Shown here: positions 1 through 45,074 of the stretch, one piece after another
Layout of the letters: each line of letters opens with the position of its first letter
Numbering within the stretch: the stretch's first letter is position 1
From: a virus
IMG/VR virus record: IMGVR_UViG_3300020183_000145
Coordinates: 1 to 45,074 of that record
DNA: 45,074 nucleotides
Reading direction: 5' to 3' (one strand)
Program-made: the position numbers and the translations under genes
The notes under the pieces: generated by a model
What the model was told of the DNA's origin: nothing
The model's database searches: none
What the model saw: the letters and a program-made list of their open reading frames with translations, nothing else

Positions 1-32
1 AAGCCAATTCTTAAAATTGCTTGACTCATAAG

Positions 33-380
33 CTATTTTTGCTTCAGATTTGTAGTGTGTGCCCAAGGCGTAGCATCAACAATTGATCCTCGACCAATAA
101 TTACTTCATCGAGAAAAGGCTCTACTTCATCAAGACCTTCTTCACCATCTTTTAAAGCATTGGAAAAACGATTAGTTGATGCAATCCAAGAGGCTTCAGA
201 TAAAACCAATTCATTATCATAAACCGCCTCAAGTTTTCCAACAATACTCATAGTAACGGTTCTGATAAAATAAGGTTTGCCTACTTTATAGGGATTTGGT
301 TTACTCGATTGAACCGAGTCTTTGGCAAACATGCTAGCCAATTCTCTAGCTTGCTTAATAGTTAAATTGTCGATTTCCAT
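33..380 (-). CDS. Hypothetical phage protein (115 aa)
   Basis: I do not recognise this protein. It is a soluble, moderately acidic 115-residue product with no membrane segment and no obvious catalytic motif. The start is well supported: AAAGGAGT lies a few bases upstream of the ATG. It is the last gene of the leftward arm in this window and follows the structured-RNA candidate at 405-860, so transcripts reaching it must pass through that RNA. Function unknown. Confidence 0.8.
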   Translation of the reverse strand: MEIDNLTIKQARELASMFAKDSVQSSKPNPYKVGKPYFIRTVTMSIVGKLEAVYDNELVLSEASWIASTNRFSNALKDGEEGLDEVEPFLDEVIIGRGSIVDATPWAHTTNLKQK

Positions 381-404
381 TTTTACTCCTTTTTTTGTTA
401 TTAA

Positions 405-860
405 GTTGCCTTTTTTACAGAAAGGCTAACTGGCATCTATGGAGCAATTTCCGAACGCAAGATGCTGGGCATTCCTCATAACGCACTAACTCCTTTGCTA
501 GATACAGCCCCCTACGAAGAGTTTCCTCTTTAAGCTATCACGACTGACATGAAGCCAACCGCTGTATCTTACCCCTCCCGAAGCAAGAGTTCGTTCCTAT
601 CCAATAAAGATAAGCTGGTGCGATTCTTGCTTGCTAAGACGATTTATCTTTAGCTTCATGTTGGCCCTTACTTTTAAGTGCAATAATATCGCTAACTTCC
701 GCACTACCAATTTTTACTTAATCCCATTGGCAGGATAAGGTCTTTCCCTCGTCAGCTTCCCCTCTGGGTTGCATCACCCCTTTCGAGGTTTGACCAGCTT
801 ATGCACCAGGTAAACCCAATGCACGTCTAGTATTCTTTGCACTATCTTTGCCGTGCTAGT
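405..860 (-). ncRNA. Candidate large structured noncoding RNA A (~455 nt)
   Basis: No credible reading frame exists here, but the minus strand folds extensively. Visible helices: 776-789 (ACCTC-GAAA-GGGGT) and 517-530 (AAGAG-GAAA-CTCTT), both closed by GAAA tetraloops. Others are 500-508 with 561-569 (9 bp), 606-613 with 644-651 (8 bp), 548-555 with 653-660 (8 bp), 765-770 with 813-818 (6 bp), 433-438 with 460-465 (6 bp), and a terminal hairpin 408-426. The 548-555/653-660 and 500-508/561-569 pairings cross, which implies a pseudoknot or alternative folds. It is more GC-rich than its flanks. Size and phage context recall the ROOL/GOLLD class of ornate RNAs, but I cannot match their consensus. 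Strand is inferred from neighbouring genes and from the GNRA loops reading correctly on minus. Confidence 0.6.
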
Positions 861-863
861 TTT

Positions 864-1097
864 TTATTTTTCCCGAAGTTCTTTTAAGCGATCTAATCTT
901 TGCCTTAATCTCAAGGTTTGATCATTTTTTAAGTCTTCGTGTAAAGACCGAATCGCCTTCACGAATTCCTTTGAGAAGCTAACTTCTGGATCCCATTCTT
1001 TAACCTGTCTCAGGATAATCTCAAACCCCTTCGGATAACTTATCGTTTTGCGTTTGTGATTCCATCCTGTTCTTGGTCTTCCTCTATTCTTTTGCAT
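864..1097 (-). CDS. Small AT-hook-like basic protein (77 aa)
   Basis: A small, highly charged protein. Its N-terminus carries RGRPR (residues 5-9), the core of an AT-hook minor-groove binding motif. The C-terminal third is a Leu/Arg/Glu-rich helix likely to form a coiled coil. This suggests a DNA-binding accessory protein, but there is no family match I can name. No Shine-Dalgarno sequence is visible before the ATG, and the stop abuts structured-RNA candidate A, so the gene is less certain than its neighbours. Confidence 0.5.
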   Translation of the reverse strand: MQKNRGRPRTGWNHKRKTISYPKGFEIILRQVKEWDPEVSFSKEFVKAIRSLHEDLKNDQTLRLRQRLDRLKELREK

Positions 1098-1123
1098 AAA
1101 AAAATTAATGTCAATAGCCTATT

Positions 1124-1477
1124 TTAAAATATTTTTATCACGCAGTAATCCACGTCTTTGAGCTTTGATTTGTGGCTTTCGATGATGATTTTACCAACAA
1201 ACTCAATGGTATCATTTTGCAAGATTCCATACTCAACCAAACAATCCTCAATCATTTTTGCTAAAAAAAAGCAATTACTACTATCGAGGGCACGACTTCC
1301 CCAAAAGAAATCAAACTGCAAATCAACTTTTTCCTTGACAGGTTGAAGCCTGGAGAATGGTGCTTTAGTCAACCAAAGATATGCGTCTTTTATTTTTTTT
1401 CTTTTATTCCAATGAATGCCAGCATAGATATGGTTGGCAGATTGTTTGATGATATTTTCGAGTCTAATTTCCTGCAT
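1124..1477 (-). CDS. RusA-like Holliday junction resolvase
   Basis: Probably a RusA-fold endonuclease that cuts four-way junctions left by recombination or replication. The 117-aa length fits the family. The central DSSN...K..ED.L...GIL.ND pattern (about residues 65-93) matches the acidic residues and helix that form the RusA active site. The usual D-x-D-N motif is varied to D-S-S-N. Its start overlaps the end of the upstream phosphoesterase by 14 bp, implying translational coupling. Context with RecT, exonuclease and SSB further up the arm supports a recombination role. Confidence 0.62.
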   Translation of the reverse strand: MQEIRLENIIKQSANHIYAGIHWNKRKKIKDAYLWLTKAPFSRLQPVKEKVDLQFDFFWGSRALDSSNCFFLAKMIEDCLVEYGILQNDTIEFVGKIIIESHKSKLKDVDYCVIKIF

Positions 1478-1967
1478 GTTTAGATTTTATCTCCTCAAAA
1501 GAAATTGGTGTAAAATTAATTTGCTCGACCGAAACATTAACATAAAAGTCATCATCAAGTTTGTTGGTATGCAAGTGACCATGAATATTTTTTTTAAATC
1601 TTCCTTTTGATTCTGGATGAATCGGAATATGGCTTGCTAAATAATTTTCTAAAACAACATACCCACGGACATCCCGAAAATATCGAGTGTAATCCTTGAG
1701 CTTAAAAATATCGTGATTGCCTCTAACCAAGATTTTATCTCCGTTACATTTAGCAAGACAATCTAAACCTCTTCTTGGAATTGCAACATCCCCTAAGTGA
1801 TAAATTTTATCTTGAGGGCGCACAACTTTATTCCAGTTTTCAATCAAGGCATTGTCCATTTCTTCAACGCAAGAAAAAGGGCGCACTGGTTTATCTTCTT
1901 TATCCTTAAAATTAAGGATATTTCCGTGCCCGAAATGTGTGTCTGATATGAAGAAGATGTTATGCAC
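1464..1967 (-). CDS. Calcineurin-like metallophosphoesterase
   Basis: A compact metallophosphoesterase of 167 aa with the full motif set: DTHFGH (residues 9-14), GD near residue 59, GNHD near residue 83, a later His, and GHLH near residue 130. These residues bind two metals and hydrolyse phosphoester bonds. Small phage members are variously thought to act on nucleotides or nucleic-acid ends; the substrate cannot be told from sequence. It overlaps the gene on each side, so it sits in a tightly packed operon. Confidence 0.9.
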   Translation of the reverse strand: MHNIFFISDTHFGHGNILNFKDKEDKPVRPFSCVEEMDNALIENWNKVVRPQDKIYHLGDVAIPRRGLDCLAKCNGDKILVRGNHDIFKLKDYTRYFRDVRGYVVLENYLASHIPIHPESKGRFKKNIHGHLHTNKLDDDFYVNVSVEQINFTPISFEEIKSKHAGN

Positions 1968-2268
1968 CTCTAAACCCCCTGTAGTATTTCAGATAATTCT
2001 TGAAATTTACCGCTGGAGTTTCTTTCTCGCCAAGGGCAATTTCGAGACGATAATCGTAAAAACCAAAAAGCTCTTTCCTGCTGGCTTTGAATTTTAAGGC
2101 CTCTTCAATATCGGACATGTTAAAAAAATAATCTCCAACGTTAAGAATTCCACCAATGTCTCCTCCAACCCAATCTTCGGGATCGTAGCAATCTTCGCCA
2201 AAGTATTTCTTGCAGAAAATATTGGCTAGATCCTCGATTGCTTTGTAGTATGCCTTGAGCTCTTTCAT
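1960..2268 (-). CDS. Hypothetical phage protein (102 aa)
   Basis: Unrecognised acidic 102-residue protein rich in Tyr, Phe and Trp, with no membrane segment. It overlaps the start of the metallophosphoesterase by 8 bp, so the two are probably co-translated. No motif suggests a function. Confidence 0.7.
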   Translation of the reverse strand: MKELKAYYKAIEDLANIFCKKYFGEDCYDPEDWVGGDIGGILNVGDYFFNMSDIEEALKFKASRKELFGFYDYRLEIALGEKETPAVNFKNYLKYYRGFRGA

Positions 2269-2313
2269 GTTTTAGTATTTTGTTTGTTGAGATTGGATCC
2301 GGCTTAAGAAAAT

Positions 2314-3087
2314 TCATTCCGGTAAACTTCCAAATCTACCTAAAAGATAAGCCTTAGACCAAACTAAATCTTTTCTAACATCTTTAAACTCAGCCAGAGA
2401 GTAAATGTTGTTACTATTTTTTTTGTCAAAAAACCAAACCTCGTCATTTCTAAAAAAATCCTTATCAAGCAGAAGGGGGTCAGAAGTAAAAAATACAACA
2501 TTAGAATGAGAGCTGCTTAGTTCCTTTGACGCGGCTTTCGCATTATTTATTGGATGCCCCGCTAGTCTTACAAAATTTACATGCGGAAAACGCAATCCCA
2601 ACAAAGATGTTGCTAAAAAATCAAAAGCAGATTTCTGATAAGGTAATATTTTTTCAAATAATTTGTTTGCGCTTTCCTCAGGAATATTTTTTAACACGGA
2701 AAACAACTTCTTATTCAAATCTAGTTTCCAATTAGCATAGCTAAAAATTAATTGGGTTTTTGTTTTTAACCCCGTGCCGTGCGCCCATAATTCCTCTAAA
2801 ATTATTTCTCCTTTACGTTTTTTGATTTTGTATTCATAAATCTTCCCTGAATCTAAAAAGGAAAACTCCCAAAGTCCGTTATTATCTAAGTTATTCGCTC
2901 CAATTAGAAAATTCTCAAGCTCATCAACAAATTCTGAATTATCTCCGACGATCAGGGCATATTTCAAAAGCTGAATTGGAACAGAAATATCTACAATGTG
3001 ACCTTTATGTTCCCATGTCTTACTAGCTTTAGTCATTGCGAACTCTGCCTTTAAACCAAGTCTATCAACTTTAAATTCAACTAACAT
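2314..3087 (-). CDS. COG1106/AAA15-type ATPase homologue lacking catalytic motifs (pseudo-ATPase)
   Basis: The N-terminus (MLVEFKV...) and the C-terminal block (NDEVWFFDKK...IYSLAEFKDVRKD...YLLGRFGSLPE) match the ends of COG1106 ABC-type ATPases, the group that includes AbiL-like defence proteins. The expected P-loop after LLKYALI reads GDNSEFVD instead of G-x-N-x-x-G-K-S. The Walker B region reads VNFVRLAGHPI without its D-E pair, and the usual TTH switch is TSD. Length is 257 aa against roughly 370-450 for the family, so the central helical part is also shortened. The frame is intact, so this is a conserved fold with lost catalysis rather than a decayed gene. A dominant-negative or decoy role against a host ATPase defence system is inference. 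The stop of the 53-aa ORF overlaps its start. Confidence 0.75.
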   Translation of the reverse strand: MLVEFKVDRLGLKAEFAMTKASKTWEHKGHIVDISVPIQLLKYALIVGDNSEFVDELENFLIGANNLDNNGLWEFSFLDSGKIYEYKIKKRKGEIILEELWAHGTGLKTKTQLIFSYANWKLDLNKKLFSVLKNIPEESANKLFEKILPYQKSAFDFLATSLLGLRFPHVNFVRLAGHPINNAKAASKELSSSHSNVVFFTSDPLLLDKDFFRNDEVWFFDKKNSNNIYSLAEFKDVRKDLVWSKAYLLGRFGSLPE

Positions 3088-3248
3088 TATGCTTTCCTCT
3101 CTGTTTTAGCCGGAGGATTAAGCGCATACTCAATAGCAAATAGCATCTCCCTCACGTTCTTTTCCTCGCTCATGATAGCTTGCTCCTGGCGGTATTTGGC
3201 CACTTTTATTGCGTGCTCTATTTTTTTAATTGCTTGATCTAGTGTCAT
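3087..3248 (-). CDS. Small hypothetical protein (53 aa)
   Basis: A 53-codon ORF starting MTLDQAIKKIEHAIKVAKY. It is helical and charged and ends with TAA sharing one base with the ATG of the pseudo-ATPase gene. GGAAAGAGTT lies before its ATG. Helical content suggests a small partner protein. Tight coupling makes it a plausible companion of the pseudo-ATPase, but the function is unknown. Confidence 0.65.
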   Translation of the reverse strand: MTLDQAIKKIEHAIKVAKYRQEQAIMSEEKNVREMLFAIEYALNPPAKTERKA

Positions 3249-3402
3249 TTAACTCTTTCCATTTTTTTATTTTAACTAACTTCAGAAACTTAGCCTTTGC
3301 CACAAGCTCCTTTATCTTAGACCCCTTAAGCCCGTATTGGATATTTGATCCTACAGGCTCGGCTTCGATTATGCCTTCGGGGGTTTGGTATTTCTTAATC
3401 AC
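3226..3402 (-). CDS. Small basic protein, GTG start (58 aa)
   Basis: GTG-initiated ORF whose start shares one base with the SSB stop (TAGTG), a classic re-initiation arrangement. The product, beginning MIKKYQTPEGIIEAEPVGS, is lysine-rich and would overlap the next small gene by 23 bp. No family recognised. The coupling is the main support. Confidence 0.5.
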   Translation of the reverse strand: MIKKYQTPEGIIEAEPVGSNIQYGLKGSKIKELVAKAKFLKLVKIKKWKELNDTRSSN

Positions 3403-3836
3403 TAAAAGGGACAGTCTTCTGAGTCGTCCGGTTCAGGCTGATAGGCGTTAGCTTTAGCTTGATTGTGCGCATCAACGCTTTCTTTTTCTTTGCCTTTCGA
3501 ATCAAGAATCTCTAAAGCTGAATTAAAACCTTGCAGAACAACCTCGGTTGTGTATTTCTCAACGCCGTCTTTATCAGTCCATTTTCTGGTTTGTAAAGAA
3601 CCCTCAACGTAAACTTTGCTGCCTTTCTTAACGTAATTCTGGACTACATTAGTCAGCCCACCGAAAACAACGACTTTTATCCATTCTGTTTTTTGTTTTT
3701 TCTCTCCGGTGTTTTTGTCTTTCCAAGATTCACTCATCCCTAGAGAAAAGCTCGCGATAGCTTTGCCGTCATTAGTGTGGTTAATTTGTGGATCCTGTCC
3801 GCAATTCCCGATTCCGATAAATTTATTAATACTCAT
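3402..3836 (-). CDS. ssb: Single-stranded DNA-binding protein
   Basis: OB-fold SSB that coats single-stranded DNA during replication and recombination. The N-terminus MSINKFIGIGNCGQDP, a WIKVVVFGG strand near residue 55 and YVKKGSKVYVEGSL near residue 68 are typical. The protein ends in an acidic tail DDSEDCPF, the variant of DDDIPF used to recruit host replication and repair proteins. A longer frame reaches 3893, but its extra 19 residues precede the conserved start and overlap another small gene, so I chose the internal ATG at 3836. Confidence 0.95.
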   Translation of the reverse strand: MSINKFIGIGNCGQDPQINHTNDGKAIASFSLGMSESWKDKNTGEKKQKTEWIKVVVFGGLTNVVQNYVKKGSKVYVEGSLQTRKWTDKDGVEKYTTEVVLQGFNSALEILDSKGKEKESVDAHNQAKANAYQPEPDDSEDCPF

Positions 3837-3837
3837 T

Positions 3838-3966
3838 TTATTTATTTTTAAATTTGATAAAGATTTCTGTTGATGTTTCAGTTGGTTTTTCAATTACAAC
3901 AACTGGGCGGCAGAACCCAAGAGTCAATAATGTTAAGATGCAGGCGATAACTGTAAAATAGTTCAT
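3838..3966 (-). CDS. Small single-pass membrane peptide (42 aa)
   Basis: A 42-codon ORF immediately upstream of ssb. Residues 3-20 (YFTVIACILTLLTLGFC) form one hydrophobic segment followed by a short polar tail. It could be an inner-membrane peptide. The Cys at the end of the segment lacks a proper lipobox. Function unknown; possibly related to lysis or superinfection control, but nothing decides this. Confidence 0.5.
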   Translation of the reverse strand: MNYFTVIACILTLLTLGFCRPVVVIEKPTETSTEIFIKFKNK

Positions 3967-3977
3967 TTTGTTTTTAG

Positions 3978-4322
3978 TTAGTTGTTGAGAAGTTTTTTGC
4001 CGCTTTTTGTATCATAAAAAAGATGCGTTGCGTAGTCGCTGTATTTATCGTAGAATTTTTTGATCTCTTCATTGATAAATTTTATTGTAAACGTTTCCTT
4101 AGCTTTTGGTTTCGGTGCATTCATTGCTGCAAATAGGTGAGTCCTAGAAAGCTCTTGATTCATGTCAGAAATCATCTCGTCTTTTATCGTTCTTTCCTCG
4201 TCTAACATTCTCATAATAGTTGGGATAGCCAATCTGTTCTTTGCAATGGCGCTTAAAATTAAGCGTTCTTTCGCGTGGTCAGGAATGTCTAGCCCTAAGA
4301 TTGTTTTAATGCCTTCAATCAT
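3978..4322 (-). CDS. Hypothetical phage protein (114 aa)
   Basis: Unrecognised mixed-charge, mostly helical protein of 114 aa with no catalytic signature. It lies in a run of small genes between ssb and the recombination genes, all on the same strand, and is probably co-transcribed with them. Confidence 0.75.
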   Translation of the reverse strand: MIEGIKTILGLDIPDHAKERLILSAIAKNRLAIPTIMRMLDEERTIKDEMISDMNQELSRTHLFAAMNAPKPKAKETFTIKFINEEIKKFYDKYSDYATHLFYDTKSGKKLLNN

Positions 4323-4336
4323 GATGGGATAATTAA

Positions 4337-4525
4337 TTAAAAAGCGATGGCGATTAAAGCGCAGAGAAGGGTTCCAGCAATATAAAGAATTACCGAACTA
4401 TCTTTGGGACAATGATTTGCGGGATAAATAATACTATTTTTTCTAATGTAGCGCGTTTCCCAAAGCCCTTTAATAATACCTATCAAAGCCATACCTAGAC
4501 CTATCAAATATAATCCTAACCACAT
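4337..4525 (-). CDS. Small two-pass membrane protein (62 aa)
   Basis: Two clear hydrophobic segments, residues 2-19 (WLGLYLIGLGMALIGIIK) and about 45-62, separated by a basic and polar loop. This topology resembles class II holins, but many phage accessory membrane proteins look alike and no endolysin is nearby. The ATG directly abuts the stop of the upstream gene, indicating coupling. Confidence 0.7.
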   Translation of the reverse strand: MWLGLYLIGLGMALIGIIKGLWETRYIRKNSIIYPANHCPKDSSVILYIAGTLLCALIAIAF

Positions 4526-4711
4526 TTAAACCTCCTTTTCTTGTTTTAACCAATATCTGGCAATAGAGCCTAATATCTGCTTTTTTTCTTTCGGAGTTAC
4601 CTCGTTCAATCCCGGCAAATTCTCTTCGATAACATCATCTAGCTTACCCCCTAATTCCGTAGCCAACATTTCTATTATCATTTCGGCGCACTCTTTTAAA
4701 ACTTTATCCAT
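4526..4711 (-). CDS. Small acidic hypothetical protein (61 aa)
   Basis: Helical, acidic protein (MDKVLKECAEMIIEMLATEL...). A strong ribosome binding site GGAGGAGT lies just upstream, inside the tail of the preceding frameshifted gene. It abuts the two-pass membrane protein. No known family. Confidence 0.7.
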   Translation of the reverse strand: MDKVLKECAEMIIEMLATELGGKLDDVIEENLPGLNEVTPKEKKQILGSIARYWLKQEKEV

Positions 4712-4900
4712 TTTTTACTCCTCCTTGTTTGTTTTTAAAAATTAAGTCACACTTTTCTTTATTAATCTCAAGCTCAAGGCATTTGACTTGTTTTTCAGCA
4801 GATCGCGTGCGCATTGCGAGAAGAGCAATATCCACAAAGACTACACTCACAAGAATGATACCCAAAATAAATCCCAAAAAAATTTGCCCTTATTATCCAT
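4704..4900 (-). pseudogene. Membrane-anchored coiled-coil protein, frame broken at a T7 run
   Basis: A strong start (AAAAAGGAGTAAAT then ATG at 4900) opens a frame that stops after 17 codons. One extra T in the T7 run (A7 at 4876-4882 on the plus strand) would join it to an open frame encoding one hydrophobic segment (LGFILGIILVSVVFVDIALL), then a charged helix with two Cys. The repaired product would be 65 aa, membrane-anchored and spanin-like in layout. Either the gene is naturally inactivated, the run slips during expression, or the assembly lacks a base. A TTG at the junction is a weaker alternative start. Confidence 0.55.
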
Positions 4901-4902
4901 AT

Positions 4903-5406
4903 TTACTCCTTTTTATTATTAGCCTCAGGAATCACAATCCCATATTCCGTAGCTGCCCATCGACAAACTGCTTCAATGTATCGTGAAACCTCTTTCTTAT
5001 TCCCTGCGTTAGACAAAGTAATCGGGTTTTTGTAAACCTCGCCTGTGATTGAGTTTACTTTCTCAACCGTCAGTCCTTCGTCCCGCGCTAGAATATGTTT
5101 TATCGCTTCGTGCAAATCTTGTTCTTTGATGAAATTTCCTTCGTTCTTAAAGTGATCCTGGATTGTTGGAAGGACAGTTCCGAAGTAATAACCTCTCTGG
5201 TCATCACTAGGCTGCTGAACCATTGCCAGAATCCTTTCTGCTAACTCGGTCTTTTTTCTAACAAAGAGAATGATAAAACCCTCTTTCAGTCCTAAACCAT
5301 CAACCAAAAGTTCCCTGCATTTGTTGAATAGGTTAGCGATCTCAACCTGATAATTGCCCCAGTTTGATTTGTCTTTCGGATCGAAGTTGAAGAGTTTAAA
5401 TTTCAT
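4903..5406 (-). CDS. Conserved phage protein, possible recombination-module factor (167 aa)
   Basis: A 167-aa soluble protein. The C-terminal stretch (SRYIEAVCRWAATEYGIVIP) has a pattern that recurs in phage proteins located near RecT, exonuclease and SSB, some annotated as NinB-like. I cannot confirm the family. It overlaps the upstream 70-aa gene by 4 bp. Its last codons (NNKKE, stop) embed the AAAAAGGAGTAA ribosome binding site of the next gene. Confidence 0.7.
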   Translation of the reverse strand: MKFKLFNFDPKDKSNWGNYQVEIANLFNKCRELLVDGLGLKEGFIILFVRKKTELAERILAMVQQPSDDQRGYYFGTVLPTIQDHFKNEGNFIKEQDLHEAIKHILARDEGLTVEKVNSITGEVYKNPITLSNAGNKKEVSRYIEAVCRWAATEYGIVIPEANNKKE

Positions 5407-5615
5407 TTTTTGGAATATTTCTCGATCAAAAATGTTTTGGCTTTTTTCAAGTTTTTAAAATACCATCTTTCATAATCCGCGTCTTCTGTAAGATAAAATA
5501 TTTCTGCGTCTTTGGTTTTGATCTCGTATATTTTAGGTTTTTTTGTAACGTTTGCTTGAAGTTCCCAATATTTCTCTTCAGAGTCTGGAGTAAGTTTTTT
5601 TTCTAAAAATTCCAT
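5403..5615 (-). CDS. Small hypothetical protein (70 aa)
   Basis: Lysine- and tyrosine-rich 70-residue protein without recognised motifs. Its stop overlaps the start of the next gene by 4 bp, so the two are translationally coupled. It sits directly downstream of the exonuclease gene. Confidence 0.7.
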   Translation of the reverse strand: MEFLEKKLTPDSEEKYWELQANVTKKPKIYEIKTKDAEIFYLTEDADYERWYFKNLKKAKTFLIEKYSKK

Positions 5616-5668
5616 ATCAAATTAAGTTATTGTTTAAGTGCAAGTATTTTTTGCTTAAAAAGCTCTGG

Positions 5669-6301
5669 CTATTCCCCCTTATATTCCGGATCAACCGCTA
5701 GCTTAGCCAGAATTTGATCCCTTAATTTAATTGTTTTGTCGATACCTTCTTTGAGTTTTGAAATAAAGTCTTCGTCTCTTTCAACTCGGATGATAAGCAT
5801 GTTTCTTTCTTTGAAATTCGGATGATAAGAAACAAAATCGCACCATTTGCGACCACTTACTAGCAAACCACCTTGAACCTGCGGGATGTATTCCGAAGGC
5901 AGCTTGTTGTCTATTAAATATTTCAAGTGAGTCGTTGCCAGCGGGCATTTGATCTCTAAAAGCCCATCTTCTCCGATTAATCCGTCCGGACTGTAACCAA
6001 AGTCACCACGATCGCTTTTAAACATCGTGATTTCTTCGACAAAATTAAGAGTGTTTTCTTGGTAAAGTTGACGAGCAAGAGGTTCCAACGCGTTGCCTCT
6101 TTGCATCGCTTCGTTCTTGTAAGAAGAATCTGGTTCGCTTACTAAAGTTTGGGTTGCTAATTCTAAAGCGTATTTCTCAAACTGAGTCGATTCTTTACCT
6201 GTCGGCGTGATTATTTTATCAAAATTAGACGCAGTTGCAACGCCAAGTCTTAATTTCAACCACTCCTCTGAACCTTGATCTATTCCCTTGATTATTTGCA
6301 C
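5669..6301 (-). CDS. YqaJ/lambda-Exo-type viral recombinase exonuclease
   Basis: A PD-(D/E)XK exonuclease of the YqaJ family that resects double-strand ends so that the RecT partner can anneal them. Motifs in order: GSEEWLKLRLGVATAS (residues 10-25), G-N-A-L-E-P near residue 68, FGYSPDG near residue 100, LEIKCP near residue 114 (catalytic E-x-K) and PQVQGGLLVSG near residue 140. Length of 210 aa is normal. Its start overlaps the recT end by 10 bp, the standard two-gene annealing module. Confidence 0.93.
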   Translation of the reverse strand: MQIIKGIDQGSEEWLKLRLGVATASNFDKIITPTGKESTQFEKYALELATQTLVSEPDSSYKNEAMQRGNALEPLARQLYQENTLNFVEEITMFKSDRGDFGYSPDGLIGEDGLLEIKCPLATTHLKYLIDNKLPSEYIPQVQGGLLVSGRKWCDFVSYHPNFKERNMLIIRVERDEDFISKLKEGIDKTIKLRDQILAKLAVDPEYKGE

Positions 6302-7146
6302 AAAGCCCCCTTCAAAGTTTCGTATTTAGCAAGGGGCAACTGAATGATTGAATCGATTTTGTAAAGTTTACAAACTTCTTGCTCAGATTTACCTTTAGCC
6401 TTGATTAACTCTTGAAGCTCAAAGGCTTTTTCTGAATCAATAGTGTCACTGTCAATAATTACCTCTTTTTCTAAATCATAATCTTGGTTGTCAAATTGAC
6501 TAATTTTTTGGATTTCGTCATTGATTCCCGAAAAGTGAATTTTGCAGGCTCTTTTGATAATTGCGACCTTTGCCTTCTCCTCAAACCATTTTTTCCAAAT
6601 AAAGTCTTGTTTGGCGCAGCCTTTTATTTTGTTAATCTCTGCAATAGAAATTGTCTCGCAGAAAGAAACCAGGCGATCCCCTAGGGTGTAAGAGATGTAA
6701 CAAAAACCGCCGACAATGTCTTGTTCACTTGCAAAAGGATTTGATCTAATCAATGAATAGGTCGTTGTGTCGCCTTCTTTAATCAGTTTAAATTCGTCGC
6801 CTTTGTAAACTAATTGGACATCAATGTTTGCGTCCTGATAAGCCTTCTTAATTGCGTAAACAAAACCGCGATAACCAATTTGGAGATTGACATCTTTACC
6901 GTATTTGATGAGGTAACAATGTTGGCGACCATCAATCGTTAGTTTTAGATCGCAGGCTTTTTTGATTGCGGCGACAATCGAAGATGGATTGCAAATCGTT
7001 AGATCAGCATCACTTCCTTTAGTTTTGCCAATTTCAGCAATGATTTCCGTGCCATATCTTTGCAAATCCTCACCAAGAATTGATTGCAAAACTGGTGATC
7101 CAAGAATTGATTCTTTGATAAGTTGTAAACTGTTTTCTTTAATCAT
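6292..7146 (-). CDS. RecT-family single-strand annealing protein
   Basis: RecT-type annealing protein (284 aa) that pairs complementary single strands during phage recombination. Typical features are the IVAAIKKACDLKLTIDG block, the QIGYRGFVYAIKKA block and the FIWKKWFEEKAKVAIIKRACK block. The frame opens further upstream to 7209, but the extra 21 residues overlap another gene. The ATG at 7146 has GGAG 7-8 bases upstream, so it is preferred. It pairs with the exonuclease just downstream. Confidence 0.93.
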   Translation of the reverse strand: MIKENSLQLIKESILGSPVLQSILGEDLQRYGTEIIAEIGKTKGSDADLTICNPSSIVAAIKKACDLKLTIDGRQHCYLIKYGKDVNLQIGYRGFVYAIKKAYQDANIDVQLVYKGDEFKLIKEGDTTTYSLIRSNPFASEQDIVGGFCYISYTLGDRLVSFCETISIAEINKIKGCAKQDFIWKKWFEEKAKVAIIKRACKIHFSGINDEIQKISQFDNQDYDLEKEVIIDSDTIDSEKAFELQELIKAKGKSEQEVCKLYKIDSIIQLPLAKYETLKGALCK

Positions 7147-7312
7147 TGATAATCTCCGTTTGATAGCTTGGTTTCTGATATTGATCCCAAGAACCCTTTT
7201 CCTTGGCAATCTTCTTAGCCAATTCTTTAGCTTCTTGTGGACATTGTGCTTTGACTTCGATTGTGTCGAAATCTCGCATTACTCGGACTACTTCGATTTT
7301 ATAGGTTTTCAT
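7139..7312 (-). CDS. Small hypothetical protein (57 aa)
   Basis: A 57-codon ORF (MKTYKIEVVRVMRDFDTIEV...). Its start overlaps the upstream stop as ATGA, and its own end overlaps the recT start, so all three are coupled. Composition looks like a small beta-alpha domain. This ORF also argues for the short recT start. Function unknown. Confidence 0.7.
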   Translation of the reverse strand: MKTYKIEVVRVMRDFDTIEVKAQCPQEAKELAKKIAKEKGSWDQYQKPSYQTEIIND

Positions 7313-7602
7313 CTCATTGCCCCCAATTCGCTGATTACGTCTTCCATTCCTTCGCGCTCGGCTTGCTCGATGCCAAGTATTCTTTGGAACTCATCTCTGC
7401 ACTCGTCAACTAATTCTTCCAAATCTTCATAACCAGCGACTTCGCCTTCGTCATCAATCATTTCGACCAACTCAGCCTCAATAAACTCCTCTTGTTCGAC
7501 GCAATGGTCGATGTATTTCTGTTTGATTTCTTCTAAGCTGTTAGCTTGGAAGTTGCTTAAGCCTTTCTCGTCAAAGTAAAGTTCGTATGTATAGTTTTTC
7601 AT
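7309..7602 (-). CDS. Strongly acidic hypothetical protein (97 aa)
   Basis: Very acidic 97-residue protein, with Glu and Asp dominating residues 20-85. AAGGAGGAAAA stands directly before the ATG, one of the best ribosome binding sites in the window. Such acidic early proteins are sometimes DNA mimics, but the sequence offers no specific evidence for that here. Confidence 0.75.
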   Translation of the reverse strand: MKNYTYELYFDEKGLSNFQANSLEEIKQKYIDHCVEQEEFIEAELVEMIDDEGEVAGYEDLEELVDECRDEFQRILGIEQAEREGMEDVISELGAMR

Positions 7603-7611
7603 TTTTCCTCC

Positions 7612-7791
7612 TTATTTAGTTTTGTCTGTGTCTAAAAGATAATCTTCCGCGGCTTTGTAACTCTCAGATCCAAATCCACAACCATCGCATCTTGTAACTT
7701 CTCGGTAAAAACCTTGATCGTCGTAATAACTCAAGTATCTTGCTCCAATATGATTGCAAAGATACTGTTTAATCTTTTTTAGTATTTCCAT
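7612..7791 (-). CDS. Small zinc-ribbon-like protein (59 aa)
   Basis: A 59-codon ORF with a strong ribosome binding site (GGAGGAAAA). It contains C12-x-H14 and a later C-x-x-C pair (CDGCG near residue 35), a layout seen in small phage Zn-binding proteins such as the DUF1660 type. Its tail carries the SD of the next gene (AAATAAGGAGG). Probably a small metal-binding adaptor. Confidence 0.65.
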   Translation of the reverse strand: MEILKKIKQYLCNHIGARYLSYYDDQGFYREVTRCDGCGFGSESYKAAEDYLLDTDKTK

Positions 7792-7840
7792 TTTTCCTCC
7801 AAAAAATTTAAGTGTTAGCGTTATCCTCGATGAATTTAAT

Positions 7841-7879
7841 TATGCAAATAAATTATTTTACTTTTATGCAAATAAATTA
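7841..7879. repeat. Tandem 15-bp direct repeats in an intergenic region
   Basis: TATGCAAATAAATTA occurs exactly at 7841-7855 and 7865-7879, 24 bp apart, in the only sizeable gap (7792-7900) of this part of the arm. It lies upstream of the zinc-ribbon gene on the minus strand. A CATAAT hexamer within the repeat could serve as a -10 element, so a promoter or operator pair is likely but unproven. Confidence 0.45.
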
Positions 7880-7900
7880 CTTGACACGTTACCAACCCAA

Positions 7901-8029
7901 TCACCGCGCGCTTTCTCCTAATACTATTTCTTTGTAGCATTCCAAACAATACCACGCTTTTTCCATTTCGACACAACCGTCGAAGTCTTCGTCAACATGT
8001 TGTTCGCAACCGCTACACCAGAAAAACAT
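7901..8029 (-). CDS. Small zinc-ribbon protein (42 aa)
   Basis: A 42-codon ORF with two C-x-x-C knuckles: WCSGC near residue 5 and CLEC near residue 28. This is a minimal zinc ribbon. The start shares one base with the stop of the upstream 61-aa gene (TAATG). Role unknown; such proteins often bind nucleic acid or another protein. Confidence 0.7.
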   Translation of the reverse strand: MFFWCSGCEQHVDEDFDGCVEMEKAWYCLECYKEIVLGESAR

Positions 8030-8214
8030 TAGATCAACCTCGATAGTTTCTCGGCTGCCTGAGAGTTAAACATCTTCAGATAATCCATGCGCCGGAAGTT
8101 ATTATCTGCGATTAGTTTAGCCGCGTCTTTTAGTTCACGCTTGAAGATTTTACGGTGGTTTTCCAATTTGTTTTGTTCTGCTATTGGGTGCAGTTTTAGA
8201 TATTGTTTAGACAT
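8029..8214 (-). CDS. Small basic helical protein (61 aa)
   Basis: Lysine/arginine-rich, helical 61-residue protein with no recognised family. It overlaps the upstream gene by 8 bp and the downstream zinc ribbon by one base, so the three form one translational unit. Confidence 0.65.
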   Translation of the reverse strand: MSKQYLKLHPIAEQNKLENHRKIFKRELKDAAKLIADNNFRRMDYLKMFNSQAAEKLSRLI

Positions 8215-8698
8215 TCTTTGTGTTATTTAAAAGTACCTCTTTTATTTTTTTGAATTTGCTGATAACGAAATTCCCAAAAGGATTTTTCTTTTCTGTTCTT
8301 TCGATAAGCTCTAGTAATTGCCTCTCAAATTCCTCGTATTCTTTTTTGACTAGTTCCTTTATTTCTCCGCCAGCTTCTTTCAATACTAAATCCATGACTG
8401 ATTTAGTAAGTTTAATATTCATCGAGGTTTTAGTGGCCTCTTGGATACCCTCTATCAACAAAATACCCTCATAATATTTAAGATAGTATCCACTGTATTG
8501 ATCTGAGATACCTCCAACTTTCCCATTAATATCAACGCCTGATACTTCTCGATTCTCAATAAGTTCAATGTTTTTATTTTCTTCCAGGAATTTAGTTTTT
8601 TCCTTATCAAGACTAGATTTGTAAGTTTGATTGCTCAACCCATTGTATTCTAAAAAATATTTCTCTTTAAGGCTTATTTCTATTTTTTTAATTTTCAT
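8207..8698 (-). CDS. Hypothetical phage protein (163 aa)
   Basis: Charged 163-residue protein with a predominantly helical C-terminal half (about residues 95-155, Glu/Lys-rich, possible coiled coil). No known motif. The start is secure: AAAAAGGAGTAAAT precedes ATG, and this site forms the end of the upstream 24-codon ORF. Confidence 0.75.
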   Translation of the reverse strand: MKIKKIEISLKEKYFLEYNGLSNQTYKSSLDKEKTKFLEENKNIELIENREVSGVDINGKVGGISDQYSGYYLKYYEGILLIEGIQEATKTSMNIKLTKSVMDLVLKEAGGEIKELVKKEYEEFERQLLELIERTEKKNPFGNFVISKFKKIKEVLLNNTKNV

Positions 8699-8700
8699 AT

Positions 8701-8775
8701 TTACTCCTTTTTGTTAATTATTGACCTCAGAAACTCCGCCGCTTTTGGGCTAAGACTAAGATAAACTTTAGACAT
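8701..8775 (-). CDS. Possible 24-aa microprotein / leader ORF
   Basis: Reads MSKVYLSLSPKAAEFLRSII then NKKE and stop. Its last codons and stop (AACAAAAAGGAGTAA) contain the ribosome binding site of the next gene, so at minimum it is a coupling leader. A hairpin (ACCACG with CGTGGT, around 8790-8812) precedes it. Whether the peptide itself has a role is unknown. Confidence 0.4.
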   Translation of the reverse strand: MSKVYLSLSPKAAEFLRSIINKKE

Positions 8776-8821
8776 TGTTGCACCTAACCACGCTGATTTT
8801 GACGTGGTCAGGTAAGAAATT

Positions 8822-10081
8822 TTATTTTTTAAAAACAACTTGGAATCTTGAGTCTTCTACTCTTCCACGCAGTGATTTCTTTCCCCAATCAGTGATTGGG
8901 TCTTTAAAAACATCGTGCCACTCACCATTTACCTTGATCGCTGAACACTTAAAAGCGAATTTGAGCGTGTCACGGTTTATTTTTTGCATTAAATCACCAC
9001 CCGAACCAAAAGCGAAATTTTGCGCTGAAATCCCATATTTCTCAGTCGCGCTAAGAATTTGGTCGATTGTTTCTGGAGAAATTCCATCGCCCCAGATTAT
9101 TCTGTATTTATCAAATACTTTGTAACCTTTTGAGTTAAAAGAACGAGCCACGCCATTTGCTTCCATAATCTCGATAATTTCTTCGATAATTTTCTCAGGT
9201 TCTCCGCTATCAGGTCTTATCACAAAAATCGGATAGTCTTTACTCTCAATTTTTTCCTTCATAGCGCCGGAAGTTACGAAATTAACCGCTTCAAAAATAT
9301 TGTAAGAATCAAGCACGCAGGCAATAATTGGCGAGTTTTTGTAAGTTTCTAAATAATTCTCAATCATCGCAAACTCGTTTTCGCGACCCCAAGAAGTGAC
9401 TGTTGAGTGTTCTGTGGCTGGAATTGAAAAACCAACAAATTTACCATCATAATACTTCTTAGAAAAAGTAAGCGTATTGAAATTATCAGTTCCTTTGAAT
9501 TGTGTTAAGTGAGCCAATCCACCAAGTGCAGCAGCTTCAACAGAAGTAGAACCTCTATCTCCGAAGTTATGGAAGGCAAAATCAACGCCATCTAAAGAAT
9601 CGGCGGTTTTTTCCCAATGTTTTTCGAGAATTTGACGAGTATGATAAGATTTTGTCGCAACAGTTGTTGGATACCAAACTTTTAGCAATAATGTTTCAAG
9701 ATAACCGACGAGCCAAGCGCAATTTGGATCAGTGTTTTCGATTGTCATTAAAGGCTCTTTGTTGCCAACAATGGAACATTCTGGCAGAGCTTTAATTTCG
9801 ACAGGCAGAAAGCCATCATGAGCTTTTAGAATGTAAAGCCAACCTTCCCTGTTAAAAGGAACGCCGTGTTCTTTTGCTAGCTGTTCGGTCTCGTTGATAT
9901 TCTCAAGCGTGATTGGTTTTTCCAAAAATTCTTTTATGTAGTAAGTTAAGCCAAAAAAAACCACTTTATCATATTCACCGCCACGAGGGGCAAGGTAAGA
10001 ATGGATCATCTCTGTTCCTTTTGGATATTGATTAAAATGGCTGAATTTGTAGCTGTCAGTTAAGTTCAAAATGTTTTTCAT
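8822..10081 (-). CDS. nadV: Nicotinamide phosphoribosyltransferase (NAMPT)
   Basis: Catalyses nicotinamide + PRPP to NMN + PPi, the first step of NAD+ salvage. Family landmarks: DSYKFSHFNQYP (residues 9-20), HNFGDRGSTSVEAA (about 191-204), the catalytic-histidine loop IPATEHS (about 240), RPDSGEP (about 310) and GSGGDLMQK near residue 378. The 419-aa length is slightly short of bacterial NadV and human NAMPT (about 490). It lies 4 bp from the NMN adenylyltransferase, so the two enzymes are made together and complete nicotinamide to NAD+. This pair matches the published phage NAD+ reconstitution pathway 2 (NARP2). Confidence 0.95.
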   Translation of the reverse strand: MKNILNLTDSYKFSHFNQYPKGTEMIHSYLAPRGGEYDKVVFFGLTYYIKEFLEKPITLENINETEQLAKEHGVPFNREGWLYILKAHDGFLPVEIKALPECSIVGNKEPLMTIENTDPNCAWLVGYLETLLLKVWYPTTVATKSYHTRQILEKHWEKTADSLDGVDFAFHNFGDRGSTSVEAAALGGLAHLTQFKGTDNFNTLTFSKKYYDGKFVGFSIPATEHSTVTSWGRENEFAMIENYLETYKNSPIIACVLDSYNIFEAVNFVTSGAMKEKIESKDYPIFVIRPDSGEPEKIIEEIIEIMEANGVARSFNSKGYKVFDKYRIIWGDGISPETIDQILSATEKYGISAQNFAFGSGGDLMQKINRDTLKFAFKCSAIKVNGEWHDVFKDPITDWGKKSLRGRVEDSRFQVVFKK

Positions 10082-10085
10082 ATTT

Positions 10086-10937
10086 TTACTCGATAAAAGT
10101 TAATAAAGGTTTGTGAAAATCGTGTAGTAATTCTTCAAGCTCTTCTTTAGTCGCCCAAACAAAGTCTTTAAATTCTTTGTCTTTAATTTTTTTGTAATTC
10201 ACCTCTTCGTCAGTTTCAAAGTGAATTAAATGCGTCATTATGCAATCTTTCGTTCCTTTGTATCTTTCATCTTCTATTTTCAAACTGCCAACATATCTGA
10301 CTGAATAAAGTTTGGCTATTCCAGTTTCTTCCTCAGCTTCGCGATGTGCTGCAATAAATAAGTTTTCATCAGATGGGTCGATAAAACCACCAATAAAACA
10401 ATATTTATCACCTTTTTTACCAACCAAATATTTATCATCTTTTTCTATTACTACGTCAACAGTTGAATAAACGATCGGATAACGTCTTTCAGTAGCGTAA
10501 ATAATCCCAGCCCTAAAGTCTTGCGAATCTCTTGGGTCTGACATTCCGACCGCTTTTCTTAACGCAGTTGCCGAATGAACACCAATGTCTCGAATAATTT
10601 TCACTTGATGTTTTCCAGAATAATAATTTTCGATTGAGTTGTCTTTACCACCAAAGATTGTTGCTTCACTAAAGCCAAGGTCAGCAATAATTTCGTCAAT
10701 TTGATCTGACCAATCTTTATCTGACAACATGTCGTAAAGAGGCTTTACCTCGCAGTTGTATTTGATTAGTTTTCTTCTTGTTTCAAAATCCATCGGATTT
10801 TTATCTGTTCCAGTTGCTACGGTGCAACCAATTAAAACCAAAAGATTTTCCGAATAATTTCTTGCTTGCCTTAACAATTCCAAATGCCCCTCGTGAAGAT
10901 AAGGCGTCTGGAATCTTCCAATTACTACACTTAACAT
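10086..10937 (-). CDS. nadM: Bifunctional NMN adenylyltransferase / Nudix hydrolase
   Basis: The N-terminal domain (about 1-150) is a nucleotidyltransferase: GRFQTPYLHEGH at residues 7-18 is the ATP-binding (H/T)xGH site. It joins NMN to AMP from ATP to make NAD+. The C-terminal domain (about 155-283) is Nudix. The box REAEEETGI matches REUxEExGU, but there is one extra residue between the first Gly and the first Glu. The fusion resembles bacterial NadM-Nudix proteins. The Nudix half may hydrolyse ADP-ribose, a product of NAD+-cleaving defences (inference). Start ATG has GGAGTAAATT upstream. Confidence 0.93.
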   Translation of the reverse strand: MLSVVIGRFQTPYLHEGHLELLRQARNYSENLLVLIGCTVATGTDKNPMDFETRRKLIKYNCEVKPLYDMLSDKDWSDQIDEIIADLGFSEATIFGGKDNSIENYYSGKHQVKIIRDIGVHSATALRKAVGMSDPRDSQDFRAGIIYATERRYPIVYSTVDVVIEKDDKYLVGKKGDKYCFIGGFIDPSDENLFIAAHREAEEETGIAKLYSVRYVGSLKIEDERYKGTKDCIMTHLIHFETDEEVNYKKIKDKEFKDFVWATKEELEELLHDFHKPLLTFIE

Positions 10938-10940
10938 AAT

Positions 10941-11150
10941 TTACTCCTTTTTGTTAATAAAATCCTCCTCTAACTTCACCAAATACTCAGTGCAATTAAA
11001 CTCGGTATTCTCTTTCACGACTCTCTCCATTTCTTCAAACTTGCCATTGTTTATCATCTCATCGTAATTAGCGCTTGCCGATAAATTACCTCTCTCGTCG
11101 AAATATTGAAGGAAGTGGTCTTTGTTGTTGATCCAGAATTTAGCTGTCAT
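10941..11150 (-). CDS. Small hypothetical protein (69 aa)
   Basis: Acidic 69-aa protein of unknown family. Its ATG directly follows the stop of the upstream 63-aa gene. Its final codons (INKKE, stop) again encode the AAAAAGGAGTAA ribosome binding site for the NMN adenylyltransferase. It therefore belongs to the NAD+ operon by translation, though no enzymatic link is visible. Confidence 0.7.
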   Translation of the reverse strand: MTAKFWINNKDHFLQYFDERGNLSASANYDEMINNGKFEEMERVVKENTEFNCTEYLVKLEEDFINKKE

Positions 11151-11342
11151 TTATTTTTCAGATTCTTTATGAATTATTTCGACTCCTACTAATTCATGAG
11201 ATTCGTAGTAACCATCTCCAAGCCCTCCCTTTTTTAGATTTTGTTCTAATTTTAAGATGTCTCCATCAATTGTATAAAAACTTTCTCCTTCGTAACCACT
11301 TATCCCACACTTCATTTTTCTTTTTAAAATAAATCTTAACAT
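11151..11342 (-). CDS. Small hypothetical protein (63 aa)
   Basis: 63-residue protein (MLRFILKRKMKCGISGYEGE...) with a probable beta-rich fold. AGGAG lies 4 bases before the ATG, making this the preferred frame over an overlapping 87-codon frame (11266-11529) on the same strand, which has atypical composition. Function unknown. Confidence 0.7.
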   Translation of the reverse strand: MLRFILKRKMKCGISGYEGESFYTIDGDILKLEQNLKKGGLGDGYYESHELVGVEIIHKESEK

Positions 11343-11484
11343 TTTTCTCCTGATTAAAATTGTTTTTTGATGTTTTGCTCGGTGAATATTCCGAACTCCC
11401 CATCAAAATTTCTTGACAATAAAACCAATCCCTAAAACATAATCCATCCTCCTTCAAGGTTAATTTCAGAAATGATTTTAGCTT

Positions 11485-11513
11485 GGCCGAACCGGTTAAA
11501 CGACGGTTCGGCC
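11485..11513. terminator. Perfect 10-bp stem-loop after dnaB
   Basis: GGCCGAACCG (11485-11494) pairs exactly with CGGTTCGGCC (11504-11513) around a 9-nt loop, immediately past the helicase stop on the minus strand. There is no U-tract on the minus side; the plus side is followed by TTCTTTCT. It could be an attenuating terminator or a processing/stability hairpin that separates the helicase from the NAD+ genes. Confidence 0.5.
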
Positions 11514-11525
11514 TTCTTTCTAATT

Positions 11526-12818
11526 TCATAATCCCTCGATTTCGTTAAATCTTCCAAACTCACCATCGAGTCTAAAAGCTATTTCGCCAGTTTTCCCATC
11601 ACGGTTCTTCGCAATGATCCAAGAGCCAGTTTCGGAATAGTAACTTTCTTTTCTTTGCTGGTCTTCAAGTTCTTCGCGATGAATTATGATCGCAACGTCA
11701 GCGTTTTTCTCGATAGCTGAGGAACCTTCAAAATGTGCTAAAGTCGGTTTATCTGATCCAGCTCTGTTTATTTGTGCGGCCGCAACAAGTGCAACGTCAA
11801 ACTTTTTTGCCATCGATTTTAATGCCACTACGTTCTTGCTGATTTCCATTGTCGCGCTCATGTTTCTCTCGTTTTCATAGCGAATGTGCTGAATGTAATC
11901 GACCGCGACAACATCAACAGGCTTTAGGTCGAGTTGTCTCTTGATGATTCTTTCAATATCAATCGATTTTAACTCCTCGGAATCGTTAAGATAAATACCG
12001 ATTTTCTCTAGCTCATTTTCAGCTCTTTGAATACTTTCAAATTGAACTGCGTTTACTAAATTTCTTCTGATTTTCCAAGCCGCAACGCTAGACATATTTG
12101 AGAGAAACTTGTAGGTCACTCTCTCGGAGTCGATCTCAAGCGAGATGAACAAACAGCTCTTTCCGGCTCGACTAATTCTGACAATCAAATCCTGTAGAAG
12201 TGTAGTTTTGCCGACCGCGGGTCTTGCGCCAATTACAACCAACTGTTTTGAATAAATCCCCCCTTGAAGTCTCTTGTCCAGCTCTTTGAATCCAGTTGAA
12301 AAAACTCTAGTCTCAATCTTCATCTCGCGTTTGTGTTTAATCTCTTTCACAATCTTAGAAATGTGGTCAGTTCTTCTTTTGTCAGAAAAAAGCGAGAGTC
12401 CAGCGATGTGATTTTCGATCTCTGAAGAAACATAATCAGCTTTTTTGTCAGCAAGTTTTGCAAGACTCTCATTTAACTTCGATTCCAACTCTCTTTTCTT
12501 CCACAACTCGATTAACTCAAAAGCGTAGTTTCTTATGTCAAAAATCGCGTTAGCGTGAGTTAAAAGCACGGAAAGATAAGAATATCCACCGATAGCTTTA
12601 AGATGTTCATTTGCCTCAAAAAACCCCTTTAGCGTTATTGAATCAATAGTGTCTTGGTTTGCCACTTCAATAAATCTATTCCAAATTGCTTTGTGTTCCT
12701 CGAAATAAAAGTGTTTACTTTCCAGAATATCCGCAACTTTCAGAATATGAATGTTGCTTGCAATGCAAGTGCCGAGAATCGCCATCTCTGCTTGTTGATT
12801 TGTAAATTGTGTAATCAT
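11526..12818 (-). CDS. Replicative DNA helicase (DnaB-like)
   Basis: RecA-fold hexameric helicase that unwinds the phage replication fork. The N-terminal helical domain (about 1-110) begins NQQAEMAILGTCI, as in DnaB. Walker A is GARPAVGKTT near residue 198, followed by LFISLEID. VVAVDYIQHI (about 300) is Walker B. AAAQINR is motif H3 and EKNADVAIIIHR is typical of the C-terminal end. Length 430 aa is near normal for DnaB. It overlaps the upstream replication gene by 4 bp. Confidence 0.95.
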   Translation of the reverse strand: MITQFTNQQAEMAILGTCIASNIHILKVADILESKHFYFEEHKAIWNRFIEVANQDTIDSITLKGFFEANEHLKAIGGYSYLSVLLTHANAIFDIRNYAFELIELWKKRELESKLNESLAKLADKKADYVSSEIENHIAGLSLFSDKRRTDHISKIVKEIKHKREMKIETRVFSTGFKELDKRLQGGIYSKQLVVIGARPAVGKTTLLQDLIVRISRAGKSCLFISLEIDSERVTYKFLSNMSSVAAWKIRRNLVNAVQFESIQRAENELEKIGIYLNDSEELKSIDIERIIKRQLDLKPVDVVAVDYIQHIRYENERNMSATMEISKNVVALKSMAKKFDVALVAAAQINRAGSDKPTLAHFEGSSAIEKNADVAIIIHREELEDQQRKESYYSETGSWIIAKNRDGKTGEIAFRLDGEFGRFNEIEGL

Positions 12819-13639
12819 GCCATCCTCATTTTTTGATTGCCAAACTTAGCCAAAATTATCGCTTTTGCTTGTTGTTTAGTCTCATCAGACAACTTAAGCC
12901 ACTTGTCTCTGTCGTGCATTGTTATGAATTTTACTTCAGTCACTTTCTCGTCGTCGCGTGTTGTTTCGTAAACTTTCTCGATCAAGTCTTGGCCGATTAG
13001 TTGATTGATTTGGGTTGCGAGTGAGTCGGTTGGTTTTTGTTGTTGGCTTGGTTGGTAATCTTTAGGCTCGAATACTCCTTGCCAAGAGCCTTTTATTGCA
13101 TTTTCTAAAGCAAGGTTTGCAAATCCTTTTTGCCTAGTCTCGAATTTTTCTAAATCGCGCAAGGTTAATTTTATCGCCCTTTCAGTGAGAGGTTTTTTCT
13201 TTGCGGCTCTCATTTCAGCATAAGATTCCCAAAGCTCTCTACTTACAAAATCAGGCAAAACCGATTGGGTTTCTTTTGGTTCTAATTGGGTTATTTTTGG
13301 TTTTTTAGGTTTTTTATTCCGCTTATTCCATCTTACGTTTGCAGCATCAGCTCTTTTTTCTGAACGTTCTTTAATGCCCTCAATTTCTTCTAGCCACTTC
13401 TGATTAATCAATACCCCGTCAGTCAACACAAAGATTTTTTTAGTCAAGGCTACGAGCTTCTCTTTATCCCCAAAAAACTTGCATCTCTGGCAAAGATTTT
13501 CTTCTTTAAGCTCTCCAGAATATTTGAAGTAAGCTGCTTTCAAGATAAATAACATCCCGATTTCCTCGGCAGTGAAATCATCCTGCAAATCCAGAATGTC
13601 GTTTGATTTTTCTTGGAAGTAGTAAATTTTCTCTTTCAC
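12815..13639 (-). CDS. YdaU-like (DUF1376) replication protein / probable helicase loader
   Basis: The N-terminal 110 residues match DUF1376/YdaU replication proteins, including the hallmark RADAANVRWNKR near residue 93. These proteins occur in phage replisome operons and are thought to bind the origin or load helicase. The C-terminal part (about 125-190) has an ELWESYAEMRAAKKKPLTER helix block found in phage initiator and loader proteins. The 4-bp overlap with dnaB supports joint action. The assigned role is inferred from context. Confidence 0.75.
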   Translation of the reverse strand: MKEKIYYFQEKSNDILDLQDDFTAEEIGMLFILKAAYFKYSGELKEENLCQRCKFFGDKEKLVALTKKIFVLTDGVLINQKWLEEIEGIKERSEKRADAANVRWNKRNKKPKKPKITQLEPKETQSVLPDFVSRELWESYAEMRAAKKKPLTERAIKLTLRDLEKFETRQKGFANLALENAIKGSWQGVFEPKDYQPSQQQKPTDSLATQINQLIGQDLIEKVYETTRDDEKVTEVKFITMHDRDKWLKLSDETKQQAKAIILAKFGNQKMRMA

Positions 13640-13744
13640 TTTTTAATACCTAAAAACATAAACAATAAACATTAAACAATAAACAATGTTTAGCATATGC
13701 AAATTTAATACATTTGAATTGCATTCGCTATGCACTTGCATCAT
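13640..13744. promoter_or_regulatory. AT-rich repeat region, probable operator/promoter of replication genes
   Basis: No gene. The inverted repeat TAAACATT (13666-13673) with AATGTTTA (13685-13692) is embedded in repeated ATAAACAATAAAC units. TGC-containing hexamers recur at 13694-13740. It lies between a small HTH gene and the replication operon, on the upstream side of that operon, so it is a likely binding site for that regulator or another. Confidence 0.5.
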
Positions 13745-13948
13745 CTAATTGGAGCTTACAGTTTCTAAGATAATCTTTCTCTTATCAGAATTATCTTTGT
13801 TGCCGATAGGCTTCCTTTTGATAAAAAATTGGTCTAAATATTTACTCAAAGTTGGTTGAGAAATTTCTAATATTTCGCACACCTTTTTGTTAGTGTTTGA
13901 GTAGTAAAGATTTTCCAATTCTTGCTTGGTTAGTTTATTGATTTTCAT
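13745..13948 (-). CDS. Small helix-turn-helix DNA-binding protein (67 aa)
   Basis: Residues 18-42 (SNTNKKVCEILEISQPTLSK and following) form a good helix-turn-helix: a positioning helix, a turn at EIS and a recognition helix QPTLSKYL. The tail is basic. It probably regulates the adjacent repeat-containing region and the replication operon. Its exact family is not recognised. Confidence 0.75.
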   Translation of the reverse strand: MKINKLTKQELENLYYSNTNKKVCEILEISQPTLSKYLDQFFIKRKPIGNKDNSDKRKIILETVSSN

Positions 13949-13975
13949 TAGAGTTAAGTTAATAGTTAAAAGTAA

Positions 13976-14446
13976 TTAGTCAATAGAGAGATTCGAGATT
14001 TTATATTTAATTTTCTCAACCAATGGTAAATTCGCCATTTTAGCATTTTCTTCTTTTAAGCACAAAACCAAATTGTCTAAATTATTCTTTCCACCCTTTG
14101 ATAAAGGGATCAGGTGTTCAATAGAGGCCTCTTCAAATGATAATTCTTTTTCGGTGTAGAAACACTTGTTGCCGTCTCTTTTTAAAAGTTTTTCGTAAAA
14201 TTGATTTTTCAAAGGCTTTCTCTTGCTATCTTGAATGTTTATCATTTTCTTTTGATAGAAACTTTCGACTATCTTTTTCGCTAATGGATTGTTTCCTTTG
14301 CATCCTTTCTTCCCTTCGTAAATTACGCAAATTTCATCGTTCGCAATAAAACGAGCGACCTCATAAGCATTATTTGAAACCTCAATCTTGTCGATCCCGA
14401 TTGCTTCTAAATACGTTTCAATCGATCTAAAAATATCTTTTTCCAT
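13976..14446 (-). CDS. HNH endonuclease
   Basis: The C-terminal half has a full HNH motif: LLKRDGNKCFYTEKEL, then IEHLIPLSKGGKNNLDNLVL with the EH and N-N residues that bind metal. The N-terminal part is a unique helical domain. The ATG at 14446 has GGGGAAGAG before it. The frame is open up to 14563, but that extension translates folded, repeat-rich DNA and is not credible. The gene directly follows structured-RNA candidate B, reminiscent of RNA-linked or homing nucleases, but no RuvC domain is present. Confidence 0.82.
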   Translation of the reverse strand: MEKDIFRSIETYLEAIGIDKIEVSNNAYEVARFIANDEICVIYEGKKGCKGNNPLAKKIVESFYQKKMINIQDSKRKPLKNQFYEKLLKRDGNKCFYTEKELSFEEASIEHLIPLSKGGKNNLDNLVLCLKEENAKMANLPLVEKIKYKISNLSID

Positions 14447-14449
14447 ACT

Positions 14450-14800
14450 CTTCCCCTGTAGTTGGTAGCAAGGCTGGGGGGAAGTCCAACCTTGCCGTTG
14501 TGCCGCAAAGGCATAAAAAACTTTGGCTAGATTCTTCCCCAATCTAGTTATTTGCGCCGCCACTCAGCCCCTACATTCATTTTCAGAAGAGAAGAAGTCC
14601 GAGCCTACGGCGGCGCGCATTTGAGCCGACTAGCAGAACACTACTAGATGTCGTCAAAATTGCAATTCAACTTTGCTAATCGACTCAGCGTTAGTGATTA
14701 GTCGACCATCACTAACACAAAGCCGACTAGCCAGGAAGAATGAAAAAACTTCCTGGCCGGAGGAGTAAGTGAAAACTATTCCCATAAAAATCACTTACGC
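14450..14800 (-). ncRNA. Candidate structured RNA B upstream of the HNH gene (~350 nt)
   Basis: This 350-bp stretch has no credible gene but at least seven perfect helices: 14468-14473 with 14490-14495; 14527-14533 with 14541-14547; 14554-14561 with 14609-14616 (GCGCCGCC, 8 bp); 14690-14698 with 14708-14716 (9 bp); 14730-14738 with 14749-14757 (9 bp); 14765-14772 with 14791-14798 (8 bp); and 14501-14504 with 14510-14513. An 11-bp direct repeat AGCCGACTAGC occurs at 14624 and 14721. GTTGG 14461-14465 can also pair with CCAAC 14486-14490, crossing the first helix. Strand is assumed minus with its neighbours. It could instead act as DNA (origin or recombination site). Confidence 0.5.
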
Positions 14801-15016
14801 CGAAGAAATTACTTTCCAATTTCTCGAAGTCAACGCATATTCTTTCAAACTTTCAAGCTCAACTTTCGCAAGCTCGATGTCTCTTTCGTCAACCTGCGTT
14901 TCAGTCAGCATTTCTCGCGTTTCTTTCGAGTAGTTCGGAGCAAATCCCAGCTTGTCGTAAAAGCCTAAAATCTGCTCGTTTAACTCTCTAAAGTCATTCA
15001 AAACTTGGCGCGACAT
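14795..15016 (-). CDS. Small acidic helical protein (73 aa)
   Basis: Acidic, helical protein of unknown family with a Glu/Leu-rich region (about residues 30-60). It overlaps the upstream gene by 23 bp. Its stop codon lies inside the 14765-14798 hairpin, so translation here and folding of RNA B compete. Confidence 0.65.
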   Translation of the reverse strand: MSRQVLNDFRELNEQILGFYDKLGFAPNYSKETREMLTETQVDERDIELAKVELESLKEYALTSRNWKVISSA

Positions 15017-15290
15017 AAATTTGATTTGTTAAAATTTCTTCGATGTTGTCAAATTGGGACACTTCAATACATTTTAAAAAGTTCCATTCTCTTTTTGTTT
15101 GCCATTTTAACTCGCAAAGACGGTAACCCAATAATCCCGAAAGCACTACAGCGAGCAGCACTAGCGAGATTTGAGCAAATCCAGGAGAGACCTCAAATCT
15201 TTCTCTAGCTTGTAAGCTCTTTTGCGTTGCTTGTTTATTGACGCGGTTAGTTTGTGCTTTTTTTCCAAGAGTTTGATGATTTTTTTGCAT
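14994..15290 (-). CDS. Single-pass membrane protein (98 aa)
   Basis: Basic N-terminus, then one membrane segment (about residues 35-55: GFAQISLVLLAVVLSGLLGY) and a polar C-terminal domain. The frame opens to 15338, but that would overlap the preceding gene, so the ATG at 15290 is preferred. The layout (short cytoplasmic basic part, one membrane pass, soluble tail) resembles an anchored inhibitor or spanin, but no family is recognised. Confidence 0.65.
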   Translation of the reverse strand: MQKNHQTLGKKAQTNRVNKQATQKSLQARERFEVSPGFAQISLVLLAVVLSGLLGYRLCELKWQTKREWNFLKCIEVSQFDNIEEILTNQIYVAPSFE

Positions 15291-15309
15291 GTTTCGTTTT
15301 TCATAAAAG

Positions 15310-15873
15310 TTAAAGTTGTGATTGATTCCAGATTTCAAGGGGCAGTGCTTGGCGACAAATATCGGCTGTTAGTTTTCTATTGCGCTTCCTCGCATCATCA
15401 GCATGATCAGCAGCATTAGCAGCGGCAGCATGATCAGCAGCAGCATTAGCAGCTCGAGCTGCATTAACGGCATCGGCAGCAGCGTAAGCAGCAGCATAAG
15501 CAGCACGAGCAGCAAAAGCAGCAGCAAAAGCAGCATCATCATAATAAGCAGCGGCAGCATGATAAGCAGCTCGAGCTGCACAATTTAACTCCTCTTTTGT
15601 CGCTTCATTCTTTGCGAATTTTAAAGCAACGTCTATTGCGTTCGTGCTGCGCTCATCTTTCATCAAATGTCTAACTGTATTTGCGCAAAGTGCTTTTGCT
15701 TCTGTTAATTTCGTCAAGTCATCAGAATTAGTTCTAGCGAAAAGCCATAAAATCCAGCCTCCTTTTTCACAAGTGTTAAGAAATTGTTCAAGCGTTAAAT
15801 CTTTCGCGAATTCAAAGCCTTCAGAGCCGGCATTGTTTTCTTTTAAAAATTTTTCTAAAGTTTTCATTTTCAT
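15310..15873 (-). CDS. Alanine-rich repeat phage protein (187 aa)
   Basis: The N-terminal domain (about 1-95) contains CEKGGWILWLFAR and an AKALCANTVRHL block, recurring in a broad family of phage and bacterial proteins of unknown role. Residues 96-160 are a low-complexity run of AARAAY, AADA and AANA units encoded by GCA-type repeats (plus-strand positions about 15395-15590). The repeat probably forms long helices. Two ATGs at the start (MKMK); the first overlaps the stop of the upstream HTH gene as ATGA. Confidence 0.8.
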   Translation of the reverse strand: MKMKTLEKFLKENNAGSEGFEFAKDLTLEQFLNTCEKGGWILWLFARTNSDDLTKLTEAKALCANTVRHLMKDERSTNAIDVALKFAKNEATKEELNCAARAAYHAAAAYYDDAAFAAAFAARAAYAAAYAAADAVNAARAANAAADHAAAANAADHADDARKRNRKLTADICRQALPLEIWNQSQL

Positions 15874-15998
15874 TTGAATTTAAGTTTAGTTGAATTTTTT
15901 GGTCTCCCGCGTTTTGCAGAAATTCCAAGCGACTTTCGATAGCGAAGAATTGTATGCCGGCTAACTTTGTAGTGATGAGCCAACTCTTCATCGGTCAT
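15870..15998 (-). CDS. Small HTH / AT-hook DNA-binding protein (42 aa, possibly 58)
   Basis: Residues MTDEELAHHYKVSRHTILRY form a compact helix-turn-helix, followed by an AT-hook core KRGRPK. In frame upstream, TTG at 16046 would give a 58-aa form with an extra helix (KNLAAFTKFAGF). The ATG at 15998 has GGGA before it. It overlaps the next gene as ATGA. Likely a small regulator of early genes. Confidence 0.65.
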   Translation of the reverse strand: MTDEELAHHYKVSRHTILRYRKSLGISAKRGRPKNSTKLKFK

Positions 15999-16032
15999 AA
16001 ATCCCGCAAATTTTGTGAAAGCCGCCAAGTTT

Positions 16033-16125
16033 TTAGTTTTCAAGATAATCCAAAATTTGTTGTTGAATTTGCTCGAAACGCTTACGCGCTCTAAGCTCGA
16101 AAAGAATTTTTGAAATTAGTTTCAT
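16033..16125 (-). CDS. Possible 30-aa basic peptide
   Basis: Short ORF (MKLISKILFELRARKRFEQI...) lying between the membrane peptide gene and the HTH gene with no extra spacing. One basic amphipathic helix. Real status uncertain; supported only by tight packing. Confidence 0.35.
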   Translation of the reverse strand: MKLISKILFELRARKRFEQIQQQILDYLEN

Positions 16126-16126
16126 A

Positions 16127-16282
16127 CTAAAGATAATTAAGAATTGACAAAACCATCAAACAAGATAGCGCCCAAAGTAGCAAAATTATTAAAGCGCAAA
16201 AAATTAAATCGACTAGATAATATTGCTGTAAAATAAATTTTTTAGTTTTGTTTTTTAGCTTTTTTGTTTTTTTTAATTTCAT
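16127..16282 (-). CDS. Single-pass membrane peptide (51 aa)
   Basis: A 51-codon ORF. The lysine-rich N-terminus (about 15 residues) is followed by one long hydrophobic segment (VDLIFCALIILLLWALSCLM). ATG overlaps the upstream stop as ATGA. Positive-inside rule suggests the N-terminus is cytoplasmic. Possibly a toxin-like or superinfection membrane peptide; no direct evidence. Confidence 0.6.
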   Translation of the reverse strand: MKLKKTKKLKNKTKKFILQQYYLVDLIFCALIILLLWALSCLMVLSILNYL

Positions 16283-16482
16283 TTTTTTAAAAGTTGTTGA
16301 ATTGCTTCAAGTTTCGCTGCGACAGTCGCGCGATTGCCTTTGCCTCGTTTTAACTCAGCTTTTGCAGTAAGCGCCGCACTTTCAAGAGCTTCGCGAGTCG
16401 GCCAATATTTACTCGCGTTTTTGATCCAGAAATCAACATTTGCCGATTTTTGGACATTTCCGTCAAAAAATCTCAAAGCCAC
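16279..16482 (-). CDS. Small basic hypothetical protein (67 aa)
   Basis: Alanine- and lysine-rich helical protein without known motifs. It overlaps the upstream 64-aa gene by 10 bp and the downstream membrane peptide by 4 bp. Part of the rightmost cluster of early small genes. Confidence 0.65.
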   Translation of the reverse strand: MALRFFDGNVQKSANVDFWIKNASKYWPTREALESAALTAKAELKRGKGNRATVAAKLEAIQQLLKK

Positions 16483-16667
16483 AAAATCTTGCCTGCAAAA
16501 GACCGGTGAGCGCGGATAATTTTATCGCCTTTTTTGATTTCGACCGAGTCAAAGCCGCAAATTTCAATCAGTTTCTTCGCTGTTCTTTTCGCTAGAAATC
16601 TAAAAAAGAAAGAATCGCTTAAAGATTGAGTGCCCGCGCGCGCTGTTAGTTGATATTTGATTTTCAT
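16473..16667 (-). CDS. Small basic hypothetical protein (64 aa)
   Basis: Basic protein with an FFFRFLAKRTAKKLIE helix and a short beta-like C-terminus. Its start overlaps the upstream stop as ATGA. No family recognised. Confidence 0.65.
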   Translation of the reverse strand: MKIKYQLTARAGTQSLSDSFFFRFLAKRTAKKLIEICGFDSVEIKKGDKIIRAHRSFAGKILWL

Positions 16668-16834
16668 TTTGTTGATTGTTGTTTAAATTTTGGCGCGTAT
16701 TCGATTTGCTCGACGACGCAACTTTTCGTGTAAATTTTCAAACCTTCGCAATTTTCGCGCGCCCACTTTTCGCGCTCGGCTGAAGTCGTCGCGATCCAAA
16801 TTAATAAAAATTTAGCTAACATTGTTTTTTTCAT
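16664..16834 (-). CDS. Small two-cysteine protein (56 aa)
   Basis: A 56-codon ORF, MKKTMLAKFLLIWIATTSAE then REKWARENCEG. The first 18 residues are weakly signal-like, and two Cys lie 14 residues apart in the remainder. It is either a secreted two-Cys peptide or a small cytosolic domain. TGA overlaps the next ATG. Confidence 0.55.
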   Translation of the reverse strand: MKKTMLAKFLLIWIATTSAEREKWARENCEGLKIYTKSCVVEQIEYAPKFKQQSTK

Positions 16835-16841
16835 AGTTTTA

Positions 16842-16876
16842 TTTTTTTAATTAATTGATTCAAAAGTTGCGATTTT
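16842..16876. repeat. 35-bp direct repeat, copy 1
   Basis: Exact copy of 17761-17795 (T7, AATTAATTGATTCAAAAG, then TTGCGATTTT). It covers the end of a 22-aa ORF and matches the end of the 98-aa gene, so both finish KIATFESIN. Similarity extends a few bases further with one mismatch. Confidence 0.85.
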
Positions 16877-16915
16877 ACCGTTGTCTTTACTCTTTGTTTT
16901 AAAGTGATAGATCAT
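16847..16915 (-). CDS. Possible 22-aa ORF, likely duplication remnant
   Basis: MIYHFKTKSKDNGKIATFES ending IN. Its last 10 codons derive from the 35-bp repeat that also forms the 3' end of the 98-aa gene at 17766. It may be a truncated copy left by recombination instead of a working gene. Confidence 0.3.
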   Translation of the reverse strand: MIYHFKTKSKDNGKIATFESIN

Positions 16916-16937
16916 AATTTTTTTTGATTGTTAGTTT

Positions 16938-17321
16938 TTAAAATGCGTAAAACGAAGCGTAAGGGCTTCCTGAAAAAATTATTGCCAAGATGTAGTTGCC
17001 GTTTGTGATAAGACTCTTTCCATTTGAAAACCTTACGTTTTCGAAAACAGCAAAAAAAGTTTCATTCTTAAAAGAGCCAGTTAAGCCAAAAAAGTCACAG
17101 TGTTCGCGTTGCTGCACAGGAGGTATTAACTCAGGTTTTATTATTTGTCCGACTCTGAGATCAGAATTTCTCAAAGTTACTCCGCAATCTTCTAAACCTT
17201 TCACTAGACAATAGGCCAATTTATCTAGGCTTGGGCTTTCTACAACGCTGAAAGTTTTGTAAAGCCATTTTTGCAAGTCTGCGCTTTGCGATAAATAAAC
17301 TTTTTCTATTTTTTGTCTCAT
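16938..17321 (-). CDS. Hypothetical phage protein (127 aa)
   Basis: A 127-residue soluble protein with mixed helical N-terminal and beta-rich C-terminal parts, containing VGQIIKPELIPP near the middle. No known family. It overlaps the upstream 80-aa gene by 4 bp. Confidence 0.7.
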   Translation of the reverse strand: MRQKIEKVYLSQSADLQKWLYKTFSVVESPSLDKLAYCLVKGLEDCGVTLRNSDLRVGQIIKPELIPPVQQREHCDFFGLTGSFKNETFFAVFENVRFSNGKSLITNGNYILAIIFSGSPYASFYAF

Positions 17322-17560
17322 AATTTTAGAGTTCTTTTTTTGCGCAAAATTCGAATTTTTAAGGTTTTGCCATTTTTATCATGAACAACGTTTAAGCGCT
17401 TAGAAAGCTCCTCGATTAAGATTGCTGAAGCTGTCGCCAAATCTTCTTCGATTAGCCATCGTTCGCGCATTCTTTTATCGATCACGCTCGCAAGCGAAAT
17501 TACCTCTAAGGCGTTGATCTCTTTGCGTTTGTCATGTAGGTTGATTAAGTTGTCCTTCAT
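17318..17560 (-). CDS. Small basic hypothetical protein (80 aa)
   Basis: Mixed-charge, helical, basic C-terminus (KTLKIRILRKKRTLKL). Coupled to the next gene by ATGA overlap. No recognised domain. Confidence 0.65.
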   Translation of the reverse strand: MKDNLINLHDKRKEINALEVISLASVIDKRMRERWLIEEDLATASAILIEELSKRLNVVHDKNGKTLKIRILRKKRTLKL

Positions 17561-17597
17561 AAGTTGATTTTAGTTATGTTGTTACGTTCTAAGTGAA

Positions 17598-17747
17598 TCA
17601 AAAGAGACTCGACTTTTCCGGCTTCGCGTCAGTGTAATTGTCAAAAACGCGGCTTTGGTTGTTTAGGTGATTACGTGCCAGGTATTTACCCTTAGCGATT
17701 AGTTCGATAGTGCCGTTAAGCAACTTTTTTGGCTGGTTTAATTGCAT
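17598..17747 (-). CDS. Small hypothetical protein (49 aa)
   Basis: A 49-codon ORF (MQLNQPKKLLNGTIELIAKG...) filling the gap between two longer genes on the same strand. No Shine-Dalgarno sequence is obvious. Composition is protein-like and codon use resembles its neighbours. Confidence 0.5.
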   Translation of the reverse strand: MQLNQPKKLLNGTIELIAKGKYLARNHLNNQSRVFDNYTDAKPEKSSLF

Positions 17748-17760
17748 GTGCTACGTTTTG

Positions 17761-17795
17761 TTTTTTTAATTAATTGATTCAAAAGTTGCGATTTT
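17761..17795. repeat. 35-bp direct repeat, copy 2
   Basis: Exact match to 16842-16876, overlapping the 3' end and downstream flank of the 98-aa gene. The 919-bp spacing spans three complete genes, which suggests a duplication or recombination scar. Confidence 0.85.
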
Positions 17796-18062
17796 CGCAA
17801 GTAGCTCATCAACTCGTCTTTTTCTGATAACCCCTAAAATTTTAGCTTCAAAATCAGCCAAGGCTTCTTTCATTCTCGTGAAAGATTCTGACATGGCATG
17901 TCCGGTTCTTTTCTCGATAACGACGAATTTTTTTGTTTGCGTTTTAATCAACGCAACTTCCAACTTATTGTCCATGTCCGTAAAAATCTTTTTAACTGCC
18001 AAACACTCAGCGGGAAAATGTTTTTGCTGAGCATAATCAAATTTTTGATATTTCATTGTCAT
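17766..18062 (-). CDS. Hypothetical phage protein (98 aa)
   Basis: Basic, helical 98-residue protein of unknown family, with a central beta strand pair (VALIKTQTKKFVVIEKRTG). It ends in KIATFESIN encoded by the 35-bp repeat. Part of the early gene cluster. Confidence 0.7.
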   Translation of the reverse strand: MTMKYQKFDYAQQKHFPAECLAVKKIFTDMDNKLEVALIKTQTKKFVVIEKRTGHAMSESFTRMKEALADFEAKILGVIRKRRVDELLAKIATFESIN

Positions 18063-18108
18063 TGTTTAAGTTTTTAAATTTTTAGTTGTAAATTAGCTTC
18101 TTTTAATT

Positions 18109-18723
18109 TTACGCCCCACAAGCATCCCTAGCGATATCGCGATCACAACCAGCGCGAAGAAGCGCATCATAATCCGTCTCTTCATGTCGATACTTTGCGC
18201 GCATCGCGCGGCGGAGACATTCATAAAAGCCAAGCTCTTCTAGATGTTCATTTGCATCGCCGCCGCGCATGTATTGCGCCATAATGCCTCCATTCTCGAA
18301 AGAGAAAGCGTAGGCACTCAGTGCCCTACCCAACCAGTTGTGATTAGCTTCGGCAATGTTTGATAAATTACGAGCTAAAACGCAAAAGTAGCGATGGTTC
18401 ACGTGCGGATTCTGTGAGTTCTCTTCCCTTATCTTTGCATCTTCTGCTTTCCTCTCAGCTCGTTTTTTCGCTGATTCTTCTGCTCGCGCCTTAGCTGCCG
18501 GATCGGTTGGCGCGGCTTTTAGCGCGGCTTTTAGCTCTTCGATTCGAGACGCATCAACTAAGTAAATAGTCGCCGTTTTGCGTGAGTAGCCCCGGCGCCA
18601 CTCCCACGTTGAAGCGTCCTCGATTTTCAAACCAATTTCAACACAAACTTTTTTGATTTTTGGAGAGATTGATTTTTTGTTAAGGGATTCCGCCAAGTTT
18701 ATCTTAGTTTTATTGTTTTCCAT
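18109..18723 (-). CDS. Hypothetical early protein with charged linker (204 aa)
   Basis: An N-terminal domain of about 70 residues (with ATIYLVDASRIEELKAALKA) is followed by an Ala/Arg/Glu-rich helical linker (about 70-105) and a C-terminal domain with two His and several Trp/Tyr residues. Richer in GCG/CGC codons than the structural genes. The family is not recognised. Confidence 0.7.
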   Translation of the reverse strand: MENNKTKINLAESLNKKSISPKIKKVCVEIGLKIEDASTWEWRRGYSRKTATIYLVDASRIEELKAALKAAPTDPAAKARAEESAKKRAERKAEDAKIREENSQNPHVNHRYFCVLARNLSNIAEANHNWLGRALSAYAFSFENGGIMAQYMRGGDANEHLEELGFYECLRRAMRAKYRHEETDYDALLRAGCDRDIARDACGA

Positions 18724-18736
18724 TTTTACCTCGTTT

Positions 18737-19018
18737 TTATTGTTTTGTTTTTTTGCTGAAAATTTTGAACGAATAAGTCATTCGATCAAAATAGTAGGAG
18801 TTCGCGCCGTTTTTGATCGCTTCGATTTCTGCGGCAACGTCAGCTTCGCTCGAATCGCTAAGCCCGCGATTCTGATCGCAATTCGCGATTCTGATCAACT
18901 CTTCGCGAGCTGCTGCGAATGCTTCTTTTTTTGCGCAAAATTCGAAGAAGTCATGAGAATTTGAAGCGTAACGTTCGCCAGTTTTTTGTTTGATGATTTG
19001 AATTCTGAAATGCTTCAT
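18737..19018 (-). CDS. Hypothetical early protein (93 aa)
   Basis: A 93-residue protein with an acidic, alanine-rich helix in the centre and a basic, aromatic C-terminus. Lies second after the early promoter. No motif recognised. Confidence 0.7.
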   Translation of the reverse strand: MKHFRIQIIKQKTGERYASNSHDFFEFCAKKEAFAAAREELIRIANCDQNRGLSDSSEADVAAEIEAIKNGANSYYFDRMTYSFKIFSKKTKQ

Positions 19019-19034
19019 TTTGTTTCCCCTTTTT

Positions 19035-19232
19035 TTAGTTTTTTATGATTTTCGCTTTAAGTTTAGTGTTAATTTCTAACTGTGAATTGTCTTCAAATTT
19101 CAATCTATCAACTATGCAACCAAATCTTAGCTTAGCCGCTTCACGCGCTTGATGAGCTAAGAAAATTTTGGCATCAATGTCATCAGCTTTGTTGATTCTT
19201 GATTGGAATTGTTGAGCGATAGTCTTTTTCAT
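19035..19232 (-). CDS. First gene of the leftward early operon (65 aa)
   Basis: Helical, basic 65-aa protein (MKKTIAQQFQSRINKADDID...). It is the first ORF downstream of the strong promoter at 19291-19320, with AAGGAAA before its ATG. Early first genes often alter host transcription or block defences, but nothing here identifies the function. Confidence 0.65.
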   Translation of the reverse strand: MKKTIAQQFQSRINKADDIDAKIFLAHQAREAAKLRFGCIVDRLKFEDNSQLEINTKLKAKIIKN

Positions 19233-19290
19233 TTTGTTTCCTTATTTGCTTTTGATTTACTCGAGCGCTTGAGTGCGTTTCGATGAAGTC

Positions 19291-19320
19291 ACTATAACAC
19301 ACACGAAAATAAAGATGCAA
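19291..19320 (-). promoter_or_regulatory. Leftward early promoter (extended -10)
   Basis: On the minus strand, TGTTATAGT gives an extended -10 (TATAGT at 19291-19296 with TG one base further upstream). TTGCAT (19315-19320) forms a weak -35 with an 18-bp spacer. The predicted start near 19284 leaves a leader of about 50 nt before the 65-aa gene. A second TTGCAT lies further upstream. Confidence 0.6.
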
Positions 19321-19329
19321 CAATTATTT

Positions 19330-19990
19330 TAACATTTAATGCAACATTTATTAAGAGTGATGGAACCAGCAACGGCGCGGCTCGAGAGGGTGTGAGACGG
19401 CGGGAGGCCAACGGAGACTTGGTATTTGAGAGACTGAGACGCGGGAAACGTTGAGCGAGTAAGGCTGGCGGACTTCGAAAAAATGAAAACCAAAAAAAAG
19501 ATGAAAAAAGAATTGGCGCGGCAATATGACGTTGCTGCGAATGAGTTGCGCAGTTGAGTCGAGCTGATTGTCGAAAAATGATGTCAATAAAAAAATGAAA
19601 AAAAAATGCAGGAGGGAAAAGTTGTATCAGATTGGGAAAGCCGCGAAGCGGCTTCGGGTGCGAACAGATGAAGCGGATTGATGTGAGGAGTGATGATGTG
19701 ATTTGATGATGTGAGGAGTGATGATGTGTTTGGTTGGGTTTGAGAAAAAAAATAATCAATCACCAATTTTATTTCAAAAAAAGTTGGAGGCTTCGCAAAA
19801 TTTCAAAGCGTCAATCGTTGAATCGTAAATTCTGCAATCAGCTGATCGAGTCGAAAAAGTTGGAGTTACTTTACATAATCTGTCTTATGTTGGTTGGAAA
19901 AATGGCGGAAAAAGGGGGTGGGTTAAAGTATTGAGAGAGTAAGACGCAGAACATTGTAACCCCCCACATACCCCCACAAAATTTTTTTAA
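19330..19990. other. Purine-rich gene-poor region with 21-bp repeats
   Basis: The plus strand is strikingly G+A rich and no convincing gene is seen on either strand. The exact direct repeat GATGTGAGGAGTGATGATGT (plus G) occurs at 19680-19700 and 19708-19728. A perfect hairpin GCCGC-GAA-GCGGC lies at 19640-19652. Short plus-strand frames resemble helix-turn-helix proteins but are interrupted by TGA. Possible origin of replication, or a decayed gene block. Confidence 0.5.
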
Positions 19991-20052
19991 AAATCATCAC
20001 CTGCTTTACGGGCTTAGTTTGGACGTAGTAATCCCTTGCCCAAGAATTGATT

Positions 20053-20097
20053 AAAAAAAAGAGTAATACCCCGAATTTCTTCAGAATATTACTCTTT
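20053..20097 (-). terminator. Rho-independent terminator of RNA C
   Basis: On the minus strand, AAAGAGTAATA (20087-20097) pairs with TATTACTCTTT (20058-20068), an 11-bp stem with an 18-nt loop, followed by a continuous T run (A8 at 20053-20060 on plus). The stem is AT-rich but the U-tract is strong. This fixes the direction of the RNA. Confidence 0.7.
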
Positions 20098-20441
20098 AGG
20101 ATTATGTGCCTCTCTAGGAGAGGTGTAGCTAGTAAAGGAAACTGTAGTTTTTCAACAGTGGGAAGGCTCTCTATGTTAACCCCATTGAATTCCTGTAATT
20201 TTGCCCTTCGGCAACGAGCGTCGATCTCTATCTCTTCTTGGGTGTAGCTTACTAACAACATCACCCAAGCCATAGGCGCGTTTATGCTATGGTCTATTTT
20301 TACCAACAGAGAGGATTCTGACGGGCTTATGTGGTGATTGAATCCTGCCCTTAGTTATTGATCCTGGCAAGTTTCTCGGAGTCTCCCTCCCACTAGAACC
20401 ATACATGCATTTCGTTTTTTTGTTGGCCGCATATCAATAAC
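20053..20441 (-). ncRNA. Candidate structured RNA C (~390 nt) in the divergent region
   Basis: No credible gene. Helices: 20354-20362 with 20433-20441 (GTTATTGAT, 9 bp, closing the 5' part); 20312-20318 with 20340-20346 (AGGATTC, 7 bp) crossed by GGGC 20322-20325 with GCCC 20347-20350, forming an H-type pseudoknot; 20270-20275 with 20287-20292; 20237-20244 with 20262-20269 (CTTGGGTG, 8 bp); 20201-20205 with 20210-20214; 20109-20114 with 20118-20123. It ends at a U-tract terminator. A minus-strand TTGACT at 20471-20476 would place the start near 20441, matching the outermost helix. Family unknown. Confidence 0.6.
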
Positions 20442-20447
20442 TTGTTT

Positions 20448-20476
20448 CAAAATGGGAAAAGGTTGCGAAAAGTCAA
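20448..20476 (-). promoter_or_regulatory. Possible promoter of RNA C
   Basis: TTGACT on the minus strand (20471-20476) is a good -35. The -10 at the expected distance (around 20448-20453, ATTTTG) is poor, so a phage activator or a non-standard sigma factor may be needed. A 6-bp inverted repeat CAAGAT (20474-20479) with ATCTTG (20496-20501) overlaps it. Confidence 0.35.
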
Positions 20477-20547
20477 GATTATTTTTTTGTTGATTATCTT
20501 GGATTGGGTTTTAGGTTACTGAAGACTTAGTCTAAGAAGGGAGTTAC

Positions 20548-20919
20548 ATGAAAAAACAAAATAAAGTTAAAAAGCCCGCCCAAGCCTTTAGGAAAGTAAA
20601 AATCGGCGATGAAATTTACTGTTTTAAATATGGGATTAGAGTATTTAAGGTTTTGGATATTTCATTATCTGAGAAATATAGCGAACCACTAGCATATCTT
20701 TGTGAGTCAGATGGCGAGATAGTAACAATAAGTAAAGAGGAGATTATCCACTTTGCCGATGAAATTGATCACAAAATTCTTTCTGAATACCTTGATAAAA
20801 AATTAAACATGGCGACCAAAAAAACAGTTATAGCTTTGGCTCATATCAAGAAAGTTTATTGGTTACTATTTGGTATGTCGGTTTGTTTAACTGTGCTGTC
20901 TTTAATTAATCTATTATGA
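20548..20919 (+). CDS. C-terminally membrane-anchored protein (123 aa)
   Basis: First gene of the rightward arm. A soluble N-terminal region of about 95 residues with a basic start precedes one C-terminal membrane segment (about 103-123: VYWLLFGMSVCLTVLSLINL). GGGAG precedes the ATG, and a small palindrome CTTAGTCTAAG sits just before it. Overlaps the next gene as ATGA. Function unknown. Confidence 0.7.
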   Translation: MKKQNKVKKPAQAFRKVKIGDEIYCFKYGIRVFKVLDISLSEKYSEPLAYLCESDGEIVTISKEEIIHFADEIDHKILSEYLDKKLNMATKKTVIALAHIKKVYWLLFGMSVCLTVLSLINLL

Positions 20920-21107
20920 AGCCAAGAATAACATTTACTTACAACGTTCAGACCGATCAAACTAAAACAGAGTTTTCTAGCGATTTCTCTAAACTTAGTT
21001 TTATCCAGCAATTGGATTTTCTTCAAGACATGTATATTCGCGTGTCTTTGGAGTATGATAAGAGGTTAAAAGCAACAACAAAACAGAAGAGAAAGGGTGT
21101 TTATTAG
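20916..21107 (+). CDS. Small hypothetical protein (63 aa)
   Basis: A 63-residue protein with a helical middle (FIQQLDFLQDMYIRVSLEYD) and a basic tail. Coupled upstream by ATGA and overlapping the next GTG-started gene by 11 bp. Confidence 0.65.
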   Translation: MKPRITFTYNVQTDQTKTEFSSDFSKLSFIQQLDFLQDMYIRVSLEYDKRLKATTKQKRKGVY

Positions 21108-21342
21108 AAGTTCCACAGCTATCAACGACTGCCTCATTGCTTTAGATACGATTGGCTTTGTCAAAAAAGAGGATTTTGATTCTAACTTTAAAGCCTGCAA
21201 TGGGATTGGATTTTATTTTAAGGTAGAAACAAATGGCAAATTTGCTGTGTTTCAATATAAATCACAAGAAGCCAGAGACAAAGCCTATGATGAACTCTGC
21301 GCTTTTCTTAACACTAACTACAAGTTGAGGGATTTTACTTGA
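21097..21342 (+). CDS. Small hypothetical protein, GTG start (81 aa)
   Basis: An 81-residue protein of alpha/beta appearance with an aromatic core (GIGFYFKVETNGKFAVFQYK). The GTG start follows AGAGAAAGGGT. The stop is TGA, which helps show that TGA is not recoded in this phage. Family unknown. Confidence 0.65.
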   Translation: MFIRSSTAINDCLIALDTIGFVKKEDFDSNFKACNGIGFYFKVETNGKFAVFQYKSQEARDKAYDELCAFLNTNYKLRDFT

Positions 21343-21490
21343 CTTATTGGTTATCTCTAAAATCCTTGCATGGGTTCTTTATGGGATTTTAAGACTAAAG
21401 TGGCCTCGATGCTCTTTTTAGAGTTAAAATGTTCTTTTTTCGATTTTTCATACATCAATTAAGGCAAAAATCCCCACATCACAAAAACAC
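21343..21490 (+). terminator. Intergenic gap with a weak stem-loop
   Basis: AAAATCC (21359-21365) pairs with GGATTTT (21384-21390) across an 18-nt loop, without a clear U-tract. The remaining bases up to the small terminase gene are AT-rich with no recognised promoter. It could partly separate the first three genes from the packaging operon. Confidence 0.3.
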
Positions 21491-22531
21491 ATGAAAAGAA
21501 AAGGGACTAATAAGCTAAAAAGTATAATTTTAGAGAAAATTTTCCACCTTTACTTTGAAAAAGGTTTGAAATTTGAAACTCTTTGGCTGCAACGTAACGA
21601 GTATAAGGATTTTTGGAGCACATTCTGTTCGATCACTGGTAAATTCACTTTTGAAGATCTCAGTGATCACGGGGTAAAAGAATTAGCTCATAAAATTTTT
21701 ATGAGAAAAACACGCTCGGCCTACACAAGTCCGGTTTTAAGAGCTAGATTGGATGAGTTAAAACTAAAGAGAGAGGCTGGAGAAAATCTATTAGAGCCGG
21801 TTAATCAGATTTTAGTCACGGACACTAAAGAGGAAGTTGTTTTTAACGATGATGGGAGTGAGTTGGTAAGAACAAAAACCCAAGAGGTGCGTAAAATGAA
21901 AATTGAGCGTATTGAGTTTGCTTCTCCAACAACTGTCGATGCCGTAAACATAGCTAACCAGACCCAAAAGGCTACTTCAGAGTTTTTTGAGGACTTGATG
22001 CTTAAAGTTCAAGGTAAACAAACAAAAAAACACCAGTTTATTCACTTGGATATGGCCGCAAAGGTTAAAGAACTCGCCCTAGACATTCTCGATGGAATGG
22101 AGGCTTTGCTAGATGGTTCCGATGCAGAAGAAGCGGCAGCGGTTCAAAAAAAAATGAGTCAAGTAATGCGATTCGCAAAAGTTGCTGATACTGTTAAAAA
22201 AATGGAGATGCAGCCACTTTACACGATGAATTTGATTCACGAGACAGGAGCAAACAGGCAAAAGGAATTGACAGGGGCGATTACCAATGACCGAATGATG
22301 ATTGATTATGGAAATGTCAAAATTGCCCAAGACGAAAAGGTAGTAACCGATACCGCTAGAGTCAGAAATGCGATTAAAGAAAAGGGCTACATAGCCATTG
22401 ATGAGTTACTAATACAAAACCTTCAAAATATTGGGGCTTATTCTGAAGAGCAAACCAAGGAAATAGAAAATAGCGAAGAAATTATTGCTGACGAAGAATT
22501 TGAGGATATCAATGAAGAGCTCACCAAGTAA
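21491..22531 (+). CDS. Putative terminase small subunit / DNA packaging protein (346 aa)
   Basis: It sits directly before the large terminase and overlaps it by 20 bp, the usual place for the small subunit that recognises phage DNA. The protein is charged and helical, with a basic N-terminal region and an acidic C-terminus (EIENSEEIIADEEFEDINEE). At 346 aa it is large for a TerS, so a fused accessory domain or a different packaging role is possible. Assignment is by position only. Confidence 0.5.
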   Translation: MKRKGTNKLKSIILEKIFHLYFEKGLKFETLWLQRNEYKDFWSTFCSITGKFTFEDLSDHGVKELAHKIFMRKTRSAYTSPVLRARLDELKLKREAGENLLEPVNQILVTDTKEEVVFNDDGSELVRTKTQEVRKMKIERIEFASPTTVDAVNIANQTQKATSEFFEDLMLKVQGKQTKKHQFIHLDMAAKVKELALDILDGMEALLDGSDAEEAAAVQKKMSQVMRFAKVADTVKKMEMQPLYTMNLIHETGANRQKELTGAITNDRMMIDYGNVKIAQDEKVVTDTARVRNAIKEKGYIAIDELLIQNLQNIGAYSEEQTKEIENSEEIIADEEFEDINEELTK

Positions 22532-24056
22532 CTCTTTGTCAAGAGCCACAACATACGACTATTGCGCATCCCACTTATTCCCCTTTATGACAATGCTCAA
22601 TGTTGAAGTTGAGCCGCAATATAACTACACAAACAAATTATTTTTGCCGCTTTGCTTGTCGATAAATGATTATTTATCTGACGCGAATCAAAGAACTTAT
22701 CTTTTAGAGGCTCCCCCTAGATCAGGTAAGACCGAATTTCTATTCAGTGTTGTGCTGCCATTTATCATTGGGAATAATCCAGGTAAGAGAATGATGGTAA
22801 TCACCTCAACAAAAGCTACTAGGGAGGCACTAAATAGGCTATTAGAAAGGATATTGAAGAGCGAATTTTACCAAAAGGTATTCCCGTGGATGGGTAAATC
22901 AAAATTTAGCGCAGAAAGATTTGATTTAGGAAACGGATTTTACATTTTATTCACAACCGCGCTTTCAACTGTGCCAACAGGTTCTGGTTTTCACTTTATC
23001 GTTACGTCTGACTACATTTCTGCAAGTTGGATTAACTCGCCGTCAACGATGACAACCGCCTTTTCAAACTGGGAAGGTTTTATGACCAGGAAGCAAAATA
23101 ACCCACCAACGAAGGTAATAATTGATAACCAGCGGTTGGGATTCTATGATTTATCTTGGAAAGTTTTTCAAGGAGCCGAGAGACAGGGAGAAAAAGTTTC
23201 TAGGATAACTTTGCCTTACCAGTTCCAAGATGATTATACCTTGAAACTACCCAAGGGAATTTGTGTCCCTTTCAAAAAAGGAGAATATCTTACCGAGAGA
23301 TTCAATGACAGAGAGAGAAGAAATATTATTGCATCTACTTCGGAAGAGACGTATAGAACGCAGTATTTACAAGACCCCGTCCAGGATAGAGGAAGAATAT
23401 TTAGTAGAGTGTTTTTTAGATTTTATCAAGCCGACACTTTTGAGACGATAAACTTTATTGATGGATTCATCACCACTGACTTAGCGTTTAAAAGAACACT
23501 AAAGTCCGACTTCACCGTTTTTATGTTTTGGATGGTTGATGATCAAGGCAATCTTTATTTAGTTGATATGTTTAGGGAGAAAGTCGACGGCGTTTTGCTC
23601 TACCAATCTCTTTACAACTTTTTCCAAAAATGGCGTTATGGTAGAAATACTTGTGGCTGCTCGACTGTTATTGTTGAAACTGCCGGTGGCTCAAACCAGG
23701 TATTTATCAACACCTTAAGAAACGGTTTCTACACCGAAGAAGGTGGCAAATTGGTTTTTTTGGATTGCCACATTAAGGAATTAGTGAGAAGTGTCAATAA
23801 AGGAGTAAGAGCCAGACAGAGTTTAGGCTACATACAGTCAGGCAAAGTATTTCTTCCGAGCCACGATGTAAAAATTAATGGGGTTTCCGATGTAATAAAT
23901 GATATTGTGGAGCCGTTATTGGGAGAGGCAGAACAATTTTCCGACGATGATAGCCATAAGCATGACGACATGGTGGATTGTCTAGTGGACGCAATCAATC
24001 ATATTAATACCAGAGCCTATGGAGATAGCGAGATCAAAGTTGATACCATAGGTTAG
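22512..24056 (+). CDS. terL: Terminase large subunit
   Basis: The ATP-driven packaging motor and nuclease. Walker A is EAPPRSGKTE (about residues 65-74). The ATPase coupling region includes MVITSTKATREAL. The nuclease domain has ITTDLAF (about 310), VIVETAGGSNQ (about 385) and a C-terminal HKHDDMVDCLVDAI with its acidic metal ligands. Walker B is divergent (FIVTSDYI). The frame begins at 22485, but the ATG at 22512 with GAGG seven bases upstream is preferred (514 aa). Confidence 0.93.
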   Translation: MKSSPSNSLSRATTYDYCASHLFPFMTMLNVEVEPQYNYTNKLFLPLCLSINDYLSDANQRTYLLEAPPRSGKTEFLFSVVLPFIIGNNPGKRMMVITSTKATREALNRLLERILKSEFYQKVFPWMGKSKFSAERFDLGNGFYILFTTALSTVPTGSGFHFIVTSDYISASWINSPSTMTTAFSNWEGFMTRKQNNPPTKVIIDNQRLGFYDLSWKVFQGAERQGEKVSRITLPYQFQDDYTLKLPKGICVPFKKGEYLTERFNDRERRNIIASTSEETYRTQYLQDPVQDRGRIFSRVFFRFYQADTFETINFIDGFITTDLAFKRTLKSDFTVFMFWMVDDQGNLYLVDMFREKVDGVLLYQSLYNFFQKWRYGRNTCGCSTVIVETAGGSNQVFINTLRNGFYTEEGGKLVFLDCHIKELVRSVNKGVRARQSLGYIQSGKVFLPSHDVKINGVSDVINDIVEPLLGEAEQFSDDDSHKHDDMVDCLVDAINHINTRAYGDSEIKVDTIG

Positions 24057-24060
24057 AATA

Positions 24061-24118
24061 GCTAGACTAGCACACCACTACACAACTTCCTAAACGGTCA
24101 TTGTGCTACTAGCCTAGC
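24061..24118. terminator. Bidirectional stem-loop between convergent terL and portal genes
   Basis: GCTAGACTAGCACA (24061-24074) pairs with TGTGCTACTAGCCTAGC (24102-24118), allowing one mismatch and a 3-nt bulge. A short T run follows on the plus side (about 24127). It sits exactly where two genes converge, so it is likely a terminator for one or both. Confidence 0.55.
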
Positions 24119-24173
24119 CGCAGATATTTTTAGTGTGTCTTTTTGAGAAAGCAAGGGGGATTTTAAGAATCCG

Positions 24174-25511
24174 TTAAGAAATATTTGGAGCTGGCTTTGT
24201 TTTATTGCCGGACAACTCCGCATTAACAATATCAAGTCCGGCTTTAGTTCCAAATTGCTTAAATTCAGGGGCTACCTGAGAAATCATTTTCCTCAACTCG
24301 TTAATTGTGTAAAGGTTATTTTGATTTAATTGAATTGCTAACTGCAAGAACGCTTCCTGAAATATCCTAATTCCAGCCGTGTCCAAACTAAGGTAATAGT
24401 CATTTACGTTTATTCCGCTATCAATGTTAGAAATGATGCTGCGCATAGCCTTGGTCATTGGCTTCAAGCACATGTAGTTGAAGGTTCTAAATGTCGCATC
24501 ATACAAACTTTTTAAGCGGACGATGGTATTGTTAGAATATTCGTCTATTCCCATGAATACAGAATAAGAACCTTGATCAACGTAAGAAAATATTTTTTCT
24601 GCAGCTAATTTATCGAAATTTACTACCTCAGAAGAGTTCGCCGCAATATTAAGTGCTTTAATGTCAATACTAATGTTGGGGCTAGAGGCCATGATAGTTC
24701 CGCCACTCGATCCCTTTCCTGACTTCATTTGATTTTTAATGTCTTCGACAGCTTTAGTAAAATCTTCCCTTTCTTTCGCGGTCATTGGCATCCCCTGGAC
24801 AGTGTTATATGAAACTGTGACAATCTGGGATGGAAAACACGAATTAGCATAAAACGAAGTAGCAAATTTTGCTACAAGATTCTGTAGTTTGATGTAATTA
24901 ATCGCTGGAGAAAATTCTGATTTATATGTGGCAGAAAGGTTGCTGTAGTTGCCATCTACTTGCAACAAATAAACCTCGTTACCTTGCTCATAAGAAAACA
25001 TTCCGTATCTAGTAGATAAATTGAATGTCATCGTATTAGATTGGTAGCTTACTTGATATTGCGTATTTGAGATATTATTTATCAATCCTATCGACTGAGG
25101 CAGTATAATCCTCTTGAAATTCATTTTCCTATCAAACACAAAAATCACGCCATAAATACCATCTACATTTTGTGCTTGGAGTAGGTATTTTAAGATATGA
25201 TCTTTATTGTTTGGGCTTGGATATGTGTTTGGGTTGTAGATCCAATCCAAAAAATCATTAAAAACCTTCTCGTTTACAACTACGTCGCCTCCAGCAGCTT
25301 TCTTTTTAACCACAAAATCTGGTTGGCTTATGATGGCAAATTGTTTGTTAATGATCGTTTGGGTGCTGATATTATCTAAAATATGAGAGCGATCGCAGCC
25401 AGAAAATTGTCCTATCAAGTTTCCTGAGATATCAAACACCATGGTCTCAGACATGTTGCTTATCGAAGCCACTGATTTGGTTTCCAGTTTTTTCTTAGAA
25501 AAAAGTTTCAC
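24174..25511 (-). CDS. Portal protein, encoded on the opposite strand
   Basis: Forms the dodecameric channel at the capsid vertex through which DNA is packaged. The 445-aa length, the position between terL and the protease, and blocks such as FMGIDEYSNNTIVRLKSLYD and a C-terminal ELRKMISQVAPEF support portal. It starts at GTG (25509-25511) without a visible ribosome binding site. All other head genes are on the plus strand, so the portal must have its own promoter or be inverted relative to the ancestor. Confidence 0.75.
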   Translation of the reverse strand: MKLFSKKKLETKSVASISNMSETMVFDISGNLIGQFSGCDRSHILDNISTQTIINKQFAIISQPDFVVKKKAAGGDVVVNEKVFNDFLDWIYNPNTYPSPNNKDHILKYLLQAQNVDGIYGVIFVFDRKMNFKRIILPQSIGLINNISNTQYQVSYQSNTMTFNLSTRYGMFSYEQGNEVYLLQVDGNYSNLSATYKSEFSPAINYIKLQNLVAKFATSFYANSCFPSQIVTVSYNTVQGMPMTAKEREDFTKAVEDIKNQMKSGKGSSGGTIMASSPNISIDIKALNIAANSSEVVNFDKLAAEKIFSYVDQGSYSVFMGIDEYSNNTIVRLKSLYDATFRTFNYMCLKPMTKAMRSIISNIDSGINVNDYYLSLDTAGIRIFQEAFLQLAIQLNQNNLYTINELRKMISQVAPEFKQFGTKAGLDIVNAELSGNKTKPAPNIS

Positions 25512-25614
25512 TTGTAATGTGTTTAAATTTTAGTGTTGCATTTAAAAATAGAGCTTCTATTAAGCTAGTTTAATTTGCAAGCGAAACCACACACGCTCAA
25601 CAAACCCATGCGCA
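25512..25614. promoter_or_regulatory. Divergent intergenic region between portal and protease
   Basis: This 103-bp AT-rich gap must hold a minus-strand promoter for the portal gene, since no minus-strand gene lies upstream, and probably a plus-strand one. A small hairpin AATAGA-GCT-TCTATT lies near 25548-25562. No strong sigma70 pair is visible on either strand, suggesting phage-specific late promoters. Confidence 0.4.
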
Positions 25615-26787
25615 ATGCACAAAATAATTGAATTTAAGTCGGCAGAGTTTGCTGTAAATAGCTTCGATGAGATCAAAGGTATTTTTACAGGATATGCTTC
25701 AGCCTTCAATAAAATTGACAAGGTAAATGATACTGTAGCTTATGGAGCCTTTGATTACTCGATTAATCAATGGAAGGAAGGAAAAGCTATTAGCGTTAAT
25801 TTTGAACATGACAAAAAAATTGAACTCGCCCCTAATTTAATCGAGTTTTTCGCAGATCAATACGGAGCTTTAGTCAGATTCCAATTTTCAGAAGAAGCAA
25901 AAAATAACTATCCAGACATTTACCGGTGGGCTGTCTCGAAAGCTAAAAATAACACGCTATTTATGTCTATTGGCTATACCTTTATCAGATCAGCCTTAGG
26001 AGACAAAAGATATACTCTAAAAAAGAAATTTGCCGAACCAGACACGATCTACAATCTATCTTTAAACCACGTCGCCATTACAGGCGATCCAGTCGATCCA
26101 TCGGCTAGAATGTTGGAGGTTAAGGGCTTCAAGATGCCGAAATTCCCAATTCATCTATCAGAAACTTGGGATGAACAAGAAGCAATGAAAAACTGGAGAG
26201 AATTTTCTAAATCTAAGGATAGCCCATCTGATTCTTACAAAAACGGATTTCTTTATTTCGAGGATGGAAAAGAAGATTTGTTTGCAGCCTACCACTTTAA
26301 TTTAGTAGATATTATCGATGGTGAGCCAATGATTAATTCAGCGGCCGTAGTAACTGCTCATCGCTATATAAAAGGCGCGAGAAACGGCGTTAAAATCCTA
26401 AATGCCGAGCAAAAAATCACTGCCCTAGACATCATCTCTAAACTTTACACCAAAATTAATAGATTGCGCAAGGAAGAGGGGCTAAAGCCACTTCCAGAAG
26501 TCGAGGTAAAAGCTGATATTAACTTCAACGAGTTAATCGAAACCATTGACGGCGAAGTAAGTGCAAAAAGGTTCCTTAAGAGCAACCAAGGATCATTATC
26601 AAATACCAATATCGAGAATTTCATTAACAAGGTTATTTCGGTTACCAAAAATGAAGTTAAATCTCAAAAAGAATTAGAGGTTGGCGATTGGACCTCTGTG
26701 ACTCAACCAACCTCTGTGTCTGAGGTTAAAACAAACGAACTATCTGACTACTTTAGTGAGGTAGGTAAATTTTTAACCAAAAAATAA
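25615..26787 (+). CDS. HK97-type prohead protease with a long C-terminal extension (390 aa)
   Basis: Residues 1-170 are the prohead serine protease: GIFTGYASAFNKIDKVNDTV, NFEHDKK (catalytic His), FMSIGYTF (catalytic Ser) and LNHVAITGDPVDPSARM. A second block (about 175-290, with ETWDEQEAMKNWREF and YHFNLVDIIDGEPM) resembles a domain found in other phage head-maturation proteins. The remainder is polar and helical, as in scaffolds. The fusion likely couples scaffolding to proteolysis. No Shine-Dalgarno sequence is visible. Confidence 0.88.
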   Translation: MHKIIEFKSAEFAVNSFDEIKGIFTGYASAFNKIDKVNDTVAYGAFDYSINQWKEGKAISVNFEHDKKIELAPNLIEFFADQYGALVRFQFSEEAKNNYPDIYRWAVSKAKNNTLFMSIGYTFIRSALGDKRYTLKKKFAEPDTIYNLSLNHVAITGDPVDPSARMLEVKGFKMPKFPIHLSETWDEQEAMKNWREFSKSKDSPSDSYKNGFLYFEDGKEDLFAAYHFNLVDIIDGEPMINSAAVVTAHRYIKGARNGVKILNAEQKITALDIISKLYTKINRLRKEEGLKPLPEVEVKADINFNELIETIDGEVSAKRFLKSNQGSLSNTNIENFINKVISVTKNEVKSQKELEVGDWTSVTQPTSVSEVKTNELSDYFSEVGKFLTKK

Positions 26788-26794
26788 TTATATT

Positions 26795-28123
26795 ATGCCA
26801 GAAAAAACAGGCGCAGAAGCAGTAGCACAGAATATTGCAGAAGCAAAAGAAAATGCCGCAGCAGCGGCGGAAGAGGTAAAATCTCTTGGTGAAGGCGTTA
26901 AAGCTCTAGCCGAAAACTTAAAAGAAGGTTTTGCTTCAATGAAAGAAATTAAAGAAACTGAAGAAATGAAGTCTCTTAAGTCCGAATTGGAACGAAAATC
27001 TGCCGAAGCTAACAACTTGAAAGAAAAACTAAAACTAGCTGATGCTGGTCAAGGTTCTATTCCCGGAGATATTTCGGAAGAAGAAGTTAAATCAATTCAG
27101 GCTCTAGCTTCAAAGCTCGTGTCTAAGGATAGAGTTGCACTTAATTCAGAAGAATATAAATCAATCCGCTTCACCGATGCTTCTACAACTGGTGGATTTA
27201 TTGATTCTTCAAGAAAAATGGGGACTATTGACATTAACAAACAGCCTTTAGCGACAATCCTAGAGGATGTTGATGTAATGCCTGCGGTTAATTCGAATGA
27301 AGGTTCTGTGGTTTGGGACGGATTTGACGAATCGTTGGTAGATATGTATGATGCCAATGAAATGGATGCTGCCAAATTAAGTGAAGCAGTTAGACAATCT
27401 TTGATTAAACTCTCTATGAATGAAGTTAAATCAAAAATGATCCTATCTTCAAGAGTTATCCAGAATGCTCTAGCTGGTGGAAATCAAGTTGCTACTTTAA
27501 ACCGCAATCTTACTGCTCTGGAAAGTCGCTACAGAAGAAAGTTAGCTACTAAAGTATTCCAAGATATTATTGGTTTTGCTAATGGTGGTAAAATTTTCAA
27601 GCAAATAACCACTACTACAAATACTCCTGCAGATGAACAAGGTCGTGTGGACTTGAGATTGTTCCCAAGTAAGCTAAAAGTTGATTATGTTAGCGGCTCT
27701 GTCATGTATGTAAGCAGAGCCTTTTTAAATGCTCTTTTTTCAAAAGAAACTGCTGACGGACATCTTGCTACTGAACAGTTTGTGTTTACTGACAGTGGCA
27801 TCACGCTTTATGTGACCCCTGAGAAGGCAATACCAGTAAAAGTATTTGAGCATAATCAAATTGGAGATTACAAATCTCTGGATGATGGTTCAACTTCAAT
27901 TACAGCAGATTACGTTTCTGGAGGCACTAATACCGGTAAACTATTGGCTATCGTGGGTGATTTGAATTATGCTTACAAAGTAATTCCAAGCACTATGGGG
28001 ACAGTAGGTTATGATGCCAGCATCTCTAACATCTTTGATGGTGCGGTTCCTGCTGGTAAAATATCTTTTGCAGCACAAGGCGTTGTAGCAAGAGAAGCCA
28101 TTAAGGTTTTATATTCTAAATAA
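26795..28123 (+). CDS. Major capsid protein (HK97 fold)
   Basis: The first about 85 residues are Ala/Glu/Lys-rich coiled coil, the delta-domain that acts as a built-in scaffold and is removed by the prohead protease. The mature HK97-fold region follows, with TTGGFIDSS and an N-arm near residues 125-145, and a long E-loop and A-domain after it. 442 aa is typical. The cleavage site probably lies around residues 85-115. It follows the protease by 7 bp. Confidence 0.88.
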   Translation: MPEKTGAEAVAQNIAEAKENAAAAAEEVKSLGEGVKALAENLKEGFASMKEIKETEEMKSLKSELERKSAEANNLKEKLKLADAGQGSIPGDISEEEVKSIQALASKLVSKDRVALNSEEYKSIRFTDASTTGGFIDSSRKMGTIDINKQPLATILEDVDVMPAVNSNEGSVVWDGFDESLVDMYDANEMDAAKLSEAVRQSLIKLSMNEVKSKMILSSRVIQNALAGGNQVATLNRNLTALESRYRRKLATKVFQDIIGFANGGKIFKQITTTTNTPADEQGRVDLRLFPSKLKVDYVSGSVMYVSRAFLNALFSKETADGHLATEQFVFTDSGITLYVTPEKAIPVKVFEHNQIGDYKSLDDGSTSITADYVSGGTNTGKLLAIVGDLNYAYKVIPSTMGTVGYDASISNIFDGAVPAGKISFAAQGVVAREAIKVLYSK

Positions 28124-28143
28124 TTTAAAAAGGAGTTTTCTAT

Positions 28144-28596
28144 ATGGAAAGCAAAGACTATTTATCTGGGGTTGTTCTTAAAAGATCAATTCCTCTAGCT
28201 CAACGCACCACATCAGCGCAAGTTGTTGCTGGTGCTGCGATTGACATTACCGGAGTCGAGGAAATTGTAAACGTGATTAGCGCGAGTGCAGTTGCTGCCG
28301 GCTCAGTAAAAATCCAAGATGTCCAGTTCGCAGACGATTCATCTTTTACTGCCAATGTTACCACTTTTACAAGTGATGATTATTTGAGAAAGGATAATCG
28401 CTCAAGCCCTACATCTGCTATCGACCAAACAAATTTGACCGCGGCTGGCTCTCGCTCGCTATCTTTGGCAAATCTAGCTCTTGAATCTCAAAAATATTTC
28501 AGAGTAAGAACCTTAGCTTCATCCGGTTCTCCAGATGTAACTTTTGAGGTTCAAACCCTTGTAAGTTACGCTGACAAACCACAAGTCCAAGCATAA
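28144..28596 (+). CDS. Probable capsid decoration / head protein (150 aa)
   Basis: Small, mostly beta, Ser/Ala-rich protein directly after the capsid gene, with a strong AAAAAGGAGT ribosome binding site that suggests high expression. Position and size fit a head decoration (cement) protein. No specific family is recognised. Confidence 0.6.
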   Translation: MESKDYLSGVVLKRSIPLAQRTTSAQVVAGAAIDITGVEEIVNVISASAVAAGSVKIQDVQFADDSSFTANVTTFTSDDYLRKDNRSSPTSAIDQTNLTAAGSRSLSLANLALESQKYFRVRTLASSGSPDVTFEVQTLVSYADKPQVQA

Positions 28597-28601
28597 CTTA
28601 A

Positions 28602-28633
28602 AGCTCTCCTCTCTTTAGTTAGAGAGGAGAGCT
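28602..28633 (+). terminator. Perfect 13-bp stem-loop after the capsid-decoration pair
   Basis: AGCTCTCCTCTCT (28602-28614) pairs fully with AGAGAGGAGAGCT (28621-28633) around a 6-nt loop. It is followed by A7, not T, so it is not a classic intrinsic terminator on the plus strand. It could stabilise the abundant capsid mRNA or attenuate read-through. Confidence 0.6.
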
Positions 28634-28659
28634 AAAAAAATTCAACATAACAAAGTCTT

Positions 28660-28857
28660 ATGAAATATAAATTATCAGAAGATCACCGAGTTCGCTTAAG
28701 CAACACAGTGTTAAAAGCTGGTGTTTATACGTTAGAAGAGCTCAAGAAAGCGCACGAGCACGATTCTCTTGATTTTTGCATTAAATACACAAAGCTAGGC
28801 GCAAAGCTATCTCCGGTAACGGAAGAATCCGATTCCTCAACCAAAAAGAAAAAATAA
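28660..28857 (+). CDS. Small head-region protein, paralogue of the next gene (65 aa)
   Basis: Contains the pattern L..GVYTLEEL...H..DSLDFCIKYTKLG, which recurs in the N-terminus of the following gene. A basic tail (TKKKK) ends it. Probably a small structural accessory; function unknown. Confidence 0.65.
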   Translation: MKYKLSEDHRVRLSNTVLKAGVYTLEELKKAHEHDSLDFCIKYTKLGAKLSPVTEESDSSTKKKK

Positions 28858-28859
28858 TT

Positions 28860-29252
28860 ATGTTTAGAGTATTAAGACCATACAGCGGTAACGGAGTCTT
28901 GCTTGAGGCTCGGGAATACACTAAAGAAGAACTAGTTAGTCTTTACGGCTCAGAAAATTCTCTCAATTTCTGCTTGAAATGCACTAGTTTAAAAGATGCA
29001 GTCGAGGAAGTCGCTGGAGAAGAGGTTGCTCTTAAGGAAAAAATCATTAAAAAAGTAGAAGAAGTAATTGAAGTAGTCTCTGGCGAAGCGTCTGAAGAAG
29101 TCGCGTTGAAATTCTTAGTTCAAGAAAACATAAAGAAAGGTAGAAAAATTCTTTTTAAAGAAGGTGATAAAGTAACCGAGGAAGAGCTAGAGGATCTTGA
29201 TATTCAAGAGCTTCTTAACGAAGGAAAACTTTTGGAAATTAAGGTTGTTTAG
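28860..29252 (+). CDS. Acidic head-region protein with a duplicated N-terminal motif (130 aa)
   Basis: The N-terminal 45 residues share the YT-EEL....SL-FC-K-T-L pattern with the preceding gene, indicating tandem duplication. The rest is a Glu/Val/Lys-rich helix plus a short domain resembling KFLVQENIKKGRKILFKEGD. It ends in a 1-bp overlap with the connector gene. Possibly a head-completion protein. Confidence 0.65.
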   Translation: MFRVLRPYSGNGVLLEAREYTKEELVSLYGSENSLNFCLKCTSLKDAVEEVAGEEVALKEKIIKKVEEVIEVVSGEASEEVALKFLVQENIKKGRKILFKEGDKVTEEELEDLDIQELLNEGKLLEIKVV

Positions 29253-29911
29253 TGTTTCAATTCTCTTTCTCTACAAAAAAATTAATTTCTAGGAATGAGT
29301 CTTTATTCCCCGTGTCCTTAGATGATGTAAAAAAGTTTTCTCAATTTTACAAAAACAACCCGGACACTGAGGAATATAACTCAATGATTGAAAATTATTG
29401 GATCCCAATATTCGTGAAAGACTGGGAGAGAACAACTAATTTTTTATTACTAGATACCACTGTTCAGGCATTCGTTCCAGATATTGGGACAATTAGTGGG
29501 GTTGCCTCTAACATAAGTCTAAAGAATCTCAACGTAAGAGAAGTTTCTTCAGTAAAATTCTATCCTGAATCTTGGAATCAATCAGATCCAAAAACGACAC
29601 TAGAGACATCAAAATACCTACTCTCAGATGAAGTTTACAATATCCCCATCAATCTTAACATAAAAGCGCAGTATTTACCTTTTAGGCTTTATCCAAAAAC
29701 GCTAAATTTAGAGATCAATTATTCATGCGGATTTCAAGGCAACAATTTTGAGAACATTCCTTCAGAAATAATCAGCACTATTGCCATGCAGGTTGCCATG
29801 CAGGTTGATTCAAAAGAAGGGCTGTCATGTGGTTCAGAATATGCGCCATTTATCGAACAAGTTTACTCAGAATACACTCTAAGAGAGCAATTAGTAACAA
29901 TGATTATTTAG
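29252..29911 (+). CDS. Head-tail connector (gp6-like), GTG start (219 aa)
   Basis: Looks like a gp6/gp15-type adaptor that docks below the portal: FPVSLDDVKKFSQF near the N-terminus, a central beta region, and INYSCGFQGNNFENIPSEII near residue 165, which parallels the YxxGF...P.....I pattern of such connectors. The GTG start shares a base with the upstream stop. Confidence 0.65.
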   Translation: MFQFSFSTKKLISRNESLFPVSLDDVKKFSQFYKNNPDTEEYNSMIENYWIPIFVKDWERTTNFLLLDTTVQAFVPDIGTISGVASNISLKNLNVREVSSVKFYPESWNQSDPKTTLETSKYLLSDEVYNIPINLNIKAQYLPFRLYPKTLNLEINYSCGFQGNNFENIPSEIISTIAMQVAMQVDSKEGLSCGSEYAPFIEQVYSEYTLREQLVTMII

Positions 29912-29919
29912 GAGGAGTC

Positions 29920-30330
29920 GTGATCATCCCTAAATGCTGCAAGGAAACTTTAAATGTGAAGGATTCATTTAATGCGTATGTCAACCTGTATTTCAAAAAC
30001 ATAAAAACAAAGACGCAGTCTGAAAAGCAGATAAACACTTACAATCCCCAGCTAGTAGCCAAAAAAAGATGTCTGATAAGAGACAGAACAAACGCCTCAG
30101 TTGATGTTGGAATAATTTCGCAAGTAAGAGACCCCGCCAACCTAAAAGAAGTCATTTTTGATAATTTTGACATAGCTTCGATGAATGTTAATTATGTGGA
30201 ATGGGAGGGATCTAAATATGATATTACCGGCTCGGAAAAGATAAAAACCTTTACTGAGAATTTTAAAAGATACACGGCTGCGGAAGGTAGGCCATTCATC
30301 AGAATATACATTGGGTTAAAAACGCTATGA
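29920..30330 (+). CDS. Probable head-closure / head-tail joining protein (136 aa)
   Basis: GTG at 29920 with AGGAGGAG just upstream; the longer frame back to 29827 overlaps the connector gene and is unlikely. A small beta-rich protein in the position of a stopper or closure protein, between the connector and the gp10-like tail protein. Assignment is by synteny. Confidence 0.55.
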   Translation: MIIPKCCKETLNVKDSFNAYVNLYFKNIKTKTQSEKQINTYNPQLVAKKRCLIRDRTNASVDVGIISQVRDPANLKEVIFDNFDIASMNVNYVEWEGSKYDITGSEKIKTFTENFKRYTAAEGRPFIRIYIGLKTL

Positions 30331-30710
30331 GACTCCTGGATTTATCTAATGTCACCAAGTCAATTAACTCAGCAAAAAGTGCGGCAATGAGGCAATGTGC
30401 AAGGGAATTGCAATCCGCCATAAGGTCAGAATTTAAGTCTAAAGATAAAATCGGTGTTTTAAATAAAAGAAACCAATATGCCGGCAGAAGATCTGCCTCA
30501 GGACAGTCGCTAGCAAAAGATTCTGGAGCCGCACTATCTAATGTTAATTACGAGATTTCGGCAAAAAAAGTGGTGGTCGGTATTAAAAAATTTCGTGACA
30601 ATTACGTTGCTTATTGGGAAGAAAAAGATAGACCTACTATTGCTAACGCTTTAGCGAAGAGCATGGATAAAATAGACTCAATTTTTAGAGGTAAAAATTT
30701 TACAGAATGA
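30327..30710 (+). CDS. HK97 gp10-like / tail-completion protein (127 aa)
   Basis: Basic protein with RRSASGQSLAKDSGAALSNV followed by a VVVGIKKFRDNYVAYWEEKDRP block, as in the gp10-like family (G...LA..TG.L...., then VG....YA...E.G). Probably completes the neck or tail terminus. ATGA overlaps join it to both neighbours. Confidence 0.65.
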   Translation: MRLLDLSNVTKSINSAKSAAMRQCARELQSAIRSEFKSKDKIGVLNKRNQYAGRRSASGQSLAKDSGAALSNVNYEISAKKVVVGIKKFRDNYVAYWEEKDRPTIANALAKSMDKIDSIFRGKNFTE

Positions 30711-31834
30711 TTGACATAGCCAACCAAATAGGGAATCTACTAATCAAATATCTTCCATATACAGCAGCGGCGAGTATGGGCTATCAATTCCCAGTATCTG
30801 ACGTAGCGATAGATGGAGATAAAGTTACATTGACATTAAGTTCGGAGGATTACGCAGCGGTTCAAAGTCGGATGACAGATAACAACAACTCCTCATTCAC
30901 GGTAAATGGTTTTTATACCAGATGCAACATAACTTCATTTACTACATATAATGCGGGAGTGGGGGATAGCTTCGCATTTGAGGCTACTTTTGATAGAGCT
31001 CCTGGGTTTAAGATAAATGAAGAAATAACCTTAAAGGGCTTTACTGATGCCCAATATAATATTCCCTACAAGGCTATCAGAAAATTATCATCAAACAAGT
31101 TTATTCTTTACGCATCCGAAGATGTAGATATTGAGAACGTCACTGTTGGGTTGGGATATGTTCCAATTCAATACACAGAGGGCTTTAATGATGTAGTAAG
31201 CCTTACTGATGAAGGTTCTAACCAATTTAGTTTTATCGTAGATGCAGATTCCTACTATTACGTAGATTCTGTTGATAAATTGGATCTATTAGATCAAGTA
31301 AAAATCTTTGATTACCTTAATACCGTAAAAGTAATTGATGCTAAAGTGTTTCAAGAAAACCTCGAGTCGGCCGATGGCAATACTAGTTACTTGATTGTTG
31401 ATTCATCAAGTCTAAGCGGCAGCCCAGCAAGAAGGTCTTCTCAAAAATTCGATTCAGATTATTTTTTGATGAATAGAAACGGTGCTTTTGAGAAAAATTT
31501 TATCATTAACGTAAAATATCTTTTACAAAGAGTTACTGACGAGGAAGGAGAGCAAACATCTTCTGGATCGGATATTGCTGCTAAACAGATGGACATGCAC
31601 AAAGCCCTAACATCAATACTTAGGTCGCCACTGGATGGAGATGATACTACAAGATTTTCCGCCATAACAATTCAGAGAGACTTCGTAGAGGATAGAGTCT
31701 CTGGTGGTAGGGTTGTAATTAGCTATGAGCTAGGACTGGTCGCTTGCTATCGTGATGATATTATGATTAAAACCAACATAAAGTCCTACCCTATCGAAAA
31801 ACTTAAGATTAATAAAGATTTATTGGTTTTTTAA
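30707..31834 (+). CDS. Unrecognised tail protein, possible tail terminator (375 aa)
   Basis: Acidic, Ser/Asp-rich protein with mostly beta structure. The location directly before the sheath fits a tail terminator or neck protein, but 375 aa is long for that role and no family motif is evident. The C-terminal 100 residues (with a VVISYELGLVACYRDD strand pair) could be the conserved core. Confidence 0.5.
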   Translation: MIDIANQIGNLLIKYLPYTAAASMGYQFPVSDVAIDGDKVTLTLSSEDYAAVQSRMTDNNNSSFTVNGFYTRCNITSFTTYNAGVGDSFAFEATFDRAPGFKINEEITLKGFTDAQYNIPYKAIRKLSSNKFILYASEDVDIENVTVGLGYVPIQYTEGFNDVVSLTDEGSNQFSFIVDADSYYYVDSVDKLDLLDQVKIFDYLNTVKVIDAKVFQENLESADGNTSYLIVDSSSLSGSPARRSSQKFDSDYFLMNRNGAFEKNFIINVKYLLQRVTDEEGEQTSSGSDIAAKQMDMHKALTSILRSPLDGDDTTRFSAITIQRDFVEDRVSGGRVVISYELGLVACYRDDIMIKTNIKSYPIEKLKINKDLLVF

Positions 31835-31939
31835 AAAAAATATTTGACTTCTATTTCTCGAAATGGGAAATTCCCAAATTGGGAGAACCCAAACACCAAA
31901 GATTGAGCTCCGCCACAGATAAACCAACACCTAAACCCA
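31835..31939 (+). promoter_or_regulatory. Intergenic region before the sheath gene
   Basis: Contains nested inverted repeats at 31855-31887 (TTCTC with GAGAA enclosing TGGGAA-A-TTCCCA) and a TTGACT hexamer near 31844 without a matching -10. It could carry a late promoter or mRNA 5' hairpin for the sheath-tube pair. The sheath start lacks a ribosome binding site. Confidence 0.35.
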
Positions 31940-33493
31940 ATGCTAGATCCAAAGCTATCTGCACCAATAGTCGATGCGTCAGTAGACACATCATACATCC
32001 AGACCGTAGTATTAACTGGACAATCAAACACAGCTACAGCAGGTCTGTATAAAGACTTAGAGTTGCTCACAAAAGAGGAAATTAATACTAAATTTGGCGC
32101 ATCTTCTCATCTTGCGGCCATGCTGAGAGATGTTCAGACTATCTGGGAAAACTCTTTAATCAAACCAAAACTTTGGGCGGCTTCTTATCAAGACAAATCC
32201 GATGCTGTCGCAAGGATTCTTGAGGCTGTTGTTTCTGGAACGTCAACAGAAGAAAGAGAGCTTAAAATTAGATTAAACTCACTCAATCCAGACAGAATTA
32301 TTGCCCAAGAAGTTGCTATCCTTGCCGCTAGAAATACTAAAGGAGCTTATTGCGCCGAGTATTCGCAAAACTCAGTCCAGTTTGGTATGCCAAGGAATGC
32401 TAAAAACACTTTTACTCCTAAATTAGTAAAAGCCACAACTAATGATGTAATTGTTGGAGTAACTATCCCTAAATCAACTACCGCCGCCGCTGCTGCGACT
32501 TTAATCAACACCGCGATTAACGCTAAAGCAGAAGCTATTTACGGATCAACTGTAGATACAGCAACCCTAACACTAACTGCTAAGCACAAAGGATCGCTAA
32601 GTAATTTCTTTTCTATCGAAGTCGTCCCTGGAACTATGCCATCTGGACTTCAAATCTCAATTACTGAAGACACTGAGGGGTCAGATGTTGTTGATGTGTC
32701 CGGCATCCTAAGCCTCCAGGATGAAAATGATACAAGTTTAGCAGATCTAAATTTTAACTTCTTCGTGGCTCCGATTTCTTATTCGATTTCGGCGGTTATC
32801 ACTGATGCTAAAGCTAAGTTTGATAATGTAACAAACTATCAAAACAAATCAAGAGCCTATCAAATCTTTAGAGCAACAGCCATTGATACATCAAGCAGCT
32901 CAGTAATTAACTCCTTAGCTTCATCTCAGCCAGTCGAGGTCGATGGAATAGTTAAATCTCTTTCAGTATTGAAGCTAGTGGGACTAAAAATTAAAGGAGT
33001 TTCCAATGTCGCTGAAGCAGATGCCTTGGAAGCTAAGCAATTTACCGCTATTAAATACGAATCAGATACAGGTATTTATTATGTTGGTGCTTGCTCTTCT
33101 CTTTCTAGCTCAATTAGATTTAAGAATATCGAAGCGGTAATCGCTGCCCTGGCTATCCGCAGATTTACCGTGGAAAAGATGATACCTACTTTCTTCGGAG
33201 AGATAGCTTACACTGAAGAAGACGCAATCGATGCCTCAATGGTTAATAAAGAGGGTATCATAGGCTTTTTTAATTACGTAGGCTTAATTCTTGACGGATC
33301 AAACGTTTCTACTGATTTTGGATCTGATTACGCGGGACTTGTTGTCAGTGGATCAGAAGCAAGAGCAAGAAGAGATGAAATTTTACGAGCCTCAACGTTC
33401 TTCGACAAATCGGCAAAAATGGTTGCCCTTAACTTTGCTAACGAGCTTCTTGACCCAATTCGCTCTATCTTTATCATTAACTCTTTTAGATAA
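31940..33493 (+). CDS. Tail sheath protein
   Basis: Contractile-tail sheath subunit of 517 aa, which defines the phage as a myovirus. Diagnostic features are the C-terminal part with TAIKYESDTGIYYVGACSSL (about 375-395), AALAIRRFTVEKMIPTFFGE, and the last domain with IDASMVNKEGIIGFFNYVGL. The N-terminal part carries an early sheath beta domain. It is followed 5 bp later by the tube gene, the standard pair. Confidence 0.88.
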   Translation: MLDPKLSAPIVDASVDTSYIQTVVLTGQSNTATAGLYKDLELLTKEEINTKFGASSHLAAMLRDVQTIWENSLIKPKLWAASYQDKSDAVARILEAVVSGTSTEERELKIRLNSLNPDRIIAQEVAILAARNTKGAYCAEYSQNSVQFGMPRNAKNTFTPKLVKATTNDVIVGVTIPKSTTAAAAATLINTAINAKAEAIYGSTVDTATLTLTAKHKGSLSNFFSIEVVPGTMPSGLQISITEDTEGSDVVDVSGILSLQDENDTSLADLNFNFFVAPISYSISAVITDAKAKFDNVTNYQNKSRAYQIFRATAIDTSSSSVINSLASSQPVEVDGIVKSLSVLKLVGLKIKGVSNVAEADALEAKQFTAIKYESDTGIYYVGACSSLSSSIRFKNIEAVIAALAIRRFTVEKMIPTFFGEIAYTEEDAIDASMVNKEGIIGFFNYVGLILDGSNVSTDFGSDYAGLVVSGSEARARRDEILRASTFFDKSAKMVALNFANELLDPIRSIFIINSFR

Positions 33494-33498
33494 AAACA

Positions 33499-33894
33499 AT
33501 GTCCACTAATAATAATGCTCAATTACTTCTAGAAAACTATGGCAACTATGATCTATTCAGCAAAGCTGACTCAGCTCAGATTGCCGATCTTACCATTGAA
33601 GACGCGACTGAGGCGGCTCAATTCATAGTTACTCAGGACGGAACTTACAAAGCAAGGACTTTTAAACAAGTCGTCCCCGATACTTCTTTCAATATCCAAG
33701 CTGCCGATCTTGCAAGAGATAATTCTAGACTCTTCGCCGCTCTTCAAAAGGCTGGATTCGCTTTAGGAAAGGCTGTCCTCAATCGAGGCAGAACTACTGT
33801 TACTTACCAACTTTTCGTAGGAGAAAAACCTATGGTTCAAGTCGGAAATGGCGGCGGATTCTCTACCATCAGTCTTAAATTTAATAAACAATAA
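33499..33894 (+). CDS. Tail tube protein (131 aa)
   Basis: Small, beta-rich protein (131 aa) directly downstream of the sheath. Central YKARTFKQVVPDTSFNIQAA and a C-terminal GGGFSTISLKFN are compatible with the rolled beta-barrel of Mu/P2-like tube subunits that stack inside the sheath. Support is mainly synteny and size. Confidence 0.7.
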   Translation: MSTNNNAQLLLENYGNYDLFSKADSAQIADLTIEDATEAAQFIVTQDGTYKARTFKQVVPDTSFNIQAADLARDNSRLFAALQKAGFALGKAVLNRGRTTVTYQLFVGEKPMVQVGNGGGFSTISLKFNKQ

Positions 33895-33900
33895 TCTCAA

Positions 33901-33927
33901 TCTAGCGGGATTCCTTGTCCCGCTAGA
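33901..33927 (+). terminator. Perfect 10-bp stem-loop between tube and chaperone genes
   Basis: TCTAGCGGGA (33901-33910) pairs with TCCCGCTAGA (33918-33927) around a 7-nt loop, ending 3 bases before the next ATG. No U-tract follows. It would both protect the sheath-tube mRNA 3' end and occlude initiation of the chaperone gene. Confidence 0.6.
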
Positions 33928-33930
33928 ACA

Positions 33931-34596
33931 ATGCAATCACCAATGTATTTGACCTCATCTGAAGTAGTAAATCATCAAGAAAAAAATTTTTTAAGAGTTT
34001 TTTTATCTGAAAAATACCCTTACACAATAAAAGAAGGTTCTGTCAATCAAGATTACTTCGAGATGTATTTCGAGGAGCCGAATGCCAGCGATTTGCTTAT
34101 GTTGAAAAACTGTTCCGTGGCAATAAACAAACTCTTCAAATACACTACGCAAACTCAAGCCCTAACCGCTATAAAAGACATACCAGCCGACATAATGGTC
34201 GCAATGATGCAGCGCAAAGTTGATGAAGAGATGGAAAAAAGGATTAACAAAGAACTTGAACACGAAGCCGCAGCAAGAGAGATTACCGCCGAAGAAGATA
34301 AAAAGACACTAAGCTCCAACCTTGCACACAGGTCTTTCATAGCCTCCTTACTGGAAGATTCTAACGATTTTTCAACCGCCGATTCTGATTATTTTAGAGA
34401 GGTAGATAAGTTCGTTTCATTGATTAGTTCAAAGTGCCGAAGATTGCACGGAACAATGATGCTAAACACCCCGTTAGATCTTCTTGACAGATATGGCGGG
34501 TTTTCTTTTTTGATTAAAAATGCAATTATTTCTGAATATGTAGGTTTTTTTTTCTTTCATTTTCTTTCCCAAGTTTTACTGAATCTCGAAGCGTAG
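33931..34596 (+). CDS. Tail assembly chaperone, short form (221 aa)
   Basis: Positioned between tube and tape measure, where the tail assembly chaperone normally lies. It chaperones the tape measure and recruits tube subunits. The product has a charged helical middle (about 80-125, MMQRKVDEEMEKRINKELEH). The coding frame crosses a T9 run (34545-34553) near its end and then continues for about 15 unconvincing codons. This suggests that the conserved product is made by frameshift. Confidence 0.75.
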   Translation: MQSPMYLTSSEVVNHQEKNFLRVFLSEKYPYTIKEGSVNQDYFEMYFEEPNASDLLMLKNCSVAINKLFKYTTQTQALTAIKDIPADIMVAMMQRKVDEEMEKRINKELEHEAAAREITAEEDKKTLSSNLAHRSFIASLLEDSNDFSTADSDYFREVDKFVSLISSKCRRLHGTMMLNTPLDLLDRYGGFSFLIKNAIISEYVGFFFFHFLSQVLLNLEA

Positions 34597-34760
34597 GAAA
34601 AAGAAAAATAATTTTTGAGGAAATCGACGAAGTCAAAGCCGAAATTCTTAAAATGTTTGCTGGGGGGATAACCCTATCAGAATTAAACAGAATCGGCTAC
34701 AAAGATGCTTGCAAAATCAGAGATTACGTAGCAAACTTCTCTGCATCACACTCAAAATAA
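34551..34760 (+). CDS. Frameshift extension of the tail assembly chaperone (G-T type)
   Basis: A -1 slip on GGT TTT TTT TTC (T9 at 34545-34553) continues for 69 codons, reading IIFEEIDEVKAEILKMFAGG and ending SHSK before the tape-measure gene. The fusion would be about 276 aa. This is the well-known lambda G/GT and P2 E/E' arrangement, in which the extension binds the tape measure. There is no good independent start for it. Confidence 0.7.
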   Translation, partial: FLSFSFPSFTESRSVGKRKIIFEEIDEVKAEILKMFAGGITLSELNRIGYKDACKIRDYVANFSASHSK

Positions 34761-34767
34761 CCTAAAA

Positions 34768-36783
34768 ATGGCGACTAAGAACCAGGTTGATATAATACTT
34801 AATGTTATTGATAAAACGCCAGGACAGTTAAAAGCTGTCGAGGATAAAATCAATAAGTGGGCAAAAGCTCAAGAAAAGAGTATGCAAGGCCATTTATCTT
34901 CTAAAGAGATAGCTAGAAACAGGAAAATTGACGCGGATAGAGCTTTGGCTGAAGCTAAGGCAAAAGAGATTGAAGCAAATACTATCAACAAGTCTCTTGC
35001 TTTCAAAAAAGAAGAATTGCGCAAAAATAAAAAAAATGCAGCAGAGTTAAAAAAAAGTGAGGAGCAAACCAGCCTAATAAGATCTCAAAATAGAAAAGTC
35101 CAAAGTGACGCGGACTTGGTCGATACAAAAAGAAGAAAAGTAGATAAAGAAACCCAACTCAAAGAGTCTACTTCTTTGAAAGATCAACTGAGAAAGGATA
35201 AGAAAAGCCTAGCTGATATCGCTAATGTTGAAGCTAGAACAAGGTCAACCGAAATTAGAACTGAAACATTCCTTACAAATAGTGCCAAAGCTGAGTCCAG
35301 AAGAGCGGCATCTGACGCTCGTCGTGAAGCCAGAGATAAAGAGCGCAGAGATATGGCAAGGGAACAGATGTATGGTAGAGTTGCCGCATCAGGAACGGCC
35401 ATTGGTGGGTTAGCTGGAGCGTTCTCATTGAAGAATTACATGGAGATGGAACAGATGACAATGAGAATGCGGTTAATGTTTGGAAAAGATTCTGGAACGC
35501 AAGTTATTAATCAACTCAAAGACTTTGCCGCGAATACTGCTTTCTCATTGCCAGACGCAGCTAGATTGCTTCAAGGCGTAAAGCTGGGTGCTGAGTCTTT
35601 AGGAGTGGATAAAACTGCGGACATGGTTGATTTTATGAAAAAAATCTCCGTTTCAATTTTGGGCTATGTAGGAAAGGCAGAAGATAGGGAGGAAGTAGTC
35701 AACCAGTTAACGCAAGTCTTTTCAAAGGGAGTTGCCGATACAAGAATGGATTTAAGGGTGATGGAAGGGCGCGGGCTCCCAATAAGACAAATGATAACCG
35801 AGTTCGCAAGCGCAAAGGAAGGGAAAAGAATGGACATGAGAGATATATTTGCGGCATACGGAGATATGCTTCCAGCAAAATTGATTGCCCAAACCATGGA
35901 GTATTACGCGGCAAAGCCCGAGATGGTAGCGGCCATGCGAATGAGGTCTGAATCATTCACCCAAAGTTGGGATACTTTTACCGAAACACTTAAATTTACC
36001 TCGGCTTCATTGGGGGAGACAATAGATGTTTCACTTGGTCTTGGCAAGAAATTAGGTGCGTTTTCCAAGGGCGTCGGATCCATAGACAGGTTCTTAATTA
36101 GCAGATCAATCGACAAGCAAGGTAATGAGGTTAAGGAATACAGTATAATTGGGCAGAATATTATCAAAGGTGCATTGACTGGTATAGGTATTTTAGGTGG
36201 CGCGTGGCTCTTGCCAAAATTAGGAAGGCTAATGAAAACAGTAGGTGAGATGCCGGAATTGGGGAAATCAACAAAAATGGTTGCGACTGCCGGCGTAGTA
36301 TTTTCAGATTATGGGAAAGTGCTTGAGGACATAATAAAAGACCCAGTAAGGGGATTGGCGACTAATTTCCAAGAGGTCGCGATGGCCGCTATTGCATTAA
36401 CGACTCCAATGGGTCGATTAGCCGCAGTATTGAAGGTTTTATATGATACAGGCTTCTTCTCATCTGGAAGCCAGCCAGGAGAATACACGGTCAAAGATCG
36501 CTTTTTGGATACTTTGCAGAATAAATATTATTTAGACAGAGCAAGTATAGCTGAAAGGCAAGGAGATTCTAAAGCCGCTGAAAGATATAGGGCGTCAATA
36601 ATTGATACCGATTTAACTGCTAAAAACGTAGCAGCCATCAAAGGTAATTACAAAGACACTCCAATAATTCTGAATGTTGAAAACAAAACTATTGTTGATG
36701 GCGTGATACAGCCAAATACAAAGTCCAAAACAACTGTCAGAAATCCCTTTGGAAACCCAATAACAAAAGAGGTTTGGAATTAA
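34768..36783 (+). CDS. Tape measure protein (671 aa)
   Basis: Sets tail length and passes into the host during infection. Residues 1-190 are charged coiled coil. About 210-420 is the conserved tape-measure domain, with MEQMTMRMRLMFGK and LMKD-like helices including SLPDAARLLQGVKLGAESLG and MRDIFAAYGDMLPAKLIAQ. Two hydrophobic stretches occur near 470-490 and 530-560. At 671 aa it predicts a fairly short tail, using the general rule of about 1.5 angstrom per residue. Confidence 0.85.
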   Translation: MATKNQVDIILNVIDKTPGQLKAVEDKINKWAKAQEKSMQGHLSSKEIARNRKIDADRALAEAKAKEIEANTINKSLAFKKEELRKNKKNAAELKKSEEQTSLIRSQNRKVQSDADLVDTKRRKVDKETQLKESTSLKDQLRKDKKSLADIANVEARTRSTEIRTETFLTNSAKAESRRAASDARREARDKERRDMAREQMYGRVAASGTAIGGLAGAFSLKNYMEMEQMTMRMRLMFGKDSGTQVINQLKDFAANTAFSLPDAARLLQGVKLGAESLGVDKTADMVDFMKKISVSILGYVGKAEDREEVVNQLTQVFSKGVADTRMDLRVMEGRGLPIRQMITEFASAKEGKRMDMRDIFAAYGDMLPAKLIAQTMEYYAAKPEMVAAMRMRSESFTQSWDTFTETLKFTSASLGETIDVSLGLGKKLGAFSKGVGSIDRFLISRSIDKQGNEVKEYSIIGQNIIKGALTGIGILGGAWLLPKLGRLMKTVGEMPELGKSTKMVATAGVVFSDYGKVLEDIIKDPVRGLATNFQEVAMAAIALTTPMGRLAAVLKVLYDTGFFSSGSQPGEYTVKDRFLDTLQNKYYLDRASIAERQGDSKAAERYRASIIDTDLTAKNVAAIKGNYKDTPIILNVENKTIVDGVIQPNTKSKTTVRNPFGNPITKEVWN

Positions 36784-36784
36784 T

Positions 36785-38116
36785 ATGGTCGGAATACTTC
36801 CTACAGAAGAATCATTTGTTTACAGAGGACTTCAACGACTCACTTTAAATATAATCGGCAACTCGCCACTATTTAGAGAAACCGAGATTAAATCAGTTAT
36901 TCATAGAGGCATAGGGGACGATAATTCTTACGAAAGAGTCGGAATTGGCGACACTCAAATAACCATTCCTTTGTTTGTCGAAAACACAACCAATTACAAC
37001 GAGATCGTCGAGTTTTTTAGAGATACTCGCCCTTTTATCTTATCTTATCGCGGCGAAATATCCGACCAATTAAATTTAGTTGGAAATATTAAGCAGGATT
37101 TCTTCGGAGATGGGGTTGGAGAGATGACCCTGGTATTCACCACTGCCCAAGGCAAAGAAGATGTCCCTTTCGGATTTCCCGATGGTTACAAGATAGAAAA
37201 TACCTCATCCGTGCCTAGCTGGCTAAAGAAGTTACGAAATTATGGGACTCGAGTATTCGATTTTACATCAAACACAAACGAGTCAATCGGCGGGTTTACT
37301 AACGCCATTGCTCAATATTCATACGCGATAGAAAATATTGGTAATGGCGTAGGTGACATGAGTTCGATTGTGACTAATCCGATCAACTCGGTCAGAAGCT
37401 CTGCCAGCTCCATTATTGGCGGCATCGGGGCTATTATTACCGGTATGCAGAATGCAGTTAGCGCGATCTTATCGGTTCCTGAGGTTGTGGATGGAATAAT
37501 TGATCAATTTCTTTTGCTCGGCGATCAAATTAATGATTTATTTGGATCGGGAACAAAGGACGACCAGTTAAAACAATCTTGTGATTTCTTGGGAAGTGTT
37601 GGAGAGGCTTTGATTGAGGTATCAACGGCGACAAATAACGCGTCTCCCGATATTTCTACTCAAGTTTTTAATGAGGATGGCGTTTTAGAGATTGAGTTTA
37701 GACCCGAATATTTTATTACTAAAAATAACACAACAGGAGTTGGAGTTTTAATGTTGTCGTCTGTTTTAATTTCAATGTATAGAAACACCCAGCAAATAGG
37801 TAGATGGAATACTACTAGCCTGAATAATCTACGAGATAAAACCGAATTAATTTACAATTACCTATCCTCGCAAGACATTCCTTACGAGGTTAAGTTTGAA
37901 ATGGATTTAGCCAGATCGGATTTCTTTAAGTTATTTAAAATACTCGCCGCCAAAGCAATAAAAACAGTTGATTTAACCTTGAACGTTCCAAGATTCTTAC
38001 TTGATGTAGTCTACGAGGTTAATGGTAATTACGATTACTATTTAGACACAAAAAAACTCAACGATGTTGTTGGCGGAGTCGTCGAAGGTAAAGTAAAAAT
38101 TATCTCAAATGCTTAG
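36785..38116 (+). CDS. DNA circularisation N-like tail/baseplate protein (443 aa)
   Basis: Resembles the Mu gp43/N family: an N-terminal domain with repeated hydrophobic strands (RVGIGDTQITIPLFVENTTN) and long central Gly/Ile-rich helices (about 175-240) that may insert in membranes. It comes straight after the tape measure, as in Mu-like phages. It overlaps the hub gene by 8 bp. Confidence 0.6.
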   Translation: MVGILPTEESFVYRGLQRLTLNIIGNSPLFRETEIKSVIHRGIGDDNSYERVGIGDTQITIPLFVENTTNYNEIVEFFRDTRPFILSYRGEISDQLNLVGNIKQDFFGDGVGEMTLVFTTAQGKEDVPFGFPDGYKIENTSSVPSWLKKLRNYGTRVFDFTSNTNESIGGFTNAIAQYSYAIENIGNGVGDMSSIVTNPINSVRSSASSIIGGIGAIITGMQNAVSAILSVPEVVDGIIDQFLLLGDQINDLFGSGTKDDQLKQSCDFLGSVGEALIEVSTATNNASPDISTQVFNEDGVLEIEFRPEYFITKNNTTGVGVLMLSSVLISMYRNTQQIGRWNTTSLNNLRDKTELIYNYLSSQDIPYEVKFEMDLARSDFFKLFKILAAKAIKTVDLTLNVPRFLLDVVYEVNGNYDYYLDTKKLNDVVGGVVEGKVKIISNA

Positions 38117-39305
38117 CTTGCCCCTAGAAAATATCAACGGACGTCCGCTGGAAAGCGAAGTGAAGATACTATTTGAAATAGATTCGCAAAAAGTTGAGTT
38201 CGTAAATCCGATAACTTGCAATGCAACGTGGATGATAGACAACGGATTTGCATTAAAAAAAGTTAGCGTTGAAGCCATTGGTAATGCAATATTTAAGGAT
38301 TTAATAGTCGAATTGAGTGATCGCAAACGCATAATGACGAATGTATTTATTGGCGGGGTGCTCTTTGTTAGGAGCTGGCTAACTCAAGGCATGATAAATT
38401 ATTACTTAGATAAATCTAATGGCGTAATCGTTGAGTTTTCTATCTTTGACCGCTTCTTGCCGCTAAAAGTAAGTGACATAATCAAAACAAAACCAGCGGC
38501 AAACACTTATTTGAGGCAGTTTATTGGGAATATTCTGTTCGAGCTAGGATTCACTTCTGAGGAGTTTATAGATACATACCAGAGAAAAATAACAAAAGCG
38601 CATGAACTAATAAAAAACGGCGTGGGGGTCGAACAAGAGACTTTTTTAAAAACTTTCTCCAAAGAAGAATTTATTTCTGATTCTGGGCGGGACTTAGTGG
38701 GGGACTCATTGTCCCTGTGTGGAGTCATGTTGATTTCAAATGGTTACGATACCTTAACGATAGAAAGGCCTAACGCCAATCGATTTATCATTGGGCATGT
38801 TGATTCCAAAGCCGATAGCAATATTGTTTATTTTGGGAAAGTAGGAGAAAAGAACTCGGAAGAGGCAATAACGCCCTCTACAGTCATTATACTTAATTCA
38901 AGGGGTAACGAGACATCTGCTTCAGATAACAACACTGCTGTAATAGCTAAAACAGCAAGAGGATTGCCAAATATCATCAAGATCAGCAATGTTTCATTTA
39001 GCGCAACCCATAAACAGATTGCCAGTATGTTAGATTACAATTTCGCTGGCATCAAGGCTAAACAAGATTCGTTTTTGATAAAAATAAATGGCGTATCTCT
39101 AACTTCTAGCAGAGAATTTTTTCAGCCAAACCGTAGAATTAATGTTTTCGTGCCTGAGTTGGGAATTGATGAAGATATGGTCATTTTACAAATGGGCATG
39201 AATATTTCAGCTCAGCAAGGAACGGAATTGGTTCTAAACGTCTCGACAGAATCATCATTTGAGGACAACGCTACTTTGAGACAGAAAATTGCTTTAATGA
39301 GGTAA
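38109..39305 (+). CDS. Baseplate hub protein (Mu gp44/gpP-like, 398 aa)
   Basis: A hub that joins tube and spike. Mixed beta structure with FLPLKVSDIIKTK and LSLCGVMLISNGYDTLTIER blocks at positions typical for gpD/gp27-like hubs (domains I-IV). Synteny (gp43-like before, spike after) is the main support. Confidence 0.72.
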   Translation: MLSLPLENINGRPLESEVKILFEIDSQKVEFVNPITCNATWMIDNGFALKKVSVEAIGNAIFKDLIVELSDRKRIMTNVFIGGVLFVRSWLTQGMINYYLDKSNGVIVEFSIFDRFLPLKVSDIIKTKPAANTYLRQFIGNILFELGFTSEEFIDTYQRKITKAHELIKNGVGVEQETFLKTFSKEEFISDSGRDLVGDSLSLCGVMLISNGYDTLTIERPNANRFIIGHVDSKADSNIVYFGKVGEKNSEEAITPSTVIILNSRGNETSASDNNTAVIAKTARGLPNIIKISNVSFSATHKQIASMLDYNFAGIKAKQDSFLIKINGVSLTSSREFFQPNRRINVFVPELGIDEDMVILQMGMNISAQQGTELVLNVSTESSFEDNATLRQKIALMR

Positions 39306-39306
39306 T

Positions 39307-39798
39307 ATGAATTTTATTAGAAAAATAAAGAAGCTAGTTGTGACTAATTTGGCTAGGGCATATTTTTCTACCTACCAAATAGGTAACGACTCGGTAGATC
39401 TATCATCGGACATATACTTTATTGATGGATTAGTCGGTATTAATTCCAACGCCAGCGTGCTAACTGGAAAATCAGACGCAACCAGATATGCCTTGATAGT
39501 TGATAAAAATTCGAGATTAATTGATACTCACGGACTTACGGATGGCGATGTGTTAGTTGGTAGGGAGCGCAATTACATTCTTTTTCGCGCCGGAGATCAA
39601 TTAATAAAATCCACAGAAATATCCGTTATTGCCAATCAAATCAACATAACCGCCAACAAGATAGTCTTTAACGGAATTGAGCTTTTTGTTGAGGCTGGAA
39701 AATTAAAAATTAAAGTTGGTTCAGAATTAAAAGAAGTCGTGGTTGTTGGCGGGACTGCCGATACCACGACAGGAAAAATAATAACCAGTGGTCAGTAA
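39307..39798 (+). CDS. Baseplate spike / assembly protein (Mu gp45-like, 163 aa)
   Basis: Short OB-like N-terminal part, then a beta-helix-like C-terminus with repeated I-x-V-x-A strands (ISVIANQINITANKIVFNGI, then LKIKVGSELK), as in membrane-piercing spikes. It probably trimerises and caps the tube tip. The C-terminus lacks an obvious metal-binding HxH tip. Confidence 0.7.
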   Translation: MNFIRKIKKLVVTNLARAYFSTYQIGNDSVDLSSDIYFIDGLVGINSNASVLTGKSDATRYALIVDKNSRLIDTHGLTDGDVLVGRERNYILFRAGDQLIKSTEISVIANQINITANKIVFNGIELFVEAGKLKIKVGSELKEVVVVGGTADTTTGKIITSGQ

Positions 39799-39800
39799 TT

Positions 39801-40220
39801 ATGAAAAATTGCGTTTACTTCGAGAAAAAAAATGGCGAGTTTACAGTGGTTGCCGAAAATGGTAAGCTAAAAACTGAGCCTGCCGAGTTGAGCTACATAA
39901 AGCATAATCTTTTGTGTTTTGGCAGAGCAGATAATTATTCCATCGCTGAGAGCACAAATAGAAACGGCTGCACTATGGAATTTAACGATAAACAATCCTA
40001 TTTTTCTAAAGCCTGGATTTACTTCTTGGAGGGATCAATCACCCCCGAGAACGTGTCGGGAGTGATCAGGGAGTTCAATAAAGCCTGCGATAGGGATTTA
40101 AGAGCCGGACTTTTTAATAGAAAAATATTCCTAAAAGAAGTAACTCGAATTGACAAAAACACTTTAGTATTCAAGATTGACATAAATGGACAATCACAAA
40201 CCATCAAAATTTCGATATAA
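39801..40220 (+). CDS. Baseplate wedge protein (Mu gp46-like, 139 aa)
   Basis: A 139-aa protein between the spike and the J-like protein, the usual slot of gp46/gp25-type wedge subunits. It ends in a strand pair (KNTLVFKIDINGQSQTIKI) consistent with that fold. Assignment by synteny. Confidence 0.6.
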   Translation: MKNCVYFEKKNGEFTVVAENGKLKTEPAELSYIKHNLLCFGRADNYSIAESTNRNGCTMEFNDKQSYFSKAWIYFLEGSITPENVSGVIREFNKACDRDLRAGLFNRKIFLKEVTRIDKNTLVFKIDINGQSQTIKISI

Positions 40221-40222
40221 CC

Positions 40223-41557
40223 GTGCCTACCCCAATTAGAACAATCAAAGATTTAAAAAATAAAATACGCAGCGATGTTTTTTCTAGCACTTCTGGAGAA
40301 ATAGACCCGTCGCAAGACCCTTTTTACAATGCGGTAACGGAATCCCTGGCAAAGACATTAAACTCTGTAGATACGTCCATCAGAGACTCTTTTTACGAGA
40401 CATTCCCGCAAACGGCAGTGTCAGAAGAGGCACTGTCGCTAATTTCATTGAAGGACACTAATAACCGCGTTCAGAGAAAGCCGGCAAAATTTTCCTCTGG
40501 TGAAATCTTGGCCATAGCATCAGAATCGGTGGACATCCCAGTGGGGACACAATTCATCACGCAGGATGGTAATATTTATCAATCGATTGTATTCAGAACA
40601 TGCGTAGAGCAAACAATTCCCGTTAGCTCTCTTCAGAGAGTGAATAATTATGCCATTGCGACCATACCAAGTCACAACCTGGGCAACTTGATGAATCTTA
40701 CAATATCTGGAGCTAACGAAGTAGAATTTAACGGAAATTTTGAAATTCAAATTGTTGATAAAGACACCATAAAATGGGTAAATGAGGGATCTGACGAGTC
40801 CGCTACAGGCACAATTAGCGCCGCTTTCTTAGGAACAAGAGTAACTGTGCAAAGCGTCCTTGATGGAGAAAATACCGCAAAAGATTTCAACACAACCATC
40901 GATCTTTCCTCTAACTTGCCAGAAATAACAGCAACCTTCGTTACTTTTAATGGCATAATTGGTGGCGCAGATACAGAGACTCTGGCTTCTTGGAAAACTA
41001 GGTTAAACGAATACTTTGCTTTTCCTGAAAATTTGGGAAATATCTACTATCTGAATTTCTGGATCAAACAGAATACCAACGCCAATTATTGCTACAACTT
41101 TAACTCCGAAGACTCCTTATACCTTTATTTGACCTCGGTAGTTTCTAAGCTAGATGATGAATATAACTTTACCAATTTTACACTTGAGGAACTTTCTGCG
41201 ATAAGAAGCCAAATAATCGCTGCAAATAGATTCAGCTTAAGCGGGGTGGACGCGCTGCAGTTCCAGGTAGTAAACCCTACTTTTAGCAACATAAACATTT
41301 CAATAGCTGATTTATCTCCGGATTCTGTAGCGATGAGAGCCGCTATTAGCGCAAAAATGAAGGCTTACATTGCTTTATTACCAATTAAATTCTTCCTAAA
41401 GAACTCTCAATTAAGTGTAGATAAAATTAGATCACTTCTATCCACGGTAAGAGATTCCACTGGAAGGATTCCATCTTTTGGGAGTGTAAATGTCACGGGG
41501 CTTAATAACCTCGATACAAATACTAAAAAACCCGTTTTAGGAAACATCACTTACTAA
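40223..41557 (+). CDS. Baseplate J-like protein (Mu gp47-like)
   Basis: Forms the baseplate wedge ring. GTG start without an SD. Characteristic blocks are GEIDPSQDPFYNAVTESLAK near the N-terminus, FSSGEILAIASESVDIPVGT (about 95), GGADTETLASWKTRLNEYF (about 255) and C-terminal repeats with FQVVNPTFSNINISIADL. The 444-aa length matches the family. Confidence 0.87.
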   Translation: MPTPIRTIKDLKNKIRSDVFSSTSGEIDPSQDPFYNAVTESLAKTLNSVDTSIRDSFYETFPQTAVSEEALSLISLKDTNNRVQRKPAKFSSGEILAIASESVDIPVGTQFITQDGNIYQSIVFRTCVEQTIPVSSLQRVNNYAIATIPSHNLGNLMNLTISGANEVEFNGNFEIQIVDKDTIKWVNEGSDESATGTISAAFLGTRVTVQSVLDGENTAKDFNTTIDLSSNLPEITATFVTFNGIIGGADTETLASWKTRLNEYFAFPENLGNIYYLNFWIKQNTNANYCYNFNSEDSLYLYLTSVVSKLDDEYNFTNFTLEELSAIRSQIIAANRFSLSGVDALQFQVVNPTFSNINISIADLSPDSVAMRAAISAKMKAYIALLPIKFFLKNSQLSVDKIRSLLSTVRDSTGRIPSFGSVNVTGLNNLDTNTKKPVLGNITY

Positions 41558-41559
41558 TA

Positions 41560-42198
41560 ATGCTTGATCATCTAAAGGACATTGACACCGCAGCCAATAT
41601 CTTCATTAGTTCGTTGCCTCGTGGATACCTCTACAACCAATCACTAAAACCATTCATTAAAGGTTTTTTGTATGAAGTTTGTGAGACGATTAAGGTTATA
41701 GATAAAGGGTTTAAAGACAAATTAGATTTGACTGAAAACAGCTATTTCCTAGACGATGAATTAGCTAAATATTCACTGCCTAACGAAATATTCACTGATC
41801 TAAACACGATTAATGAGAAGCTGTTTGCTATTTCAACGATGAAATTAGCCTCTACTCTACACTCGAAAGAGGATTACATTAACTTCATGGCTTTATTTGG
41901 TTATGAAGTTAATCTTTATCACCAAAGTCTAGCCATTAATCACTTTGGATTTGATTATAGTTTTCCTGTGTGCTTTACAGAAAGTTTATCAACTAAAGAC
42001 AAACTAACCTGGCTATGCTACATTCCTGACAGTGCCGTTGATTTTGAATATAGGGGAATCGGAGATGCTTTTGATATTCATTTCGTGACTTCTCCATCCG
42101 ATATAAGTTTTGCAAAAAAAATTCTTGACTACATCAAACCGTATGACATAATAATTAGATACATTTCGCTAGACACCAAAATAGCTTTAGGTTTGTAA
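41560..42198 (+). CDS. Baseplate protein (Mu gp48/YmfQ-like, DUF2313 type)
   Basis: A 212-residue tail protein following the J-like gene, as in the gp48/gpI position that links baseplate and fibres. It contains LPRGYLYNQSLKPFIKGFLYE near its N-terminus, matching the LP.G......L......E pattern of YmfQ proteins. Adjacent start follows 2 bases after the previous stop. Confidence 0.72.
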   Translation: MLDHLKDIDTAANIFISSLPRGYLYNQSLKPFIKGFLYEVCETIKVIDKGFKDKLDLTENSYFLDDELAKYSLPNEIFTDLNTINEKLFAISTMKLASTLHSKEDYINFMALFGYEVNLYHQSLAINHFGFDYSFPVCFTESLSTKDKLTWLCYIPDSAVDFEYRGIGDAFDIHFVTSPSDISFAKKILDYIKPYDIIIRYISLDTKIALGL

Positions 42199-42233
42199 TT
42201 CACCCGTTGCGCCTAATAAAATAAACCCATAAA

Positions 42234-43322
42234 ATGTCTCAACTACTCGTCTCAGGAAGGGATGGATCAGATAAATATGATCTACTCGCAGTTGATAAAA
42301 AAAAGGTGTTGCCAAAATTGGACGTACGTCAAATTGCGCAAACATTCCAACATGCCTACGAACAAGCCCAAGGATATTCACTTTCTGGCAACGAAGGGGC
42401 TGAATCTGCCATAGATGAAAATTTAAGTATTATTACAGAGTCAAATATTTCAGACTACGACGACTCTATTTCAAAATTAATTCAAACCTTCGTAGCGAAT
42501 AATTCTTATTTGCAGGTAAATAGTTCTTCAACAGCTAACTCTATTATTTTAGAACCAAGAAAAATAGCTGACATCAACTCACCAAACGGCAATAATTATG
42601 CAAAAGCGACTTCTCTTCCTTTTGCTTACAGAGACAACCTAAGATTCAGTTTCCGCGCTTTAGCTACCAATACTGCCGCCACTCAAATCCAAATTACTGG
42701 ATTGGCTGGAATGAGCGGAGCTATTGATCTTGTAGATGAAGATGGAGATGAGTTAGTTGGTGGCGAAATAATCGCAAACAAGTTTTGTGAGATAGTTCTT
42801 ACCGGCACTGACAGCACTAAAAAGGCGGTTTTATTAAAAGTTAATCCAGTTAATGAAGACCAGTTGGTCAAGACCGGAAGTTTAATTATTTGGGCTACTA
42901 ACACAGCCCCAAGCGGATACTTAGAATGTAACGGTGCGGCTATATCGAGAACAACTTATTCGGCACTATTCGCCACCATCGGAACAACTTTTGGTGTAGG
43001 TGATGGCACAACAACTTTCAACATTCCTGATTTGAGAGGTTATTTTGTCAGAGGCTGGGCTAACGCTGGTAGTGTAGATAGCGGACGAGCTTTTGGCTCC
43101 ACTCAACAGGATGCTTTTCAAGGACACTATCACACTCTATTCGGAGGAAACGCATCCGTCCAGTCCGGATCGGCAAACAACTGCATGAGATCTGACGCAG
43201 GGTCGGCGACAACTGCGTGGCAAGCCCAAACTACAATTACAAACGGTGTAAACGGCACACCTAGAATTGACAGCGAAACGCGTCCTGTAAACGTTGCCCT
43301 AATGTATTGCATTAAATACTAA
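42234..43322 (+). CDS. Tail fibre with phage collar domain (362 aa)
   Basis: Probable receptor-binding fibre. Residues 1-215 are an N-terminal attachment part. About 220-362 is a collar-type domain: IIWATNTAPSGYLECNGAAI, then FGVGDGTTTFNIPDLRGYFV and RGWANAG, followed by QQDAFQGHYHTL and the final PVNVALMYCIKY. The motif order is that of the Phage Tail Collar family. No SD precedes the ATG. Confidence 0.88.
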   Translation: MSQLLVSGRDGSDKYDLLAVDKKKVLPKLDVRQIAQTFQHAYEQAQGYSLSGNEGAESAIDENLSIITESNISDYDDSISKLIQTFVANNSYLQVNSSSTANSIILEPRKIADINSPNGNNYAKATSLPFAYRDNLRFSFRALATNTAATQIQITGLAGMSGAIDLVDEDGDELVGGEIIANKFCEIVLTGTDSTKKAVLLKVNPVNEDQLVKTGSLIIWATNTAPSGYLECNGAAISRTTYSALFATIGTTFGVGDGTTTFNIPDLRGYFVRGWANAGSVDSGRAFGSTQQDAFQGHYHTLFGGNASVQSGSANNCMRSDAGSATTAWQAQTTITNGVNGTPRIDSETRPVNVALMYCIKY

Positions 43323-43323
43323 A

Positions 43324-43974
43324 ATGACAAAAATAATTTATCACTATCACCCAAAAACTAAAGAGTTTTTGGAGCAAACAGAAGCGGCGAAAAGTCCCCT
43401 CGAAAAAGATGTTTATTTGATTCCAGCCTTTGCAACTGAGCAACATCCACTTTTTGAACCCGGAAAAATTTCTTATTTTGAGAATGGCCAATGGATCAAC
43501 AAAGAAATTGTCCAACCAGCCACTGAGAAAGAAAAAACCGAAAAAGAACTCTTAGAGGATCTAAAAAATTCAAAAATCGTAGAAATCAAACAAATCTGCG
43601 ATCAAAAAAACATCGAATCAATCACCTGCCACGCCGCGCCGATTGTTGATTCTGAAGGTGAGTTAGGCGAAGAGGTTCATTTTGTTTTTAAAACAGACAG
43701 ACACCCGACCAATCCAGCGGCCGATCCAGGCTCTATTCTCTTAAGCGCAGCTTTAATCGGATCTACCAACTACTTTACCAAGAATTCAGATGGCGAAAAA
43801 ATCTGCGTCCAAATCAACGAACAAATCGCTCGATCACTTCTTGCTCACTTGAAAAAACGAAACGAAAACAACTTCAAACTTGCTGAGAAAATAATCGAAG
43901 CGGTCAACAAGGCTGTTAAAACCGAAGAGGTTGAGGCGATTTCTTGGGACGTTAAATACTTAAACAACGATTAA
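43324..43974 (+). CDS. Tail fibre assembly protein with DUF4376-like region (216 aa)
   Basis: The N-terminus resembles Tfa-type fibre chaperones (KSPLEKDVYLIPAFATEQHP, then ENGQWINKE). The C-terminal two thirds look like DUF4376, with VFKTDRHPTNPAADPGSILL and a VQINEQIARSLLAHLKKR helix. It likely helps fold or attach the fibre encoded just upstream, with a 1-bp gap. Confidence 0.75.
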   Translation: MTKIIYHYHPKTKEFLEQTEAAKSPLEKDVYLIPAFATEQHPLFEPGKISYFENGQWINKEIVQPATEKEKTEKELLEDLKNSKIVEIKQICDQKNIESITCHAAPIVDSEGELGEEVHFVFKTDRHPTNPAADPGSILLSAALIGSTNYFTKNSDGEKICVQINEQIARSLLAHLKKRNENNFKLAEKIIEAVNKAVKTEEVEAISWDVKYLNND

Positions 43975-43978
43975 TTTT

Positions 43979-44581
43979 ATGATCACAACCTTACGCACAG
44001 GACAGTTAAACCTAGAGAATGCAGAATACAGATTTGATGCTAGTAAGAGGCTGACCATAAAGCTGACAACAGTCGGTTCACATAAACTTTATGGCGAAGT
44101 CAAAATTGGGTTAGAGAATGTAAAAAACATCAATATTTACAAGAACGACGGGTCGTTGGCCGAAAATTATTTCAACAACACCTTTAAATTTGTCAGAACC
44201 AGCGAAGATACCCTTGAATACAGCGAAATTATCAACTCAGGCGTAGATCAAACAGAAGATTTTGTCGTTTTAGATAACGATGGCAATGATATTGAGGCAA
44301 CTGTCGGGAACGATTTTTTTGACCTTCCGGCTGGCGTTTACAATTTTTTACTTCTCGATTCTGAAAATTCTAATTTTTCAACATCAAAAATTTCGGCAAA
44401 ATTACTGAATGTTGCCGGCACCGGCGAAAACGGCGTGGAGTCTTTATTTGACGAGACTGGAGAAGGCGATTATCTTTCGATTAATAACCAGGAGCTTCAT
44501 TTCCAGTATCCTGCGCGAATCTCACTTCACGAAAATAACCCTGGCGTTACAAACATTCCACTAATCATCAACGAGGCTTAA
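43979..44581 (+). CDS. Tail-associated hypothetical protein (200 aa)
   Basis: Mainly beta, Asn/Asp-rich 200-residue protein with a GVYNFLLLDSENSNFSTSK strand region. It lies between the fibre chaperone and the next fibre gene, so a virion or fibre-adaptor role is likely. No family recognised. Confidence 0.65.
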   Translation: MITTLRTGQLNLENAEYRFDASKRLTIKLTTVGSHKLYGEVKIGLENVKNINIYKNDGSLAENYFNNTFKFVRTSEDTLEYSEIINSGVDQTEDFVVLDNDGNDIEATVGNDFFDLPAGVYNFLLLDSENSNFSTSKISAKLLNVAGTGENGVESLFDETGEGDYLSINNQELHFQYPARISLHENNPGVTNIPLIINEA

Positions 44582-44582
44582 C

Positions 44583-45074
44583 ATGGATGAGAAAGATTTT
44601 CAATTCTTAAAATCACCAGTCTCGAAGAAAGATGCGATCAACATCGCTCAAAAGTTCGGCCAGGCGAAAACAAAACTTGCGCCGAGTAATCCCTCACTTA
44701 CTGATGACTCAAGCAAAGGTTACAAAGTAGGCTCATTTTGGTTCAACACTTCGAGCGTCAGAGTCTTTATTTGCGTGGATTCAACCATCAATGCCGCTAA
44801 CTGGCAAGACTTAACATCTACTGCGACAGTCGGGTCTTTTAGGGGCTTTTGGAACGCCTCAACTAATTCTCCGAGCATTCAAAACGGATCTGGTAGCAAT
44901 GGCGATTACTTCTTCGTCTCAACTTCTGGTTCTCAAGATTTAGGAGGTGGATCTATCAGCTTTGGCACTGGTGACATGGTCATAAATGACTCAGGAGTTT
45001 GGTCTAAAATTCCAGCGCAAAATTTAATCACTTCAGTCTTTGGCCGTCTTGGGAATATCACGGCGCAGAATGGA
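44583..45074 (+). CDS. Tail fibre protein, 5' part (cut by the window end)
   Basis: Open for all 164 codons to the window edge, without a stop. Begins MDEKDFQFLKSPVSKKDAIN. Near residues 100-130 it carries GSNGDYFFVSTSGSQDLGGG, and then GDMVIND-GVWSKIP. It ends SVFGRLGNITAQNG, a pattern very common at the start of repeated collagen-like or fibre domains. Probably the long distal fibre. Confidence 0.82.
   Translation, partial: MDEKDFQFLKSPVSKKDAINIAQKFGQAKTKLAPSNPSLTDDSSKGYKVGSFWFNTSSVRVFICVDSTINAANWQDLTSTATVGSFRGFWNASTNSPSIQNGSGSNGDYFFVSTSGSQDLGGGSISFGTGDMVINDSGVWSKIPAQNLITSVFGRLGNITAQNG

What the first reader, a model, noticed from the sequence alone, without database searches (positions are those of the whole stretch)
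2314..3087. Phage-encoded catalytically dead COG1106 ATPase: possible dominant-negative anti-defence protein
The protein keeps the N-terminal strand and C-terminal GRFG..P end of COG1106/AbiL-like ATPases. However, the P-loop reads GDNSEFVD, the Walker B acidic pair is gone, the TTH switch is TSD, and about a third of the family length is missing. The frame is intact, so selection keeps a fold without catalysis. A phage copy of a defence-type ATPase that cannot hydrolyse ATP could poison host complexes or act as a decoy sensor.
Basis: partly seen in the sequence, partly recalled or inferred. Interest (0 to 1): 0.75.

Follow-up and report, generated by a model that had tools for sequence, protein, structure and literature searches.

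The report
Phage-borne dead AbiL-type defence ATPase
A phage of an unknown host carries a shortened copy of a bacterial anti-phage ATPase (AbiLi) that has lost every catalytic motif and its toxic partner gene but keeps an open frame and the family's C-terminal end, so it may block the host's own version of that defence, although this is untested.

Summary
Window 2314-3087(-) encodes a 257-aa protein that is a true, colinear relative of the abortive-infection ATPase AbiLi (PADLOC AbiLi E=2.7e-19; own family profile E=3.4e-32, three colinear blocks). Walker A (K to V, S/T to D), Walker B (D to N, E to F), the ESxGT signature and the switch histidine (to S) are all lost. About 40% of the family length, the helical arm around the signature, is deleted. 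The C-terminal RRDxxWF...GRxGxxP module is nearly intact. The gene is translationally coupled in an operon, has a Shine-Dalgarno sequence and phage-like codon use. No RloB/AbiLii effector was detected in the window; 55 of 59 viral AbiLi genes with room downstream have one. All 119 retrieved viral loci (72 contigs) with AbiLi-type genes keep both Walker motifs; this copy is the only exception found, and it has no close relative, so dN/dS could not be measured. AbiLi-type ATPases act as antitoxins of their nuclease partners, and phage antitoxin mimics are known. The best-supported mechanism is interference with a host AbiL-type system, by capturing the effector or co-assembling with the ATPase. 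That step is inferred. Function outside defence, and slow decay, remain live rivals.

The parts
2314..3087 (-). dead AbiLi-family protein, 257 aa (P0001)
3096..3102 (-). Shine-Dalgarno-like AGAGAGG upstream of the ATG
3085..3089 (-). TAATG: stop of the upstream 53-aa gene (3087-3248) overlaps the start codon, translational coupling
   Evidence: sequence
2923..2946 (-). degenerate Walker A, residues 48-55 GDNSEFVD (family GANASGKS)
2593..2607 (-). degenerate signature, residues 161-165 SLLGL (family ESxGT)
2572..2577 (-). degenerate Walker B acidic pair, residues 171-172 NF (family DE), a few residues before the retained HP
2479..2490 (-). degenerate switch, residues 200-203 FTSD (family TTHD)
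2320..2451 (-). retained family C-terminal module, residues 213-256 (R.DEVWF ... R ... YLLGRFG..P)
   Evidence: 12 of 15 conserved columns kept

Best explanation
The gene descends from a full-length AbiLi-type defence ATPase (the sensor/antitoxin half of an AbiL-like pair). It lost the nuclease partner gene, the ATP site and the helical arm, but kept the two-lobed core fold and the C-terminal module. Most likely it is made in the replication-gene operon during infection and interferes with a host AbiL-type system, either by binding the RloB-type (or HEPN-type) effector as an antitoxin that ATP cannot make let go, or by co-assembling with the host ATPase. Shown here: homology, motif loss, missing partner, operon position, open frame. 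Inferred: expression, binding, anti-defence effect.
For: AbiLi homology over the whole length. All catalytic motifs lost while the C-terminal module is kept. No RloB hit in the window at E<=1, while 55 of 59 viral and 65 of 75 bacterial AbiLi loci with room have one. Coupled start, SD, codon score 0.255 inside the phage gene range 0.13-0.40, P(open by chance) about 2e-8. Incomplete copies elsewhere look different: they are short or split ORFs, several of them cut by contig ends, and they keep the motifs they still span. AAA antitoxins of this group neutralise TOPRIM_OLD/RloB-type toxins in toxicity assays (PMC10440598). AriA of PARIS holds AriB inactive (PMC12409363, PMC11455837). Phage ICP1 AdfB is a reported antitoxin mimic (PMC11481870). 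The phage also carries a NAD-salvage gene pair of a kind that could counter NAD-depleting defences.
Against: No experiment and no close homologue, so no dN/dS. Terminal branch 2.15 against a family median 0.36 and maximum 0.95, so effector-binding surfaces may have changed too. The kept C-terminal module is shared by RloB-paired and HEPN-paired family members, so it is not shown to be the effector-binding part. Host unknown, so no evidence that it meets AbiL. The surrounding genes are DNA replication and recombination genes.
Confidence: 0.45

Rival explanations
1. Exapted pseudo-ATPase: the fold was recruited for a phage job unrelated to AbiL, for example a structural or regulatory factor in replication or recombination.
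For: It sits among SSB, phosphoesterase and RusA-like genes, with RecT, YqaJ, NinB-like and DnaB genes further upstream; very long branch; fold search finds Rad50-type heads; no AbiL link beyond descent.
Against: No homologue in the related phage contigs searched, so it is probably not a core replication gene; the AbiLi-specific C-terminus is kept best.
Confidence: 0.27
2. Dying remnant: a defence pair once carried by the phage lost its effector and the ATPase is drifting, caught before a stop codon arises.
For: Effector gene missing; catalytic site lost; intact AbiLi-RloB pairs do travel on phages (Klebsiella phage ST13-OXA48phi12.1).
Against: About 2 substitutions per site with no stop or frameshift; coupled start and SD; normal codon use; retained invariant C-terminal residues. 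A drifting gene should not keep these.
Confidence: 0.15
3. Decoy sensor: it binds the phage trigger that host AbiLi senses and so hides it.
For: AriA, the PARIS analogue, senses phage proteins directly (PMC12409363); the core fold is kept.
Against: Trigger and sensing surface of AbiLi are unknown; the arm, a plausible sensing part, is deleted.
Confidence: 0.08
4. Artefact of assembly or a chance ORF.
For: Single virus contig of unknown source, no second copy seen.
Against: Colinear homology E=3.4e-32; changes are scattered in-frame substitutions and deletions, not a junction; P(open) about 2e-8.
Confidence: 0.02

Closest known systems
AbiLi (AbiL abortive infection system; PADLOC PDLC02335; intact members carry Pfam AAA_21 PF13304)
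   Same: Colinear homology, N-terminal and C-terminal ends, predicted two-lobed ABC-type core
   Different: No Walker A, Walker B, signature or switch His; 257 instead of 420-460 aa; no RloB/AbiLii next to it; P0001 itself does not reach PF13304
AriA of PARIS
   Same: ABC-type ATPase that holds a TOPRIM nuclease inactive; intact AbiLi relatives match AriA models
   Different: P0001 does not match AriA models; no AriB; no ATP site
PtuA (Septu, retron I-A)
   Same: Among the closest solved structures of intact AbiLi relatives, besides Rad50/SMC
   Different: Partner is an HNH nuclease; P0001 has no detectable sequence match
AdfB of Vibrio phage ICP1 (anti-DarT antitoxin mimic, PMC11481870)
   Same: Phage-coded protein that takes the antitoxin's place against a defence toxin
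   Different: Shown by experiment; unrelated family; here only inferred

Membership tests
AbiLi | Family profile match | tested here: met
   E=2.7e-19 PADLOC; E=3.4e-32 own HMM
AbiLi | Walker A GxNxxGK[ST] | tested here: not met
   GDNSEFVD; 119 of 119 viral loci have it
AbiLi | Walker B hhhDE and signature ESxGT | tested here: not met
   NF and SLLGL
AbiLi | C-terminal RRDxxWF...GRxGxxP module | tested here: met
   12 of 15 conserved columns
AbiLi | Adjacent AbiLii/RloB effector gene | tested here: not met
   no RloB profile hit in window
AbiLi | ATPase activity and abortive infection | not testable with these tools
   motif loss predicts none
PARIS AriA | AriA profile match and AriB partner | tested here: not met
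   no AriA hit for P0001
Septu PtuA | PtuA profile match and PtuB HNH partner next to it | tested here: not met
   no PtuA hit; neighbours are a 102-aa unknown gene and a 53-aa ORF
Phage antitoxin mimic (AdfB-like mode) | Neutralises a defence toxin by binding | not testable with these tools
   needs toxicity-neutralisation assay

The most novel reading that the evidence does not exclude
A phage has turned an acquired AbiLi-type antitoxin/sensor ATPase into a permanently locked, ATP-independent antitoxin: a counter-defence protein against AbiL-type (TOPRIM or HEPN) systems, and a general route by which defence ATPases become their own inhibitors.
Probability: 0.33. Interest if true: 0.75.

Novelty: new variant of a known kind. 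Interest (0 to 1): 0.52.

Why it matters
I found no described phage inhibitor of AbiL-type systems in the papers searched, though the library is open-access only. A lone, dead, trimmed AbiLi in a phage would show which part of these ATPases holds the toxin and whether ATP is needed only for release. It also gives a search rule: orphan, motif-less copies of defence ATPases in phages as candidate counter-defence genes.

Tried and rejected
Close relatives by single-protein scans of viral and genome contigs: none. Profile and C-terminus-only scans for a second dead copy: only intact copies; the patterns need R[RN]D[QE].W[FI] or the P-loop region, so copies that changed both would be missed. Related phage contigs by terminase, RecT, capsid and phosphoesterase: few and distant, none with the gene; the best phosphoesterase relative L217 (84%) has other small genes upstream. 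Relatives of the downstream 102-aa gene: two contigs, no AbiLi-like ORF. Placing the ancestor on a tree: support 0.77 near a small group, not trusted because of the long branch. Pfam, NCBIfam and PDB sequence searches with P0001: nothing meaningful. Main PARIS structure papers are not held.

Full report
The gene. Window 2314-3087 on the minus strand is an open frame of 257 codons. Its ATG overlaps the stop of a 53-aa upstream gene (TAATG) behind an AGAGAGG Shine-Dalgarno-like site. Codon score 0.255 lies inside the range of 24 other genes of the phage (0.13-0.40), and a frame of this length has a chance near 2e-8 of being open at the window's composition. It lies downstream of an SSB gene and upstream of a 102-aa unknown gene, a phosphoesterase and a RusA-like gene.

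Homology. Pfam, NCBIfam and PDB sequence searches find nothing meaningful; PADLOC gives AbiLi at 2.7e-19. tblastn finds mainly the last 70-100 residues, in AbiLi-type ATP-binding proteins; the annotated ones I opened are followed by RloB genes or by an unnamed gene in the same place. I collected 68 viral and 80 bacterial or archaeal loci by profile and 51 further viral loci, mostly of the same contigs, by the C-terminus alone. A profile of 97 relatives built without the window finds three colinear blocks in P0001 covering both ends of the protein (E 3.4e-32). Descent from a full-length AbiLi is therefore well supported.

What is lost. In register, Walker A GANASGKS reads GDNSEFVD, the Walker B DE reads NF, ESxGT reads SLLGL and TTHD reads FTSD. 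None of nine invariant catalytic columns is kept, against 33 of 58 other conserved columns (p=0.002; seven motif columns placed by ungapped hand alignment because MAFFT opened gaps there). Model secondary structure shows the same: compared with an intact relative (L088, pLDDT 93), P0001 (pLDDT 80.8, pTM 0.79) keeps the first lobe with its helix, the beta sheet, the second lobe and the C-terminal strands and helix, while the 146-310 stretch of L088 (arm, signature helix) shrinks to three short helices, the last of low confidence. The fold search gives Rad50 heads first (E 5.9e-4, TM 0.41); the alignment used was of intact ATPases, so this is not independent proof of fold.

How unusual. All 119 viral loci (72 distinct contigs by name) with AbiLi-type genes keep Walker A and Walker B. 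The six bacterial loci without Walker A are short ORFs: L146, L158, L163 and L152 start at or near a contig end, while L143 and L091 are internal truncations; all still carry later motifs that they span. The split phage copy L005 keeps Walker A in one half and Walker B in the other. An open frame with every motif gone was seen only in the window. Its terminal branch, 2.15 substitutions per site, is more than twice the next longest.

The partner. RloB lies near 55 of 59 viral and 65 of 75 bacterial AbiLi genes with room for it; the window has none. A side branch (L018, L055, L096, L098, L115) has a RiboL-PSP-HEPN-like gene in that place (Pfam run on L018, L055 and L098, the other two by likeness). 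Both groups share the C-terminal module that P0001 keeps, so the module is probably general to these ATPases (assembly or effector docking) and not proof of RloB binding.

Mechanism. AAA proteins of this group are antitoxins: co-expression neutralises TOPRIM_OLD/RloB-type toxins (PMC10440598), and AriA of PARIS holds AriB until a phage protein is sensed (PMC12409363, PMC11455837). A copy without effector, ATP site or arm cannot run such a defence itself. It could still hold an effector without being told to let go, or join and stall the host ATPase. Phage ICP1 does the former against DarT with the unrelated AdfB (PMC11481870). I give this interference reading 0.45, with effector capture somewhat ahead of co-assembly. 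Exaptation for another phage function (0.27) and slow decay (0.15) remain.

Limits. No close homologue, no host, no dN/dS, no complex model. The related phage contigs found are distant and short, and the gene is absent from them, which fits an accessory gene but proves little.

Noticed in passing
window 24174-25511 (-): A portal-like gene (Pfam Phage_portal E=4.6e-5) lies on the minus strand between plus-strand terminase (22485-24056) and prohead protease (25615-26787), an odd inversion inside the head module.
   Followed up: no
window 8822-10937 (-): Nicotinamide phosphoribosyltransferase next to a cytidylyltransferase-NUDIX fusion: a NAD-salvage pair that may counter NAD-depleting defences.
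   Followed up: partly
L018 5253-5954, L055 5248-5940, L098 5237-5959, L096 1358-2065, L115 5268-5972: AbiLi-type ATPases paired with a RiboL-PSP-HEPN-like gene instead of RloB, two of them on viral contigs; the one HEPN protein tested (L018) matches no PADLOC model, so this looks like an unlisted AbiL variant.
   Followed up: partly
L217 1175-1675: Phosphoesterase 84% identical to the window's, in a contig with different small genes in the upstream slot.
   Followed up: partly
L005 2031-3234: A phage-fragment AbiLi gene split into two frames, with its motifs still intact and no RloB-like gene directly behind it.
   Followed up: no
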